DNA from: Microbacterium sp. EYE_78
Lineage (GTDB): Bacteria > Actinomycetota > Actinomycetes > Actinomycetales > Microbacteriaceae
NCBI RefSeq assembly: GCF_023149035.1
Contig: NZ_JAHXMY010000002.1
Span: 682,001 to 746,000, forward strand
Direction: 5' to 3'
DNA length: 64,000 nt
Positions within the stretch are counted from its first letter, which is position 1. The number at the start of each line of letters is the position of its first letter. The notes beneath the pieces are model-generated. The model worked only from the letters and a program-made list of their open reading frames with translations. It had not been told where the DNA came from and made no database searches. Below, in pieces: positions 1 to 64,000 of this stretch. Position numbers and translations under genes: made by a program.

Positions 1-456
1 GACCGCCGCGAGCACGTCGATGTCGCCGATCAGCCGTGTCATCCGATCGAGCTCGGCCATCCCGAGGCTCCGGATCGCGTCGACGTCGGTCGGATCGGCG
101 GCATCCATCATCTCGAGATGACCACGCACGATCGTGATCGGCGTCTTCAGCTCGTGACGGACGTCGTCGAGCAGCCGGCGCTGGTTCTCGTAGGCGCCTT
201 CGGCGACGTCGCGGACGCGGCGGTCGGCGGAGCCCCGACGCTCCAGCAGGGCCCACCCGACCACGCCGACGCTCGTGAGCGTCACGGCGGCGGCGAGGAC
301 CCAGACCAGCAGCATCCATCCCGCCAGATCGGGAGCGCCCAGGAGCACGACGACGAGCGCCGCCGCACCGACGCCGACGAGGCCCGCCGCGGTGACCACG
401 AGGAGGATCCCCAGGCCCGGCGTGCCCCGTCGCGGTGGTGCGGCGGCGCTGTTCAC
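1..456 (-). CDS. Sensor histidine kinase, N-terminal part (truncated by window edge)
   Basis: Membrane sensor kinase of a two-component system. 152 residues are visible from a GTG start at 456; the rest lies outside the window. The N-terminus has two strongly hydrophobic stretches (about residues 14-36 and 40-62). These are followed by a short linker and a dimerisation/phosphoacceptor segment with the H-box RHELKTPITIVRGHLE, phosphorylated histidine about residue 101. No response regulator is visible. It follows fumC by 10 bases in the same direction, so it may be co-transcribed with it. Family assignment is firm from the H-box; the stimulus is unknown. Confidence 0.85.
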   Translation of the reverse strand, partial: MNSAAAPPRRGTPGLGILLVVTAAGLVGVGAAALVVVLLGAPDLAGWMLLVWVLAAAVTLTSVGVVGWALLERRGSADRRVRDVAEGAYENQRRLLDDVRHELKTPITIVRGHLEMMDAADPTDVDAIRSLGMAELDRMTRLIGDIDVLAAV

Positions 457-466
457 GCTCCGATTA

Positions 467-1864
467 TCAACCAGGGTGGGTCATCGAGAGGAGGTCGAGC
501 TTCTCGTCGAGCTGCTGCTCGGTCAGCTCGCCGCGTTCGACGTAGCCGAGGTCGATGACGGCATCGCGCACGGTGATGCCCTTGGCCACCGAGTGCTTGG
601 CGATCTTGGCGGCGGCCTCGTAGCCGATGAGCTTGTTGAGGGGCGTCACGATCGACGGGGACATCCCGGCGTACGCGGCGGCGCGCTCGACGTTGGCCTC
701 GAGTCCCGACACCGTCTTGTCGGCGAGCACGCGCATCGCGTTCGAGAGCAGGCGGATGGACTCCAGCAGCGCCGTGCCCATGACGGGGATCGCGACGTTG
801 AGCTCGAACGAGCCGGATGCGCCGGCCCATGCGACGGTCGCGTCGTTGCCGATTACGCGGGCGGCGACCATGAGGGTCGCCTCCGGGACGACCGGGTTCA
901 CCTTGCCGGGCATGATCGAGGATCCCGGCTGCAGGTCGGGGATGTGCAGCTCTCCGAGTCCGGTGTTCGGCCCCGAGCCCATCCAGCGGATGTCGTTGTT
1001 GATCTTGGTGAGCGAGACGGCGATGGTGCGGAGGGCTCCGGATGCCTCGACGAGGCCGTCGCGGTTCGCCTGCGCCTCGAAGTGGTCCTTCGCCTCGGTG
1101 ATGGGGAGCTCGGTCTCGGAGGCGAGGATCTCGATCACCTTCTGCGGGAAGCCGAGCGGCGTGTTGATGCCGGTGCCGACCGCGGTGCCGCCGAGGGGCA
1201 CCTCGCCCACGCGGGGGAGGACCGACTGGACGCGCTCGATGCCGAGGCGGATCTGCCGGGCGTAGCCGCCGAACTCCTGTCCCAGGGTGACCGGAGTGGC
1301 ATCCATCAGGTGGGTGCGGCCGCTCTTGACGACGCTCTTCCACGCGTCCGCCTTCTCCTCGAGGGCCACGGCGAGGTGGTCGAGGGCGGGGATCAGGTCG
1401 TCGATCAGCGCCTGCGTGACGGCGATGTGCACCGAGGTGGGGAAGACGTCGTTCGAGGACTGCGATGCGTTGACGTGGTCGTTCGGGTGCACGGTGGCTC
1501 CGAGCTTGCGCGTCGCGAGGGTCGCGAGCACCTCGTTCATGTTCATGTTCGAGGAGGTGCCCGAGCCGGTCTGGTAGGTGTCGACCGGGAAGTGGACGTC
1601 GTAGGCGCCGGTGGCGACCTCGTCCGCGGCCCAGGCGATCGCGTCCGCGACGTCGCCGTCGAGGGTGCCCAGGTCCTTGTTCGCGAGCGCTGCAGCCTTC
1701 TTGATGCGGGCGAGCGCGGCGATCTGCGTCGATTCCAGGCCCGAGCCCGAGATGGGGAAGTTCTCGACGGCGCGCTGGGTCTGCGCGGCGTACAGCGCGT
1801 CCTTCGGCACGCGCACCTCGCCCATCGTGTCGTGCTCGATGCGGTACTCGGTCGGCTCAGTCAT
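467..1864 (-). CDS. fumC: Class II fumarate hydratase
   Basis: Interconverts fumarate and L-malate in the TCA cycle, as a cytosolic homotetramer in this family. The product is 465 residues, a normal class II length. It contains the superfamily signature [11 protein letters not shown] near residue 315, a GSGTSSNMN motif near residue 100 and an SSNDVFPT segment near 135. The ATG at 1864 is preceded by GAGGAC. It lies 51 bases after the carbonic anhydrase gene, in the same direction. Iron-sulfur class I fumarase is excluded by sequence. Confidence 0.97.
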
Positions 1865-1915
1865 GTTCGTTCACGTCCTCGTTCCAGGTGACTGTCTTGC
1901 GGTTTCGATGGTGAC

Positions 1916-2554
1916 TCAGGATGCGTCGCCGACGACGACGTCGGCGATCGCGGTGCCGTCGGCGAGACGGTAATTGGCGCCGACGATCGCGACGCGACCG
2001 TCGGCCACGGCCTCGCTGATCAGCTCGGAGGCGCGGAGGATGCCCGCGACCGTGTCGCGCAGGTGCTCGCGACCGACCTCCTCGGCGTCGACGGTCGCCG
2101 AGGAGGCACCCTGGTTGCCCTTGAGGACCCGTCGGACGGCCGGGACGATGGGCGCGACCTGGCGCCAGATGTTCGCCGGCAGCGCGGGGGCATCGGCTCC
2201 GGTGGAGTCGATGGCGGCGCGCACCGCGCCGCATTCGTCGTGGCCGAGCACGACGATGAGCGGCACGTTCAGCACTGCGACCGCGTATTCGAGGCTGCCG
2301 ATGACCGAATCGGACACGACCTGACCGGCGTTGCGGATGACGAAGAGGTCGCCGAGGCCCTCGTCGAAGATGATCTCCGCCGCCAGACGCGAATCCGAGC
2401 AGCCGAACAGTGCGGCCGTCGGGCGCTGCGCGTGCGCGAGCTCGTGGCGGCGCTCCGCGTCCTGACGGGGGTGACGGGGCTCGCCGGCGACGAAACGCCG
2501 ATTCCCCTCCAACATCGAAGTCCAGACGTCGGCGGGGGTCGGGGTCGCGCTCAA
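1916..2554 (-). CDS. Beta-class carbonic anhydrase
   Basis: Hydrates CO2 to bicarbonate with a zinc ion. 212 residues; zinc ligands Cys52, His105 and Cys108 and the Asp54-Arg56 dyad are seen in GCSDSR and VVLGHDECGA, both complete. The chosen TTG start sits in CGTTGA. It overlaps the TGA of the upstream DUF4245 gene by four bases and is preceded by GAGAGGAG within that gene, so translation is probably coupled. The reading frame stays open upstream, but that part is a shadow of the DUF4245 gene. Bicarbonate supply next to fumC fits anaplerotic metabolism, but this is inference. Confidence 0.93.
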   Translation of the reverse strand: MSATPTPADVWTSMLEGNRRFVAGEPRHPRQDAERRHELAHAQRPTAALFGCSDSRLAAEIIFDEGLGDLFVIRNAGQVVSDSVIGSLEYAVAVLNVPLIVVLGHDECGAVRAAIDSTGADAPALPANIWRQVAPIVPAVRRVLKGNQGASSATVDAEEVGREHLRDTVAGILRASELISEAVADGRVAIVGANYRLADGTAIADVVVGDAS

Positions 2555-3177
2555 CGGAGCTCCTCTCGCAGGGTGCGGATCTGGTCGCCGAGGTCCTCGG
2601 CGACGGTGTCGGCGGCGCTTCGCGACGTCGACTCGGACAGCGCGATGATGACGACGTCGTCTCCGATCGTCGTCGAGAGCGCGTAGTCGATCGTGTCGGC
2701 CGGGCGGGCGAGGTCGTAGACGTCCCATTCGACGCCGTCGATCTCGGTGGTGCCGGTGGGGGCGTACCCGCCCAGCTGGCGGGATGCCCATCCGTCGGGT
2801 GCGTCGAAGGTCTGCGTGATCTCGACGTAGCCCTGCGCGGGAGCGAACACGACCCGCCACTCGCCGCCGTCCACCTGCGCGGAGTTCGCGCGCCACGATT
2901 CCGGCGTCTCGGGGACGATGACGGCGTGCCCCGCGGTCTCCGCCGCGGCAGCGGCCGCCGCCGGGATGTCGGCCTCGGGGGTGTCGGCGGGTGTCCCGCG
3001 CGGCACGCCCAGGTAGATGACGGCGACGATGCCGACGCAGACGATCATCGCCGCGATCAGGTTGCGGAACGTCTTGCTCGAGCGATACCGCTGCGATGAC
3101 TCCGCTTTCCGCGCGGCCGTCTCCTCGGGCGTCTCCGGTCGACCGAGCTCGGCGACGACCCGCTGGTGACGCGCCAT
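2551..3177 (-). CDS. DUF4245 family single-pass membrane protein
   Basis: Function unknown. 208 residues from the ATG at 3177, whose A is shared with the TGA of xseB (TGATG). There is a cytoplasmic charged N-terminus, one transmembrane helix about residues 39-58, an alanine run (IPAAAAAAAE) about residue 75, and an extracytoplasmic domain. The phrases PESWRANSA and WASRQLGGYAPTGTTEIDG fit the actinobacterial DUF4245 family as I recall it. That family is often found beside xseB and fumarase genes, as here. The gene overlaps xseB upstream and the carbonic anhydrase gene downstream, so it sits inside one operon. Confidence 0.85.
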   Translation of the reverse strand: MARHQRVVAELGRPETPEETAARKAESSQRYRSSKTFRNLIAAMIVCVGIVAVIYLGVPRGTPADTPEADIPAAAAAAAETAGHAVIVPETPESWRANSAQVDGGEWRVVFAPAQGYVEITQTFDAPDGWASRQLGGYAPTGTTEIDGVEWDVYDLARPADTIDYALSTTIGDDVVIIALSESTSRSAADTVAEDLGDQIRTLREELR

Positions 3178-3398
3178 CAGGACGCGGTCGTCTCTGCGCC
3201 GCGCGCGTCGTCGAGGCGGCGCTTGGCGCCCAGCAGCCATTCTTCGCACCTGGCGGCGAGGGCCTCGCCTCGGGTCCACAGCGCCAGCGACTCCTCGAGG
3301 GTGGGGGACCCCTGCTCGAGTTTCGCGACCACCTGGACGAGCTCGTCGCGGGCCTGTTCGAACGTGAGGGTCGACAGGTCGCCCGTGTCGCTGCTCAT
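3177..3398 (-). CDS. xseB: Exodeoxyribonuclease VII small subunit
   Basis: Small subunit that assembles with XseA into exonuclease VII, which degrades single-stranded DNA to oligonucleotides. 73 residues, the usual length, with the family pattern [18 protein letters not shown] and an acidic helix ([13 protein letters not shown]). The ATG at 3398 is preferred because AGGA lies 8 bases upstream; another in-frame ATG at 3407 has no spaced ribosome site. It begins 10 bases after the xseA stop, and its own stop overlaps the DUF4245 start. Confidence 0.93.
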
Positions 3399-3408
3399 GG
3401 CGTCCATC

Positions 3409-4725
3409 CTAGTTCGGGTCGGCGACGGCATCCGTCCCCGGATGCGGGTCCGCGGACTCGGCGAGCACTCCTTCCGAGCGGGCCGCGAACGAGCCCCGGG
3501 CCACGGTGACGACGACCTCCGCGCCGGGTCCCGCCTGCGCGGCGTCGCGCACGATGGTGCCGCCCGGCAGATGCGCGATGGCGTACCCGCGGTCGAGGGT
3601 CGCGCCGGGGGAGAGGGCGCGCAGCGAGGCCCGCAGCTCCGCCGTCGTCCGTGCCGCGGCATCCCAGCGTCTCCGCACGATCTCCCGTCCCCGCGACGCG
3701 AGGGTCCACACCTCCTGCGCCCGCCCGGTCAGCAGCGCCTCGGGGTCGCGCAGCACCGGCCGCGAGCGGAGCTGGTCGAGGTTCGCGATGTCGTGGGCCA
3801 CGCGCTGCGTCAGGCGGGTGCGCGCGCGACTGCGCAGCTGCTGCACCAGGGCCCGCTGCTCGGACACATCCGGGACGACGCGTTTGGCGGCATCGGTGGG
3901 GGTCGAGGCGCGGAGGTCTGCCACGTCGTCGAGCAGCGGGTGATCGTTCTCGTGCCCGATCGCCGAGACGACGGGGGTGGATGCCGCGGCCACCGCGCGC
4001 AGCAGCCGCTCGTCACTGAACCCGAGGAGCGTCTGGGGGTCGCCGCCGCCGCGGGCGATGATGATCACATCGACCTCCGGATCCGCGTCGAGGGTGCGCA
4101 GCGCGGCGATCGTCTCCGGGACGCATCGATCGCCCTGGACGGCGGCGTTGATGGTCCGGAACCGCACGTGCGGCCACCGCAGCTCGGCGTTGCGGTGCAC
4201 GTCCTTCTCGGCGTCGCTGCGCTCACCGGTGATCAACCCGATGGCGTGCGGCAGGAAGGGGATGGGCTTCTTCCGCGACGGGTCGAACAGTCCCTCCGCC
4301 CGCAGGGTCGCGCGCAGACGCTCGAGGCGCTCCAGCTGGTCGCCGAGACCGGTGTGCCGCATCGCCGAGACGGTGAAGGTGAAATCGCCCGTCTTGACGA
4401 AGTAGTCGGCCTTCACGCAGGCGACGACGCGGTCGCCGACCTTCAGATCGTCAGGTGTCCGCTGGAGCGTCGACGACCACATGCGGAACGACAGCATGCC
4501 GTCGCCCCCGGCATCCTTCAGGCGTCCGAAGACGTGGCCGCCGCGGAGATTCCAGGCGGTGATCTCGCCCTCCACCCACACCGACCCCCATTTCTGGACG
4601 AAGTCGCGGATGGTGTCGTTCAGCCGCGACACCGAGGTCGGCGTGTCGGGCGAGGAGTCACGCGGATGCACGGCGTCCGGGGGTGGTGTGGCGCCGGGGG
4701 CCGTCTGGAAACTCGTCACGGACAC
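3409..4725 (-). CDS. xseA: Exodeoxyribonuclease VII large subunit
   Basis: Catalytic subunit of exonuclease VII. 438 residues: an N-terminal OB fold that binds single-stranded DNA ([20 protein letters not shown] near residue 50), then the nuclease domain with ERSDAEKDV and [14 protein letters not shown], a HENDHPLLD segment near 280, and a C-terminal helical region. The GTG at 4725 gives a roughly 30-residue proline-rich N-terminal extension, so the true start could be later. It is divergent from ispH, with 52 bases between the two starts. Confidence 0.95.
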
Positions 4726-4764
4726 CCATCTTCGTCCATACGTCCCACACCCAGGCGAGGCTTC

Positions 4765-4770
4765 CTAGAA
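4765..4770 (+). promoter_or_regulatory. -10 box TAGAAT of ispH, leaderless start
   Basis: TAGAAT ends 7 bases before the GTG of ispH, which places the expected transcription start at or next to the start codon. No ribosome-binding site lies upstream. No convincing -35 hexamer was identified. Confidence 0.6.
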
Positions 4771-4777
4771 TCGAGGG

Positions 4778-5839
4778 GTGACCTCACCTGCCGTCTCGCT
4801 GCCGATGCCCCGGATCCCGGGTGCCCGCGCGCGCCTCGTCGACCGTCCCGTCCAGGGTTCCAAGCGCGTCCTGGTGGCGGCCCCGCGGGGCTACTGCGCG
4901 GGCGTCGATCGTGCGGTGGTCGCCGTGGAGAAGGCGCTCGAGCGCTACGGTGCGCCGGTCTACGTGCGCAAGCAGATCGTCCACAACATCCACGTCGTGA
5001 CCGAGCTCGAAGCCCAGGGTGCGATCTTCGTCGAGGAGGTGGACGAGGTCCCCGAGGGGGCGCACGTCGTCTTCAGCGCGCACGGCGTCTCGCCGGCCGT
5101 CGTGAACGCCGCCGCCGACCGCGGGCTGCAGGCGATCGACGCGACCTGCCCGCTCGTGACGAAGGTGCACCGCGAGGCCGTCCGATTCGCACGCGACGAC
5201 TTCGAGATCCTCCTGATCGGTCACGACGGACACGAAGAGGTCGAGGGGACTGCCGGTGAGGCCCCCGATCACGTGACGGTGGTCAACTCGCCCGAGGAGG
5301 CGGACACCGTCGAGGTGAAGGATCCCGACAAGGTGGTGTGGCTGTCGCAGACGACCCTGTCCGTCGACGAGACGATGGACACCGTCCGCCGCCTCCGCGA
5401 GCGGTTCCCGAACCTGCAGGATCCGCCGTCGGACGACATCTGCTACGCGACCCAGAACCGTCAGGTGGCGATCAAGAAGGTCGCGAAGGATGCCGACCTC
5501 GTCATCGTCGTGGGCTCGGCGAACTCGTCCAACAGCGTCCGCCTCGTCGAGGTCGCCCTCGAGTACGGTGCCAAGGCGGCCTACCGGGTGGACTACGCCT
5601 ACGAGATCCAGCAGGAGTGGCTCGACGGGGTGGAGACCGTGGGGGTCACCTCCGGTGCGTCCGTTCCGGAGGTGCTCGTCCAAGAGGTCCTCGCCGATCT
5701 CGCGGGGGCCGGCTACGCAGACGTCGCCGAGGTGAAGACGGCCGAGGAGGACCTGATGTTCTCCCTTCCGAAGGAGCTGCGCCAGGACATCTCGGGCCGC
5801 CGCGACGATCGTGCGCTCGGGGGGCGGTCGCGCTCGTGA
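4778..5839 (+). CDS. ispH: 4-hydroxy-3-methylbut-2-enyl diphosphate reductase
   Basis: Last enzyme of the non-mevalonate isoprenoid pathway; it makes isopentenyl and dimethylallyl diphosphate with a 4Fe-4S cluster. 353 residues. The three cluster cysteines are visible: Cys40 in [10 protein letters not shown], Cys124 in DATCPLV and Cys222 in ICYATQNRQ. The AHGVSP and SSNS substrate-binding segments are also present. The GTG start is fixed by the leaderless -10 box; about 28 residues precede the usual family start. The stop overlaps the next gene by four bases (GTGA). Confidence 0.97.
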
Positions 5840-6363
5840 ACGATCCTCGGCCGCAGCCGCAGTACGGGGAGTACGCCACCCCCGAGCAGCAGCGAGCCGC
5901 GATCCGGCAGCCCTCGCCCGAGCCGGCACCGACGGCATCCGTCGAACACCCGCACCCGCCGACCGCGCCGGCGACCACGGTGGCCGCTCGGCCGACGCGC
6001 CTGGCGGACCGCATCATCACCGTTGCCCTCCTGGCCTATGGCCTCGTCACGGTCGTGGGCGCCATCCCGCAGCTCATCGACTTCTCCGCGTTCGCGGAGG
6101 ACTGGATGCGGGTGGCAGGGATCGACGGCACGTTCACCAACACGGCGCAGGGACGGCTCTGGGGCGGCATCGGCGCGGCGGTCTTCGCCGGGGGATGGCT
6201 CCTGACGGCCGCGCTGTCGTGGTGGTCGCTGTCGCGGCGACGCCTGACGTGGTGGATCCCCCTCGTCGGCGCGATCGTGACCTTCCTGATCGCCAGCTTC
6301 TGCCTCGTCGTCCCGCTGGTCGGCGATCCCGGCGTGGCCGCCCACTTCGGCGCGGGAGGCTGA
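5836..6363 (+). CDS. Small membrane protein, DUF6264-like
   Basis: Function unknown. 175 residues from a GTG that overlaps the ispH stop as GTGA, so translation is likely coupled. The first 55 residues are proline-rich and cytoplasmic in character. Three to four hydrophobic helices follow (roughly residues 60-80, 112-132 and 140-165), with a small charged loop SRRRLTWW between the last two. It resembles DUF6264 of Microbacteriaceae as I recall it; that name is uncertain, but the coding call is firm. Confidence 0.75.
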
Positions 6364-6462
6364 GGCTCCGCCCGACACGGTTGTTGGATGAGGGATCTCT
6401 CACCTGGTATTTTGGCGCTGTTGCGCGGAGATCCCTCGCGCGCGTCTTCGGAGAGGGACCAC

Positions 6463-8823
6463 GTGCCGCGCTCATCATCCGCTCGTCGTGTGCAGATCGC
6501 ATCGTTCGTCTCAGCGATCGCGCTGATCCTGAGCGGTGTCGCCATGCCCGCGGTGGCCGCGACACCCACGCCGTCAGCGACGACGCCGGCGGGCGCGTCG
6601 ACGGCGACTCCGACCCCGACCCCGACGGCCACCCCGTCGCCGACCGTGACCGCGTCGCCCAGTCCTGCGCCGTCGCCCACGGTGCCGCTGCGCTTCACGA
6701 CCGTTCCGCGACCCACCATCGCCGGCACCCCGGGGTTCGGGAAGACGCTGACAGCGGTGCCGGGGACGTGGAAGCCAGCCGCGAGCCTCACGTACCAATG
6801 GCGTGTCAACGGTGCCGCCGTCCAGGGAGCCACCTCCCGGACATGGCGATTGCCGGCATCGGCCGTCGGCCACCGGGTCACCGTCACCGTGACAGGCGCA
6901 CGCAGTGGGTACGCGACGACCCACACCACCTCGACACCCACGGCGGCCGTGGCGGCATCCACACTCCGTCGCGGTTCCTGGTCGATCGCGGGCGAACGCA
7001 CGATCGGCCAGAAGCTGACCGTGAAGGTGACCGGATGGGCCCCCTCGCCCGTCGAGCTCCGGTACACCTGGCTTCGCAGTGGCGTCGCCATTCCCGGAGC
7101 CAAAGGGGCGACGTACATCCCGACCGGCACGGACCTCGGCAAGGCGCTCTCGGTCCGGGTAGCGGTGCTCAAAGCCGGCTACACCACCGTCCGGCTGCGT
7201 TCGAAGTCGTTCTCCGTCGGGCTGCCCCTCACCGGGGCGCCCGTCCCCACCGTCTCGGGGACCGCCGCCGTCGGGAAGACCCTCCGCGCAACCGCCGGCG
7301 CCTGGACGCCGGCGCCGGTCGACCTCCGGTACCAATGGCTTCGCGGCGGCCGTCCGATCAGCGGAGCCACCAAGCCCACGTACCTCCTCACCCCGGCGGA
7401 CGGCGGCGCGAAGATCGCCGTGCGCGTGTCCGGGTCCAAACGCAGCTACACGACCGTCCAGCGGACGAGCGTCCCGGTCTCCGTCCCCCGTGTGCTGTCC
7501 GTTCCGGCCAAGGTGGCTCTGACGGGTACCGCCTCCGTGGGCGCGACCTTGACCGCGGCTCCCGGCACCTGGGGTCCCGGCGACGTCGCGATGTCCTACC
7601 AGTGGCTGCGTGACGGGAAGGCGATCGCCGGAGCGACCGCTCGGACCTATCGGCTCGTCACATCGGACGCCCTCGCAGATGTGTCCGTCCGGGTGACGGG
7701 ACGGAAAACGGGGTACACGACGGTGTCCCGCACCTCGTCGGCTGTCGGCGTGCTCTACGCGTTCACGTCGTCACCCGTCCCGACCCTCTCGGGCACCGCT
7801 CAGGCCGGGCGTGTCCTCACCGCGAAGGTCGGGTCGTGGAAGCCGACATCGGCGAACCTGCGTACACAGTGGCGGGTGGACGGCGCGCCCGTCGCGGGCG
7901 CCGTCGGGACCACATGGGAGGTTCCGACCTGGGCCGCCGGCCGCTCGGTCACCTTCACCGTGACCGCCACGCAGAAGGACTATCGGTCGGTGACGAGAAC
8001 GACTGCGCCTCTGCGCATCTCGTGGTCACTCGGGACCTCCGTCCTCCCCGGCACGTCGTTGCGCGCCGGGGTGACGATCACCTCGCCCGACGGTCGGCAC
8101 GCGTTCGGCCTGCTCGGCGACGGCAACGTGGCGCTGACGCAGCAGCAGCGTCTCGTCCGCACGTCGAGGACGACCGGCAAGCTGGACGGACTCCTTCAGT
8201 TCACCGGCGACGGAGAGCTCGTGCTGCTCGATGAGGACGACGCCTCCGTCTGGTCCACCAGGACGGCCGGCCTCGGCGCGACAGCGCTCACCCTCGGCGA
8301 CGACGGTGTCCTGCGCCTCCTCGACCATGAAGGCGGCGAGATCTGGACGAGCGACCTCATGGAGTCCGCCGTCGAGTCCACCGCGGCCGCCGCATCCGTC
8401 CCCGGGCGCTACGGCTGGGCATATCCGATCCGCCCGAATGGGTCATTCACCACGTACGCCGGCCACAGCGGCGACGACATCGCCGCGCCGACGGGGACGC
8501 CCGTCTACGCGATGCGGGGCGGAACCGTAAGCGTCCGTGAGATCTGGATCACGTCCGGCTGTCCCTCGTGGGCGCCGAACCGGACGAAGCAGAAGGAGGT
8601 CGTCATCACCTCCACCATCGACGGCACACGGTTCGTGCAGGTGTACGCGCACCTGAGCGCGTTCTCGGTCAAGACGGGGCAGACCGTCAAGGCAGGCCAG
8701 CGCATCGGGTCGGTGGGTTCGACGGGATGCTCGACCGGGCCGCATCTGCACACCGCGTTCACCGTGGACGGCGAACGGTACGCGCTCTACCCGCGCGACG
8801 TGCTGGGCACTGCGTCCTACTGA
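6463..8823 (+). CDS. Secreted M23 metallopeptidase with Ig-like repeats and lectin-like domain
   Basis: Probable cell-wall endopeptidase or wall-bound protein. 786 residues from the GTG at 6463, supported by GGAGAGGGA six bases upstream. Order: signal peptide (about 1-33, ending AMPAVAA); a Thr/Pro/Ser linker (34-75); five tandem repeats of about 88-90 residues with the pattern GtaxvGktLta-pGtW-YqWlrdG-GYttv; a bulb-lectin-like segment with LLGDGNVALTQ and FTGDGELVLLD; then the peptidase from about residue 650. Peptidase zinc ligands are intact: HSGDD (His668, Asp672) and HLH (His761, His763). A Cys pair about residues 700 and 756 may form a disulfide. A hairpin terminator follows. Confidence 0.9.
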   Translation: MPRSSSARRVQIASFVSAIALILSGVAMPAVAATPTPSATTPAGASTATPTPTPTATPSPTVTASPSPAPSPTVPLRFTTVPRPTIAGTPGFGKTLTAVPGTWKPAASLTYQWRVNGAAVQGATSRTWRLPASAVGHRVTVTVTGARSGYATTHTTSTPTAAVAASTLRRGSWSIAGERTIGQKLTVKVTGWAPSPVELRYTWLRSGVAIPGAKGATYIPTGTDLGKALSVRVAVLKAGYTTVRLRSKSFSVGLPLTGAPVPTVSGTAAVGKTLRATAGAWTPAPVDLRYQWLRGGRPISGATKPTYLLTPADGGAKIAVRVSGSKRSYTTVQRTSVPVSVPRVLSVPAKVALTGTASVGATLTAAPGTWGPGDVAMSYQWLRDGKAIAGATARTYRLVTSDALADVSVRVTGRKTGYTTVSRTSSAVGVLYAFTSSPVPTLSGTAQAGRVLTAKVGSWKPTSANLRTQWRVDGAPVAGAVGTTWEVPTWAAGRSVTFTVTATQKDYRSVTRTTAPLRISWSLGTSVLPGTSLRAGVTITSPDGRHAFGLLGDGNVALTQQQRLVRTSRTTGKLDGLLQFTGDGELVLLDEDDASVWSTRTAGLGATALTLGDDGVLRLLDHEGGEIWTSDLMESAVESTAAAASVPGRYGWAYPIRPNGSFTTYAGHSGDDIAAPTGTPVYAMRGGTVSVREIWITSGCPSWAPNRTKQKEVVITSTIDGTRFVQVYAHLSAFSVKTGQTVKAGQRIGSVGSTGCSTGPHLHTAFTVDGERYALYPRDVLGTASY

Positions 8824-8835
8824 TCCAGAGGACGA

Positions 8836-8876
8836 AACGGCAGAGGCCCCGATCTCGGATCGGGGCCTCTGCCGTT
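8836..8876. terminator. Bidirectional hairpin terminator
   Basis: A perfect 19-bp stem with a 3-base loop lies between the stop of the M23 gene and the stop of fba, two convergent genes. It can serve either strand. There is no strong T-run, which is usual in this G+C range. Confidence 0.8.
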
Positions 8877-8886
8877 GCCGGTGGGA

Positions 8887-9918
<1,032 letters not shown>

Positions 9919-9951
9919 CTGAGCTCCTCGGGACGTGAGTGGGACAGGCCA

Positions 9952-9957
9952 ACTCTA
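9952..9957 (-). promoter_or_regulatory. -10 box TAGAGT of fba
   Basis: On the minus strand TAGAGT lies 33 bases upstream of the ATG. This gives a roughly 25-base leader that contains the GAGGAG ribosome site, so fba is not leaderless. Confidence 0.55.
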
Positions 9958-10088
9958 GCGAAGGGGGCCCTGCGGCATCCGTCCCCGTCCGGGGGTGCCG
10001 GAGCATCGATCTCTGCCGTGGCGGAAAGAACCTCGAATCCTTCGTGCCTCCCGGGCACGAATCGTGCGGCGCGGCGCCGGGGCGGTCC

Positions 10089-10094
10089 TAGGCT
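10089..10094 (+). promoter_or_regulatory. -10 box TAGGCT of glpX, leaderless start
   Basis: TAGGCT ends 6 bases before the ATG of glpX. No ribosome site is present, consistent with a leaderless mRNA. Confidence 0.6.
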
Positions 10095-10100
10095 GACACC

Positions 10101-11090
10101 ATGGTGAGCCTGACTGCCGACATGAGCCCTCTGCACCCCGACCGGAACCTCGCGCTGGAGCTCGTCCGCGCGACCGAGGCCGCCGCGATCCGTTCCGTGC
10201 CGTTCATCGGGCGCGGCAAGAAGGAGCTCGCCGACGGCGCGGCGGTGGACGCGATGCGGGCCTTCCTGACGACGGTCAACTTCGACGGTGTGATCGTCAT
10301 CGGCGAGGGCGAGAAGGACAACGCCCCGATGCTCTTCAACGGCGAGCGGGTCGGCACGGGTCGCGGGCCGCAGTGCGACATCGCGGTCGATCCCATCGAC
10401 GGCACGACGCTGACGGCCGAGGGCCGCAACAACGCGCTGTCCGTGATCGCCGTGGCGGACCGGGGCGCCATGCTCGACGCGTCGACGGTGTTCTACATGG
10501 ACAAGATCGTCACCGGCCCCGCCGGCGTGGGCGTCGTCGACATCCGGCTGCCCGTCGGGGAGAACATCCGGCGTCTCGCTGCGGCGCTCGACAAGCCCGT
10601 CGACGAGCTCGTCGTGTCGGTCCTGAACCGGCCTCGGCACGCGCAGCTGATCGACGAGATCCGCGAGGCGGGTGCGGGGACCCGACTGATGAGCGACGGC
10701 GACGTGGCCGGTGGCATCAACGCCGCCCGACACAATGCGCGCACCGACATGTGCGTCGGCGTCGGCGGCAGCCCCGAGGGCATCGTGACGGCCTGTGCCA
10801 TCAAGGCGCTCGGCGGTCACATCCAGGGGCGGCTCTGGGCTCGCGACGACGACGAGAAGCAGCGCGGCATCGACGCCGGACTGAAGCTCGACGACCACGT
10901 CTACGAGGCCGACGACCTGGTGCGCGGCAACAACACGCTCTTCGTCGCGACCGGTGTCACGAACGGCGAACTGGTGGGCGGCGTGCGGCGCGCCGGCGAC
11001 TTCGTCTACACCGAGAGCGTCGTGCTCCGCGGCGCATCGGGCACGCTGCGTCGGATCTCCTCGGAGCACCTCACGTCCAAGTGGCTGTGA
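10101..11090 (+). CDS. glpX: Class II fructose-1,6-bisphosphatase
   Basis: Removes the 1-phosphate of fructose 1,6-bisphosphate, the committed step of gluconeogenesis. 329 residues. Metal-binding motifs GEGEKD (residues 68-73) and DPIDGTT (97-103) are intact, and SDGDVAGG occurs near residue 195. This is the usual single FBPase type of actinobacteria. It is transcribed away from fba, with 182 bases between the starts that hold both -10 boxes and nothing else recognisable. Confidence 0.96.
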   Translation: MVSLTADMSPLHPDRNLALELVRATEAAAIRSVPFIGRGKKELADGAAVDAMRAFLTTVNFDGVIVIGEGEKDNAPMLFNGERVGTGRGPQCDIAVDPIDGTTLTAEGRNNALSVIAVADRGAMLDASTVFYMDKIVTGPAGVGVVDIRLPVGENIRRLAAALDKPVDELVVSVLNRPRHAQLIDEIREAGAGTRLMSDGDVAGGINAARHNARTDMCVGVGGSPEGIVTACAIKALGGHIQGRLWARDDDEKQRGIDAGLKLDDHVYEADDLVRGNNTLFVATGVTNGELVGGVRRAGDFVYTESVVLRGASGTLRRISSEHLTSKWL

Positions 11091-11227
11091 CCGCGCGCGG
11101 ACGCGAGACGTCGATGTCAAGGGACACGCGCTGACGGCGTCAACCCAGGATCGGAGCGCAGGCCTCTGGCACAATGGCCGTGGTGTCAGCGGTCCCCGGC
11201 ACTCGCCACCGCCCCTCCAGGAGTCTC

Positions 11228-11509
11228 ATGTCCACTGCATCCAGTGATCCCCGCACGGGCCAGCTCTCGTTGACGGGACAGATCCCCGTGACCCCGACGG
11301 GCCAGATCCCCATCGCCGGTCAGGCGGCGGGCGGCGTGCGCCCGGTGACGGGGCAGATCTCGGTGGTCAACGACCCTGCGCGTCGTCCCGACGTCCTGCT
11401 GCGACGCCGGATGCCCCCGGGGCACGAGATCAGCGCGTGGTGGATGATCGGCGCGTTCGTCGCCGTCTCGCTCGGCGTGGTCGGCCTCATGACGTTCTTC
11501 CCGGCCTGA
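11228..11509 (+). CDS. Small C-tail-anchored membrane protein with TGQ repeats
   Basis: Function unknown. 93 residues from the ATG at 11228, preferred over an in-frame ATG at 11174 because AGGAG lies 4 bases upstream. The N-terminal half carries short repeats of the type TGQ(L/I) (TGQLSLTGQIPVTPTGQIPI, then VTGQIS). A basic stretch (RRPDVLLRRRM) and a C-terminal transmembrane helix about residues 70-91 follow. The last 23 bases overlap the 3' end of rmuC on the other strand. The call as a gene rests on the ribosome site, the frame and the membrane-protein layout. Confidence 0.7.
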   Translation: MSTASSDPRTGQLSLTGQIPVTPTGQIPIAGQAAGGVRPVTGQISVVNDPARRPDVLLRRRMPPGHEISAWWMIGAFVAVSLGVVGLMTFFPA

Positions 11510-12788
11510 CGGTCTCCTCCGTCAGCCGGGTCCGCAGGTCCCCGAGATCGGCGCCCGTTGTTCCGCCCTCGGCGTCGAGGTCGCTCAGAAGTTCCGGTGC
11601 AGTCATCCGTCGGGTCGTCGCGTCGACAGCTGCCGGCGCTGCCAGTGACTCGAGTCTCGTGTCATCGATTCCGGGGAAGCGGCGGGCTGTGACGAGGACT
11701 CGCGACTCGAGCGAGCCCACGAAGCGGTTGTAACTGTCGACCGTGCGCTCGATCGCGCGACGCAGATCGTCCGCGTGACCTGCGAGCGCACCGAGTCGCT
11801 GGTAGAGCTCGTTCCCCAGATCGAAGAGCCGACGCGCTTCGTCGGAGACGTCCTGCTGGGTCCAGGCGTACGCGACGGTCTTCAGGACGGCCCACAGATT
11901 GACCGGTGATGCCAGCGCGACGCGTCGACTGAAGGCGTAGTCGAGCAGTGAGGGATCCTCGTCGAGCGCAGCGGCGAGCAGCGACTCGCTCGGGATGAAG
12001 CAGACCACGAACTCCGGGCTCGTGGGCAGTCCCTCCCAGTACCGCTTCTTGGCGAGGGCATCGATGTGCGCGCGGACCGCCTTGACGTGCCCCGCCAGCA
12101 GACGTTTGCGCCGCGCGGCGTCCTCACCCTGCGCCGTGAGCGGGATCGCGCTCGCCTCGAGATAGGCGTCGAGCGGTGCCTTCGCATCCACGGCAAGCGC
12201 CTTGTCTCCAGGGAGGCGCACGACCATGTCGGGGCGTCCGGCACCGGCGTCACTGCGGACCGAGGTCTGGGTGTCGAAGTCGACGTATCTCGTGAGGCCC
12301 GCCGACTCCACGATCCGTCGCAGCTGGGTCTCACCCCAGACCCCCCGTGCGGTCGTGCTCCGCAGCGCGCCCGCCAGGGACTCCGTCGTCGCACGCAGCG
12401 CCTCGTCCGACTCCTGCGCCCGCCGCAGCTGCGTCGCGACCGAGCCGAACTGCTCCTGTCGATCGCGCTCGAGGTGCTCGACCTTCTGCTGCATCGCGCT
12501 GAGCGACTCCTGCACCGGCGCGAGCGCGCGCAGCACCGCCTGCTCGCGTCGCTCCCGCTCGTCGCGGGCAGCCTGATCGGCGTGTGCACGTTCGGTCAGC
12601 TCGCGCTGCAGTGCGCGCTGCTGATCGAGCTGGGCCTGCAGCGCATCGCGCGCCGACTCGGCTGCGGCCGCACGCGCAGCGAGGTGCTGTCGGGCGACGC
12701 CGGTGCGCGCCGCCGAGACCGCAGCGCCGATGACGACACCGACGGCGAGGCAGAGCAGCGCGAGCAGGAGGGCGAAGGCGAGGTCCAT
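11487..12788 (-). CDS. rmuC: DNA recombination protein RmuC
   Basis: Predicted nuclease-fold protein that limits inversions at short inverted repeats, by analogy with E. coli RmuC. 433 residues: an N-terminal membrane helix (about 3-23), a long Ala/Gln/Arg-rich coiled coil (about 30-125), then the conserved domain with GVWGETQLRRI, DAKAPLDAY and FIPSESLLAAAL. The ATG at 12788 was chosen because the membrane helix starts there. The 3' end overlaps the small TGQ-repeat gene by 23 bases in convergent orientation. Confidence 0.93.
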   Translation of the reverse strand: MDLAFALLLALLCLAVGVVIGAAVSAARTGVARQHLAARAAAAESARDALQAQLDQQRALQRELTERAHADQAARDERERREQAVLRALAPVQESLSAMQQKVEHLERDRQEQFGSVATQLRRAQESDEALRATTESLAGALRSTTARGVWGETQLRRIVESAGLTRYVDFDTQTSVRSDAGAGRPDMVVRLPGDKALAVDAKAPLDAYLEASAIPLTAQGEDAARRKRLLAGHVKAVRAHIDALAKKRYWEGLPTSPEFVVCFIPSESLLAAALDEDPSLLDYAFSRRVALASPVNLWAVLKTVAYAWTQQDVSDEARRLFDLGNELYQRLGALAGHADDLRRAIERTVDSYNRFVGSLESRVLVTARRFPGIDDTRLESLAAPAAVDATTRRMTAPELLSDLDAEGGTTGADLGDLRTRLTEETVRPGRTS

Positions 12789-12835
12789 GCGCCCATCGTC
12801 CCGCAGACGGCCGACATCGCCCGCCGGCGCGCGGG

Positions 12836-13426
12836 TCAGACGGCGGGGGCCGCCACGGGGACAGCGATCTGCGGGATGCGCACGCCGAGCAGCATGGCGA
12901 GCTCGACGACATCGACGGCGCCGGCGCGCAGACCCGCGTCGATCACGATGTGCGCGCAGGCCAGCGCGTCCGCCCCGGCGTCGTGGTGCGCGAAGTCGAG
13001 GTGGCCGACCGCCGCTGCGACGGCCGGGAGCCGGTAGGACGGCAGATCGTACGTCTTGCGTGCCACGTGCACGCTGCAGAGGTACCGGGCCGGGGGAGGC
13101 GTCGTGGCCGTGACCTCGCACGCGCTGCGGAGCACGCGCATGTCGAAGCCTGCGTTGTGGGCCACGAGGACGTCGTCGCCGACGAAGGCGGCGAGCCGCG
13201 GCAGCTGCTCGCTCCACGTCGGGGCGTCGGCGACGTCGGTCTCGCGGATGCCGTGGATGCCCACATTGATCTCGAAGAACCGGTCGTGCCCGGCGGGCGG
13301 ACGGATCAGCCAGCTCTCGGAGGCGACCACCCGACCGTCCCGGACCTTGGCGAGGCCCACCGCGCACGCGGAGGCGCTGGAGGAGTTCGCCGTCTCGAAA
13401 TCGATCGCGGTGAAGTCCAGTCCCAT
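12836..13426 (-). CDS. DEDDh-type 3'-5' exonuclease
   Basis: Exonuclease of the DnaQ/PolC-epsilon type. 196 residues. The Asp/Glu pair DFE (Asp9, Glu11), HNAGFD (90-95) and HDAGAD (His148, Asp153) form the full DEDDh set. There is no polymerase or BRCT domain attached, so this is a stand-alone nuclease that could act in repair or RNA turnover. The stop lies 47 bases before the rmuC start in the same direction. Alternative label: DNA polymerase III epsilon-like protein; the substrate is not shown by sequence. Confidence 0.9.
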   Translation of the reverse strand: MGLDFTAIDFETANSSSASACAVGLAKVRDGRVVASESWLIRPPAGHDRFFEINVGIHGIRETDVADAPTWSEQLPRLAAFVGDDVLVAHNAGFDMRVLRSACEVTATTPPPARYLCSVHVARKTYDLPSYRLPAVAAAVGHLDFAHHDAGADALACAHIVIDAGLRAGAVDVVELAMLLGVRIPQIAVPVAAPAV

Positions 13427-13484
13427 GTGCCCACCATCGCCCGTGCTCGAGCCGTCCCCGCGCAGGCGCGCCGCCGTCGCCGCG

Positions 13485-13490
13485 TAGAGT
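13485..13490 (+). promoter_or_regulatory. -10 box TAGAGT of ychF, leaderless start
   Basis: TAGAGT ends 2 bases before an ATG and 8 bases before a GTG in the same frame. Only the GTG at 13499 lies where transcription should begin, so this box decides the start codon. Confidence 0.6.
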
Positions 13491-13498
13491 GGATGCCC

Positions 13499-14572
13499 GT
13501 GGCTCTCACCATCGGAATCGTCGGACTGCCCAATGTCGGCAAGTCCACCCTCTTCAACGCACTGACCAAGAACGACGTGCTCGCCGCGAACTACCCCTTC
13601 GCGACGATCGAGCCGAACGTCGGTGTCGTGAATCTCCCCGATCCCCGTCTGACGACGCTCGCCGGGATCTTCTCGTCCGAGCGGATCATCCCCGCGACCG
13701 TGTCGTTCGTCGACATCGCCGGCATCGTGCGGGGCGCGAGCGAGGGGGAAGGGCTCGGCAACAAGTTCCTCGCCAACATCCGCGAGGCCGACGCCATCGC
13801 ACAGGTGGTGCGCGGCTTCGCCGACGACGACGTCGTCCACGTCGACGGCGCGGTCGACCCGAAGAACGACATGGAGACCATCAACGCCGAGCTCCAGCTG
13901 GCCGACCTCGAGACGCTCGAGAGGGCGATCGTGCGGTACGAGAAGGAGGTGCGGGGCAAGAAGCTCGACCCGTCGGTGCTCGAGAGGGCGAAGGCCGCGC
14001 AGGACGCGCTCCAACGCGGAGAGCTGCTGTCGGCATCCGGACTCGACCTCGCACCCATCCGCGAGCTCGGTCTGCTGAGCTCCAAGCCGTTCATCTTCGT
14101 CTTCAACGTCGATGAGGCGGTGCTGACGGATGCGGCTCGCAAGGCGGAGCTCGCAGCGCTCGTCGCTCCGGCGCAGGCCGTGTTCCTCGACGCGAAGATC
14201 GAGTCCGAGCTCATCGACCTCGACCCGGAGGACGCCGCCGAGCTCCTCGCCTCCACCGGGCAGGACGAGTCGGGTCTGGACCAGCTCGCGCGGGTCGGCT
14301 TCGACACCCTCGGCTTGCAGACCTACCTGACGGCCGGTCCGAAGGAGTCGCGGGCGTGGACCATCGGGAAGGGATGGAAGGCGCCGCAGGCCGCGGGCGT
14401 CATCCACACCGATTTCGAGAAGGGCTTCATCAAGGCGGAGGTCATCTCCTTCGACGATCTGGTCGAGACCGGATCGGTGCAGGAGGCTCGGGCGAAGGGC
14501 AAGGCCCGCCTCGAAGGCAAGGATTATGTGATGCAGGACGGCGACGTCGTCGAGTTCCGATTCAACAACTGA
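13499..14572 (+). CDS. ychF: Ribosome-binding ATPase YchF/OLA1 family
   Basis: Obg-related P-loop ATPase that binds ribosomes and has been linked to stress responses. 357 residues from GTG; the product then begins [16 protein letters not shown], as is usual for the family. Walker A is GLPNVGKST. The usual NKxD is replaced by NVDE near residue 203, which underlies the ATP preference of the family. The C-terminal TGS domain contains [17 protein letters not shown]. It is divergent from the exonuclease gene with 72 bases between. Confidence 0.95.
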
Positions 14573-14580
14573 CGCCGGTC

Positions 14581-14586
14581 TAGACT
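14581..14586 (+). promoter_or_regulatory. -10 box TAGACT before alpha/beta hydrolase
   Basis: TAGACT lies 58 bases before the ATG at 14645, giving a leader of about 50 bases that ends in a GGAAGGAAG ribosome site. Confidence 0.5.
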
Positions 14587-14644
14587 CGTCAGTCGGGCTG
14601 TCGAGCCCGGACGCCCGCCGTGTCCCGCCCGCCGGAAGGAAGTC

Positions 14645-15418
14645 ATGTCCCAGATCCAGCGTCAGACGTTCGACCCGGAGGGTCGCGCGATCCCCGTCAT
14701 CGATGAAGGCGACGGCCCCACCATCGTCCTCATCCCCGCGCAGGGTCTGGACATCGCCTACCTCGGCGGCCTCGCCAGCATCCTCGAGGAGGAGGGCTTC
14801 CGCATCGTCCGGATCGGGTCGAGGCGTCCGGCCGATGGGGCGGTCACGATGCACGACCTCGCTCAGGACGTCATCGACGTGCTCGATCACGTGGGCGTGC
14901 CGGCCGCGTGGATCGGCGGTCACGCCTTCGGCGGCGCCGTCGCCCGGACCGTCGCGCTCGATCACGCGGGGCGGGCGAGCGGCGTCCTGCTGCTCGGCGT
15001 CGAGGCCACCCGTGCGCTGGAGGACGACGCTGCGCTCGCACTGAAGGGCGCCTTCTCGGCGCCGGCCGACCTTCCCGACGAGCGGGCGATCCGCGCGCTC
15101 GTGGGTGCGGGGATCGACCTCGATCAGGCGTGGCACGTCTTCGCGGGGTCCCGGGACCTCGAGGTCGAGGAGCTGCAGAGCGCCGCGCTCGCCTCGACAC
15201 CGGTGACGGAATGGGCGACGCTGGCGGCATCCCTCCCGATCCTGATCATCCAGGGCGGTGAGGACGTCGTGACGGTGCCGGCGAACGGCGACGACCTGCA
15301 AGCGACCGCGACCGATCGTGCGAGCGTCGTCCGCATCCCCGGCGCAGGCCACCTGTTCCCGATGACGCACCCCGGCGAGACCGCATTCCAGATCGAGGAC
15401 TACCTCGGCTGGGACTGA
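14645..15418 (+). CDS. Alpha/beta-hydrolase-fold protein lacking the nucleophile serine
   Basis: 257 residues with an alpha/beta-hydrolase fold layout. The nucleophile elbow reads GGHAFGG (Ala94 where Ser is usual). The acid and base positions are present: Asp207 in QGGEDVV and His236 in GAGHLF. An alanine elbow of the type GHAxG is known in some relatives (for example RutD-like proteins), so the protein may still act on a small substrate without acyl-enzyme chemistry, or may only bind. GGAAGG precedes the ATG. The 3' end overlaps the convergent AraC-type gene by 19 bases. Confidence 0.85.
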   Translation: MSQIQRQTFDPEGRAIPVIDEGDGPTIVLIPAQGLDIAYLGGLASILEEEGFRIVRIGSRRPADGAVTMHDLAQDVIDVLDHVGVPAAWIGGHAFGGAVARTVALDHAGRASGVLLLGVEATRALEDDAALALKGAFSAPADLPDERAIRALVGAGIDLDQAWHVFAGSRDLEVEELQSAALASTPVTEWATLAASLPILIIQGGEDVVTVPANGDDLQATATDRASVVRIPGAGHLFPMTHPGETAFQIEDYLGWD

Positions 15419-16356
15419 CCGCCCCGACTTCGGAGGGTCTCGCTGGGCTGCTCGCCGAAGGCGGCCCGGTAGTGCTGCGCAAAGCGCGGCAGGTGGGCGA
15501 ACCCCCATCGTCGGGCGACCGTGCTGACCGTCGCCTCCTCGGCGTCGGCGCCGAGGAGGTCCGATCGGACCGCCGACAGGCGCGCCCGACGGACGTACGC
15601 CGCCGGGGTGGTTCCGAGTGAACGGGCGAAGGCGCTCTGCAGACCGCGCACGCTCAGGCGCGCCGCGCGGGCGATGTCGCCGACGCTGAGCGGCTCACCC
15701 AGATGGTCGTCGATGTACGACGTCGCCCGGCGCACGGCATCCGGTCCTGCGGCCTGGTCGCGATCGTGCTCGGCCTCGATGCCGAAGGTGCTCAGCGTCG
15801 CCGCGAAGACGGCGTCGATCGCCGCCTGACGGATGAGGTCGTTGTGCAGCAGGTCCGGCTCCGCGAAGACCTGCTGGACATGACTGACCGTCAGATCCCA
15901 GTGGCGTTGCAGCTCGGGGGTCAGCGCGCCCGTGCCGGCGGATCGGAGGCTCGTGTCGCCGCTTCCGACGAAGGCGCCCAGGGCGGGGAGGTCGAGTCCG
16001 ACCACATCGGCTTCGAGGGCGGTCGACCATGCTTCGGCGCGTCCCGGACGCAGCAGGAACGGGTGCGACGCGTCGACGTCCTCGCCGTTCGACCGCGTCC
16101 GCAGACGTCCGCCGCGGCGACGGCCCACGCCGACGGCGCCCTCGATGTCGACCTCGACGTGCAGGAACGACGAGATCTCGAAGGAGGTCATCGTCAGGCG
16201 CCCGTCGCCGACGGTCCGCTGGCGGAAGTCGAAGGGGTCCCGGCCCTCGCGGATCACGGCCCGAGTCGACACCCGCGCGAGCAGTTGCTCAGCCGCTGCC
16301 ACGTCGTCCGCGACGAAGCTCTCGTCGACGACGACGGTCGCTCGGTCATTGGCCAC
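15400..16356 (-). CDS. AraC-type transcriptional regulator (first of two related copies)
   Basis: 318 residues. The N-terminal two thirds form a sensor-like region without a recognisable ligand motif. The C-terminal about 100 residues carry a double helix-turn-helix of the AraC/XylS type (LSVGDIARAARLSVRGLQSA and a second helix pair ending WGFAHLPRFAQHYRAAFG). It starts 30 bases after the DUF7882-like gene and is probably co-transcribed with it. It shares a DLIRxAA--TLxTF segment with the AraC-type gene at 16864-17787, so the two appear to be paralogues. Confidence 0.9.
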   Translation of the reverse strand: MANDRATVVVDESFVADDVAAAEQLLARVSTRAVIREGRDPFDFRQRTVGDGRLTMTSFEISSFLHVEVDIEGAVGVGRRRGGRLRTRSNGEDVDASHPFLLRPGRAEAWSTALEADVVGLDLPALGAFVGSGDTSLRSAGTGALTPELQRHWDLTVSHVQQVFAEPDLLHNDLIRQAAIDAVFAATLSTFGIEAEHDRDQAAGPDAVRRATSYIDDHLGEPLSVGDIARAARLSVRGLQSAFARSLGTTPAAYVRRARLSAVRSDLLGADAEEATVSTVARRWGFAHLPRFAQHYRAAFGEQPSETLRSRGGQSQPR

Positions 16357-16386
16357 GGTTCATCCTCCCGCACCGGAGGCGGCCCA

Positions 16387-16728
16387 TCAGCCGATTCTCT
16401 CGCTCGCGGCCCCGGCCGACGTGGTCGCCGAACCCTGCGGCTCGGGAACGAGGTACAGCCCCGACGGCGAGTTGGCGACGTAGCTGAGGGCGTCGAGCCA
16501 GGCGGGGTTGAGGGCAGGCTGCCGGCTGCCGTAGTACTGCCAGTTGAGATCCGCGCCCGGATGCAGCCACACGACCTGCCGTCCGTCGCCGAGGCTCTGG
16601 TCGTTGCGCCACATGAAGGTGAACGCCTCGCCTCGACGGAGCTTCGTCGTGATGACGAGCTGGAGGTGCGCGAGGACGCGGTCCTCGAAATCGACTCGGA
16701 TGCGGTCGTTGTAGACGAACTTTCCCAC
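16387..16728 (-). CDS. Small DUF7882-like protein
   Basis: Function unknown. 113 residues from GTG at 16728 with AGAAGGAG upstream. The core (GKFVYNDRIRVDFEDRVLAH, KLRRGEAFTFMW, VWLHPG, SRQPALNPAWLDALSYVANS) matches a small Microbacteriaceae family that I recall as DUF7882. That family is often mislabelled 'ATP-dependent DNA ligase'; no ligase motif KxDG is present. It is divergent from one AraC-type gene and just upstream of the other, which suggests both regulators concern it. Confidence 0.8.
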   Translation of the reverse strand: MGKFVYNDRIRVDFEDRVLAHLQLVITTKLRRGEAFTFMWRNDQSLGDGRQVVWLHPGADLNWQYYGSRQPALNPAWLDALSYVANSPSGLYLVPEPQGSATTSAGAASERIG

Positions 16729-16822
16729 GGTGCTCCTTCTGCGGTCGGCGGTATCCATTATGCGCACTCTCATCCGTATTGCGCATTCCGCGGTGCACCC
16801 GCCGATGGGTGCGCCCGGCCCG

Positions 16823-16828
16823 TACAAT
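16823..16828 (+). promoter_or_regulatory. -10 box TACAAT of second AraC-type gene
   Basis: TACAAT lies 35 bases before the ATG at 16864. The expected leader contains GTGAGGAG. The 135 bases between the divergent starts hold only this and the start region of the DUF7882-like gene. Confidence 0.5.
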
Positions 16829-16863
16829 CGAGGAGAACGGGCACCGGTGTGAGGAGATTCACC

Positions 16864-17787
16864 ATGACTGTGCTCCGCGAGCACTTTCGCTCCGCCGATC
16901 TGGGCGAGGCCGAGTCCTACATCCAGCGCAGCTACGGCAACGTCGACCTCGACGCCGAGGATCTCGTCTTCGAGGAGGCGAGCGTGGGCGACGAGCGCTT
17001 CGCGCTCCGGCGGCTCAGCGTGGAGGGCGGCTACAGCGCCGAATGCGACCTCGACGCGGTGATCGTCGTCCAGAGCGACAGCGACTACGAGTGGGAGGTC
17101 GCCGGCGAGCGGGGCACGGCCACGGCGCCCGTCCTCTTCCAACCGGGGAGCGCGCTCGCGTGCCGGTTGCAGGACACCCGCGTGCGGGTGGTGGGATTCC
17201 CGCTGGAAGTCCTCACCGACCTGGCGCGAACGGTCTACAACGACGACGCGATCGACGTGTCGTTCGCAGGCGCGCACCCGGTCAGCCCCTCCCTGGCGCG
17301 CGCGTGGCAGTCGGCGGCATCCCTCGCCTTCGAGAGCGAAGGGGCCTTCGACAGCGACCTGATCCGCGCGGCCGCCTTCCGGTCCCTCGCCGTCACCACA
17401 CTCGAGACGTTCGCCACCGTCGGCGACCGCCGGGAGCGCGCCGAGTCCGTCGCGCAGCAGCAGGGTGCCTACCGCCGGGCGGTCGCGTTCTTCGAGCAGC
17501 ACGCCTCGCTGCCGATCACCATCGACGACGCGGCCTCCGCCGCGGGCGTGAGCACTGCCGCACTCGATCGCGCCTTCCGCACGCATTCCGTTCCGGGGCG
17601 GACGCCGAAGGAGCACCTCCTCGCCGTCCGGCTCGACGCGGCGCACACCGAGATGGTCGGGTCATCGATCGACGCCGGCCTCACGGTGCGCGCCGTCGCC
17701 GCTCGCTGGGGCTTCACCCCACGAGAACTCACCCGTCATCATCTGCAGATCTACGGCACTCGCCCCGCGGACCTGCTCGGCCTGTAG
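16864..17787 (+). CDS. AraC-type transcriptional regulator (second copy)
   Basis: 307 residues with GAGGAG upstream of the ATG. The N-terminal region resembles the AraC-binding-domain type with a beta-rich start (DYEWEVAGERGTATAPVLFQ). The C-terminal HTH domain contains ITIDDAASAAGVSTAALDRAF and WGFTPRELTRHHLQIYG. Similarity to the regulator at 15400-16356 extends beyond the HTH (DSDLIRAAAFRSLAVTTLETF against NDLIRQAAIDAVFAATLSTF). The likely target is the divergent DUF7882-like gene or its own promoter; this is inference from position. Confidence 0.9.
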   Translation: MTVLREHFRSADLGEAESYIQRSYGNVDLDAEDLVFEEASVGDERFALRRLSVEGGYSAECDLDAVIVVQSDSDYEWEVAGERGTATAPVLFQPGSALACRLQDTRVRVVGFPLEVLTDLARTVYNDDAIDVSFAGAHPVSPSLARAWQSAASLAFESEGAFDSDLIRAAAFRSLAVTTLETFATVGDRRERAESVAQQQGAYRRAVAFFEQHASLPITIDDAASAAGVSTAALDRAFRTHSVPGRTPKEHLLAVRLDAAHTEMVGSSIDAGLTVRAVAARWGFTPRELTRHHLQIYGTRPADLLGL

Positions 17788-17804
17788 GGGTCCGCTCCCG
17801 GCCG

Positions 17805-18089
17805 TCACTCGACGTCGGCCTCGGGCTGGCCCGGTCCCGGGCCGGGGCGCGCGACGGCGTCGTCGGCGATGTCCACGCGGGTGACACCCTCGCGTTCACT
17901 GACCTCGATGTCGTACTCGGCGCTCGGAGCGCCCCGGTCCTCGGGACCTTCGACCCCGTGTCCGTCGCCGTCTGTGTCCTCGCCCTCAGCCTGCGACGGG
18001 TGACCAGCGGTCTCGGGTGCGTCGCCCGAACCGGGACGCGCCGGGTCCTCTCCTTCAGCCTGGCTGGGCTTCGCTGTCTCGTCACTCAT
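17805..18089 (-). CDS. Acidic, low-complexity small protein
   Basis: Function unknown. 94 residues, rich in Glu, Asp, Gly and Pro, without hydrophobic core sequence and probably disordered. PSQAEGED occurs twice about 23 residues apart (near residues 8 and 31). A short folded-looking C-terminal part (YDIEVSEREGVTRVDIADD) follows. AAGGAGCAG precedes the ATG at 18089, which is the main support for coding. It starts close to, and divergent from, the CopC-like gene. Confidence 0.65.
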   Translation of the reverse strand: MSDETAKPSQAEGEDPARPGSGDAPETAGHPSQAEGEDTDGDGHGVEGPEDRGAPSAEYDIEVSEREGVTRVDIADDAVARPGPGPGQPEADVE

Positions 18090-18225
18090 CTCTGCTCCTT
18101 CACTCGAGGGGATTCCCGCACGCTATTCGAGCGCGCGACGCACGCGGCCCGCCTTGCGCACGGACTCGAGCCGCGCTAGCCGGGCCGTGGATCGTATGCA
18201 TAAGAATGCGATGCAGACTGGCGGC

Positions 18226-18774
18226 ATGCCTGCAGTCCCCATCCTCTCCGCCGTCCGTGCGACCCTGGCGGGGATGGCCCTCGCCGTGCTCGCCACCCTC
18301 GCGCTGGCGTCCCCCGCCGCCGCACACGACGAGCTGGTCGGCAGCACCCCCGGGTCGGGCCAGAAACTCGACGCGGCGCCGACCGAGGTCGTCCTGACCT
18401 ACTCCGCGGCGATCGAGACCCAGGGGGCGATCGTCGCGGTGCTGGATGCCGACGGCCGCGACTGGACGGCGGGGGAGCACGTGATCGACACGAACACGCT
18501 GACGGTCCTGCTCGCCGAAGGGCTTCCCGACGCCGGCTACGTCGTGGAGTGGCGTGTGGTCTCGAGCGACGGCCACCCCATCAGCGGGTCGGTCCCGTTC
18601 AGGATCGGCGACGGCGCACCCGTCGATCCTTCCGACGTGGTCCCCGCCGCGGACACGGACACGTCTGAGGCGTCGGCGCTCCCCGTCGTCGTGGCGGCGG
18701 TCGTCGTGGCGGCGGCGGCGATCGTCATCGGCGTCCTCGTCGTGCGCCGCCGCACGGCGCAGCGCCGAGGGTAG
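18226..18774 (+). CDS. CopC-domain copper-resistance-like protein, membrane-anchored
   Basis: Extracytoplasmic copper-binding protein of the CopC/YcnJ-N type. From the ATG at 18226 it has 182 residues: signal peptide ending ASPAAA, then a mature N-terminus starting with His (HDELVGSTPGSGQKL) as in CopC metal sites. Beta-rich segments including WRVVSSDGHPISGSVPF follow, with a C-terminal membrane helix about residues 152-174 and basic tail RRRTAQRRG. In-frame ATGs at 18196 and 18211 are also possible starts. No copD or copper ATPase gene is adjacent. Confidence 0.85.
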   Translation: MPAVPILSAVRATLAGMALAVLATLALASPAAAHDELVGSTPGSGQKLDAAPTEVVLTYSAAIETQGAIVAVLDADGRDWTAGEHVIDTNTLTVLLAEGLPDAGYVVEWRVVSSDGHPISGSVPFRIGDGAPVDPSDVVPAADTDTSEASALPVVVAAVVVAAAAIVIGVLVVRRRTAQRRG

Positions 18775-18849
18775 GGGCCGGCGGGCGTCAACCCCCTCCG
18801 TCGGCGCGCCGGCCCTTCGTAGCGTGGCTGGCTCGACGAAGGAGGACGC

Positions 18850-19734
18850 ATGACCGATTCGACGGACGACCCGCGCACGAAGCACCACGACGACGGGTTC
18901 CCAGCCCAGGAGCAGAGTCAGCCCGGGCTGCTCGATCAGACCCGTCCCGATCCTGACCACGGCGAAGAGCGGTACCGCGGCTCGGGGGTGCTGGCCGGTC
19001 GGCGGGCACTGATCACCGGGGGCGATTCGGGCATCGGACGGGCGGTCGCGATCGCCTACGCACGGGAGGGTGCGGACGTGGCGGTGGTCGCGATGCCGGA
19101 GGAGCAGTCCGACGCCGACGACACGGTGCGACTCGTGAGGGATGCCGGGCGCCGCGGCGTCGCGTTCACCGGGGATCTCCGAGAGGAGGAGTTCGCCACC
19201 GGCATCGTCGCGGATGCGGTCGCGGAGCTCGGCGGCATCGACATCCTCGTCCTGAATGCGGCGTACCAGAAGGACCGCGACGGCATCGAGCATCTGCCGA
19301 CGGACGAGTTCGACCGGGTCTTCCGGACGAACCTGTACGCCATGCTCTGGACCACACGTGCGGCGGTGCCGCATCTGCAGCAGGGGGCGTCCATCATCGT
19401 GACGTCGTCGGTGCAGGCGTTCTCACCGTCGCCGGGGCTCATCGACTACGCCATGACGAAGGCCGCGCAGGTGGCGTTCGTGAAGGCGCTGGCCGAGGAG
19501 CTCGGGCCGCGCGGCATCCGGGTGAACGCGGTCGCGCCGGGCCCGGTGTGGACGCCGCTCATCCCCGCGACGGGGTGGGACGAGGAGCGCCTGGCGACGT
19601 TCGGCGACGACACGGCTCTCGGCCGTGCCGGCCAGCCCGTCGAACTGGCCGGTGCGTATGTCTACCTCGCGTCGGAGGCGGCGTCGTTCACATCGGCTGC
19701 GGTCCTGCCCGTCACAGGCGGCAAACCGCTCTGA
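18850..19734 (+). CDS. SDR-family oxidoreductase
   Basis: NAD(P)-dependent short-chain dehydrogenase of the longer type seen in YghA/YdaD-like proteins. 294 residues. About 45 N-terminal residues are polar and disordered-looking (PAQEQSQPGLLDQTRPDPDH). The Rossmann domain follows, with TGGDSGIGRA near residue 56, LNAAYQ near 138, catalytic Ser in VTSSVQAF near 182 and YAMTK near 200. AAGGAGGACGC precedes the ATG. A terminator follows. Confidence 0.92.
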   Translation: MTDSTDDPRTKHHDDGFPAQEQSQPGLLDQTRPDPDHGEERYRGSGVLAGRRALITGGDSGIGRAVAIAYAREGADVAVVAMPEEQSDADDTVRLVRDAGRRGVAFTGDLREEEFATGIVADAVAELGGIDILVLNAAYQKDRDGIEHLPTDEFDRVFRTNLYAMLWTTRAAVPHLQQGASIIVTSSVQAFSPSPGLIDYAMTKAAQVAFVKALAEELGPRGIRVNAVAPGPVWTPLIPATGWDEERLATFGDDTALGRAGQPVELAGAYVYLASEAASFTSAAVLPVTGGKPL

Positions 19735-19741
19735 GCCACGA

Positions 19742-19784
19742 CACGACGGAGCCCCCGGTCTCTCCGACCGGGGGCTCCGTCGTG
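19742..19784. terminator. Bidirectional hairpin terminator
   Basis: A perfect 19-bp stem with a 5-base loop lies between the convergent SDR and DJ-1/PfpI genes. Confidence 0.8.
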
Positions 19785-19792
19785 CCGTGGCG

Positions 19793-20341
19793 TCAGACCG
19801 TCTGCCCGGAGTGGGGGCCTTCGGCGATCTCCTCGACCACCTTGGCGTTGAAGGCCGGCAGATCGTCGGGGGTGCGGCTCGACACGAGCCCTTGGTCGAC
19901 GACGACCTCCGCGTCCTGCCAGACCGCGCCCGCATTGACGAGATCGGTCCGGAGGCTCGGGTAGCTGGTCAGGGTGCGTCCGCCGAGGACGTCGGCCTCA
20001 GCCAGGATCCATGCGGCGTGGCAGATCGCGCCGACCGGCTTGTGCTGCGCGAAGAAGTCCCGGGTGAAGCGGACCGCTGCCTCGTCGACCCGCAGGTCGT
20101 CGGCGTTCACCACGCCGCCGGGCAGCACCAGCGCGTCGAAGTCCGCCGCATCCGCGGTGTCCGTGGTGAGCTCGACCGGCTGTTCGTGTCCGTTCTTGCC
20201 GGTGATCGCACCGCTCGCCGGCGCGACCATCACGGCCGTCGCACCGGCATCCGTGACCGCCTGCCACGGCGAGGTCAGTTCACTGTCCTCAAATCCATCC
20301 GTCGCGAGGAACGCGACGCGCTTTCCGCTGAGTGTGCTCAT
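19793..20341 (-). CDS. DJ-1/PfpI family protein
   Basis: 182 residues of the type 1 glutamine-amidotransferase-like fold. Glu18 (GFEDSEL), nucleophile Cys107 followed by His108 (GAICHAAW) and the LVLPGG segment match PfpI/YhbO proteins. These are reported as proteases, chaperones or glyoxal-damage enzymes; the sequence does not separate these roles. The start fits a leaderless -10 box on the minus strand. Confidence 0.92.
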   Translation of the reverse strand: MSTLSGKRVAFLATDGFEDSELTSPWQAVTDAGATAVMVAPASGAITGKNGHEQPVELTTDTADAADFDALVLPGGVVNADDLRVDEAAVRFTRDFFAQHKPVGAICHAAWILAEADVLGGRTLTSYPSLRTDLVNAGAVWQDAEVVVDQGLVSSRTPDDLPAFNAKVVEEIAEGPHSGQTV

Positions 20342-20348
20342 GACAGCG

Positions 20349-20354
20349 ACGGTA
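20349..20354 (-). promoter_or_regulatory. -10 box TACCGT of DJ-1/PfpI gene
   Basis: On the minus strand TACCGT ends 7 bases before the ATG at 20341, a leaderless arrangement without a ribosome site. Confidence 0.45.
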
Positions 20355-20414
20355 GGTCCGTCGCAGAGCGGGTCGCAGGCCCTTGACCCCGGCGCCGGGC
20401 GGCGTTAGCGGGCG

Positions 20415-20420
20415 TAGCAT
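20415..20420 (+). promoter_or_regulatory. -10 box TAGCAT of the cysteine-rich peptide gene
   Basis: TAGCAT ends 6 bases before the ATG at 20427, again a leaderless layout. Confidence 0.55.
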
Positions 20421-20426
20421 GGTGCG

Positions 20427-20549
20427 ATGTCCACTTCGAACCTCCCGACCCCGACCCTGCAGCCGGTCCCCACCGACGATAAGAACCTCATCGAGGTCGT
20501 CGACGAGGGCGCGTCCTGCTGCGGCGGCGGGTGCTGCAGCACCAACTGA
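20427..20549 (+). CDS. 40-residue cysteine-rich peptide ending in CCGGGCC
   Basis: Not recognised as a named family. The product has 40 residues: a polar, proline- and threonine-rich N-terminal half, an acidic middle (LIEVVDEGAS) and a C-terminal CCGGGCCSTN with four cysteines in seven residues. There is no signal peptide or membrane segment. It has its own start-proximal -10 box and its own terminator at 20564-20591, both of which support a real gene. The cysteine cluster suggests thiol-based metal or metalloid binding in the cytosol, but that is inference. Confidence 0.65.
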   Translation: MSTSNLPTPTLQPVPTDDKNLIEVVDEGASCCGGGCCSTN

Positions 20550-20563
20550 CGCGCTGAGACGGA

Positions 20564-20591
20564 ACGACCCGCTCCTGACGGAGCGGGTCGT
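20564..20591. terminator. Hairpin terminator
   Basis: A 12-bp perfect stem with a 4-base loop sits 15 bases after the cysteine-rich peptide gene and 18 bases before the convergent stop of the MFS gene. Confidence 0.7.
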
Positions 20592-20608
20592 CGTCGTTCC
20601 CGGGTGGC

Positions 20609-22093
20609 TCAGTGGCCCACCGGGGCTCCCTGCGGCGCGTCGGCAGGTTTGCGGATGAGGAACGCCCCCACCAGCAGGGGCAGGGAGATCACCGCGGCGA
20701 TGAGGAAAGCGGAGTGGGTGCCGGCACCGCCTGCCTCCGCCTCCCCGGCGCCCGCTGCGAGGGTCGAGGCGGTGACCGACGTCATGACGGTGACCATCAC
20801 CGCGATGCCCGCGGCACCCGCCACCTGCTGGACGGTGCTGACGATCGCCGATCCGTACGACATGAACCGCGGCTCGAGCGACCCCAGGGCAGCCGTGAAG
20901 AGCGGGGTGAACGAGACGGCGAGGCCCAGCGAGAGCACGGTCTGCGCCGCGACGATCGCCCAGATCTCGGTGTTCTCGTCGAAGGTCGTGAGGACCCACA
21001 GCATCCCGACGGCCACCGCCGCACCAGGGACGAGCAGGACGCGGGTGCCGCGGGCGTCGTAGATGCGGCCGACGATCGGCCCGGCGAGGCCCATGAGCAG
21101 CGCACCGGGCAGCACGGCGAGTCCCGCTTCGCTGGCCGTCATCCCCAGGACGTCCTGCATGTAGAGGGGGAGGACGATGATCGTGCCGAAGAACGCCATC
21201 GACAGGAGCGTCATCTGCAGGATCGCCAGCGTGAAGTTGCGGCCCCGGAAGACCCGCAGATCGAGGAGGGGGCGGTCGGTGCGCTGCAGGAGCAGCTGAC
21301 GCCAGACGAAGAGGGCGAGGCCTGCGACGCCGATCACGAGCGAGACGATCAGCGGAAGGGTGGATGCCGGGGCCTCCGACCCGCCGTCGCCGCCGTGCGC
21401 TGCGGCCCCGCCGATCTGGCTCAGCCCGTAGACGAGCCCACCGAAGCCGAACGCCGACAGCACAACAGAGAGGATGTCGATCGGCGCGCGGGTGGTCTCG
21501 CCGAGGTTCGCGATCCATCGCGCGCCGACGCCGAGCGAGATCAGCGCGATGGGGACCACGGCCGCGAAGGTCCATCGCCAGTTCGCCGCCTCGCTGATGA
21601 CGCCCGACATGACCGGGCCGATGGCCGGCGCCAGCGAGATGACGATCGAGACGCGGCCCATCATGCGGCCGCGCGCGTGCGCAGGTACGACGGTCATGAG
21701 GGTCGTCATCAGGAGCGGCATCATGATCGCGGTGCCGGATGCCTGCACGACGCGCGCCGTCAGCAGCACGGGGAACGCGGGGGCCAGGGATGCGGTGATC
21801 GTGCCGAGCGAGAACAGCGACATCGCCGCCACGAACACCTGACGTGTCGTGAAGCGACGCAGCAGGAAGCCGGTCGTGGGGATGACGACGGCCATCGTCA
21901 GCATGAACGCGGTGGTGAGCCACTGCGCGTCGATGTCGCTGATGCCGAAGTCATCGGAGACGTGCGGGATCGCGACGCCCATCGTCGTCTCGTTGAGGAT
22001 CGCCACGAACGCGGCGGCGAGCAGCAGCCAGACGACGCGGCTCTCCTCCGGGCGCAGCAGCGGCGCGGCGGTGGCGCGTGCGGTATCGGTCAT
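20609..22093 (-). CDS. MFS transporter, DHA2 (14-helix) drug exporter type
   Basis: Proton-driven exporter of the inner membrane. 494 residues from the ATG at 22093, with CAGGAG upstream. Many hydrophobic helices are visible; motif C-like TARVVQASGTAIMMP, motif A-like LLRRFTTRQVF and the EmrB-type DAQWLTTAFMLTMAV are seen in order. The substrate is not shown. The 140-base gap to the divergent ABC exporter holds the promoters of both; no adjacent TetR or MarR regulator is seen. Confidence 0.92.
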   Translation of the reverse strand: MTDTARATAAPLLRPEESRVVWLLLAAAFVAILNETTMGVAIPHVSDDFGISDIDAQWLTTAFMLTMAVVIPTTGFLLRRFTTRQVFVAAMSLFSLGTITASLAPAFPVLLTARVVQASGTAIMMPLLMTTLMTVVPAHARGRMMGRVSIVISLAPAIGPVMSGVISEAANWRWTFAAVVPIALISLGVGARWIANLGETTRAPIDILSVVLSAFGFGGLVYGLSQIGGAAAHGGDGGSEAPASTLPLIVSLVIGVAGLALFVWRQLLLQRTDRPLLDLRVFRGRNFTLAILQMTLLSMAFFGTIIVLPLYMQDVLGMTASEAGLAVLPGALLMGLAGPIVGRIYDARGTRVLLVPGAAVAVGMLWVLTTFDENTEIWAIVAAQTVLSLGLAVSFTPLFTAALGSLEPRFMSYGSAIVSTVQQVAGAAGIAVMVTVMTSVTASTLAAGAGEAEAGGAGTHSAFLIAAVISLPLLVGAFLIRKPADAPQGAPVGH

Positions 22094-22221
22094 CGGATGG
22101 GGCTCCTGGCAGAAGGGCGCGCGGCGTGCGGCGGGATCGCGCGGGCCACGCGAGGCGTTCAGCGTAACGGATGCCGTGTGCCGGGCATTCCCGTGAACGC
22201 CGCCCCGGTGCACGGCGGCGT

Positions 22222-22227
22222 TATGGT
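22222..22227 (+). promoter_or_regulatory. -10 box TATGGT of ABC exporter gene
   Basis: TATGGT ends 6 bases before the ATG at 22234; a leaderless start is likely. Confidence 0.45.
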
Positions 22228-22233
22228 GGCCGG

Positions 22234-24117
22234 ATGAGTATGCGCGGGCCCGGAGCCGGCAAAGGCGGGTTCCGCGCCGTCGATGAGGATGCGCAGCGTC
22301 GGGCGAACGCGGCGGCGCCGCGCATCCCCGAACTCGGACGCCGGGTGGCTGCGCTCTTCCGGCCGTACCGCGGACGGCTCGCGGTGACCTGCGCACTCGT
22401 CGTCGTGGGCGCCGCGGTGGGCGTGATCCCGCCGCTGCTGGTCGAGCGCATCTTCGACGACGCCCTGTTCCCGCTCGACGGGTCCCCGCCGCGGCTGGAC
22501 CTCCTGGCGGTGCTCGTCGGGTCGATGATCGGGCTGTTCGTCGCCGGCGCGGGCATCGGGATCGGACAGACCTGGCTCACCTCGACGGTCGGCAACCGGG
22601 TGACCGGCGACCTGCGGATCCGGATGTTCGATCACCTGCAGGCGATGGACCTCGGATTCTTCACGCGGACCAAGACCGGGGTCATCCAGTCCCGTCTGCA
22701 GAACGACGTCGGCGGTGTGTCCGGGGTCCTCACGAACACCGTGACGAGCATCCTCGGCAACACGGTCACGGTGGTCTCGGCGCTCGTCGCGATGCTCCTC
22801 ATCGACTGGCGGCTCACGCTCATCGCCGTCGTCATGATGCCGATCCTCATCGTCGTGCAGCGCCGGGTCGGACAGGTGCGGGCGCGCATCGCAGGTCAGA
22901 CGCAGGAGTCGCTGTCGGAGCTGAGCGCGATCACGCAGGAGACGCTGAGCGTGTCCGGCATCCTGCTGTCGAAGTCCTTCAACCGCCAGCGTGCGGAGTC
23001 GGATCGTTACGCCGCTGAGAACCGCACCCAGATCGGGCTGCAGGTGCGGCAGGCGATGAGCGGTCAGGGGTTCTTCGCGGTCGTCCAGGTCATCATGTCG
23101 TCGGTCCCCGCCGTCATCTACCTCGTCGCGGGCTTCTTCATCTCAGGCGACGCGGCGCCCATCACCGCGGGGGCGGTCGTCGCCTTCACGACGGTGCAGG
23201 CGCGCCTGCTCATGCCGCTCATGGGACTGATGCGGGTGGCCCTGGACCTGCAGACCTCGCGCGCCCTGTTCGCGCGCATCTTCGAGTACCTCGATCTGAC
23301 CCCCGCCATCGCCGATGCGCCGCGCGCCGTGCCCGTCTCGGCGGCGCCCGGGCCGGTCGGCCGGATCGAGTTCCGCGACGTGTCCTTCCGCTACCCCGAC
23401 GCGGGTGCCGAGAGCCCCGCGACCCTGGACGGCGTGACGTTCATCGCCGAGCCCGGGCAGCACATCGCGTTCGTCGGTCCCTCCGGGGCGGGCAAGACCA
23501 CCATCCTGTACCTGGCTCCCCGGCTGTACGAACCGACGGCCGGCGCCGTCCTGTTCGCGGGTGCGGACGTCCGCACCCTCGCGCACGCGTCGATCATCGA
23601 CGACATCGGCATCGTGTCCCAGGAGACCTACCTCTTCCACGCGTCGATCCGAGACAACCTCCGCTACGCGCGGCCGGACGCCACCGACGCGGAGATCGAG
23701 GCCGCTTGCGTCGCGGCGAACATCCATCACGTGATCTCAGGGTTCGAGGACGGTTACGACACGACGGTGGGCGAGCGGGGCTATCGCCTCTCGGGCGGGG
23801 AGAAGCAGCGGATCGCCATCGCGCGCGTGCTGCTGAAGGACCCGCCCATCCTGCTGTTGGACGAGGCGACCTCCGCCCTCGACACGGTGTCCGAGCGGGT
23901 CGTGCAGGAGGCGATCGACGCGGCGTCGCGCGGTCGGACGACCCTGTCGATCGCGCATCGGCTGTCGACCGTGGTCGGCGCGGACGTCATCCACGTCGTC
24001 GACGGCGGTCGGATCGTGGAGTCCGGCACCCACGTCGAGCTCCTCGGTCGCGGCGGGCTCTACGCGACCCTCGCCGCGCAGCAGCTCGCTGCCGGGCGCA
24101 TCGACGGCCTCGGCTGA
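22234..24117 (+). CDS. ABC exporter, fused membrane and ATPase domains
   Basis: Half-transporter of the ABCB/MsbA type that would work as a homodimer. 627 residues. Six membrane helices about residues 45-330 carry the coupling segments RLQNDVGGVSGVLTN and SKSFNRQRAE. The nucleotide-binding domain contains Walker A GPSGAGKT near residue 415, signature LSGGEKQRIAIAR near 520, Walker B ILLLDEATSALD and H-loop SIAHRLST. All ATPase motifs are intact. The substrate cannot be read from sequence; lipid or drug export is usual for the family. Confidence 0.94.
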   Translation: MSMRGPGAGKGGFRAVDEDAQRRANAAAPRIPELGRRVAALFRPYRGRLAVTCALVVVGAAVGVIPPLLVERIFDDALFPLDGSPPRLDLLAVLVGSMIGLFVAGAGIGIGQTWLTSTVGNRVTGDLRIRMFDHLQAMDLGFFTRTKTGVIQSRLQNDVGGVSGVLTNTVTSILGNTVTVVSALVAMLLIDWRLTLIAVVMMPILIVVQRRVGQVRARIAGQTQESLSELSAITQETLSVSGILLSKSFNRQRAESDRYAAENRTQIGLQVRQAMSGQGFFAVVQVIMSSVPAVIYLVAGFFISGDAAPITAGAVVAFTTVQARLLMPLMGLMRVALDLQTSRALFARIFEYLDLTPAIADAPRAVPVSAAPGPVGRIEFRDVSFRYPDAGAESPATLDGVTFIAEPGQHIAFVGPSGAGKTTILYLAPRLYEPTAGAVLFAGADVRTLAHASIIDDIGIVSQETYLFHASIRDNLRYARPDATDAEIEAACVAANIHHVISGFEDGYDTTVGERGYRLSGGEKQRIAIARVLLKDPPILLLDEATSALDTVSERVVQEAIDAASRGRTTLSIAHRLSTVVGADVIHVVDGGRIVESGTHVELLGRGGLYATLAAQQLAAGRIDGLG

Positions 24118-24133
24118 GCTGCTCCTCCGCCCC

Positions 24134-25096
24134 TCACCACTGCCGCGCGGCCGCGAGCAGGGGCCGGGATGCCGGGTCCAGCCCGACATCCTCGCGCGAC
24201 GCGCGCTCGGTCAGGTCTCGCGTGAACTCGCCGAGGATCCGACGGTACGCATCATCCGGGTGGTGCTCGGCGACGCGGATCAGGGCGGGGACGTCCATGT
24301 CGAGGATGAGCCGGACCCGCGCCCGCGCGGCGGCAGGGTGACCGGCGGCGTCGAGGACGTCGATCCCGCCCCGCATCCCGTCGAGGTAGTCCTGCAGCAC
24401 CGGGAGCGCGTGGCGTCGCTGCGTGATCGACGTGCCGTCGGCGCGTTCGCGCCAGTGGACGACGACGTCGGGGATCACGTCGATCGCTCGTGCCTGGGCG
24501 TAGAGGCGCTGCGCGACGATCTGGTCCTCGTACGCCTTCCCCTCCGCGAAGCGGAGACCGCCCGAGCCCCAGAGCTCGGTACGGCTGACCTTCGACCAGG
24601 CGACGATGTTGCCCGACACGTCGGGATGCTCGGCGAGGGTCGTCCGCGTGCGGGCGGGCGAGGTGGAAGCCGCGACCCAGGGCTGCACGGTACCGGGGGA
24701 GTAGCGGCCGGAGGCATCCGCTCGGAGCCGGACGTAGGCACCCACCGCGACGTCGCTGCCCGACGCCTCGAGGCTGCCCACCAGCAGGCCGAGCGCCCCG
24801 GGGGTCATGACGTCGTCGGCGTCGAAGAAGCCGACGAACGGCGTCTCGACGTGTGCCAGGGCCTCGTTGCGACTGGCCCCGAGTCCGCGGGCCACGTCGT
24901 GGCGGATGAGGGTGAAGCGGTCGTCGTCGCGGGCTGCCGCCGCGAAGACGGTCGCGGTCGCATCCTGGGACGCGTCGTCGACGAGGATCGCCCGCCACGA
25001 GGTGAAGCGCTGCGCGCGGAGGGAGTCGAGCGCCTCCGAGGCGAAGGTGCCGACGTCGCGGCCGGGCACGATGACGGTGACGGACGGGGTGGGCAT
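24134..25096 (-). CDS. Family 2 glycosyltransferase
   Basis: GT-A fold enzyme that would transfer a sugar from a nucleotide-sugar donor. 320 residues. The start of the fold (VTVIVPGRDVG), first acidic site LVDDAS near residue 40, the DxD-like FFDADD near 92 and a later GKAYEDQ near 185 are visible. The ATG at 25096 shares a base with the TGA of the nifS-like gene (TGATG); a GTG three bases earlier is equally possible. It is the last gene of the nad operon, with no obvious link to NAD synthesis. Confidence 0.88.
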   Translation of the reverse strand: MPTPSVTVIVPGRDVGTFASEALDSLRAQRFTSWRAILVDDASQDATATVFAAAARDDDRFTLIRHDVARGLGASRNEALAHVETPFVGFFDADDVMTPGALGLLVGSLEASGSDVAVGAYVRLRADASGRYSPGTVQPWVAASTSPARTRTTLAEHPDVSGNIVAWSKVSRTELWGSGGLRFAEGKAYEDQIVAQRLYAQARAIDVIPDVVVHWRERADGTSITQRRHALPVLQDYLDGMRGGIDVLDAAGHPAAARARVRLILDMDVPALIRVAEHHPDDAYRRILGEFTRDLTERASREDVGLDPASRPLLAAARQW

Positions 25097-26229
25097 CACC
25101 GCGATCGTACCGCCGCCACGGACGCGGCGACCGCGTCCGCGACACCCGCAGGATCACCGGCCGCGTGATGGCCGAAGCTGAACCGCACGGCTGTCTGCGC
25201 GACCTGCGGAGGGATGCCGAGGGCCACCAGGACGTGAGACGGTTCATCGCTCCCGGCCGCGCACGCCGATCCGCTGGAGGACACGACACCGCGACGCTCG
25301 AGCTCCAGCAGCACGGCTTCGCCGCTCACGCCGGCGAAGGTGAAGCTCGCCGTGCCCGGCAGCCGGCGGACCGGATGTCCGGTGAGGCGCGCCTCGGGGA
25401 CGAGCTCGAGCACCCGGCCGATGAACGCGTCGCGCAGGCGGCCGACCCGGGTACGCGCGTCGGCGCGCTCGGCCTCGGCGAGCTCCAGCGCCAGGGCGAA
25501 GCCGACGGCGCCGGCGACGTTCTGGGTGCCGCTGCGGCGGTCCCGTTCCTGGCCGCCGCCGTGGAGGACGGGCTCGAGGGGGATGCGTCCGCGGATCGCG
25601 AGGACGCCGATGCCCTGCGGCGCGCCGATCTTGTGGCCGGCGAGCGACAGCGCGTCCGCGCCGGTCCCCGCCAGCGGCAGCCAGCCCGCCGCCTGCACCG
25701 CGTCGAGGTGCAGGGGGATGCGGCCGGTCGCCGCGGCGAGCCCGGCGGCATCCTGCACCGTGCCGACCTCGTTGTTGGCGTAGCCGACCGAGACGAGGAC
25801 CGTGTCGTCGCGGAGGACGTCGGACAGCGCCGCGGGGGAGACGATGCCGTCGCCGTCCGGGACGAGGCGCGTCACGGCGACGCCGTGCACCCGCTCGAGG
25901 TACGCCGCCGACGCGAGCACCGACTCGTGTTCGATCGCGGTGGTCACGAGGTGCCCGGCGCGCCCGGTCCGCACGAGCGCCGCGATCGCGACCCCCTTGA
26001 GCGCGAGGTTGTTGGCCTCGGTCGCGCCGGAGGTGAACACGATGTCCCCCGGACGCATGCCGACGACCGCCGCGACGCGGCGGCGGGCGTCGTCCAAGGC
26101 CGCCGCGGCGTCCTCTCCGACCGTGTGATGGCTCGAGGGGTTCCCGAACCGCTCGCCGAAGAACGGCAGCATCGCCTCGCGGACCTCGGGACGCACGGGG
26201 CCGGTCGCGGCATGATCGAGGTAGCGCAC
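25096..26229 (-). CDS. Cysteine desulfurase (NifS/IscS type) of the nad operon
   Basis: PLP enzyme that takes sulfur from cysteine for iron-sulfur cluster assembly. 377 residues. PLP lysine Lys200 in SLAGHKIG and active-site Cys323 in SSSGSACAAGSDEPSH are both intact, the latter in the longer-loop style of NifS. It lies between nadC and a glycosyltransferase gene. NadA needs a 4Fe-4S cluster, so a dedicated sulfur donor in the operon makes sense, as known for the nad-linked NifS of Bacillus. The GTG start follows the nadC stop by one base. Confidence 0.92.
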   Translation of the reverse strand: MRYLDHAATGPVRPEVREAMLPFFGERFGNPSSHHTVGEDAAAALDDARRRVAAVVGMRPGDIVFTSGATEANNLALKGVAIAALVRTGRAGHLVTTAIEHESVLASAAYLERVHGVAVTRLVPDGDGIVSPAALSDVLRDDTVLVSVGYANNEVGTVQDAAGLAAATGRIPLHLDAVQAAGWLPLAGTGADALSLAGHKIGAPQGIGVLAIRGRIPLEPVLHGGGQERDRRSGTQNVAGAVGFALALELAEAERADARTRVGRLRDAFIGRVLELVPEARLTGHPVRRLPGTASFTFAGVSGEAVLLELERRGVVSSSGSACAAGSDEPSHVLVALGIPPQVAQTAVRFSFGHHAAGDPAGVADAVAASVAAVRSR

Positions 26230-26230
26230 G

Positions 26231-27088
26231 TCAGGTCTCGTCGATGCGGACGTCGAGCCCCAGGTCGAGCGCTCGAGCGGAGTGCGTGAGCGCGCCGACC
26301 GAGATGACGTCGACGCCGGTCTCGGCGATCGCCCGCACGGTCTCGAGCGTCACCCCGCCCGACGCCTCGACGGTCGCACGACCGTCGACCCGAGCGACCC
26401 CGGTCCGCAGGTCGTCGAGCGTGAAGTTGTCGAGCATGATGGTCCCGATCCCGGCAGCGAGCACCGGCTCGATCTGCTCCAGGCGGTCGACCTCCACCTC
26501 GATGTGGGCCGTGTGCGGAAGGCGCGTCTTCGCGTCGAGGAGCGCCTCGGTCACCGAGAGCCCGGACCGCAGCAGCACGGCGAGGTGGTTGTCCTTCGCC
26601 ATGACCGCGTCGGACAGCGAGAACCGATGGTTGGCGCCCCCGCCGCTGCGGACCGCGTGACGTTCGAAGGCGCGGAGCCCCGGCGTCGTCTTCCGGGTGT
26701 CGGCGATCCGCACCCCCGTACCGGCGACCGCCGCGACGTACCGCGCGGTGACCGTCGCGATCCCGGACATCCGCTGCGCGAAGTTGAGCCCGATGCGCTC
26801 GGCGGTCAGGATCGCCCGGGCAGGACCCGAGGCGACCGCGAGCACGTCGCCCGCCGAGAAGGCGTCGCCGTCGGCGAATCGCAGGTCGACGTCGACGCGT
26901 TCGTCGGTCAGGGCGAAGGCGGCTGCGAAGACCTCGCCGCCGCTGAAGACGCCGGCCTCGCGCGCGGTCAGTTCGGCGGTGGCGGTGGCGGATGCCGGGA
27001 TGAGGGCCTCGCTCGTGAGGTCTCCCCACGGCGCATCCTCGGCGAGGGCCGCACCGACGGCGGCGTCGATGGTCGCGCGGGAGAGCAT
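26231..27088 (-). CDS. nadC: Nicotinate-nucleotide pyrophosphorylase (carboxylating)
   Basis: Quinolinate phosphoribosyltransferase: makes nicotinate mononucleotide from quinolinate and PRPP. 285 residues. RKTTPGLRAFERHAVRSGGG near residue 135, KDNHLA near 168 and IMLDNF near 215 are the expected substrate-binding motifs. The ATG at 27088 overlaps the nadB TGA by one base (TGATG); a GTG at 27091 would also fit. Confidence 0.96.
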   Translation of the reverse strand: MLSRATIDAAVGAALAEDAPWGDLTSEALIPASATATAELTAREAGVFSGGEVFAAAFALTDERVDVDLRFADGDAFSAGDVLAVASGPARAILTAERIGLNFAQRMSGIATVTARYVAAVAGTGVRIADTRKTTPGLRAFERHAVRSGGGANHRFSLSDAVMAKDNHLAVLLRSGLSVTEALLDAKTRLPHTAHIEVEVDRLEQIEPVLAAGIGTIMLDNFTLDDLRTGVARVDGRATVEASGGVTLETVRAIAETGVDVISVGALTHSARALDLGLDVRIDET

Positions 27089-28614
27089 CACGCCGCGCCC
27101 TCCCACTCCTGGGTCGTGGCCGGATCGTCGGCGCGATGATGCGAACCCACCGAGGCGGTCCGCGCGAGTGCGGCCTCCACCATGAGCTGGGCCACCGTGA
27201 GGAGGTTCGCGTCCTCCCACTCGCCGAGACTGCGAGGGGCACGCGCCTCGGCGCGCCACGCCGCGAGCGTGCGCGCGGCGTGGGTCAGCCCCTCGCCGGT
27301 GCGGACGACGCCGGCGTCGGCCCACATCAGCTCCTGCAGTGCGCGGCGCGTGAAGGGGGCGTGCGGTGCGGCAGCCGCGTCGACGAGCGGTGCGGTCGTC
27401 ACCCGCGCGGCGGGCGCGACCGGCCAGGGCCGATCGGCGTCGGCGCCGGCTGCCCGGCCGGCGCGGGCACCGAAGACCGCGCCCTCGAGGAGCGAGTTCG
27501 ACGCGAGGCGGTTCGCGCCGTGGACCCCCGTGCGCGCGACTTCGCCGACGGCGTACAGTCCGGGCACATCGGTCCGTCCGTCGAGATCGGTGACGACGCC
27601 TCCCATGAGGTAGTGCGCCGCAGGGGTGACGGGGACCGGTTCGCGCGCCCAGTCGAGCCCGCGGTCCCGGACGGCGGCGTCGATGGTGGGGAAGCGTTCG
27701 GCGAGGAATGCTGCGCGCTCCAGCGGATCCGCGCTGTGCACGCCCGTCGCGTCGAGCAGCACCGGCCGGCCGCCCTGCCGGGTCATCGCCGCCGCGATCG
27801 CGCGGGCGACCACGTCGCGGGGGGCGAGCTCGCCGGCCGGATCGGCGTCGCGAGCGAATCGGCGCCCCCGTTCGTCGCGGAGCATCGCGCCCTCGCCTCG
27901 GACGGCCTCCGAGACGAGGAACGCGTCGCCGACGGCGAGGACGGTGGGATGGAACTGGACGAACTCGAGGTCTCGGACGGCGGCGCCCGCCCGCACGGCC
28001 GCGGCGATGCCGTCTCCGGTCGCGACGGCGGGGTTCGTCGAATGCGCGAACAGCTCGCCGGCGCCGCCGGTGGCCAGGACGACGGCGTCGGCGGAGACCC
28101 GCCCACCCCCGAGGAGATCGACGCCGACCACCCGACCGGCGCTCACGACGAGGTCGCAGACGAAGGCGTGCTCGCGCACCCGCACGTCGCCGGCGCGGAC
28201 CTGTGCGACCAGTGCCCGCTCGATCTCGGCGCCGGTGGCGTCGCCCCCGGCGTGGAAGATGCGGGCGAACGAATGCGCGCCCTCCAGTCCCGCGCGCAGT
28301 TGCCCTGCGGCATCCCGATCGAAGGCGACCCCCGCCGAGATCAGGTCGCGGATGCGACCCGGACCTTCGCCCACGAGCACGGCCACGGCCTCGGGGTCGG
28401 CGAGCCCGGCTCCGGCGGCGAGGGTGTCCCGGGCGTGGTCGGCCACCCGGTCGTCGGGCGACAGCGCCCCGGCGATGCCGCCCTGCGCGTATCGCGTGTT
28501 CGCCTCCTCCAGGGCGCTCTTCGTGAGGAGCGTGACGCGGCATCCCGCGTCACGGGCGTGCAGGGCCGCGGTCAGGCCCGCGATCCCCGACCCGATGACG
28601 ACGACCTCGGTCAC
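27088..28614 (-). CDS. nadB: L-aspartate oxidase
   Basis: FAD enzyme that oxidises aspartate to iminoaspartate, the substrate of NadA. 508 residues. FAD-binding VIGSGIAGLTAA is at residues 5-16, ARYAQGGIAGAL-like NTRYAQGGIAGAL near 40, and the HFMGG-type segment HYLMGGVVTDLDGRT near 335. The C-terminal helical part is present. GTG at 28614 overlaps the nadA TGA by four bases (GTGA). Confidence 0.96.
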   Translation of the reverse strand: MTEVVVIGSGIAGLTAALHARDAGCRVTLLTKSALEEANTRYAQGGIAGALSPDDRVADHARDTLAAGAGLADPEAVAVLVGEGPGRIRDLISAGVAFDRDAAGQLRAGLEGAHSFARIFHAGGDATGAEIERALVAQVRAGDVRVREHAFVCDLVVSAGRVVGVDLLGGGRVSADAVVLATGGAGELFAHSTNPAVATGDGIAAAVRAGAAVRDLEFVQFHPTVLAVGDAFLVSEAVRGEGAMLRDERGRRFARDADPAGELAPRDVVARAIAAAMTRQGGRPVLLDATGVHSADPLERAAFLAERFPTIDAAVRDRGLDWAREPVPVTPAAHYLMGGVVTDLDGRTDVPGLYAVGEVARTGVHGANRLASNSLLEGAVFGARAGRAAGADADRPWPVAPAARVTTAPLVDAAAAPHAPFTRRALQELMWADAGVVRTGEGLTHAARTLAAWRAEARAPRSLGEWEDANLLTVAQLMVEAALARTASVGSHHRADDPATTQEWEGAA

Positions 28615-29924
28615 GGCTTGGCCGCCAGCATCCGCTCGAGGGCGACGCGCGCCGGGTCCGCGACGTCGCCGGGCACCTGGATGCGGTTGCGCACCTCACC
28701 CGCCACGAGGCCCTCCAGCACCCATGCGAGGTATCCGGGGTGGATCCGGTACATGGTCGAGCACGGGCAGACGACCGGGTCGAGACAGAAGATCTCGTGC
28801 TGCGGGAACTGCGCGGCGAGCCGCTGCACGAGGTTGATCTCGGTGCCGATCGCGAACGTCGTCGGCTCGGTCGCTGCCGCGATGGCCTTCCGGATGTAGT
28901 CCGTCGAGCCCGCCTCATCCGCCGCATCGACGACGTCCATCGGGCATTCGGGGTGGACGATCACCCGCACGCCGGGGTGCTCCGTCCGCGCCGCGGTGAT
29001 CTGGTCGACCGTGAACCGCCGGTGCACCGAGCAGAAGCCATGCCAGAGGATGACGCGGGCGTCGGCGAGCTCCTCCTCGCTCGACCCGCCCAGGGGCTTT
29101 CGCGGGTTCCACATCGGCATCTGCTCGAGGGGGACGCCCATGGCCTTCGCCGTGTTGCGGCCGAGGTGCTGGTCGGGGAAGAACAGGACGCGACGGCCAC
29201 GGGCGAAGGCCCATTCGAGCACCGTCCGCGCGTTCGAGGAGGTGCAGACGATCCCGCCGTGCCGTCCGACGAAGCCTTTGATGGCCGCGGAGGAGTTCAT
29301 GTAGGTCACCGGGATGACCGGGAGCATGCCCTCGGCATCCGGCGTTTCCATGTCGCCGTAGACGTCGGCGAGCTGCTCCCAGCATTCCTCGACCTGGTCG
29401 ATGTCGGCCATGTCGGCCATCGAGCACCCGGCGGCGAGGTTCGGCAGGATGACGGCCTGTTCGGGGCGTGAGAGCAGGTCCGCGGTCTCGGCCATGAAGT
29501 GGACGCCGCAGAAGACGATCGCCTCCGCGTCGGGGTGTTCCAGCGCCGCGTTGGCGAGTTGGAACGAGTCGCCGACGTAGTCGGCGTGCGTGACGACCTC
29601 CTCGCGCTGGTAGAAGTGGCCGAGCACCACGACACGGTCGCCGAGGGTCGCCTTCGCGGCGACGATCCGCGCGGCGAGCTCGGCCTCGCCGGCCTCGCGG
29701 TATTCGGCGGGCAGCTGGCCCTGGCGCGGCGCGCCGGCCGGGATCACGTCGCCCATGGATGACCCCGGCCCGTACCCGGGACGGGTGTCGAAGGTCCAGG
29801 GCCCCGCGGCGAGGTCGGTGTTGCACGTCTCGGTGGTGAGGTCGCCGGCGACGATCGCCTGGATCTCGTGGTCGACGCTCGGGTCGACCGGGCGCGGCTG
29901 CAGGGTGAGGGGGGTGGTCATCAT
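28611..29924 (-). CDS. nadA: Quinolinate synthase A
   Basis: 4Fe-4S enzyme that condenses iminoaspartate with dihydroxyacetone phosphate to quinolinate. 437 residues, of the long actinobacterial form. Cluster cysteine candidates occur in VFCGVHFM (Cys139), HPECPMD and CLDPVVCPC. GHFYQREEVV and SSNARTVL are typical substrate regions. The ATG at 29924 has AGGA six bases upstream; another ATG follows directly. It begins 10 bases after the nrtR stop. Confidence 0.96.
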   Translation of the reverse strand: MMTTPLTLQPRPVDPSVDHEIQAIVAGDLTTETCNTDLAAGPWTFDTRPGYGPGSSMGDVIPAGAPRQGQLPAEYREAGEAELAARIVAAKATLGDRVVVLGHFYQREEVVTHADYVGDSFQLANAALEHPDAEAIVFCGVHFMAETADLLSRPEQAVILPNLAAGCSMADMADIDQVEECWEQLADVYGDMETPDAEGMLPVIPVTYMNSSAAIKGFVGRHGGIVCTSSNARTVLEWAFARGRRVLFFPDQHLGRNTAKAMGVPLEQMPMWNPRKPLGGSSEEELADARVILWHGFCSVHRRFTVDQITAARTEHPGVRVIVHPECPMDVVDAADEAGSTDYIRKAIAAATEPTTFAIGTEINLVQRLAAQFPQHEIFCLDPVVCPCSTMYRIHPGYLAWVLEGLVAGEVRNRIQVPGDVADPARVALERMLAAKP

Positions 29925-29934
29925 CTCGGGTCCT

Positions 29935-30612
29935 TCACTGCGGGAGCGGGCCGCGGTCGGCCAGCTCGACATCCTGGTTGTAGCGGTAGAGCCGCGCGGG
30001 CCGGTGGCTGCCGGTGCGGAAGCCGTCGGTGGGGATGAGGGTCCCCGAGTTCTCGACCTGGCGGCGGAAGTTCGCAGGGTCGAGTCGGCGACCGAGGATG
30101 GCCTCGTACACCTCGCGGAGTTCGGCGAGGGTGAAGCGGTCGGGAAGGAAGCCGTGCGCGATGCGGCTGTACCCGACCTTGTTGCGCAGTCGCCAGAGGG
30201 CGTACTCCACGATGTGGTTGTGGTCGAAGGCGAGCGGGGGCAGGGCGGTCGCATCGAACCACCGCACGTTGTGCTGCTCGGTCGTCTCGGCGACGTCCTC
30301 GCGCACGAGCGCCCAGTAGACGATCGACACGACGCGCCCGGGCGAGCGCCCCACGTCGCCGAAGGCGTAGAGCTGCTCCAGGTAGCTGGGCGCGAGGCCG
30401 GTCGTCTCACCGAGGGTGCGGGATGCCGTTGCTTCGATGTGCTCGGCCGGGTCCACCCACCCTCCCGGGAGCGCCCACTGGCCTTCATGCGGATCGCGGG
30501 TCCGACGGACGAGCGGCAGCTCGATCCGCGCGTCGTCGGCGTCACGGCGCAGGCGGAAGATCACCGTCGACACGGCGACGCCGATGGCGTTCGGGGGAGC
30601 TGTTCTTGTCAT
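29935..30612 (-). CDS. nrtR: NUDIX-related regulator of NAD synthesis, NrtR type
   Basis: 225 residues: NUDIX domain (about 1-140) followed by a winged helix (about 150-225, LPDRFTLAELREVYEAILG and DPANFRRQVENSGTL). This is the NrtR layout, a repressor that senses ADP-ribose-type NAD metabolites. The NUDIX box is degenerate (RTLGET where REuxEE is expected), so hydrolase activity is doubtful. It heads the nad operon. The ATG at 30612 is preferred over one at 30621, which lies too close to GAGG. The inverted repeat over its promoter is a candidate operator. Confidence 0.88.
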   Translation of the reverse strand: MTRTAPPNAIGVAVSTVIFRLRRDADDARIELPLVRRTRDPHEGQWALPGGWVDPAEHIEATASRTLGETTGLAPSYLEQLYAFGDVGRSPGRVVSIVYWALVREDVAETTEQHNVRWFDATALPPLAFDHNHIVEYALWRLRNKVGYSRIAHGFLPDRFTLAELREVYEAILGRRLDPANFRRQVENSGTLIPTDGFRTGSHRPARLYRYNQDVELADRGPLPQ

Positions 30613-30648
30613 GATGACCATAACCTCGCCATCGATCTTAGGGTCATC
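30613..30648. promoter_or_regulatory. Inverted repeat over the nrtR-nad promoter, candidate NrtR operator
   Basis: Arms GATGACCATAA (30613-30623) and TTAGGGTCATC (30638-30648) are inverted with one mismatch in 11 and a 14-base spacer. On the minus strand a -10 box TAAGAT (30635-30640) lies in the spacer and right arm, and the left arm abuts the start codon. A bound repressor would block the promoter. Confidence 0.5.
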
Positions 30649-30691
30649 GTGACTCGAAGAGCAACATGGGGCGTTCCCAGGTGCGTCGTCC

Positions 30692-30697
30692 TACCCT
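30692..30697 (+). promoter_or_regulatory. Possible -10 box TACCCT of marP-like gene
   Basis: TACCCT lies 54 bases before the GTG at 30752, in the region divergent from nrtR. No clear -35 hexamer is seen. Confidence 0.35.
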
Positions 30698-30751
30698 GAT
30701 CCCAGAGGACCCGTCGTGTTCCCGGACGCGGCCTCATGAGGGAGGCCCGTC

Positions 30752-31921
30752 GTGCTGATCGTCGACATCGTCGTCGTGCTCGTGCTGATCGCGGCATTGT
30801 TCGGAGGGCTGCTGCGTGGCCTCGTGGCCACTGCCGGGACCCTCGTCGGCATCGTCCTCGGCGCGGTCGTCGCCGTCTGGCTGACCCCCGTCATCGCCCC
30901 CACCTTCTCGGGATGGGAGTACCGCAGTCTGGTCCTCGGACTCATCGCCCTCGCCATCGTGGTGATCCTCGCCTCGATCGGCACGGCGGTCGGCCGCAGG
31001 CTCCGTCGCGGCGTCGACCGCGCCCGGTTGGCGCCGCTGGACCGCGTCCTCGGCGGCGTCGTGAACACCGCGGCGGCGGCGATCGTCCTCCTGCTGGCGA
31101 GCGGCGCGATCGTGGGATCCGGGATGCCGGGCGTCGCCCCCGCGGTCGCGTCCTCGCGCGTGCTGGGCGTCATCGACGCGCTCACCCCGCCGCAGATGGA
31201 CTCGGCGCTGGCGGAGTTCCGCGGGTTCATCGTCGACGAGGGGATCCCGCGGGTCGGCGAGCTGCTGGCCCCCGAGGTCGAGCCGACCGCGCCGCCGGTG
31301 TCGCTGGACGATCCCCAGCTGCAGGATGCCGCGGCATCCGTCGCCCGCATCAGCGGCAACGCGTACGCGTGCGGTGCGTCGCTCACCGGTTCGGGGTTCG
31401 TCGCGGCGGAGGACCTGGTGGTCACGAACGCCCACGTCGTCGCCGGGGTCGACGAGCCGCTCGTCGAGCTCCCGGGCCGCGACGCGGCGGAGGGGCGCAT
31501 CGTGTACTTCGATCCCGTGGACGACCTCGCCGTCATCAGCGTCCCCGGCCTCGCTGCGGATCCGCTCCCGATCGTCGATCCGGTGGAGGCGGGGACGCCG
31601 GTGGCGGTGCAGGGGTATCCGCTGGGAGGGCCGTTCACCAGCGGCGCCGCCTACGTCCTGTCCGTCGGCAGCGCCGTCGTGGCCGACATCTACGACGACG
31701 GTGCGCAGCCGCGGGAGATCTACGCCCTCGAGGCGAACGTCCGGCCCGGCAATTCGGGGGGTCCGCTGCTGACCGAGGCCGGCGAGGTCACCGGCGTCGT
31801 CTTCGCCCGCGGCGAGGACGACGACACCCGCGGGTATGCGATGACCACGACGGAGCTCCGACCCGCTCTCGAGGTGTCGCCGGACGCGGAGACCGTGTCG
31901 TCGGGCGCCTGCACCGGCTGA
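30752..31921 (+). CDS. MarP-like membrane serine protease
   Basis: CvpA-type membrane domain fused to a trypsin-like periplasmic domain, as in M. tuberculosis MarP, which is needed for acid and oxidative stress tolerance. 389 residues. Four hydrophobic helices span about residues 3-45 and 60-122. The protease triad is His228 (TNAHVVAG), Asp258 (DPVDDLAV) and Ser335 (GNSGGPLL). Cys207 and Cys387 are placed to form the stabilising disulfide of the family. GTG start with GGAGG upstream. Confidence 0.93.
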   Translation: MLIVDIVVVLVLIAALFGGLLRGLVATAGTLVGIVLGAVVAVWLTPVIAPTFSGWEYRSLVLGLIALAIVVILASIGTAVGRRLRRGVDRARLAPLDRVLGGVVNTAAAAIVLLLASGAIVGSGMPGVAPAVASSRVLGVIDALTPPQMDSALAEFRGFIVDEGIPRVGELLAPEVEPTAPPVSLDDPQLQDAAASVARISGNAYACGASLTGSGFVAAEDLVVTNAHVVAGVDEPLVELPGRDAAEGRIVYFDPVDDLAVISVPGLAADPLPIVDPVEAGTPVAVQGYPLGGPFTSGAAYVLSVGSAVVADIYDDGAQPREIYALEANVRPGNSGGPLLTEAGEVTGVVFARGEDDDTRGYAMTTTELRPALEVSPDAETVSSGACTG

Positions 31922-31950
31922 TCGCCGTTCCGCACCTGCGAGCCCGATGG

Positions 31951-31956
31951 TAGGCT
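31951..31956 (+). promoter_or_regulatory. -10 box TAGGCT of the glycine riboswitch transcript
   Basis: TAGGCT places transcription start near 31963, about 20 bases before the first riboswitch aptamer. Confidence 0.6.
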
Positions 31957-31984
31957 CACGACAAATCGAAGACCGGACCATCAC

Positions 31985-32158
31985 GTCGTCTCGGGAGAAG
32001 CCGCTCGCGGCTGCCGAAGGAGCAATCCCTCCCCGGAATCTCTCAGGCCCCCGTACCGAGGCGACACGGTCACTCTGAAAAGCGGCACCGCACGGTGCCC
32101 GCCGACGGGGCAAGCGGGCACCACCCGTCAATCTCTCAGGCCGATGACAGAGGGGGAG
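31985..32158 (+). ncRNA. Tandem glycine riboswitch
   Basis: Two consecutive glycine aptamers. The first contains TCGGGAGA, GCCGAAGGAGCAA, AATCTCTCAGG and CACTCTGAAAAG. The second contains GCCGACGGGGCAAG, AATCTCTCAGG and GACAGAGGGGGA. These are the conserved internal-loop and closing-helix elements of the class, in the right order. Glycine binding would switch on the downstream sdaA-gcvT-gcvH-gcvP operon. Boundaries are approximate. Confidence 0.93.
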
Positions 32159-32195
32159 GAACTCGCCCGCATCCCGCTGCGCCGTCAGGAGTTCC
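32158..32195 (+). promoter_or_regulatory. Possible anti-Shine-Dalgarno helix after the riboswitch
   Basis: GGAACTC (32158-32164), directly after the second aptamer, is complementary to GAGTTCC (32189-32195). The latter overlaps the AGGAG ribosome site at 32187-32191. Pairing would hide that site, so it is a plausible expression platform acting on translation. No terminator hairpin with a T-run was seen. Confidence 0.45.
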
Positions 32196-32196
32196 G

Positions 32197-32244
32197 TTGT
32201 CCCTCACATCCGCCACACCGTCCCCGGTCCCGCGATGTCCGTGA
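32197..32244 (+). CDS. Possible 15-residue leader ORF before sdaA
   Basis: TTG at 32197 lies 5 bases after a perfect AGGAG and opens a 15-residue frame, [15 protein letters not shown]. Its TGA (32242-32244) overlaps a GTG in the sdaA frame (32241) as GTGA. sdaA itself lacks a ribosome site. It may be a leader peptide that couples translation, or the true sdaA N-terminus broken by a frameshift in the sequence. Confidence 0.4.
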
Positions 32245-33599
32245 CCGTCGGCGTCTTCGACCTGTTCACCGTGGGCATCGGTCCGTCGAGCTCCCACACG
32301 GTCGGGCCGATGCGCGCCGCCTGCGACTTCGTCTCGCGGATCGATCCGCTCCGCGCGGCGCGCGTCCAGGTCGACCTCTACGGCTCGCTCGCAGCGACCG
32401 GGCGGGGTCACGGCACGCTCCCGGCGGTCCTGCTCGGGCTCGAAGGGCTCCGACCCGAAGCGGTGCTGCCCGACGAGGTCGACGAGCGCACGGCGGCGAT
32501 CCGTGCGGACCGTCGTGTCCGACTCGGCGGGCGCGGCGAGGTCTCCCTCTGCGAGGACGACATCGTGCTGCATCCGCTGACGGTGCTGCCGCGGCACAGC
32601 AACGGTCTCCGGCTGCGTGCGTGGGGTTCCGACGACACCCTCATCGATGACGCGACCTACTACTCCACCGGCGGCGGCTTCATCGTGCGCGACGGCGAGG
32701 ATGCCGCGGGCGACGTGCGGGCCGCCGTGCCCTTCCCGTTCGAGACGGCCGCGGACCTGCTGGCGCACTGCGACCGCGAGGGCGTCTCGATGGCCGAGAT
32801 CCAACGCCGCAACGAGTGCGCCTCCCGCAGCGACGACGACGTCACCGCCGGCATCCTGCATCTCGCCGACGTCATGGAGGCCAGCGTGGCCTCCGGCGCG
32901 TCCCGTGAGGGGATGCTGCCGGGCGGGCTGCGGGTGCCGCGACGCGCACCGGCGTGGCACGACCGACTCGTGCACGATGATCCCTCGGGGGAGGACCCCG
33001 CCCTCTGGCAGGAGTGGGTCAACTTCGTCGCGCTCGCCGTCAACGAGGAGAACGCCTCGGGTGGACGGATCGTCACGGCGCCCACCAACGGGGCGGCCGG
33101 CATCATCCCCGCCGTCCTGCACTACGCCACCCACTACGCCGCGCGAGGGCGTGCGCGCCGGGACATCGTCGTGCCCTACCTGCTGACCGCCGCGGCGATC
33201 GGCGTCCTCTACAAGGCGCGCGCGTCGATCTCGGGCGCCGAGGTGGGCTGCCAGGGCGAGGTCGGCTCGGCGTCCTCGATGGCGGCGGCCGGGCTCGCCG
33301 AGGTGCTCGGCGGGACCGTCCGGCAGGTCGAGAACGCCGCCGAGATCGCGATGGAGCACAACCTCGGCCTCACGTGCGACCCGATCGGGGGGCTCGTCCA
33401 GATCCCGTGCATCGAACGGAACGCGATCGCGGCGGCGAAGGCGATCAACGCCGCCAAGATGGCGCTGTGGGGCGACGGCACCCATCGTGTGTCGCTCGAC
33501 GAGGTCATCGTGACGATGCGCGAGACGGGACGCGACATGAGCAGCAAGTACAAGGAGACGGCGCTCGGCGGCCTCGCGGTCAGCGTCGTGGAATGTTGA
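32235..33599 (+). CDS. sdaA: L-serine ammonia-lyase, single-chain iron-sulfur type
   Basis: Deaminates L-serine to pyruvate. 454 residues from the ATG at 32235 (452 from GTG at 32241, which overlaps the leader ORF stop). An N-terminal regulatory domain starting [19 protein letters not shown] is followed by the catalytic domain. Cluster cysteines are in [12 protein letters not shown] and [31 protein letters not shown] is typical. It lies first in the glycine-riboswitch operon, so serine made from glycine can be drained to pyruvate. Confidence 0.94.
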
Positions 33600-33610
33600 G
33601 CGGAGACGGC

Positions 33611-34729
33611 ATGACCGAGACCACGACCGAGCCGCGGCGATCGCCGTTGCACGAGCTGCACGAGCGGCTCGGCGCATCCTTCACCGACTTCGGCGGCTGG
33701 CTGATGCCCGTCCGCTACACGTCGGACCTCGCCGAGCACCACGCGGTGCGCAGCGCCGCCGGGATCTTCGACATCTCGCACATGGCGGAGTTCCGCATCG
33801 AAGGGACGGATGCCGCCGGGTACCTCGACCGGGCGCTGGCCGGACGGATCTCCTCGATGGAGGTGGGGAAGGCGAAATACTCCCTCGTCCTCGCCGCGGA
33901 CGGCGGCATCGTCGACGACGTCATCGTGTACCGGATCACGGACGACGAGTTCATCGTCATCTCGAACGCCGGCAATCGCGCGGACGTCGCAGCCGCCTTC
34001 GCGGCCGTCGACCCGGGCGATGCCCGCATCCAGGACCTGACGGACCGGATGTCGCTCATCGCCGTGCAGGGCCCCGCAGCCCGCGGCATCCTCGAGTCGA
34101 CCGCCGGGATCGCGGACGTCGCCCCCGCCCTCGCCGACATGACCTACTACTCCTGGGCGCTCGGCTCGTTCCACGGCCGGAGCCTGTTCGTCGCCCGCAC
34201 CGGGTACACCGGCGAGGACGGGTTCGAGCTCATGGTCCCGAACGAGACCGCCGCCGCCCTCTGGGAGGCCGTCACCGAGGCGGGCGCCGGGCACGGGCTC
34301 GTGCCCGCCGGGCTCGCCGCGCGCGACACGCTCCGCCTCGAGGCCGGGATGCCGCTCTACGGCCACGAGCTCTCGCGCGACATCGCGCCCGCCCAGGCGG
34401 GCCTCGGCCGCGTCGTCGTCACGGACAAGGAGGAGTTCGTCGGCAAGGACGGCCTCGCCGCCCGCGACCTCGACGGCGCTCCGGTCCTCGTGGGGCTCGT
34501 CGCGGAGGGCCGCCGCGCCGGTCGCGCCGGGTACGCCGTGCTGGCCGGCGACGACACCGTCGGCGAGATCACCTCGGGAGCCCTCAGCCCGACCCTCGGC
34601 CATCCCATCGCGATGGCCCTCGTCCACCCCTCGGCATCCGCTGAGGGCACCGAACTGACCATCGACGTCCGGGGGACCCGCATCCCCGCGACCGTCACCG
34701 CCCTGCCCTTCTACCGGAGACAGAAATGA
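33611..34729 (+). CDS. gcvT: Glycine cleavage system T protein (aminomethyltransferase)
   Basis: Moves the methylene group from aminomethyl-lipoyl-H protein to tetrahydrofolate and releases ammonia. 372 residues. [13 protein letters not shown] near residue 25, AGIFDISHM near 50, YTGEDGFEL near 200 and [18 protein letters not shown] near 245 are the usual folate-site and family motifs. GGAGAC precedes the ATG, 11 bases after the sdaA stop. Its TGA overlaps the gcvH ATG. Confidence 0.96.
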
Positions 34730-35102
34730 CCGACCTCGCCGCCCTCTCCTACACCGCCGAGCACGAGTGGATCGCCTTCGACGGCGACGTCGCGACCGTC
34801 GGCATCACCGACTACGCCGCCGAGAAGCTCGGTGACGTCGTCTTCGTCGAGCTCCCCGCCGTGGGTACTGCCGTCACCGCAGGCGACACCTGCGGTGAGA
34901 TCGAATCGACCAAGTCCGTCGGCGAGCTCTACGCGCCGCTGACCGGCGAGGTCGTCGAGATCAACGACGCCGTCGTCGACGACCCCTCGTCGGTCAACGC
35001 CGGCGCGTTCGACGCGTGGCTCGTGAAGATCAAGACCGACGGCTCGCCCTCGGGCGACCTCCTCGACCGCGACGCCTACGTCGCGCTGACGGGCGGCGAC
35101 GC

Positions 35103-35106
<4 letters not shown>
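34726..35106 (+). CDS. gcvH: Glycine cleavage system H protein
   Basis: Lipoyl carrier of the glycine cleavage system. 126 residues, normal length. The lipoylated lysine is Lys63 in [10 protein letters not shown]. The ATG overlaps the gcvT stop (ATGA), and the stop overlaps the gcvP start (GTGA), so the three proteins are probably made in coupled fashion. Confidence 0.97.
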
Positions 35107-37949
<2,843 letters not shown>

Positions 37950-38000
37950 CGCGGCCCCCCGCCCCGCCCGCTCCGCCTCCCTTCCGCCCCGCCTCCCTCC

Positions 38001-38071
38001 CGCGAGACTGCACGTGGCCGCCGAGACTGCGGCTTCAGACCGCGGTCTCGCCGCGACCGTGCAGTCTCGCG
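38001..38071. repeat. Nested palindrome element, copy A
   Basis: Outer arms CGCGAGACTGCACG (38001-38014) and its exact complement (38058-38071) enclose inner arms CGAGACTGCGG (38022-38032) and CCGCGGTCTCG (38040-38050, one mismatch). The half-site CGAGACTGC thus occurs four times (one as CGAGACCGC). It lies between the convergent gcvP and DUF559 genes and supplies the last eleven codons and the stop of the latter. Confidence 0.85.
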
Positions 38072-39039
38072 GAGGAGGGGCGGGCGTCGAGGGCGACCCG
38101 GGCCGTCGCGAGGCGGTACGGGTCGGGGGTCGCGACGCGGTGGAGCCCGGCGCCGCGCAGGATGCCGTCGAGCGCGTCCGGATCGACGAGGTCTGACCAG
38201 CCCCAGTGCAGGACGGAGCGGATGCCGTGCGTCCGGAGCCGGTGGTCGCGCTCGCGGCGCGCGCGCAGCAAGGACACGGGGTCGCCGAAGCGGCCGTCGT
38301 ACTTCAGGTCGCCGTCCGCCTCGCCTGCGATGCCCGCAGCGGGCCACCAGAAGTCGGTGCGGTCGGCGGTGGAACGGTGGCGCCACTCGACCTGCAACTC
38401 GGGCTCCTCGTAGCCCAGCAGCTCGATGATCGCCCGGCTCGCTGACTCGAGTGTCGACTCCGCCTCCGCGCGAGCGCGCCCCAGTGCCCACCGCGCGACC
38501 CGGCGTCCCCGAGAGCTCGGACGCTGCTCGTTCTGCTCGACCAGGGATTCGACGGATGCGGCCGCGTCGAGGCGCAGCGCGGCATCGGCGGCGATGAGCC
38601 CCACGACGGCATGCCGCGCACGAGCGAGGTCGACGGCGCAGTCCGACGGCGAGACGGCTGCGAACCCGCCGAGGTCCACGACGTCCCGTGCGCCCGTGGT
38701 CGTGTGGATGCGAAGGCCGGCGTGCAGGCGCGAGGTGCGGGTGGGGTCGCCCAGCGCGTGGACGATCACCGGATCGCCGAGGACGGGCATCCCCCAGATC
38801 GCAGCGGCCGACTCGTGGCTGAGGACGAGTCCGGGATGCTGCAGGACCGTGGCATGGATGCGGGTCAGGTAGCGCAGCCACGGCGGGAGCAGTCGCCACA
38901 GGGACGTCGGTGCGTACACGCCGCGCACGACGGACACGAGGTCGCCGCGAGCGGCGGCGCGGGCCGCCCTCGGCACGTCTCGCGCCCGCAGGAGGGGGAC
39001 GGGGCAGGCAACGGGCGTCGGTCGGAGGATCGCGGGCAT
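38035..39039 (-). CDS. AbiEi-like / DUF559 domain protein (putative PD-(D/E)XK nuclease fold)
   Basis: 334 residues. The N-terminal part has a winged-helix-like segment (AARGDLVSVVRGVYAP) of the kind annotated as AbiEi antitoxin. The C-terminal part matches DUF559, a Vsr-related endonuclease-fold domain. Possible catalytic residues are Asp229 (RTDFWWP), Glu240 and Lys246 (GEADGDLKYDG). Such proteins are common in Microbacteriaceae; no partner toxin gene is adjacent. The ATG at 39039 has GAGGG upstream. Residues 324-334 and the stop are encoded by palindrome A. Palindrome B lies 104 bases upstream of the start. Confidence 0.8.
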   Translation of the reverse strand: MPAILRPTPVACPVPLLRARDVPRAARAAARGDLVSVVRGVYAPTSLWRLLPPWLRYLTRIHATVLQHPGLVLSHESAAAIWGMPVLGDPVIVHALGDPTRTSRLHAGLRIHTTTGARDVVDLGGFAAVSPSDCAVDLARARHAVVGLIAADAALRLDAAASVESLVEQNEQRPSSRGRRVARWALGRARAEAESTLESASRAIIELLGYEEPELQVEWRHRSTADRTDFWWPAAGIAGEADGDLKYDGRFGDPVSLLRARRERDHRLRTHGIRSVLHWGWSDLVDPDALDGILRGAGLHRVATPDPYRLATARVALDARPSSARLHGRGETAV

Positions 39040-39142
39040 GACCAGTACCCTCGCCGCATGACGCCCGGCTGCGTCCCGCCGCGACGCGCCCCGTGGACAC
39101 CCGCGCTCGCACCGAGCGCCGTGGAGAAGACGTCGCCCATGT

Positions 39143-39215
39143 CCGCGAGACTGCACGCGGGCGGCGAGACTGCGGCGCGAGGCCGCAGTCTCGCCATGGG
39201 CGTGCAGTCTCGCGG
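39143..39215. repeat. Nested palindrome element, copy B
   Basis: Outer arms CCGCGAGACTGCACGC (39143-39158) and exact complement (39200-39215) enclose inner arms CGAGACTGCGGC (39165-39176) and exact complement (39182-39193). Both stems are perfect (16 and 12 bp). It lies 60 bases beyond the stop of the CPBP gene and upstream of the DUF559 gene, in a 236-base gap that holds nothing else recognisable. Confidence 0.85.
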
Positions 39216-39275
39216 GCGAAGGCGTCGGACCCACGCGCCCCCGTGCCGGTGCGCCCGCGCGAGCGCCGCCGCGCG

Positions 39276-40070
39276 TCAGGCCGGCGGGGCGAACACCCCG
39301 GGCCACCAGGCGGCGGCGAGCGGGTAGCCGACGAACGCGACGATGTCGATGACGACGTGCGCGACGACCAGCGGCATCACCCGGCCCCAGCGCGCGTAGA
39401 CCCACCCGAACACGACGCCCATGGCCATGTTGCCGACCAGAGGTCCGAAGCCTTGGTAGGCGTGGTATGAGCCGCGCAGCGCAGCCGTCGAGATGATGAT
39501 GGTCCACGTGCTCCACCCGAGCAGGCGCAGCCGGTCGAAGAGATAGCCGACCATGACGACCTCCTCGAGCAGGCCGGCCCTGAGCGCCGCCAGCAGGAGG
39601 AGCGGGACCGTCCACCACGACGAGTCGAGCGGCGAGGCATCCACCTGCACCGTGATCCCGAGCGTGCGGCCGAGCGCGTAGAGCCCGAGACCGGGCACGC
39701 CGATCACGAGGACGAGCAGCAGTCCACCGCCGACGTTCCGGCCGAAGCGATCGAAAGTGAGGCCGATCTTCGCGAAGCCGGATCGCGCCGGCTCCCAGAG
39801 GAAGTAGATCGCCAAGGCGACCGGTGCGAAGGCGAAGACCGCGGACAGCAGCTGCTGCGCGACGTCCCAACCCTCGGACGGCGCCGCGCCCGGGTTGATG
39901 GACGTCTGCTGTTCGCCGAGCGGTGCGCGGGTCAGCGCCTCGATGAGCGCGAGCACCGAGAACACGGCCGAGCGCCCCAGGGACAGGGCGAGGACGATGC
40001 CGATCTCCCACCAGAGGCGAGCGCGACTGTGCAGGTGCGCCGGAGGGGAGAGGGCGTCGGATGCGGCCAT
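39276..40070 (-). CDS. CPBP-family intramembrane metalloprotease
   Basis: 264 residues with about seven to eight membrane helices. CPBP motifs: EEVVMVGYLFDRL near residue 168 (motif 1, with Val where EExxxR has Arg), SYHAYQGFG near 203, and HVVIDIVAF near 240. Members cleave prenylated or membrane peptides; some are only chaperone-like. No ribosome site is clear at the ATG. Transcribed alone, divergent from the first peptide transporter with a 210-base gap. Confidence 0.88.
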   Translation of the reverse strand: MAASDALSPPAHLHSRARLWWEIGIVLALSLGRSAVFSVLALIEALTRAPLGEQQTSINPGAAPSEGWDVAQQLLSAVFAFAPVALAIYFLWEPARSGFAKIGLTFDRFGRNVGGGLLLVLVIGVPGLGLYALGRTLGITVQVDASPLDSSWWTVPLLLLAALRAGLLEEVVMVGYLFDRLRLLGWSTWTIIISTAALRGSYHAYQGFGPLVGNMAMGVVFGWVYARWGRVMPLVVAHVVIDIVAFVGYPLAAAWWPGVFAPPA

Positions 40071-40182
40071 CCGGTCAGGATGCCACGTTCAGCCATGCGT
40101 CCGTGTCATCCGGGACGCACAGATCAGACTGCTCGATCGACGCGCCTGCAAGTAAAGCCTGTGTAACGGTATCGCGAGAGAT

Positions 40183-40212
40183 TTGTCGCATTGCGCTCAA
40201 GGTGCTTAGTGT
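40183..40212 (+). promoter_or_regulatory. Promoter of first peptide-transport operon
   Basis: -35 TTGTCG (40183-40188), 18-base spacer, -10 TAGTGT (40207-40212). The expected transcription start is about 40219, a few bases before a stem-loop. Confidence 0.55.
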
Positions 40213-40224
40213 GCTGTTCATCAC

Positions 40225-40253
40225 GCCTGGGTCGCGGAAGCCACGACCCGGGC
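40225..40253 (+). other. Stem-loop at the 5' end of the first peptide-transport mRNA
   Basis: Ten-pair stem (one G-U) with a 9-base loop, followed by TTTCATT and then the GGAGGA ribosome site at 40271. From the deduced start the mRNA would begin almost at this stem. It could stabilise the message or act as an attenuator. Confidence 0.5.
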
Positions 40254-40280
40254 TTTCATTCGGTCTCTTTGGAGGACACC

Positions 40281-41906
40281 TTGAAGCGCAACAAGATCGG
40301 CGTGGCGGGCCTCGCCCTGCTGGGCGCCACCAGCCTCGTGCTCGCGGGCTGCGCCAGCGGCGGCGGCGGCAACGAAGGCGGCAACGGCGGCGGCGAGCCG
40401 ACCGATGCGGTCATCACGACCAACGGCTCGGAGCCCCAGAACCCGCTCATCCCGACCAACACCAACGAGACCGGTGGTGGCAAGGTCGTCGACTCGATCT
40501 TCGCGGGCCTGATCTCCTACGAGGCCGACGGCTCGGTCGTCAACGACGTCGCCGAGGAGATCACGGTCGACTCGCCCACCGAGCTCACCGTCAAGATCCG
40601 CGAGGGTCTCACGTTCACCGACGGTGAAGAGGTCACTGTTGACAACTTCATCAAGGCCTGGAACTACGGCGCACTGCTCTCGAACGCGCAGAACGCGTCG
40701 TACTTCTTCGAGGACATCGAGGGCTTCAGCTACGACGAGGACTCCGAGCTCACGGGTCTCGAGCAGGTCGACGACTACACCTTCACCATCACGCTGAACA
40801 AGCCCGCGGCCGACTTCGCGCAGCGCCTCGGCTACTCGGCGTTCTACCCGCTCCCCGACGCGGCCTTCGAGGACATGGACGCCTTCGGCGAGAACCCGAT
40901 CGGCAACGGCCCGTACAAGCTGGCCGAAGAGGGCGCGTGGCAGCACGACGTGCGGATCGACCTCGTCCCGAACGAGGACTACGACGGCCCGCGTGCGCCG
41001 CAGAACGGCGGTCTCGACATCGTCTTCTACGCGACCCAGGATGCTGCGTACCAGGACCTGCAGGCCGGCAACCTCGACGTCCTCGACGCGATCCCCGACA
41101 GCGCGCTGGAGACCTACGAGACCGACCTCGACGGCCGCTCGGTCAACCAGCCCGCCGCGATCTTCCAGTCGCTGACGATCCCCGAGTGGCTCGACGGCTT
41201 CCAGACCGACGAAGAGGGCAAGCTCCGCCGCGCCGCGATCTCGCACGCCATCAACCGCGACCAGATCACCGACGTCGTCTTCAAGGGCACCCGTACCCCG
41301 GCATCCGACTACACCTCGCCCGTCATCGACGGCTGGAGCGACTCGGTCCCCGGCAACGAGGTCCTGGACTACGACCCGGAGCTCGCCAAGGAGCTGTGGG
41401 ACCAAGCTAACGAGATCGCGCCGTACAGCGGCGAGGACTTCACCATCGCGTACAACGCCGATGGCGGTCACCAGACCTGGGTCGACGCGGTCGCGAACTC
41501 CATCTCCGGTGCGCTGGACATCACCGCGGTCGGCGAGCCCTTCCCGGACTTCGCCACCTACCTCGACGCCCGTGACAACGAGCAGGTCGGCGCGTTCCGT
41601 GCCGGTTGGCAGGCCGACTACCCCGGTCTGTACAACTTCCTCGGCCCGCTCTACGCGACCGGCGCCGGCTCGAACGACGGCAAGTACTCCGACGAGCGCT
41701 TCGACCAGCTCCTCTCCGAGGGCATCAGCGAGACCGAGGAGGACGCTCGGAACGCCACCCTCCTCGAGGCGCAGTCGGTCCTCTTCGAGGACCTCCCGGC
41801 GATCCCGCTCTGGTACTCGAACGTCAACGGCGGCTGGGCGGACGGCGTGCAGAACGTCGAGTTCGGCTGGAACTCCGTGCCGCTGTACTCCGCGATCACC
41901 AAGTAA
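40281..41906 (+). CDS. Peptide ABC transporter substrate-binding lipoprotein (system 1)
   Basis: SBP family 5 (DppA/OppA) protein that captures peptides outside the membrane. 541 residues from TTG at 40281, with GGAGGA four bases upstream. Lipobox LVLAGC puts the lipid-bearing Cys at residue 24, followed by a Gly/Glu/Asn-rich linker. Family motifs include LTVKIREGLTFTDGEEVT and NPIGNGPYKL. It is first in the operon; two hairpins separate it from the permease gene, which would favour higher levels of binding protein. Confidence 0.95.
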   Translation: MKRNKIGVAGLALLGATSLVLAGCASGGGGNEGGNGGGEPTDAVITTNGSEPQNPLIPTNTNETGGGKVVDSIFAGLISYEADGSVVNDVAEEITVDSPTELTVKIREGLTFTDGEEVTVDNFIKAWNYGALLSNAQNASYFFEDIEGFSYDEDSELTGLEQVDDYTFTITLNKPAADFAQRLGYSAFYPLPDAAFEDMDAFGENPIGNGPYKLAEEGAWQHDVRIDLVPNEDYDGPRAPQNGGLDIVFYATQDAAYQDLQAGNLDVLDAIPDSALETYETDLDGRSVNQPAAIFQSLTIPEWLDGFQTDEEGKLRRAAISHAINRDQITDVVFKGTRTPASDYTSPVIDGWSDSVPGNEVLDYDPELAKELWDQANEIAPYSGEDFTIAYNADGGHQTWVDAVANSISGALDITAVGEPFPDFATYLDARDNEQVGAFRAGWQADYPGLYNFLGPLYATGAGSNDGKYSDERFDQLLSEGISETEEDARNATLLEAQSVLFEDLPAIPLWYSNVNGGWADGVQNVEFGWNSVPLYSAITK

Positions 41907-41928
41907 TCCCGCACACAGCATCACCTCA

Positions 41929-41964
41929 CACGAGGCGGTGACGGTCACCCGTCACCGCCTCGTG
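41929..41964 (+). terminator. Strong hairpin after substrate-binding protein gene
   Basis: A perfect 16-bp stem with a 4-base loop starts 22 bases after the stop codon of the system 1 binding protein. It probably acts as a partial terminator and 3' stabiliser within the operon. Confidence 0.7.
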
Positions 41965-42019
41965 GCGTGACCCGACCATCCCACCGTTCTCCCAGACTCG
42001 GGGCGGAGGATGGAACATC

Positions 42020-42045
42020 AAGGGGCACCGCTGAGCGGGGCCCTT
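42020..42045 (+). terminator. Second hairpin in the same spacer
   Basis: An imperfect stem (AAGGG...CCCTT with a G/C-rich inner part) is followed by CTTCTTCG. Together with the hairpin at 41929 it fills the 186-base gap before the permease gene. Confidence 0.4.
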
Positions 42046-42092
42046 CTTCGTGCGCGTGCACAGAGAACGTCTTCCCTGGAAGGGGGCCGAGG

Positions 42093-43022
42093 GTGGCCTA
42101 TTACATCCTCCGACGGATCCTTCAGGTCATTCCGGTCTTCATCGGTGCGACTCTGCTGATCTACTACATGGTCTTCGGGCTGCCCGGTGACCCCGTCGCC
42201 GCCCTGTTCGGCGACAAGCAACCGCCGCAAGCAGTGATCGACGCGATCCGCGACCAGTACAAGCTGAACGAGCCGTTCATCGTGCAGTACGCCAACTACC
42301 TCGGCGGCATCCTGCGACTCGACTTCGGGACGACGTTCTCGGGTCAGAGTGTGAACGACGTGCTCGCACGGACGGTCCCCGTGACGATGCGTCTGGCGAT
42401 CATGTCCGTCGCCATCGCCTTCGTCCTCGCGATCGTCATCGGCGCGCTGTCCGCCATCTGGAAGGGCTCGCTCTTCGACCACGGTGCCCTCGTCACCGCG
42501 CTCGTGTTCATCGCCATCCCGATCTTCGTCCTCTGCTTCCTCGCGCAGTACTTCCTCGGCGTTCAGCTCGGATGGTTCAAGCCCACCGTCGGCGGGCAGA
42601 ACGACTGGGGCGACCTGTGGCTGCCGGCCATCGTGCTGGGGTTCAGCATCTACGCGTCCAGCATGCGTCTGACCCGAGCGTCGATGATCGAGTCCCTCGG
42701 GCAGGACTGGGTCCGCACCGCGTACTCCAAGGGACTCTCCCGTCGTCGTGTGATCCCCGTCCACGTGCTGCGCAACTCGATGATCCCGATGGTCACCGAC
42801 ACCGCGACGCAGTTCGGCGTCCTCATGGTCGGCGCCACCGTGACCGAGGGCATCTTCAACGTGCCGGGTGTCGGCAACACCCTCTTCAACGCGATCATCC
42901 GCCACGAGACGCCGACGGTCGTCTCGTTCGTCACCATCTTCGTCGTCATCTACGTCTTGGTGAACCTGGTGGTCGACCTTCTGTACGGCCTGCTCGACCC
43001 GAGGATCCGCTATGTCAAGTAA
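42093..43022 (+). CDS. Peptide ABC transporter permease B (system 1)
   Basis: DppB/OppB-type inner-membrane permease. 309 residues from GTG at 42093, with GGAAGGGGG upstream. It starts AYYILRRILQVIPVF, typical for the family. It has about six membrane helices and the EAA-loop region MIESLGQDWVRTAYSKGL. The frame is open further upstream, but that part covers the hairpins and is not coding. The 3' end overlaps the next gene by 11 bases. Confidence 0.95.
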   Translation: MAYYILRRILQVIPVFIGATLLIYYMVFGLPGDPVAALFGDKQPPQAVIDAIRDQYKLNEPFIVQYANYLGGILRLDFGTTFSGQSVNDVLARTVPVTMRLAIMSVAIAFVLAIVIGALSAIWKGSLFDHGALVTALVFIAIPIFVLCFLAQYFLGVQLGWFKPTVGGQNDWGDLWLPAIVLGFSIYASSMRLTRASMIESLGQDWVRTAYSKGLSRRRVIPVHVLRNSMIPMVTDTATQFGVLMVGATVTEGIFNVPGVGNTLFNAIIRHETPTVVSFVTIFVVIYVLVNLVVDLLYGLLDPRIRYVK

Positions 43023-43947
43023 CACCACGCACTACGTCGCACCGGTCGCGTCCGACGAGGTCGTCGTCGATCAGGTCCGCCTCTCAGAGAAGAAGAGCAA
43101 CCTCTGGCTGGATGCCTGGCGAGACCTGCGTCGCCGTCCGATGTTCTGGGTGTCCGTCGCGTTCTGCCTCCTGATCGTCGTGATGGCGATCGCTCCGAAC
43201 CTGTTCACCTCCGTCGCGCCCTCCGGGGGCGCCTGCGACCTGGCGAAGAGCAACGGCGGCCCGGAAGCGGGGCACCCGTTGGGCTACACCTTCCTGGGCT
43301 GCGACATCTGGTCGCGGGTGGTCCACGGCACGAGCGTCTCGATGTCCGTCGGCGTCATGGCGACGGCCATCTCGACCGTGATCGGGCTGATCATGGGCGC
43401 TCTTGCGGGCTTCTACGGCGGCTTCCTCGACTCGCTGCTGTCGCGTGTGGGCGACATCTTCTTCACCATCCCGTACATCGTCGCCGCGGTCGTCGTCATG
43501 TCCGTCCTCGCGGAGTACAAGAACGCGTTCATCCTCGCGCTGGCGATCGGTGGCTTCTCCTGGGCGAGCACGGCACGCATCGCTCGCGCCGAAGTGCTGC
43601 GCGTCAAGCAATCCGACTACGTGACGGCATCCATCTCGATCGGTCTCTCGCGGTTCCGCACGATGCTCTCCCACGTCATTCCGAACGCCATGGCACCGGT
43701 CATCGTCGTCACGACCCTGGGTCTGGGCACCGCGATCGTCGCCGAGTCCACGCTGTCCTTCCTCGGTCTCGGCCTCGGCGGGGTGTCGTGGGGTGCGGAC
43801 ATCAGCAACGCGCAGCAGTCCATCCGGACGGCTCCGTTGTCGCTGTTCTGGCCCTCGCTGGCTCTGACCGTCTCCGTCCTCGCGTTCATCACGCTGGGCG
43901 AGCTGCTCCGCGACGCCGTCGACCCGAAGTCGAGGGCACAGCGATGA
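43012..43947 (+). CDS. Peptide ABC transporter permease C (system 1)
   Basis: DppC/OppC-type permease. 311 residues. The cytoplasmic N-terminus leads to a first helix about residues 44-62. A periplasmic loop with two cysteines (GGACDLAKSN and LGCDIWSR) follows, then five helices with the EAA segment VLRVKQSDYVTASISIGLS. The ATG lies inside the end of the permease B gene; its stop overlaps the ATPase start by four bases. Confidence 0.95.
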   Translation: MSSNTTHYVAPVASDEVVVDQVRLSEKKSNLWLDAWRDLRRRPMFWVSVAFCLLIVVMAIAPNLFTSVAPSGGACDLAKSNGGPEAGHPLGYTFLGCDIWSRVVHGTSVSMSVGVMATAISTVIGLIMGALAGFYGGFLDSLLSRVGDIFFTIPYIVAAVVVMSVLAEYKNAFILALAIGGFSWASTARIARAEVLRVKQSDYVTASISIGLSRFRTMLSHVIPNAMAPVIVVTTLGLGTAIVAESTLSFLGLGLGGVSWGADISNAQQSIRTAPLSLFWPSLALTVSVLAFITLGELLRDAVDPKSRAQR

Positions 43948-45668
43948 CCGACACCACCGAGAACCAGACGAGCCGCGCGACCCTGCGCGGCGCCCAGAGG
44001 GAGAGCGTCGTGACGCAACCGCTGCTGCAGATCCGCGACCTGAAGGTCGCGTTCGCGACGGGCAAGAAGGAGCGCGAGGTCCTCCACGGCGTCGACCTCG
44101 ATGTCTTCCCCGGTGAGACCGTCGCGATCGTGGGCGAGTCCGGCTCCGGCAAGTCGACGACGGCCGCCGCGGTCATCGATCTGCTGCCCGGGACGGGCAA
44201 GGTCACGGGCGGATCGATCATGCTCGACGGCGTCGACCTCACGAAGGCCGGCCGCCGCGAGATGGAGGCCATCCGCGGTCGTGACATCGGCTACGTCCCG
44301 CAGGACCCGATGTCGAACCTCAACCCGGTGTGGTCCATCGGCTTCCAGGTCGAGGAGGCCGTTCGCGCGAACGGGCTCGCCTCGACCAAGCGGGAGGCCC
44401 GCGCCCGCGCGATCGAGGTGCTGAAGCAGGCGGGCCTCGCGGACGCGGAGCGACGGATGCATCAGTTCCCGCACCAGTTCTCGGGCGGGATGCGGCAGCG
44501 CGCCCTCATCGGCATCGGCCTCGCCGCCGATCCGAAGCTCCTGATCGCGGACGAGCCCACCAGCGCCCTGGATGTGACGGTGCAGCGGGTCATCCTCGAC
44601 CACCTCGCCTCTCTCACGCGGGAGAAGGGCACCTCGGTGCTGTTCATCACGCACGACCTCGGGCTCGCCGCGGAGCGCGCGGACCGCATCGTCGTCATGA
44701 ACCAGGGTGAGATCGTCGAGGCCGGTCCGAGCCGCATCATCCTGGAGAACCCGCAGCACCCCTACACGCAGCGTCTGGTCGCCGCGGCACCCAGCCTGGC
44801 GTCGCAGCGCATCCAGGCGGTCGTCGAGGATCGCGGCGTCGAGCACCTCGCGGAGGTCGTGGACCAGAAGCCCGTCGTCGAGGTCCGCGATCTCGTCAAG
44901 GAGTACAAGATCCGCTCCGGCGGGTTCCGCAGCGAACCGTTCCGTGCGGTCGACGGCGTCTCGTTCCAGATCCCGAAGGGCAAGACGCTCGCCCTCGTGG
45001 GGGAGTCCGGGTCGGGCAAGTCCACCGTCGCGAAGATGGTCCTGCAGCTGGAGCAGCCGACGAGCGGCGCCGTGCTCGTCGACGGCGCCGACACCTCGGC
45101 CATGAGCCGCAAGGAGGTGTTCGGCCTCCGCAGCCGCATGCAGCCGGTGTTCCAGGACCCGTACGGGTCGCTGGATCCGCTCCGCAGCATCGGCGCGCTG
45201 ATCTCCGAACCGCTGCGCGTCCACAACGTGGGTGACGTGACGTCGCGCGAAGCCCGGGTGTTCGAACTGCTCGAGCAGGTCTCACTGCCCCGTGAGGTTG
45301 CATGGCGCTATCCGAACGAGCTCTCGGGAGGGCAGCGTCAGCGCGTCGCGATCGCCCGCGCGCTCGCACTGAAGCCGTCGATCGTCGTCCTCGACGAGGC
45401 GGTGTCGGCCCTCGACGTGCTCGTGCAGGACCAGATCCTGCGCCTGCTCGCCGACCTGCAGTCCGAGCTCGATCTCACCTACCTGTTCATCACCCACGAC
45501 CTCGCCGTCGTCCGCGTCGCGGCCGATCTGGTCTGCGTCATGGAGCAGGGACGGGTCGTCGAGCAGGGGACCGTCGACGAGATCTTCGCGTCGCCGGCCG
45601 AGGAGTACACCCGGCGACTGCTGGACGCCATCCCCGGCGCCGACATCCCGCTCGGAGGGCGTGCGTGA
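43944..45668 (+). CDS. Fused double ATPase of peptide ABC transporter (system 1)
   Basis: DppD and DppF fused in one chain. 574 residues. First domain: Walker A GESGSGKST near residue 68, signature FSGGMRQRA, Walker B LLIADEPTSALD. Second domain from about residue 310: GESGSGKST, LSGGQRQRV, IVVLDEAVSALD (Ala-Val in place of the usual Pro-Thr/Ser). The zinc- or cluster-like Cys region after each domain of other Opp ATPases is absent here. ATG overlaps permease C (ATGA). Confidence 0.95.
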   Translation: MTDTTENQTSRATLRGAQRESVVTQPLLQIRDLKVAFATGKKEREVLHGVDLDVFPGETVAIVGESGSGKSTTAAAVIDLLPGTGKVTGGSIMLDGVDLTKAGRREMEAIRGRDIGYVPQDPMSNLNPVWSIGFQVEEAVRANGLASTKREARARAIEVLKQAGLADAERRMHQFPHQFSGGMRQRALIGIGLAADPKLLIADEPTSALDVTVQRVILDHLASLTREKGTSVLFITHDLGLAAERADRIVVMNQGEIVEAGPSRIILENPQHPYTQRLVAAAPSLASQRIQAVVEDRGVEHLAEVVDQKPVVEVRDLVKEYKIRSGGFRSEPFRAVDGVSFQIPKGKTLALVGESGSGKSTVAKMVLQLEQPTSGAVLVDGADTSAMSRKEVFGLRSRMQPVFQDPYGSLDPLRSIGALISEPLRVHNVGDVTSREARVFELLEQVSLPREVAWRYPNELSGGQRQRVAIARALALKPSIVVLDEAVSALDVLVQDQILRLLADLQSELDLTYLFITHDLAVVRVAADLVCVMEQGRVVEQGTVDEIFASPAEEYTRRLLDAIPGADIPLGGRA

Positions 45669-46273
45669 CGGACGCACCCCGCGACGGACGGGGCGGTCAT
45701 CCTGCCCGCCCCGTCCGTCCTCGCGTCTTCCGTGCCGCCTCCGGCACGGTCGCGCTCATCGTCGGCGGCATCGTGACGCTGCTGCTGCTGATCGACGCGG
45801 TCGTCCGCGCGGGCTGGGCGCAGACGTTCCTCATCGCACCGTGGCTGCTCATCGTCCTCTGGGTCATCTACGTCTCGACCTACCTCTCCCACGTCGCCAT
45901 CGACGGCGAGGGCGCGACGGTGCAGAACGGCCTCCGACGCATCCGAATCCCCTGGCGCCGTGTCACGGATGTGGCGTTCCGCTACCAGGTGCGATTCGTC
46001 CTCGACGAAGGAAAGCCCGTCGGCGCCTTCGGCGGCCCCGTGGCGGGCCGTCCCACGCGGCCGGGGCTCCGCGGCGCGCCGGATCCGCGGCATCGTCAGC
46101 CACCCGCTCTGCGCGACCTGGCGCTCATCCGGGAGCAATGGGAGCACGCGACCGAGACCGGTTCCCGAGAGGGCGCCGTCACGCGATCCTGGGACGTCCC
46201 CGCGGTCATCGCACTCGGTGTGCTCGTCCTCTGGGTGCTGGGCGCCGTGATCATCTCGAACGGCTTCAGCTGA
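45665..46273 (+). CDS. PH-domain-like membrane protein
   Basis: Function unknown. 202 residues from a GTG that overlaps the ATPase stop (GTGA). Two membrane helices (about 27-47 and 55-73) are followed by a bacterial PH-like segment (HVAIDGEGATVQNGLRRIRIPWRRVTDV). A polar stretch and a C-terminal helix (about 180-198) come next. It is co-transcribed with peptide transporter 1 but resembles no known transporter subunit. Confidence 0.8.
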   Translation: MTDAPRDGRGGHPARPVRPRVFRAASGTVALIVGGIVTLLLLIDAVVRAGWAQTFLIAPWLLIVLWVIYVSTYLSHVAIDGEGATVQNGLRRIRIPWRRVTDVAFRYQVRFVLDEGKPVGAFGGPVAGRPTRPGLRGAPDPRHRQPPALRDLALIREQWEHATETGSREGAVTRSWDVPAVIALGVLVLWVLGAVIISNGFS

Positions 46274-46384
46274 GCGGACTGGTGATTTTGCGGCGTGTTC
46301 ACAGGCATTTTGCGAGCAGGTCACGCAATGTTACGTTCATACAAAGAGTTCTCCACACGGTCCTGTCAGCGTTGATGACCGAGT

Positions 46385-46390
46385 TAGGGT
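46385..46390 (+). promoter_or_regulatory. Possible -10 box TAGGGT of the second peptide-transport operon
   Basis: TAGGGT with a weak CTGTCA at 46363-46368 (16-base spacer). The 227-base gap between the PH-like gene and the permease holds this, a 13-codon leader ORF and no strong hairpin. Confidence 0.4.
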
Positions 46391-46462
46391 CGACACGTCG
46401 GACCCGGTTCCGGCTGTACTGACGCAACGCAAGAGCGCGTAAGCCCGAGAAAGAGCACCACC

Positions 46463-46504
46463 ATGACTCTGCCCGCGACCCGAGCCACCTGGTCCGCCCG
46501 GTGA
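46463..46504 (+). CDS. Possible 13-residue leader ORF before permease of system 2
   Basis: ATG at 46463, preceded by GAGAAAGAG, opens MTLPATRATWSAR and stops with a TGA that overlaps the permease GTG as GTGA. The permease has no ribosome site of its own, so reinitiation after this ORF is likely. Confidence 0.4.
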   Translation: MTLPATRATWSAR

Positions 46505-47484
46505 CGCTGTACGTCCTCCGCCGGTTCGTCAACTACGCGATCCTGAGCCTCATCGCCACGTGCATCGCGTACGTGCTCGCGAGCTCGATCTTCAAGCCCG
46601 GCGATCGCTATTACGGCATGAACCCCCGCCCGCCGCAGGAGTCCATCGACGCGTCGCTCGCCGCGCTCGGTCAGAGCCCCGACGTCCCGGTCATCGTGCG
46701 GCTGTGGCACTGGCTGGTGGGCCTGTTCACGCAGGGCTCCCTCGGCATCACGGTCGGCGGCCAGCCGGTCATGGACGAGATCGTCGCGCGCTCCGGCGCC
46801 AGCCTGCGTCTGCTGCTGATCGGCTCGATCCTCGGCGCCGTGATCGGCGTCCTGCTCGGCGTGTGGGGTGCGGTGCGCCAGTACCGGGCGAGCGATCAGA
46901 TCGTCACCTACTCGTCGTTCCTCATCTTCGCGACGCCCACCTTCGTCATCGGCGTGCTCCTCATGATCGCGGCGACCGCGCTCAACAACGCGGTGGGCAG
47001 TCAGCTGATCACCTTCACCGGGGAATACAGCGCAGGCATCAGCGGCAGTTGGTGGGATCTGACGCTCGATCGCGGCATCCATCTCCTCCTCCCGACGATC
47101 GCGCTGGTCCTCATGACTGCGGCGACCGATTCGCGCTACCAGCGCAGCGTCATGCTCGACGTCCTCGGCGCGGACTACATCCGCACCGCGCGGTCCAAGG
47201 GCCTGGAGCGCGGGCCGGCGCTCTTCCGTCACGGAGTCCGCATCGCACTCATCCCGATGTCGACGTTCTTCGCCTACGGCTTCGGCACGTTGATCGCCGG
47301 GTCCGCGATGCTCGAGATCGTCTTCAGCTGGCGGGGCATGGGACAGTTCACCCTCCAGGCCGTCACGACCAATGATGTCAACGCCGCCGCCGGTTCCACG
47401 CTCTTCATCGCCGTCCTGGTCCTGCTTTCCTCGACCGCGTCCGAGATCCTCTACGCCGCCCTCGACCCCCGAGTGAGGAGCTGA
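46501..47484 (+). CDS. Peptide ABC transporter permease B (system 2)
   Basis: DppB/OppB-type permease. 327 residues beginning TLYVLRRFVNYAIL. Six helices are expected, with a longer first periplasmic loop (residues about 30-95) and the EAA region MLDVLGADYIRTARSKGL. GTG at 46501 overlaps the stop of the short leader ORF. The stop lies one base before the next ATG. Confidence 0.94.
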   Translation: MTLYVLRRFVNYAILSLIATCIAYVLASSIFKPGDRYYGMNPRPPQESIDASLAALGQSPDVPVIVRLWHWLVGLFTQGSLGITVGGQPVMDEIVARSGASLRLLLIGSILGAVIGVLLGVWGAVRQYRASDQIVTYSSFLIFATPTFVIGVLLMIAATALNNAVGSQLITFTGEYSAGISGSWWDLTLDRGIHLLLPTIALVLMTAATDSRYQRSVMLDVLGADYIRTARSKGLERGPALFRHGVRIALIPMSTFFAYGFGTLIAGSAMLEIVFSWRGMGQFTLQAVTTNDVNAAAGSTLFIAVLVLLSSTASEILYAALDPRVRS

Positions 47485-47485
47485 C

Positions 47486-48412
47486 ATGGTCATCGCTCAG
47501 CAGGAGGCCGTCGAGGCCTCGCTCGACGAAGACAAGTCGATCACCCACAGCCGCAAGCCGCTGTCGCGGAATGCGCTGGTGTGGCGCCGCCTGCGGGCGA
47601 TGCCCCGCTTCTGGGTCGGTGCCGTCGCCTTCGCGCTCATCGTGCTGCTGTCGATCGTCGGCCCGTTCCTCACGCCGTGGTCCATCACCGACCGCGATGC
47701 GTTCAACATGGGGATGGGGCCGACGCTCCGGCACTGGTTCGGGACGAACGCCATCGGGCAGGACATCTTCGCGCAGACCGTCGCGGGGCTGCAGAAGTCG
47801 CTCATCATCGGCTTGGTCGCGGGCGTCCTCGGCACCCTGCTCGCTGCGATCATCGGATCCGTCGCGGGCTACGTCGGCGGCGCGACGGACAAGATCATCA
47901 GCTGGATCACGCACCTCATGCTCGTGATCCCGTCGTTCTTCATCCTGGTCCTGCTGAGCCCCCTCTTCCGCAGCCTCTCGTGGATCGCGCTGACGTTCTT
48001 CCTCGCGATCTTCAGCTGGATGATCATGGCGCAGGTGGTCCGCAACCAGACGCGCTCCCTGCGCAACAGGGACTTCGTCCGGGCGGCCCGCTACATGGGG
48101 CTCCCGACGCGTAAGATCCTGGGTCGTCACATCATCCCGAACATCGCCTCGCTGCTGATCATCGACGCGACCCTCGGCATCGTCGCGGCGATCATGTCCG
48201 AGACGTCCCTCAGCTACTTCGGCTTCGGCGTCATGAAGCCCGACGTCTCGCTCGGGACGCTCCTCGCCGACGGCACGTCCGCGGCGCTCACCCGCCCCTG
48301 GCTGTTCGTCTTCCCGGCGGCGGTGCTCATCGCACTGCTGTTCGCGATCAGCCTCATCGGCGACGCGCTCCGCGACGCGATCGACCCCACCTCCGGAGCA
48401 AACCGTGCCTGA
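47486..48412 (+). CDS. Peptide ABC transporter permease C (system 2)
   Basis: DppC/OppC-type permease. 308 residues with GAGGAG before the ATG. Charged N-terminus, first helix about residues 42-62, and EAA-type segment SLRNRDFVRAARYMGLPT. HWFGTNAIGQDIF is the usual periplasmic motif. The 3' end overlaps the ATPase gene by 8 bases. Confidence 0.95.
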   Translation: MVIAQQEAVEASLDEDKSITHSRKPLSRNALVWRRLRAMPRFWVGAVAFALIVLLSIVGPFLTPWSITDRDAFNMGMGPTLRHWFGTNAIGQDIFAQTVAGLQKSLIIGLVAGVLGTLLAAIIGSVAGYVGGATDKIISWITHLMLVIPSFFILVLLSPLFRSLSWIALTFFLAIFSWMIMAQVVRNQTRSLRNRDFVRAARYMGLPTRKILGRHIIPNIASLLIIDATLGIVAAIMSETSLSYFGFGVMKPDVSLGTLLADGTSAALTRPWLFVFPAAVLIALLFAISLIGDALRDAIDPTSGANRA

Positions 48413-50543
48413 ACCCCTCCTCACCTCCAGCTCATCCCGTGCCGGGGGGTCCTCGCCGATCCTGTCGGTCCGCGATCTCACCGTCACCTTCCCGCAGCGC
48501 GGCTCGTCCGACGTGCAGGCCGTCCGAGGGATCTCGTACGACGTCCACCCGGGCGAGTTCCTCGGCATCGTCGGCGAGTCCGGTTCGGGCAAGTCGGTCT
48601 CGTCGCTCGCCGTGATGGGGTTGCTGCCCTCGAACGCGCGCATCGAGGGATCCATCGAGTTCGAGGGGCAGTCGCTCCTCGGCATGGACGACAAACAGCT
48701 GTCCCGCATCCGCGGCAAGAAGCTCGCCATGGTGTTCCAGGATCCGCTGTCCGCGCTGACGCCCGTCTACACCGTCGGCGACCAGATCTCCGAAGCGCTC
48801 CGCCTCCACGACTCGCGCCTCTCGGCGCAGGCGGCCGGCGCGCGCGCGGTCGAGCTGCTCAAGACCGTCGGCATCCCCGACCCGCAGCGGCGGGCCAAGG
48901 CGTATCCGCACGAGTTCTCCGGCGGGATGCGGCAGCGGGCCATGATCGCGATGGCGATCGCCAACGACCCGAACGTCATCATCGCCGACGAACCGACGAC
49001 GGCGCTCGATGTGACCATCCAGGCGCAGATCCTCGAAGTCCTCGAGAAGGCCAAGGAGATCACGGGTGCTGCCGTCGTACTCATCACCCACGACCTCGGT
49101 GTCGTGGCGGGGCACGCCGATCGCGTCGGCGTCATGTACGCCGGCAAGCTCGTCGAACTCGGGACCACCGACCAGGTGTTCCACGAGCCGCAGATGCCGT
49201 ACTCCATCGGCCTGCTCCGCTCGGTGCCGAACATGCTGACGGCGGGGACGCACCGGCTCGTGCCGCTCGAGGGCCGCCCGCCGTCCCTGGCCGCGCTGCC
49301 CCAGGGATGCCCCTTCGCGGCGCGCTGCCCGATCGCGGTCGACGCCTGCCGTGAGGTCGAACCGGGGCTCATCGCCCACGATCCGGTGTCGGGTCCCGAT
49401 CACGTCGCGGCCTGCATCCGCGGCGATGAGATCGTCCGGGGCGAGCTGCCTCGCGGCGAGGTGTTCCCGGTCGCCGAGCCGATCGTCGACGCGAAGCGGG
49501 TCGACGACGGCGCACCGCCCGTGGTCGAGGTCACCGACCTGCAACGGCACTTCCCGCTGATGCGGGGCGGCGTCTTCGCCCGTCGCGTCGGCACGGTCCG
49601 CGCCGTGGACGGCGTCTCGTTCTCGTTGAAGCCCGGACGGACGATGGGCCTGGTCGGCGAATCCGGATGCGGGAAGACGACGACCATCCTCGAGATCATG
49701 GAGATGACGGCGCCGCAGAGCGGATCGGTCCGGATCAACGGGAAGGACGTGGCATCCCTCAGCAAGCGCGAGCGTCTCGCCCTCCGGAAGGATCTGCAGA
49801 TCGTCTTCCAGGACCCGATGGGCGCCATCGATCCGCGCCTGCCGATCGGCGAGGTCATCACCGAACCGCTCTGGGCGCTCGGCGCCTCGAAGGCCGAGCG
49901 CGACCGCCGGGCGCTGGAGCTGCTCGATCTCGTCGGTCTGGACGAGTCGATGGCCGATCGGTATCCGCACGAGTTCTCCGGCGGTCAGCGTCAGCGGATC
50001 GGCATCGCGCGTGCCCTCGCCACCAACCCCTCGGTCATCGTGCTCGACGAGCCGGTCTCGGCGCTCGACGTGTCGATCCAGGCCGGTGTCATCAACCTCC
50101 TCGAGGATCTCAAGGTCCAATTGGGTCTGTCCTACCTGTTCGTGGCCCACGACCTCGCCGTGGTGCGGCAGATCGCCGATGACGTGGCCGTGATGTACCT
50201 GGGGTCGGTCGTCGAGCAGGGTCCCATCGCCGAGGTGTTCGACAACCCCCGGCATCCGTACACGAAGGCGCTGATCTCGGCTGCCCCGATCCCCGATCCG
50301 CGCATCGAGCGCGGGCGCACCCGGGTCCTGCTGCAGGGCGACCTGCCGAGTCCGACGCAGGAGATCAGCGGATGCCGATTCCGCACCCGCTGCCCGCTGT
50401 ACAAGCTCGTAGGGGAGGAGCAGCAGGAACGCTGCCGCTCCGTCGACCCCGAGCTCGAACCGCGCGGGCTTGCCCGTGTCGCCTGCCACCACGTCGACGA
50501 GTCGACGCTGGTGGATGCCGCTGCCCTGGCGGCGGCCCCCTGA
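48405..50543 (+). CDS. Fused double ATPase of peptide ABC transporter (system 2)
   Basis: 712 residues; DppD- and DppF-like halves in one chain, longer than the system 1 protein. First domain: GESGSGKSV near residue 58, FSGGMRQRA, VIIADEPTTALD, then the Opp-type cysteine segment CPFAARCPIAVDACRE. Second domain: GESGCGKTT near 418, FSGGQRQRI, VIVLDEPVSALD, and another cysteine segment CRFRTRCPLYK. GTG start. The conserved cysteines in both tails distinguish it from the system 1 ATPase. Confidence 0.95.
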   Translation: MPEPLLTSSSSRAGGSSPILSVRDLTVTFPQRGSSDVQAVRGISYDVHPGEFLGIVGESGSGKSVSSLAVMGLLPSNARIEGSIEFEGQSLLGMDDKQLSRIRGKKLAMVFQDPLSALTPVYTVGDQISEALRLHDSRLSAQAAGARAVELLKTVGIPDPQRRAKAYPHEFSGGMRQRAMIAMAIANDPNVIIADEPTTALDVTIQAQILEVLEKAKEITGAAVVLITHDLGVVAGHADRVGVMYAGKLVELGTTDQVFHEPQMPYSIGLLRSVPNMLTAGTHRLVPLEGRPPSLAALPQGCPFAARCPIAVDACREVEPGLIAHDPVSGPDHVAACIRGDEIVRGELPRGEVFPVAEPIVDAKRVDDGAPPVVEVTDLQRHFPLMRGGVFARRVGTVRAVDGVSFSLKPGRTMGLVGESGCGKTTTILEIMEMTAPQSGSVRINGKDVASLSKRERLALRKDLQIVFQDPMGAIDPRLPIGEVITEPLWALGASKAERDRRALELLDLVGLDESMADRYPHEFSGGQRQRIGIARALATNPSVIVLDEPVSALDVSIQAGVINLLEDLKVQLGLSYLFVAHDLAVVRQIADDVAVMYLGSVVEQGPIAEVFDNPRHPYTKALISAAPIPDPRIERGRTRVLLQGDLPSPTQEISGCRFRTRCPLYKLVGEEQQERCRSVDPELEPRGLARVACHHVDESTLVDAAALAAAP

Positions 50544-50607
50544 ACCCCGCCGGCGGAGGCACCATTCCGCCAGTGGTCCCTTGAAGGAAGACGAGAGGAA
50601 CAATCAC

Positions 50608-52293
50608 ATGAAGATTCGCGGTGCGAAGCCGTTCGGATCCTTGGCGCTGCTCGGCGCCGCCGCACTCGTGGTCTCGGGATGCGCCGCCGGCAACACCGGT
50701 GCGCCCACCCAGACCGAGTCGGCGGGTCCGGAGCTCCCGGCTACGGCGTGGGTCCGCGCCGATGCGGCCGACGTCCAGGACGGCGGGACGCTGACCCTCG
50801 CCGTCAGCTCCCTTCCGGTGCAGTTCAACATCAACCAGGTCGACGGCAACGAGGCGGACACCGTCGACATCGTCGAGGCGACCACCGGCGGCCCGTTCAA
50901 GATCGAAGAGGACGGCACCCCCGTCGTCGACGAGAACTACGCGAGCTCGGCCGAGGTCACCAGCGACGACCCGCAGGTCGTCGACATCAAGCTGAACCCC
51001 GACGCCAAGTGGGAGGACGGCTCGCCGATCACGGTCGCCGACTGGATCGCGTTCTGGGAGGCCCAGAACGGCTCGAACGACGCCTACATCCCGGCGTCGA
51101 CCGCCGGCTGGGAGGACATCTCCTCGATCGAGCAGGGCGATGACGAGTTCCATATGGTCATCACCTTCTCGAGCGTCTACGCCGACTGGCAGGGCCTGTT
51201 CACGGGCGGCCTGCTGCCCGCGGCGATCTCGGAGGACCCGGCTGCGTACAACGACGGCTACCGCACCAAGGCGGTGCCCTCGTCGGGACCCTTCCGCATC
51301 ACCGACATCGACACCACGGGCCAGGTCGTCACGCTCGAGCGAAACCCCGAGTGGTGGGGCGAGACCCCGAAGCTCGAGCGCGTGCTGCACCGTGCGGTCA
51401 GCCAGGACCAGCAGGGTGCCTCGTTCGCCAACTCGGAGATCGACGCACTGTACATCTCGGCGAACGCCGACCTGTACCAGACGGCGCAGACCCGCGAGGA
51501 CGCCGAGATCCAGACCTCGGGCGGCACCACGTGGACGCACGTCACGATGAACGCCAAGGAAGGCCCGCTGGCCGACGTCAACGTCCGCAAGGCCGTCGCC
51601 TCGGTCGTCAACCGCGAGCAGATCGCCGCATCGGCGAACACGCCCGTCGGTGCGCCGCCCATCACCCAGGGCGACTACATCTTCATGCCCGGACAGAACG
51701 GCTACGAGGACAAGGGCCTGCCCGTGGACCCCGAAGCCGCGACGTCCTTCCTCGAAGAGGCCGGGTACGAGGGCAGCGCCGAGGACGGCTGGACGAAGGA
51801 CGGCGAGGCCCTCGAGCTGACCGTCACCGTTCCCGCCGACACCGCGACGAACATCCAGCGCTCCGAGCAGGTCCAGGCCGACCTCGAGGACTTCGGCATC
51901 CCCGTCGAGCTCGTGACCGTCCCCGCGGCGACCTACTTCAGCGACTACGTCATCCCGGGCAACTTCGAGATGGTGTCGTTCTCGTGGGTCGGCACGGCGT
52001 TCCCGATCTCGTCGTCGGAGGCGCTGTACTACCCGATCGACTCGGAGTCGAACTTCACCGGCACGACGGATGACCGACTGGGCGACCTGTACGACCAGTC
52101 CAACGCCGAGCTCGACGCCGATGCGCGCATCGAGATCGCCAAGGAGATCAACGACGTGATCTGGGACTACGTCCCGATGTTCCCGATCGCTCCGCTCCCG
52201 AACGTCTACGCGGTCAAGGACGGCCTCGTGAACTGGGGTGCGACGCAGTTCGAGACGATCGACTGGGCCAACGTCGGCTGGGCCGCCGAGTAA
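50608..52293 (+). CDS. Peptide ABC transporter substrate-binding lipoprotein (system 2)
   Basis: SBP family 5 protein. 561 residues. Lipobox LVVSGC gives Cys25 as the lipid anchor; a Thr/Glu/Ala-rich linker follows. Motifs VDIKLNPDAKWEDGSPIT and SSGPFRITDIDTTGQVVTLE are typical. GAGAGGAA precedes the ATG. Unlike system 1 it is the last gene of its operon, 64 bases after the ATPase stop, and is followed by a terminator. Confidence 0.95.
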   Translation: MKIRGAKPFGSLALLGAAALVVSGCAAGNTGAPTQTESAGPELPATAWVRADAADVQDGGTLTLAVSSLPVQFNINQVDGNEADTVDIVEATTGGPFKIEEDGTPVVDENYASSAEVTSDDPQVVDIKLNPDAKWEDGSPITVADWIAFWEAQNGSNDAYIPASTAGWEDISSIEQGDDEFHMVITFSSVYADWQGLFTGGLLPAAISEDPAAYNDGYRTKAVPSSGPFRITDIDTTGQVVTLERNPEWWGETPKLERVLHRAVSQDQQGASFANSEIDALYISANADLYQTAQTREDAEIQTSGGTTWTHVTMNAKEGPLADVNVRKAVASVVNREQIAASANTPVGAPPITQGDYIFMPGQNGYEDKGLPVDPEAATSFLEEAGYEGSAEDGWTKDGEALELTVTVPADTATNIQRSEQVQADLEDFGIPVELVTVPAATYFSDYVIPGNFEMVSFSWVGTAFPISSSEALYYPIDSESNFTGTTDDRLGDLYDQSNAELDADARIEIAKEINDVIWDYVPMFPIAPLPNVYAVKDGLVNWGATQFETIDWANVGWAAE

Positions 52294-52313
52294 GCAGCCC
52301 ACTCGCGTGAGAC

Positions 52314-52347
52314 GGCGGGGCGGGGACCGGACGGTCCTCGCCCCGTC
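52314..52347 (+). terminator. Terminator of the second peptide-transport operon
   Basis: A 15-pair stem (two G-U pairs) with a GGAC loop, 20 bases after the binding-protein stop and before the typA promoter. Confidence 0.7.
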
Positions 52348-52366
52348 GGCGTGTCGGCGGCTGCGG

Positions 52367-52372
52367 TAAAGT
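52367..52372 (+). promoter_or_regulatory. -10 box TAAAGT of typA
   Basis: TAAAGT lies 48 bases before the ATG at 52420; the leader contains CAAGGA. Confidence 0.5.
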
Positions 52373-52419
52373 GGGGTGTCGGCATCCCGGCACCACCCTC
52401 TCTGCAAGGAACCCCCTTC

Positions 52420-54333
52420 ATGGCGCACGCCCTTCGTCCTGACCTCCGCAACGTCGCGATCGTCGCGCACGTCGACCACGGCAAGACGACGCTCGTCGAC
52501 GCCATGCTTCGCCAGACCGGCTCGTTCGGCGAGCACGCGCACGTCGAAGAGCGCGCGATGGACTCGAACGACCTCGAGCGCGAGAAGGGCATCACGATCC
52601 TCGCCAAGAACACGGCGATCACCTACAACGGTGCCCACACCGACCAGCCGATCACGATCAACGTGATCGACACCCCCGGCCACGCCGACTTCGGCGGAGA
52701 GGTCGAGCGCGGGCTGTCGATGGTCGACGGGGTCGTCCTCCTGGTGGATGCCTCCGAGGGCCCGCTCCCGCAGACCCGGTTCGTCCTGCGCAAGGCGCTC
52801 GAGGCGAAGCTGCCGGTCATCCTGCTCGTCAACAAGACCGACCGTCCCGACGCGCGCATCGCCGAGGTCGAGGAGGAGGCGCACGACCTGCTGCTGGGCC
52901 TCGCCTCCGACCTGCAGGACGACGTCCCCGACCTCGACGTCGACGCCCTGCTCGACGTCCCGGTGGTCTACGCCTCGGGGCGCGCCGGCGCCGCCTCGCG
53001 TACCCGGCCCGACAACGGCTCGCTGCCCGACAACGACGACCTCGAGCCGCTGTTCGAGGCGATCCTCGAGCACGTCCCGGCCCCCTCGTACGATGACGAG
53101 GCGCCGCTGCAGGCCTGGGTCACGAACCTCGACTCGTCGCCGTTCCTCGGACGTCTCGCGCTCCTGCGTGTCTTCAACGGCACGCTGAAGAAGGGCCAGA
53201 CCGTCGCCTGGGTGCGCCACGACGGCACGCACACCAACGCCCGCATCACGGAGCTCCTGAAGACGCAGGCGCTCGAGCGCTTCCCGGCCGAGTCGGCGGG
53301 CCCCGGCGACATCGTCGCCATCGCCGGCATCGAGCAGATCACGATCGGCGAGACGATCGCCGACCCCGAGGACGTCCGGCCGCTGCCCGCCATCACCGTC
53401 GACGACCCCGCCATCTCGATGACGATCGGCACGAACACCTCGCCCCTCATGGGCAAGGTGAAGGGGCACAAGCTCACGGCCCGCATGGTGAAGGACCGCC
53501 TCGACCGCGAACTCATCGGCAACGTCTCGCTGAAGGTCGTCGACATCGGCAAGCCCGACGCGTGGGAGGTGCAGGGCCGCGGTGAGCTGGCGCTGGCCAT
53601 CCTCGTCGAGAACATGCGCCGTGAGGGCTTCGAGCTGACCGTCGGCAAGCCGCAGGTCGTCACCCGCCGCGACGAGAACGGCAAGCTGACCGAGCCGTTC
53701 GAGCACCTCACGATCGATGCCCCCGAGGAGCACCTCGGCGCTATCACGCAGCTCATGGCCGGCCGCAAGGGCCGCATGGAGACGATGACCAACCACGGCA
53801 CCGGCTGGGTGCGCATGGAGTTCATCGTCCCGTCCCGCGGCCTCATCGGCTTCCGGAGCGAGTTCCTCACGATCACGCGCGGCACCGGTATCGCCAACGC
53901 GATCTCGCACGGCTACGACGAGTGGGCCGGTGCGATCTCCACGCGTCAGAACGGCTCGATCGTCGCCGACCGCTCCGGCGTCGTGACCCCGTTCGCGATG
54001 ATCGCGCTGCAGGAGCGCATGAGCTTCTTCGTGCAGCCGACCGAAGAGGTCTACGAGGGCATGGTCATCGGCGAGAACTCGCGCGCCGACGACATGGACG
54101 TGAACATCACGAAGGAGAAGAAGCTCACGAACATGCGTTCGTCGACGTCCGACTCCTTTGAATCCATGACGCCGCCGCGCGTGCTCACCCTCGAGGAGAG
54201 CCTCGAGTTCGCCCGTGACGACGAATGCGTCGAGGTCACGCCGGAGAAGGTGCGCATCCGCAAGGTCGTCCTCGACGCGACGGAGCGCGGTCGTGCGACT
54301 GCGCGTCTGAAGCGTCAGGACGCGAACGCCTGA
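52420..54333 (+). CDS. typA: Ribosome-associated GTPase TypA/BipA
   Basis: Translational GTPase related to EF-G that aids ribosome assembly and stress growth. 637 residues. G1 AHVDHGKTT near residue 16, REKGITI near 55, DTPGHADF near 80, NKTDRPDAR near 135; a beta-barrel domain, two EF-G-like domains and the TypA-specific C-terminus ([10 protein letters not shown]) follow. AAGGA precedes the ATG. An upstream in-frame ATG at 52351 lies before the promoter and is rejected. Confidence 0.96.
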
Positions 54334-54344
54334 CCGCTGCGACG

Positions 54345-55058
54345 GTGACCGAGGGGGAGTCGCCGCAGCGCGCCGCGTGGCGTCAGGCCCTCGGTGTCGT
54401 GCTCGCGACCAGCGCCTACGGCGTGTCGTTCGGCGCGCTCGCGGTGACCTCCGGGCTCGACGTCTGGCAGACCTGCGTGCTGAGCCTGCTCATGTTCACC
54501 GGGGGATCGCAGTTCGCGTTCGTCGGTGTCATCGGCGGGGGAGGCGTCGCAGGCGCCGCGATCGCCTCGGCAGGCCTCCTCGGCGTCCGGAACGTCGCCT
54601 ACGGCCTGCGGATGTCCTCGGTCGTCGGCACCGGGTTCTGGCGTCGTGCCGCGGCGTCCATGTTCACCATCGACGAGTCGACGGCCGTGGCGTTGGCGCA
54701 GAAGGATGCCGGCGCCCGCCGAATCGGGTTCTGGGTCACCGGTGTCGGGGTCTACATCGGATGGAACCTGACGACCCTCGGGGGCGCGCTGCTCGGCGAC
54801 GTCCTGGGTGACGTCCGTGCCTACGGTCTCGATGCCGCCGCAGCGGCGGCGTTCCTCGCGCTGCTGTGGCCGCGCATCCGCCGGCGCCAGGCGATCGCGG
54901 TCGGGGCGGCCGCCGCCGTCGTCGCAGCGCTGACCACACCCGTCCTCATGCCGGGTCTGCCCGTGCTGGTCGCGGCACTCGTGGCCCACGTCGTCGGCTG
55001 GACGAACTGGTTCGGCGACCGGTCGTCGGGCGTGGCCGGGACGGAGGCGACGCCGTGA
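54345..55058 (+). CDS. azlC: AzlC-family branched-chain amino acid exporter, large subunit
   Basis: BrnF/AzlC-type membrane protein; with AzlD it exports branched-chain amino acids and related compounds. 237 residues. The family segments YGVSFGALAV, MFTGGSQFAFVGV and TIDESTAVAL are present, with about six to seven helices. The GTG at 54345 has no ribosome site; it follows typA by 11 bases and is probably translated by coupling. A CTG at 54330 overlapping the typA stop is an alternative. Confidence 0.92.
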   Translation: MTEGESPQRAAWRQALGVVLATSAYGVSFGALAVTSGLDVWQTCVLSLLMFTGGSQFAFVGVIGGGGVAGAAIASAGLLGVRNVAYGLRMSSVVGTGFWRRAAASMFTIDESTAVALAQKDAGARRIGFWVTGVGVYIGWNLTTLGGALLGDVLGDVRAYGLDAAAAAAFLALLWPRIRRRQAIAVGAAAAVVAALTTPVLMPGLPVLVAALVAHVVGWTNWFGDRSSGVAGTEATP

Positions 55059-55369
55059 CCCTCTGGCACGCCATCCTCGTCGCCGCGATCGTGTGCGTCG
55101 CCCTGAAGACGGTGGGCTACCTCGTGCCGCCCAGGTGGTTCGAGGGTGCCCGATCGAGTCGGACGATCGACCTGCTCACGGTCGCGCTGCTGGCCGCGCT
55201 GGTCGTCGTGCAGACCTTCGGCGCTGGACAGGCCATCGTCGTCGACGCCCGTCTCCCCGCGATCCTGGTCGCGGCGGGACTGCTCGCCGCGCGCGCACCC
55301 TTCCTCGTCGTCGTCGCGGTCGCTGCAGGAGTCGCCGCCGTCCTGCGCCTCGCCGGCTGGGCGGCGTGA
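55055..55369 (+). CDS. azlD: AzlD-family small subunit of amino acid exporter
   Basis: 104 residues with three or four membrane helices. KTVGYLVPPRWFEG near residue 18 is the family hallmark. The GTG overlaps the azlC stop (GTGA). It works as the partner of AzlC. Confidence 0.9.
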   Translation: MTLWHAILVAAIVCVALKTVGYLVPPRWFEGARSSRTIDLLTVALLAALVVVQTFGAGQAIVVDARLPAILVAAGLLAARAPFLVVVAVAAGVAAVLRLAGWAA

Positions 55370-55398
55370 GCGCGGCCGTGCCGAGAAGGACCCGCGCC

Positions 55399-55404
55399 TA
55401 GACT
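55399..55404 (+). promoter_or_regulatory. -10 box TAGACT before small membrane protein gene
   Basis: TAGACT ends 6 bases before GTG 55411, the third of three consecutive GTG codons (55405, 55408, 55411). The position favours 55411 as the start of a leaderless mRNA. Confidence 0.55.
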
Positions 55405-55410
55405 GTGGTG

Positions 55411-55797
55411 GTGAACGCCGTCCTCGCCCGCATCGCCACCTGGGTGCTCGCCGCGGTGATCGGCGGCGTCTACGGTGTCGCCGGCACCATCGGCCACGCG
55501 GCCCTGTGGGGGCCCGTCCCGGTGGGGCTCGTGGTGGCATCCATCGGGTTCATCGCGCTCCTGGTCGCCGTCCGCTCGCTGACGGGGGAGCGGACCTCGG
55601 CCCTCGCGGCGGGGCTCGGTGCGCTCATCGCCACGCTGGTGTTCGCCAACGAGGGACCGGGCGGATCGGTCGTCGTCCCCGCGCCGCCGGAGGGCGCGAC
55701 GATCACACCGGGGCTCATCTGGACGTTCGTGGTGCCGCTGGTCGCCGCCCTCGTCGTGGCGTGGCCCTCGGCATCCGCCTCTCGAACGACGAACTAG
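55411..55797 (+). CDS. Small membrane protein of unknown function
   Basis: 128 residues with four hydrophobic helices (about 8-28, 34-58, 66-84, 104-122) and little else: AVLARIATWVLAAVIGGVYG at the start and a short periplasmic or cytoplasmic loop PAPPEGATITPG. No family is recognised. Its TAG stop forms the first half of the -10 box of the ferredoxin gene. Confidence 0.75.
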   Translation: MNAVLARIATWVLAAVIGGVYGVAGTIGHAALWGPVPVGLVVASIGFIALLVAVRSLTGERTSALAAGLGALIATLVFANEGPGGSVVVPAPPEGATITPGLIWTFVVPLVAALVVAWPSASASRTTN

Positions 55798-55800
55798 ACT
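55795..55800 (+). promoter_or_regulatory. -10 box TAGACT of fdxA, overlapping the upstream stop codon
   Basis: The TAG of the upstream stop codon is also the first three bases of TAGACT, which ends 6 bases before the GTG of the ferredoxin gene. Confidence 0.6.
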
Positions 55801-55806
55801 CGATCC

Positions 55807-56127
55807 GTGACGTATGTGATCGCTCTCCCGTGCGTGGATGTGAAGGACCGTGCCTGCATCGACGAATGTCCCGTCGACTGCATCTACGAAGGCGAGCGTT
55901 CGCTGTACATCCACCCGGACGAGTGCGTCGACTGCGGTGCCTGCGAACCGGTCTGCCCCGTCGAGGCGATCTACTACGAGGACGACCTCCCGTCCGAGTG
56001 GCAGGACTACTACACCGCGAACGTCGAGTTCTTCGAGGACATCGGCTCGCCCGGCGGCGCCGCCAAGGTCGGAGTCATCGCGAAGGACCACCCCGTCATC
56101 TCCGCCCTGCCGCCCCAGGCCCACTGA
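55807..56127 (+). CDS. fdxA: 7Fe ferredoxin
   Basis: Electron carrier with one 3Fe-4S and one 4Fe-4S cluster. 106 residues. CxxxxCxxxC-type site CIDECPVDC and second site [12 protein letters not shown] are intact, and the C-terminal extension is that of FdxA. Leaderless GTG start. It is followed by dapC after 10 bases, a gene order seen in many actinobacteria. Confidence 0.96.
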
Positions 56128-56137
56128 ACGCGCCCGC

Positions 56138-57253
56138 ATGAGCGTCCACGACCTCGCGGACTACCCCTGGGACGCAGTCGCGCCGTACGCCGAGCGTGCC
56201 CGGCGGCACCCGGGCGGCATCGTCGACCTCTCGGTCGGCTCGCCGGTCGATCCGACACCCGCCGTCGTGGCCGATGCCATCGCTCGGGCGACCGATGCGC
56301 ACGCGTACCCGCAGACCGTCGGCACGCCCGCGCTGCGCGAAGCGATCGTGCGCTGGTACGCGCGCCGTCGCGGCGTGCCCGGTTTGACCCCCGCGCACGT
56401 CCTCCCGACGGTCGGCTCGAAGGAGCTCGTCGCGCTGCTGCCGCTGCTGCTCGGCCTCGGCGCCGGCGACACCGTCGTCCACCCCCGCGCCGCCTATCCG
56501 TCGTACGAGGTCGGTGCGCGCCTGGTGGGTGCCACCCCGCTCGCCTCCGACGAGCCGGCCGAGTGGCCGGAGACCACGCGACTGGTCTGGCTGAACACGC
56601 CGGGGAACCCCGACGGTCGTGTGCTGGACGTGCCGGCACTCCAGGCCGCGGTCGCCCGTGCCCGCGAGCTGGGGGCGGTGATCGCGTCCGACGAGTGCTA
56701 CGCCGAGCTCGGCTGGGACGGGCCGTGGGCGGATGCCGCGGTTCCGAGCGCGCTCGATCCCCGCGTCACGGACGGCGACGTGACCGGCATCCTCTCGGTC
56801 TACTCGCTGAGCAAGCAGTCGAACCTCGCCGGCTACCGCGCGGCGTTCCTCGCGGGGGACCCGCGCGTCGTCGCGTCGCTGCTCACCGCCCGGAAGCACC
56901 TCGGGCTCATGGTGCCCGGGCCGGTGCAGGCGGCCATGATCGCCGCGCTCGAGGACGATGCGCACGTCGAGCAGCAGCGCCTGACCTATCGTCGCCGGCG
57001 CGACACGCTGAAGCCCGCCGTCGAGGCGACCGGGTTCCGCATCGATCGCAGTGAGGGCGGACTTTACCTGTGGGCGACGGCGGGGGAGGATGCCTGGCGG
57101 TCCCTCGACCGGCTGGCGGACCTCGGCATCCTCGCCGGTCCGGGGCACTTCTACGGTGCCCACTACCCGCAGCACGTGCGCTTCTCGTTGACGGCGACCG
57201 ACGAGCGCATCGCCGAGGCCGCACGGCGTTTGTCGGCATCGGGGGATTCGTAG
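56138..57253 (+). CDS. dapC: Succinyldiaminopimelate transaminase
   Basis: PLP aminotransferase of the succinylase route to diaminopimelate and lysine. 371 residues. PLP lysine in YSLSKQSNLAGYR near residue 230; NTPGNPDGR near 150 and SDECYAELGW near 185 are conserved class I segments. The neighbours fdxA, dapD and dapE support DapC rather than another class I transaminase. Confidence 0.92.
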   Translation: MSVHDLADYPWDAVAPYAERARRHPGGIVDLSVGSPVDPTPAVVADAIARATDAHAYPQTVGTPALREAIVRWYARRRGVPGLTPAHVLPTVGSKELVALLPLLLGLGAGDTVVHPRAAYPSYEVGARLVGATPLASDEPAEWPETTRLVWLNTPGNPDGRVLDVPALQAAVARARELGAVIASDECYAELGWDGPWADAAVPSALDPRVTDGDVTGILSVYSLSKQSNLAGYRAAFLAGDPRVVASLLTARKHLGLMVPGPVQAAMIAALEDDAHVEQQRLTYRRRRDTLKPAVEATGFRIDRSEGGLYLWATAGEDAWRSLDRLADLGILAGPGHFYGAHYPQHVRFSLTATDERIAEAARRLSASGDS

Positions 57254-57313
57254 GAATCCTCTGACGGTTCCCGGCTTCCATTGGGCGCGTCAGGACAAGC
57301 GCAAACTCACCGT

Positions 57314-57319
57314 TAGGCT
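57314..57319 (+). promoter_or_regulatory. -10 box TAGGCT of gltA
   Basis: TAGGCT precedes the GTG by 35 bases; the roughly 29-base leader carries AAGGAGG at 57344-57350. Confidence 0.6.
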
Positions 57320-57354
57320 GTAAAGACCGCTCCCGACGACCGCAAGGAGGCTTC

Positions 57355-58650
57355 GTGACCAACGCGGACACCCCCCAGATCGCCACCGTGACCGTAGGCG
57401 ACAAGACCGCGGAGCTTCCGCTCGTCGCCGGCAGCGAAGGGGTGCCGAGCGTCGACTTCTCGACCTTCACGAAGCAGACCGGCCACACCTCGCTCGACTA
57501 CGGCTTCGTCAACACGGCGTCCACGAAGTCCGCGATCACCTACATCGACGGTGATCAGGGCATCCTCCGCTACCGCGGATACCCCATCGAGCAGCTCGCG
57601 AAGCACTCGAGCTACCTCGAGGTCGCGTGGCTCCTGCTGTACGGCGAGCTCCCCACCGCCGACGAGCTCGGGGAGTGGGACGAGAAGATCCGTCGCCACA
57701 CCCTGCTGCACGAGGACCTGAAGCACTTCTTCTCGGCGCTGCCGCACACCGCGCACCCGATGTCCGTGCTCTCGGCGGCCACCGCGGCGCTATCGACCTA
57801 CTACGAGGGACAGAGCGACCCGCAGAACCCCGAGCACGTGGAGCTGAACACGATCCGAATGCTCGCGAAGCTCCCGGTCATCGCCGCCTACGCGCACAAG
57901 AAGAGCATCGGACACGCGTTCCTCTACCCCGACAACTCGCTGAGCTTCGTCGACAACTTCCTGAAGCTGAACTTCGGCAACAACGCCGAGCGCTACGAGA
58001 TCAACCCGGTCATGTCCCGGGCGCTCGAGCGGCTGCTGATCCTCCACGAGGATCACGAGCAGAACGCCTCGACCTCGACGGTGCGTCTGGTCGGCTCGAC
58101 CGGTGCGAACCAGTTCTCCTCGATCTCCGCCGGCATCAACGCCCTCTACGGACCGCTCCACGGCGGCGCCAACGAGGCCGTCCTCGACATGCTGGCCCGC
58201 ATCCGCGATTCCGGCGAGAGCGTCCAGCGCTTCGTCGAGCGGGTGAAGAACAAGGAGGACGGTGTGAAGCTCATGGGCTTCGGTCACCGCGTCTACAAGA
58301 ACTACGACCCGCGGGCGAAGCTCGTGAAGGAGTCGGCCGACGAGGTGCTGCGCGAACTCGGCGTCGAGGATCCGCTCCTCGCCCTCGCGAACGAGCTCGA
58401 GGAGATCGCGCTCAACGACGACTACTTCAAGGAGCGTCGCCTGTACCCGAACGTCGACTTCTACACCGGCGTGATCTACAAGGCGATGGGCTTCCCCACC
58501 CGGATGTTCACCCCGCTGTTCGCGATCGGTCGCTTGCCGGGATGGCTCGCGCACTGGCGCGAGATGCAGAACGACCCGCAGACGAAGATCGGTCGTCCGC
58601 AGCAGCTGTACATCGGAGCCACCGAGCGGGACTACCCCGTCCACGGCTGA
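57355..58650 (+). CDS. gltA: Citrate synthase
   Basis: Condenses oxaloacetate and acetyl-CoA to citrate. 431 residues of the type II (larger) form. His-containing motifs GPLHGGANEAVL near residue 265 and MGFGHRVYKNYDPR near 305, and catalytic Asp in YPNVDFYTG near 365, are intact. Strong ribosome site AAGGAGG four bases before the GTG. Confidence 0.97.
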   Translation: MTNADTPQIATVTVGDKTAELPLVAGSEGVPSVDFSTFTKQTGHTSLDYGFVNTASTKSAITYIDGDQGILRYRGYPIEQLAKHSSYLEVAWLLLYGELPTADELGEWDEKIRRHTLLHEDLKHFFSALPHTAHPMSVLSAATAALSTYYEGQSDPQNPEHVELNTIRMLAKLPVIAAYAHKKSIGHAFLYPDNSLSFVDNFLKLNFGNNAERYEINPVMSRALERLLILHEDHEQNASTSTVRLVGSTGANQFSSISAGINALYGPLHGGANEAVLDMLARIRDSGESVQRFVERVKNKEDGVKLMGFGHRVYKNYDPRAKLVKESADEVLRELGVEDPLLALANELEEIALNDDYFKERRLYPNVDFYTGVIYKAMGFPTRMFTPLFAIGRLPGWLAHWREMQNDPQTKIGRPQQLYIGATERDYPVHG

Positions 58651-58657
58651 CCCACCG

Positions 58658-58698
58658 ACGACGAAGCCCGCCCTCGCATCGAGGGCGGGCTTCGTCGT
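58658..58698. terminator. Bidirectional hairpin terminator
   Basis: A perfect 19-bp stem with a CAT loop between the convergent gltA and dapD genes. Confidence 0.8.
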
Positions 58699-58715
58699 GT
58701 CGTGCGGAGGTGCCG

Positions 58716-59660
58716 TCAGGCGTGCAGGTCGGCGTTCAGGGTGACGCCGGCGCCGCCCCGTCGGACGGCTTCGACCGCGCCGGTCACGGAATTGCGGCGG
58801 AACAGGATGCTGTGCTGCCCCGAGAGCTGGGCCGCCTTCACGGTCGGGCTCGTGCCGTCGTGGGAGGGGGCCTCGCCGACGAGGACGACCTTCGTGCCGC
58901 CGGTGACGTAGAGCCCCGCCTCGACGATGCAGTCGTCGCCGAGTGAGATGCCGATGCCCGCGTTGGCGCCCAGCAGCGTCCGCGCGCCGACGGAGACCCG
59001 GTGGGTGCCGCCGCCCGACAGGGTGCCCATGATCGATGCGCCGCCGCCGATGTCGCTGCCGTCGCCGACGACGACGCCCTGGGAGATGCGGCCCTCGACC
59101 ATCGAGGCGCCGAGCGTCCCCGCGTTGAAGTTCACGAAGCCCTCGTGCATGACGGTGGTCCCGGGGGAGAGGTAGGCCCCGAGTCTCACGCGCGATGCGT
59201 CCGCGACACGCACGCCCGGCGGGACGACGTAGTCCGTGAGGCGCGGGAACTTGTCGAGCCCCTGCACCTGGATGCCGGCGTGCTGCAGCCCGGGACGGAG
59301 CCGGACAAGGTCGTCGGGGTGCACCGGGCCGGCATTCGTCCACGCCACGTTCGGCAGGTGGCCGAAGATGCCGGTCAGGTCGAGTCCATTGGGCTCGACG
59401 AGACGGTGCGACAGTGCGTGCAGTCGGAGGTAGGCATCCGACGTGTCCGCGGGGGCGGCATCCAGATCCACCTCGACGACGACGACCTCGAGCGTCACCC
59501 CCCGCCGCGCGTCGGCGCCGGCGTGCTCGTCGAGTGCGGAGGTGTCGGCGTCCGACGGCGCGCGACCGGTGGCAGGGGTGGGGTACCAGGTGTCGAGGAC
59601 GGTGCCGTCTGCACTCCTCGTCGCCAGACCGACACCCCAGACCCACCGCGATTCGCTCAT
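58716..59660 (-). CDS. dapD: Tetrahydrodipicolinate N-succinyltransferase
   Basis: Transfers succinyl from succinyl-CoA to tetrahydrodipicolinate, first step of the succinylase branch of lysine synthesis. 314 residues, the long actinobacterial DapD. A left-handed beta-helix region is visible from hexapeptide repeats (about 155-265: [33 protein letters not shown]). It is divergent from dapE with only 37 bases between. Confidence 0.95.
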
Positions 59661-59666
59661 CGTTCC

Positions 59667-59672
59667 AGGCTA
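59667..59672 (-). promoter_or_regulatory. -10 box TAGCCT of dapD, leaderless start
   Basis: On the minus strand TAGCCT ends 6 bases before the dapD ATG at 59660. Confidence 0.5.
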
Positions 59673-59684
59673 CCGGGCGCTCGT

Positions 59685-59690
59685 TAGACT
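59685..59690 (+). promoter_or_regulatory. -10 box TAGACT of dapE, leaderless start
   Basis: TAGACT ends 7 bases before the dapE ATG at 59698. The -35 region of each gene would overlap the -10 of the other. Confidence 0.6.
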
Positions 59691-59697
59691 CGACGTC

Positions 59698-60774
59698 ATG
59701 CCTCGGCTCGACCTCCGCTCCTCGTCCGTCGACCTCACCCGCACCATCTGCGACATCCCGAGCGTCTCCGACGACGAGACGACCCTCGCCGACGCGATCC
59801 ACGAGGCGATCGGCGGCCTTGCGCACCTCGAGGTCCACCGGGACGGCGACACGATCGTCGCCCGAACGAACCTGGGTCGCGCCCAGCGGGTCGCGATCGC
59901 GGGCCACATCGACACGGTCCCCATCAACGACAACGTGCCGACACGGGACGTCGAGGTCGACGGTGTGCCGCACCTCTGGGGACGGGGGACCGTGGACATG
60001 AAGGCGGGCGTCGCCGTCCAGTTGAAGCTCGCGGCGGAGCTGATCGACCCGCGGGTCGACATCACGTGGATGTGGTACGACCACGAGGAGGTCGCGGCCG
60101 ACCTCAACGGACTGAACCGTCTCGCAGCGAGCCGTCCCGACCTGTTCGCGGCCGACTTCGCGATCCTCGGAGAGCCCTCGAACGGGCAGGTCGAGGGCGG
60201 GTGCAACGGTACCCTCCGCGCCGTCGTCCGGACCTCGGGTGTCCGCGCCCACAGCGCCCGCGCGTGGATCGGCGAGAACGCGATCCACAAGGCGGCGCCG
60301 ATCCTCAGCCGCCTCGCGGAGTACCGACCTCGCGAGATCGAGGTCGACGGGCTGCTGTACCGCGAAGGGCTCAACGCCGTCGCGATCCGCGGCGGCATCG
60401 CAGGCAACGTCATCCCCGACGCGTGCGAAGTCGACGTCAACTACCGCTTCGCGCCGAGCAAGGATGCCGCGGCCGCCGAGGCGCACGTGCGCGACGTCCT
60501 GGCGGGGTTCGAGATCGAGATCGTGGACCTGTCCGAGGGCGCGCGCCCCGGCCTCGACGCGCCGCTCGCGCAGGAGTTCGTCGCGGCTGTCGGCGCGGTG
60601 CCGAAGCCGAAGTACGGCTGGACGGACGTCGCCCGCTTCTCGGCCCTCGGCGTTCCCGCCGTCAACTACGGACCGGGCGACCCGCATCTCGCGCATCACG
60701 ACGAGGAGCGCGTCCCGCTGTCCCAGATCGAGGATGTCGAGCGGGGCCTGCGGGCATGGCTGAGCGGCGCCTGA
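59698..60774 (+). CDS. dapE: Succinyl-diaminopimelate desuccinylase
   Basis: M20-family metallohydrolase that frees LL-diaminopimelate. 358 residues. Metal-site segments AGHIDTVPIND near residue 68, GRGTVDMKAG near 95, DHEEVAADLNG near 128 and the C-terminal HHDEERVP near 335 are present; the HID, D, EE and H ligands are complete. It overlaps the following PIG-V-like gene by 19 bases. Confidence 0.95.
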   Translation: MPRLDLRSSSVDLTRTICDIPSVSDDETTLADAIHEAIGGLAHLEVHRDGDTIVARTNLGRAQRVAIAGHIDTVPINDNVPTRDVEVDGVPHLWGRGTVDMKAGVAVQLKLAAELIDPRVDITWMWYDHEEVAADLNGLNRLAASRPDLFAADFAILGEPSNGQVEGGCNGTLRAVVRTSGVRAHSARAWIGENAIHKAAPILSRLAEYRPREIEVDGLLYREGLNAVAIRGGIAGNVIPDACEVDVNYRFAPSKDAAAAEAHVRDVLAGFEIEIVDLSEGARPGLDAPLAQEFVAAVGAVPKPKYGWTDVARFSALGVPAVNYGPGDPHLAHHDEERVPLSQIEDVERGLRAWLSGA

Positions 60775-61955
60775 GGTCCGCCGCATCCGTCGCGGGCACC
60801 GTCGCCCTCGTCTACGTGACCGGTCGCCTGGTCACGACCCTGTTCTTCTGGTTCGCAGCGGAGCTCTCCGGACCCAGCTCGCGTTTCGGAGCGGATGCGA
60901 CCATCGGATCGCTCGCGATGGGGTGGGACGCGCAGTGGTATTGGCTGATCGCGGCGAACGGGTACCCGAGCGAGCTGCCGTTGAACGAGACCGGCCAGGT
61001 CGCCGAGAACGCGTGGGCGTTCATGCCGCTCTACCCGTGGATCTCGAATGCGCTCGGCACCCTCCTCGGCGGATACCCGATCGCGGCGGTCACCGTGGCG
61101 GTGGTGGCCGGGTATGCCGCATCCCTGGCGCTCTTCGCACTCCTGCGGGAGCGGATCGGCGACGGCGCGGCGCTCTGGGCGGTCGTCTTCTTCGCCAGCG
61201 GACCGCTCGCGGCGCTGTTCCAGATGGGCTACGCCGAGTCGCTCTTCCTGCTCTGGCTCTTGCTCGCGATCCTCGCAGTCGCGCGTCGGTCGTTCTGGTG
61301 GCTGTATCCGCTCGTCGTCCTCATGGGCTTCACCCGACCCGGGGTCCTCGCGTTCGCGCTGTTCCTCGGCCTGTACGGGATCCACCGGTGGCTGCGTCGG
61401 CACCGTGATGCGCTCCCCGTCTCGCAGATCGTCCACATCGTCGCGCTCGGCGCCCTTGCGACCGCCGTCGGATTCTCCTGGCAGGTGATCGCGGGGATCG
61501 TCGCCGGGGACCCGACCGCCTACCTCGAGACCGAGCTCGCCTGGCGGCGCAGCTGGGTCGGCGCCGAGGAGGGCTTCTTCCCGGTCAGCGGCTTCGTCCG
61601 GGCATCCATCGTCTGGTTCGGGCTGTGGGGACTGCCCACCTGGCTCGGCCCGGTCGCACTCGTCGTGCTCGTCGTCGCGGTCGTCGTGGCGATGGTCCGC
61701 CTGCCGCAGGTCCGCGCGCTCGGACCGGAGGTGCGCCTCTGGGGTGCGAGCTATCTCATCTATCTGCTCGCCGTCTTCTTCCCGCAGTCGAGCATCTTCC
61801 GCCTGCTCCTCCCGCTCACCCCGGTCGCCGCCGCCGTCGCGGTGCCGAGGCCTCTGTGGTGGCGCGTCATGATCCTCGCGGTGTGCCTCGGCGGCCAGTG
61901 GCTGTGGATCCACGAGATGCTGGCCAGGGGCGACACGTTCTTCCGGATTCCGTGA
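60756..61955 (+). CDS. PIG-V-like multi-pass mannosyltransferase-type protein
   Basis: 399 residues with about ten membrane helices. GWDAQWYWLIAANGYP near residue 57 carries the acidic/W pattern of the PIG-V/GT-C type. FMPLYPWI near 90, MGYAESLFLL near 155 and FTRPGVLAFAL near 193 are further hallmarks. It would use a lipid-linked sugar on the outer face of the membrane. The ATG at 60756 lies inside the end of dapE; a later start cannot be excluded. The acceptor is unknown. Confidence 0.85.
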   Translation: MAERRLRSAASVAGTVALVYVTGRLVTTLFFWFAAELSGPSSRFGADATIGSLAMGWDAQWYWLIAANGYPSELPLNETGQVAENAWAFMPLYPWISNALGTLLGGYPIAAVTVAVVAGYAASLALFALLRERIGDGAALWAVVFFASGPLAALFQMGYAESLFLLWLLLAILAVARRSFWWLYPLVVLMGFTRPGVLAFALFLGLYGIHRWLRRHRDALPVSQIVHIVALGALATAVGFSWQVIAGIVAGDPTAYLETELAWRRSWVGAEEGFFPVSGFVRASIVWFGLWGLPTWLGPVALVVLVVAVVVAMVRLPQVRALGPEVRLWGASYLIYLLAVFFPQSSIFRLLLPLTPVAAAVAVPRPLWWRVMILAVCLGGQWLWIHEMLARGDTFFRIP

Positions 61956-62007
61956 CGATATGGGTCCGCTGAGCGCTCTGCGCGCCGAAGGCGTACAGCC
62001 CATTGGG

Positions 62008-62013
62008 TAGACT
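62008..62013 (+). promoter_or_regulatory. -10 box TAGACT of DUF3117 gene
   Basis: TAGACT precedes the ATG at 62049 by 35 bases; the leader ends with AGAAGAGGGAG. Confidence 0.55.
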
Positions 62014-62048
62014 AAAGGGGTAGGCCGAAAAGAAGAGGGAGCCCCACA

Positions 62049-62222
62049 ATGGCAGCCATGAAGCCGCGCACCGGAGACGGACCTATGGAGGCCGTCAAGG
62101 AGGGCCGTCTCATCATCGTGCGTGTCCCGCTCGAGGGGGGCGGTCGACTTGTCGTCTCGGTGAACGATGACGAGGCGAAGGAACTCCACAGCGTCCTGAG
62201 CGGAGTCGTCGGCGCCGCCTGA
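62049..62222 (+). CDS. DUF3117 family small protein
   Basis: 57 residues, MAAMKPRTGDGPMEAVKEGR at the start. This is a highly conserved short actinobacterial protein of unknown function. There is no membrane segment or cysteine; it has alternating beta-like segments (RLIIVRVPLEGGGRLVVSV) and a terminal helix. A good ribosome site, a -10 box and a terminator directly after it make it a monocistronic gene. Confidence 0.92.
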   Translation: MAAMKPRTGDGPMEAVKEGRLIIVRVPLEGGGRLVVSVNDDEAKELHSVLSGVVGAA

Positions 62223-62232
62223 CTCCTGCTCG

Positions 62233-62273
62233 ACGACGGAAGGCCGGTCCGCTGCGGACCGGCCTTCCGTCGT
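62233..62273. terminator. Bidirectional hairpin terminator
   Basis: A perfect 18-bp stem with a 5-base loop between the convergent DUF3117 and O-methyltransferase genes. Confidence 0.8.
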
Positions 62274-62301
62274 GTATCCGCGAGGACGGTGCGGCCTCGG
62301 C

Positions 62302-62943
62302 TCAGCGGTCCTCGGTCTGGACGGTCGTCAGCTGCAGGAGTCCCTCGCCGACGATGGACAGTGCGCCGAGGACGGCGGGCGAGGATTGCGTCTCGTGGAT
62401 GAGCGAGCGGTACGCCGACTCGACGGGACCGCGCTTGACGGGGTCGGCGACCGCGCCGCCTGCGAGGACCCGGGGGATGAGGACCGTGCCGCCGGCGCGC
62501 ACCAGGCGCAGCCCGTGCTCGACGTACTCGATGACGCCGTCCGCATCCGCATCGACGACGACGATGTCGTAGGAAGCCTCGTTCATGCGGGGCAGGACGT
62601 CGGACGCCCGGCCGGTGATGAAGCGCGCGCGGGCCGTCGGGACCCGCGCGTCGATGAAGGCCTGTCGCGCGACGGCGAGATGCTCCGGCTCCTTGTCGAT
62701 GGTGGTGAGGGTCGCGCGCGGGGCGCCGTGCAGCAGCCACAGGCCGGACACGCCCCCGCCCGTCCCGATCTCGACGATGTTCAAGGCGCGGGTCGCCGCC
62801 GCGATGACCGCGATCTGCGCGCCGACCTCGGCGCTCACGGGCGCGGCGCCGATCTCCAGCGCGTGCGCCCGTGCCCGCGCGATGGCGTCCGGCTCCACCG
62901 TCGCCTCGGCCGCGAACCGTCGTACCGCCTCGTGATCGCCCAT
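62302..62943 (-). CDS. SAM-dependent O-methyltransferase
   Basis: 213 residues, catechol-O-methyltransferase-like (class I SAM fold). SAM-binding IVEIGTGGGVSGLWLL near residue 57, acidic DKEPEHLAVARQAF after strand 2, and the metal/catalytic VVVDADAD near 128 are present. ATG at 62943 with GGAGGT eight bases upstream. In mycobacteria and relatives a similar gene lies near tatB and mrp, as here. The substrate is unknown. Confidence 0.9.
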   Translation of the reverse strand: MGDHEAVRRFAAEATVEPDAIARARAHALEIGAAPVSAEVGAQIAVIAAATRALNIVEIGTGGGVSGLWLLHGAPRATLTTIDKEPEHLAVARQAFIDARVPTARARFITGRASDVLPRMNEASYDIVVVDADADGVIEYVEHGLRLVRAGGTVLIPRVLAGGAVADPVKRGPVESAYRSLIHETQSSPAVLGALSIVGEGLLQLTTVQTEDR

Positions 62944-62963
62944 GTGTGCGCACCTCCGTCGCC

Positions 62964-62969
62964 AGCCTA
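62964..62969 (-). promoter_or_regulatory. -10 box TAGGCT of O-methyltransferase gene
   Basis: On the minus strand TAGGCT ends 20 bases before the ATG; the short leader includes GGAGGT. Confidence 0.5.
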
Positions 62970-63005
62970 AGCGGCGCAGACGCGCGGAACCCTCAGGCGC
63001 ACGGG

Positions 63006-63011
63006 TAACCT
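63006..63011 (+). promoter_or_regulatory. -10 box TAACCT of tatB, leaderless start
   Basis: TAACCT ends 7 bases before the ATG at 63019. Confidence 0.55.
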
Positions 63012-63018
63012 GGGAAGC

Positions 63019-63393
63019 ATGTCGAACGGGCTCGATCTGGAGAAGATCCTCCTCATCGCCCTCATCGCGGCACTCCTGCTCGGACCGGAGCGATTGCCGG
63101 GCTATGCGGCCGCGCTCGCCCGCTTCACCCGTCGCGTCCGCGACTGGGTCGACGGCGCCCGGTCCCGGGTGAAGGAGGAGATGGGCGACGACTTCGACGA
63201 GATCGAGTGGCGCAAGCTCGATCCGCGCCAGTACGATCCCCGGCGGATCATCCGCGAGGCGCTGATCGAGGATGCCCCGGTCAAGCCGGCGACGCCGCTC
63301 GTCGCTGCGACCCCTGCAGCCCCTGCGGCAGCGGTGCCCGACACGATCGCCGCTTCGCCGGCCGGGGTGCCGTACGACAGCGAGGCCACCTGA
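63019..63393 (+). CDS. tatB: Sec-independent translocase TatB-like protein
   Basis: Single-span component of the twin-arginine export machinery. 124 residues: a short N-terminus, membrane helix (about 8-24), the hinge GPERLPG, an amphipathic helix (about 28-58), then a variable Ala/Pro-rich tail. The hinge and helix fit TatA/TatB; the acidic GDDFDEIEWRKLDP region is seen in actinobacterial TatB. No tatA or tatC lies nearby. Confidence 0.88.
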   Translation: MSNGLDLEKILLIALIAALLLGPERLPGYAAALARFTRRVRDWVDGARSRVKEEMGDDFDEIEWRKLDPRQYDPRRIIREALIEDAPVKPATPLVAATPAAPAAAVPDTIAASPAGVPYDSEAT

Positions 63394-63422
63394 GCCGCAG
63401 GAGGCGGTTCGGGGACGCGGTG

Positions 63423-64000
63423 TCAGGTCCGGGAGAACGGCAGTCCGCGACCGGCCAGTGACGGACGCTGCGCGCGCAGGGCGTCGGCGATCTCGCCGAT
63501 CGCCCGCGCTGCGGGGTCGTCGGGCGCGCCGATCACCACCGGGACACCGGTGTCGCCGCCCGCCCGCAGCGCCGGGCTGAGCGGCACGGATCCCAGGAGC
63601 GGGACGGCGTCGCCGTCGGCTTGGAGCGCCGCCGCGACGGCCGCGCCGCCGCCCGAGCCGAAGAGGTCCAGGACCGTCCCGTCGGGGAGGGTGAGCGCCG
63701 ACATGTTCTCCACGACGCCGACCGGGCGCTGCCCGGTCTGACGTGCGACGAGTCCGCTGCGGACGGCGACGTCGGCGGCCGCAGCCTGCGGCGTGGTGAC
63801 CACCAGGACGTCCGCGTGCGGGAGCAGCTGGCCGACGGAGATGGCCACGTCCCCCGTTCCCGGGGGCATGTCGATGACGAGGACGTCGAGGTCGCCGAAG
63901 TGGACGTCGGTCAGGAACTGCTGGACCGTCCGGTGCAGCATGGGGCCGCGCCACGCGACGGCGGCCGGCGCATCCGGCGGCAGGAACATGCCGATCGAGA
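63423..64000 (-). CDS. Mrp/ApbC-type P-loop ATPase, C-terminal part (5' end outside window)
   Basis: Iron-sulfur cluster carrier ATPase of the Mrp/NBP35 family; about 192 residues are visible. Switch region VLIDMPPGTGDVAISVGQLL, TTPQAAAADVAVRSGLVA, VENMSALTLPDG and LFGSGGG are all family motifs. The CxxC pair found near ENMS in many Mrp proteins is absent here, as in other actinobacterial members I recall. Walker A and the N-terminal domain lie beyond 64000. Confidence 0.92.
   Translation of the reverse strand, partial: SIGMFLPPDAPAAVAWRGPMLHRTVQQFLTDVHFGDLDVLVIDMPPGTGDVAISVGQLLPHADVLVVTTPQAAAADVAVRSGLVARQTGQRPVGVVENMSALTLPDGTVLDLFGSGGGAAVAAALQADGDAVPLLGSVPLSPALRAGGDTGVPVVIGAPDDPAARAIGEIADALRAQRPSLAGRGLPFSRT

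Follow-up and report, generated by a model that had tools for sequence, protein, structure and literature searches.

The window analysed here, a 64,000-nt stretch of the Microbacterium sp. EYE_78 genome, contains at positions 20427-20549 of the plus strand an open reading frame encoding a mini-protein of 40 amino acids, MSTSNLPTPTLQPVPTDDKNLIEVVDEGASCCGGGCCSTN. The N-terminal part of the peptide is short and acidic, and its C-terminus, rich in Cys, Gly and Ser, ends in S-C31-C32-G-G-G-C36-C37, that is, four cysteines within seven residues forming two overlapping CX4C motifs. A -10 box, TAGCAT (20415-20420, plus strand), is located 6 nt 5' of the ATG, as noted in the first-pass annotation of this DNA, and the -35 region contains a CGGCGCC sequence (20390-20396, plus strand; -25 to -19 relative to the 5' base of the -10 box). 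Downstream from the stop codon lies a GC-rich hairpin (20564-20591, plus strand; z = -2.64) with a 12-bp stem and a 4-nt loop. The hairpin that had been described after the gene is therefore present, but it has no T run, and a terminator scan reported no terminator on this strand of the window. The two adjacent genes are those previously named, and both are on the minus strand: a divergent DJ-1/PfpI gene (19793-20341; PF01965, 1.1e-50) and a convergent gene for a DHA2/EmrB-type MFS exporter (20609-22093; TIGR00711, 2.4e-92). A gene for a CopC-domain protein (18154-18774, plus strand; PF04234, 6.6e-22) is found ~1.7 kb to the left of the peptide gene. At E <= 1, the window peptide is matched by no family in Pfam or NCBIfam. 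Searches of the same databases with 34 relatives returned isolated single rows only (best 0.017), with no metal-binding family among them, and a search of the PDB with a peptide profile gave weak rows only (best 0.8).

The frame is conserved in the genus. A search with the window peptide matched 117 of 198 Microbacterium genomes at E <= 1, the best matches being mostly full-length alignments, and M1, P9, P13, C31, C32, G33 and C37 are invariant across the 30 best genus copies aligned. These 30 copies, which include that of the window, were found by sequence only, and all of them carry TANNNT 6 or 7 nt before the ATG. The same spacing was seen in 48 of 49 genus regions retrieved, which come largely from the same genomes; the 49th region, L095, ended at a contig edge, and its copy has the same layout. 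As a control for chance, 1,947,060 nt of flanking sequence (both strands) contained 41 short leaderless-like ORFs, of which a single one had a C-terminal dithiol, and this was the copy of L095 itself. A set of 94 copies, to which the window copy does not belong, was gathered by the -10 criterion, so that the independent evidence for leaderlessness comes from the copies found by sequence. The earlier description of a leaderless gene for a small, soluble protein is supported. The net charge of the 94 copies ranges from -1 to -10. In their -35 region there is a tendency to CGGNSCC at a fixed position, which the CGGCGCC of the window fits; GGNSCC is in exact register in 18 of the 94, and the tendency may be partly due to shared ancestry. 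A G stands three bases ahead of the -10 box in 82 of these 94 copies, and the -35 element differs from the TTGACA box.

Among 48 aligned copies, pN was lower than pS in 97% of 1,128 pairs, with a median dN/dS of 0.45 for the 1,055 pairs that fell within the usable range, indicating that the frame is kept as a protein. C31 and C37 are present in all 48 copies, C32 in 47 and C36 in just 22, and the fourth cysteine is thus not essential. What does not vary is CX4C, found behind a hydrophobic anchor in the window copy and in 97 of 97 Microbacterium relatives; it occurs in 27% of shuffled segments of the same composition. Two cysteines are present in 25 of these relatives, three in 46 and four in 26, and the tails read, for example, CCGGGCC, CCGGGSC, CSGGVC, CADGVC or CVDGYC. 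Conservation of the frame and of the cysteines in close relatives, on which the first-pass annotation had made its interpretation depend, is therefore found, whereas the CCGG.CC ending that it had proposed as a search pattern is not a conserved feature. The tetracysteine can be discarded as the key feature of the peptide.

The distribution of the gene was underestimated by profile searches. A first profile matched 34 of 398 genomes in a family search at E <= 0.1, with three matches in the genus besides the window genome, and an early profile used phylum-wide matched 4 of 396, two in the genus and the remainder weak. A 48-row profile matched 155 of 335 genus genomes at E <= 0.05; 19 of the 20 weak matches opened were true copies (leaderless, short, with a Cys tail and close to the same exporter), L147 being the exception. 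Using the exporter gene as an anchor, the peptide was located in 29 of 30 profile-negative genomes opened: a strict scan gave 25 leaderless dithiol ORFs, L206 has a long tail, and three more came from 13-kb regions. The sole genome of the 30 in which no peptide was found is G589. These 30 genomes were not a random sample, since 20 were listed as unmatched by the 48-row profile and the other 10 were unmatched in the window-peptide search and also not among the matches of the 48-row profile. The 29 copies rule out that half of the genus lacks the peptide; profile searches detect about half of the copies, and the gene, which sits at one chromosomal spot, is nearly universal in the Microbacterium genomes opened. 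The 38 named relatives obtained with the closest profile comprise 35 from Microbacterium, 2 from Microbacteriaceae and 1 labelled Stenotrophomonas. The latter label belongs to a 4.6-kb contig (L188, JACEFY010000211.1) assigned to Stenotrophomonas maltophilia, which carries a Microbacterium-type peptide gene and is probably a contamination of that assembly.

The genes recurring beside the peptide gene in Microbacterium encode the exporter, an ABC protein and a glycosyltransferase. Of 68 genus loci, 65 have the exporter gene and 66 the ABC gene on the right-hand side, and the first gene on the left is variable. DJ-1 is the first recognised gene on the left in 13 of the 68 loci and on the right in 7, and a codirectional gene for a 170-aa membrane protein is the first recognised gene downstream in 20. 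In three loci (L072, L119 and L120), the peptide is kept and no MFS gene occurs within the stretch read. The first-pass annotation had drawn attention to DJ-1 and the exporter as members of stress-linked families, but a functional link is borne out for neither of them: a DJ-1 partnership is ruled out by the inconstancy of this neighbour, and an obligatory partnership with the exporter, its usual but inconstant neighbour, by the three loci without an MFS gene. We also observed that, in many Microbacterium, the conserved 170-aa membrane protein is encoded codirectionally between the peptide and the exporter (L088, L089 and similar loci); an alternative insert at this place, likewise in many Microbacterium, is a convergent gene for an AhpD/CMD-like protein, named by eye.

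Relatives outside the genus gave a different picture of the genomic context. A profile built from divergent Microbacterium copies only, and blind to frnE (profile A4), matched 67 of 319 family genomes and 32 of 78 genera at E <= 0.02. Outside the genus, 62 genomes had a match; we read the loci of 40 of them, and frnE, called by tblastn, is directly upstream on the same strand in 36 of these 40 loci, from 21 of 24 genera. This arrangement does not hold for g52, for two loci of g75 or for a match in g74 that is probably due to chance. Locus L294 looks like a chance match. FrnE is a cytoplasmic oxidoreductase of the DsbA family, and the upstream FrnE matches the Deinococcus radiodurans protein DrFrnE (5cnw, 1.4e-54) and SCO1869 of Streptomyces coelicolor (3gl5). 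Where a start was recognised, the frnE-linked relatives are mostly Shine-Dalgarno-led. Their core consists of LxMVG or NLLG followed by CX4C; the separate peptide of genus g2, for instance, reads SLTMLGQADASACEGDAC. In two genera, we noticed a comparable stretch at the N-terminus of CopZ-like heavy-metal proteins, NLLG..GGCCGGG in g75 (L278, L283) and GGCCGGGCC in g50 (L103, L104, L110). These CopZ-like proteins carry a GMTCGHC motif, and they give the impression of a copper chaperone to which the same dithiol module has been added.

In other FrnE proteins, a similar segment is part of the enzyme itself. At the aligned C-terminus, the DrFrnE chain carries PLTMLGQDAPAEGC and the SCO1869 chain PLKLIDDGGAEACGPDGCAV, with anchor and CX4C, and the fused tail of a member of family f8 (L393) reads PTLQPVGGDGEVCGPDGCPV, where the window peptide has PTLQPV as its counterpart. 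Among 144 FrnE loci surveyed by script, a fused tail (CX3-6C at the C-terminal end of FrnE) is present in 14, a separate CX4C ORF downstream of frnE in 60, neither in 70 and both in none. After reading, the separate ORFs number 59, as the ORF of L390 is due to chance, and the FrnE reads of L392 and L395 proved to be broken. Of the 70 loci with neither, 37 are from Microbacterium, where the peptide is at another locus, and L299 has a peptide that was missed by the script. The separate ORF starts in an NTGA overlap, one base before the frnE stop, in 45 of 59 cases, a count from which the overlap start of L111 was excluded as an artefact. CX4C is present in 59 of 59 frnE-linked ORFs and in 13 of 14 fused tails. 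Such a separate ORF, overlapping the end of frnE or immediately following it, occurs in many Microbacteriaceae genera, and a few further actinomycete families have it in some of their genomes. FrnE without a tail is frequent in distant homologues (29 of 40 by script, including the broken read L395 and L384, which has a CX5C tail). Moreover, three FrnE close to split forms, L338 (family f8) and L349 and L354 (family f104), have no recognised tail or adjacent peptide.

The similarity between separate peptides and fused tails was evaluated with a profile of 45 frnE-linked peptides. It placed 9 of 15 fused FrnE, and 0 of 127 non-fused FrnE, above the best of 750 shuffled tails; here and in the tree below, the 15 fused proteins include L376, whose tail shows one cysteine, the script count being 14. 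The linked peptides resemble the fused FrnE tail in the proposed docking segment. Linked and Microbacterium peptides align with an hhalign probability of 95.5 (E 1.5e-8). By itself, the Microbacterium profile gives a weak match, with 2 of the 15 fused tails scoring higher than the best shuffle, and the connection runs via the linked peptides. A tree of 70 FrnE was built from 30 of the 59 split, 15 of the 29 'neither' and 10 of the 37 Microbacterium rows together with the fused ones, L299 and L338 being left out. A branch with a support of 99/96 parts the split and Microbacterium rows from the fused rows: one side holds 30 split, 10 Microbacterium and 2 'neither' rows, and the other all 15 rows scored as fused and 13 'neither' rows. 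L349 and L354 fall in the split clade. The Microbacterium rows form one group (100/98) nested inside the split side. Given this branch and this nesting, a single separation event, followed by relocation in Microbacterium, would be the simplest reading of a tree whose root is not fixed.

In the window genome, frnE lies at G000:C2:1164353-1165024, ~418 kb past the window; its product matches 5cnw at 6.9e-61, and the CPWC active-site motif can be read in the protein. FrnE was matched in 47 of 48 Microbacterium genomes, which had been chosen to cover the peptide types. A C-terminal dithiol is missing from all 37 Microbacterium FrnE read; 35 of them contain two cysteines and 2 contain three, and two cysteines were counted in 30 of 30 when a shorter stretch was considered. 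The only one of the 48 genomes without FrnE, G589, is also the only one of them without a found peptide, which makes a single co-absence. G608 keeps the peptide and has only a distant FrnE (37% identity). In another Microbacterium genome, G043, FrnE was not detected at E <= 1e-30, and profile searches returned no peptide; judged from these searches, this is a possible second joint loss.

The promoter regions of the two genes differ. GGAAT-N-GTT is described as the promoter motif of SigR in Streptomyces (PMC2375139) and of SigH in Corynebacterium (PMC10012870). It is present upstream of frnE in 35 of 36 Microbacterium loci, mostly close to the start codon, e.g. in that of the window genome (L302, C2 near 1165024), and in 52 of 60 split loci. 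For fused and other loci, the numbers are 5 of 14 and 5 of 33, respectively, three of the latter five (L299, L338 and L404) being Microbacterium or near split forms; the background is 62 matches in 1.46 Mb. A SigR-like promoter is absent from all 94 Microbacterium peptide genes examined (0/94). In this genus, the peptide gene lies apart from frnE and has its own leaderless promoter of SigA-like type. Since the gene is unlinked and none of the 94 copies has a SigR-like promoter, the peptide and frnE are not visibly co-regulated.

The explanation that we favour, with a probability of roughly 0.7, is that the mini-protein corresponds to the C-terminal CX4C redox tail of FrnE, encoded by a separate gene and working in trans. 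A review that covers DrFrnE (PMC8945050) describes how one molecule places its tail at the active site of a second, with a Cys244-Cys22 disulfide forming between the two, and it reports that the thioredoxin-reductase-driven activity drops on loss of the tail cysteines; a role of the tail in regeneration is proposed by the authors. According to the same review, FrnE proteins without a tail exist, and their regeneration mechanism is suggested to differ (PMC8945050). By analogy, because the DrFrnE tail already acts between molecules, such a tail could work as a separate protein. The hydrophobic stretch of the peptide (NLI/NLL, LxMVG) would dock it on FrnE, and its CX4C dithiol would then reach the CPWC active site and exchange a disulfide with it. 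The peptide might in turn pass electrons to, or receive them from, a reductase, which could be thioredoxin reductase, thioredoxin or mycothiol. In this way, FrnE would be regenerated via the tail peptide after reducing or shuffling disulfides, chiefly in cells under disulfide stress, a condition expected to activate the SigR/SigH-type promoter of frnE. In Microbacterium, the tail gene would have been relocated to a site unlinked to frnE, where a leaderless, SigA-like promoter drives it separately. We infer the docking, the electron transfer and the service of the Microbacterium peptide to an unlinked FrnE from these comparisons. Covalent attachment to FrnE is not a feature of the peptide, which is encoded by an ORF of its own in 59 loci and, in Microbacterium, at a distance from frnE; consequently, we regard it as working like a FrnE tail and do not file it as a member of that class.

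Other functions have to be weighed against that of a FrnE tail. The initial suggestion for the peptide was a metal- or metalloid-binding tag or a modified peptide. As a small cytoplasmic binder, i.e. a micro-metallothionein or a copper-transfer tag, it would buffer Cu(I), Zn or As by its thiols. The four cysteines within seven residues of the window copy and the CopC-domain gene at 18154-18774 are in keeping with such a role, and metal binding keeps some weight because the CopZ-like proteins of g75 and g50 carry a similar N-terminal module. However, the number of ligands varies from two to four cysteines among the 97 relatives, all of which keep CX4C, the neighbour elsewhere is frnE in 36 of 40 loci, and no metal-binding family of Pfam or NCBIfam was matched. 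Because the tetracysteine varies and the gene is accompanied elsewhere by that of FrnE, the metal or metalloid tag is the second-best explanation, possible but rather unlikely. We attach a still smaller likelihood to a free dithiol carrier that would serve several thioredoxin-fold enzymes, the relocated Microbacterium copy having other partners than FrnE. The unlinked locus with its own SigA-like promoter and the presence of the peptide in G608 beside a distant FrnE would agree with this, but both genes occur in 47 of the 48 genomes, the distant FrnE of G608 being counted, and neither in the last one, and the segment by which the linked peptides would dock is similar to its counterpart in the fused FrnE tail.

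If the peptide were ribosomally synthesised and then modified after translation, with a leader and a Cys-rich core, this would account for the short acidic N-terminal part and for the C-terminus rich in Cys, Gly and Ser. The window genome, which is 99.96% complete, contains no match to YcaO, MbnB-type MNIO or SPASM, and the recurrent neighbours are the exporter, ABC and glycosyltransferase genes. The suggestion of a modified peptide is thus not supported: a RiPP precursor is ruled out for these three maturase classes and is in general the least probable of all the readings considered here. In mycobacteria, leaderless polycysteine ORFs act as Cys attenuators, and the window gene, being leaderless and Cys-rich, could similarly encode a leader peptide that senses cysteine and controls an operon downstream by attenuation; a codirectional gene, that of the 170-aa membrane protein, does come first downstream in 20 of the 68 genus loci. 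In the window, this role is ruled out by the convergent orientation of the next gene, and the constraint on the protein sequence (pN < pS in nearly all pairs) also speaks against it; we consider attenuation very improbable.

A more specific form of the FrnE-tail reading, to which we would give slightly less than an even chance, is that the detached tail is a diffusible dithiol microprotein, cut loose once in actinomycetes, and that its supply was uncoupled from that of the enzyme in Microbacterium. The tail would then come from the leaderless SigA-like gene, and FrnE would be made only under disulfide stress. The ratio of tail to enzyme, or a sharing of the tail with other thioredoxin-fold proteins, might thereby set the direction and the rate of disulfide exchange in the cytoplasm. 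In the open-access literature, we found no paper on a detached FrnE tail. The tail-less FrnE are a loose end to which our data relate, since a large actinomycete group apparently supplies the tail in trans and has not lost it. A function can also be offered for a family of microproteins that is too short and evolves too fast for homology searches; where profiles see half of the copies, the mini-gene is recognisable by its position, its promoter spacing and one motif. As two small soluble proteins are involved, the trans-acting redox relay becomes directly testable.

Several known systems share part of these properties. The mycobacterial metallothionein MymT and the CopZ-type chaperones are likewise small Cys-rich cytoplasmic proteins, but the window peptide has no family match, and the number of cysteines is not conserved among the peptides. 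In class Ia ribonucleotide reductase, a flexible C-terminal CX4C dithiol of NrdA re-reduces the active site; the role is similar to that proposed here, whereas the enzyme is unrelated and the tail is fused. The tail of SCO1869 (PDB 3gl5) from Streptomyces coelicolor also consists of an anchor and CX4C, but it is fused; other fused actinomycete FrnE are placed opposite the split forms in the FrnE tree, SCO1869 not being among the tree rows. A further comparison is with the DrFrnE tail of Deinococcus radiodurans (PDB 5cnw and others), which also has a CX4C dithiol behind a hydrophobic anchor and belongs to the same enzyme family as the proposed partner in the window genome. While the DrFrnE tail is fused to its enzyme, the putative Microbacterium counterpart is a separate protein, unlinked and separately transcribed, in a genus whose own FrnE is tail-less.
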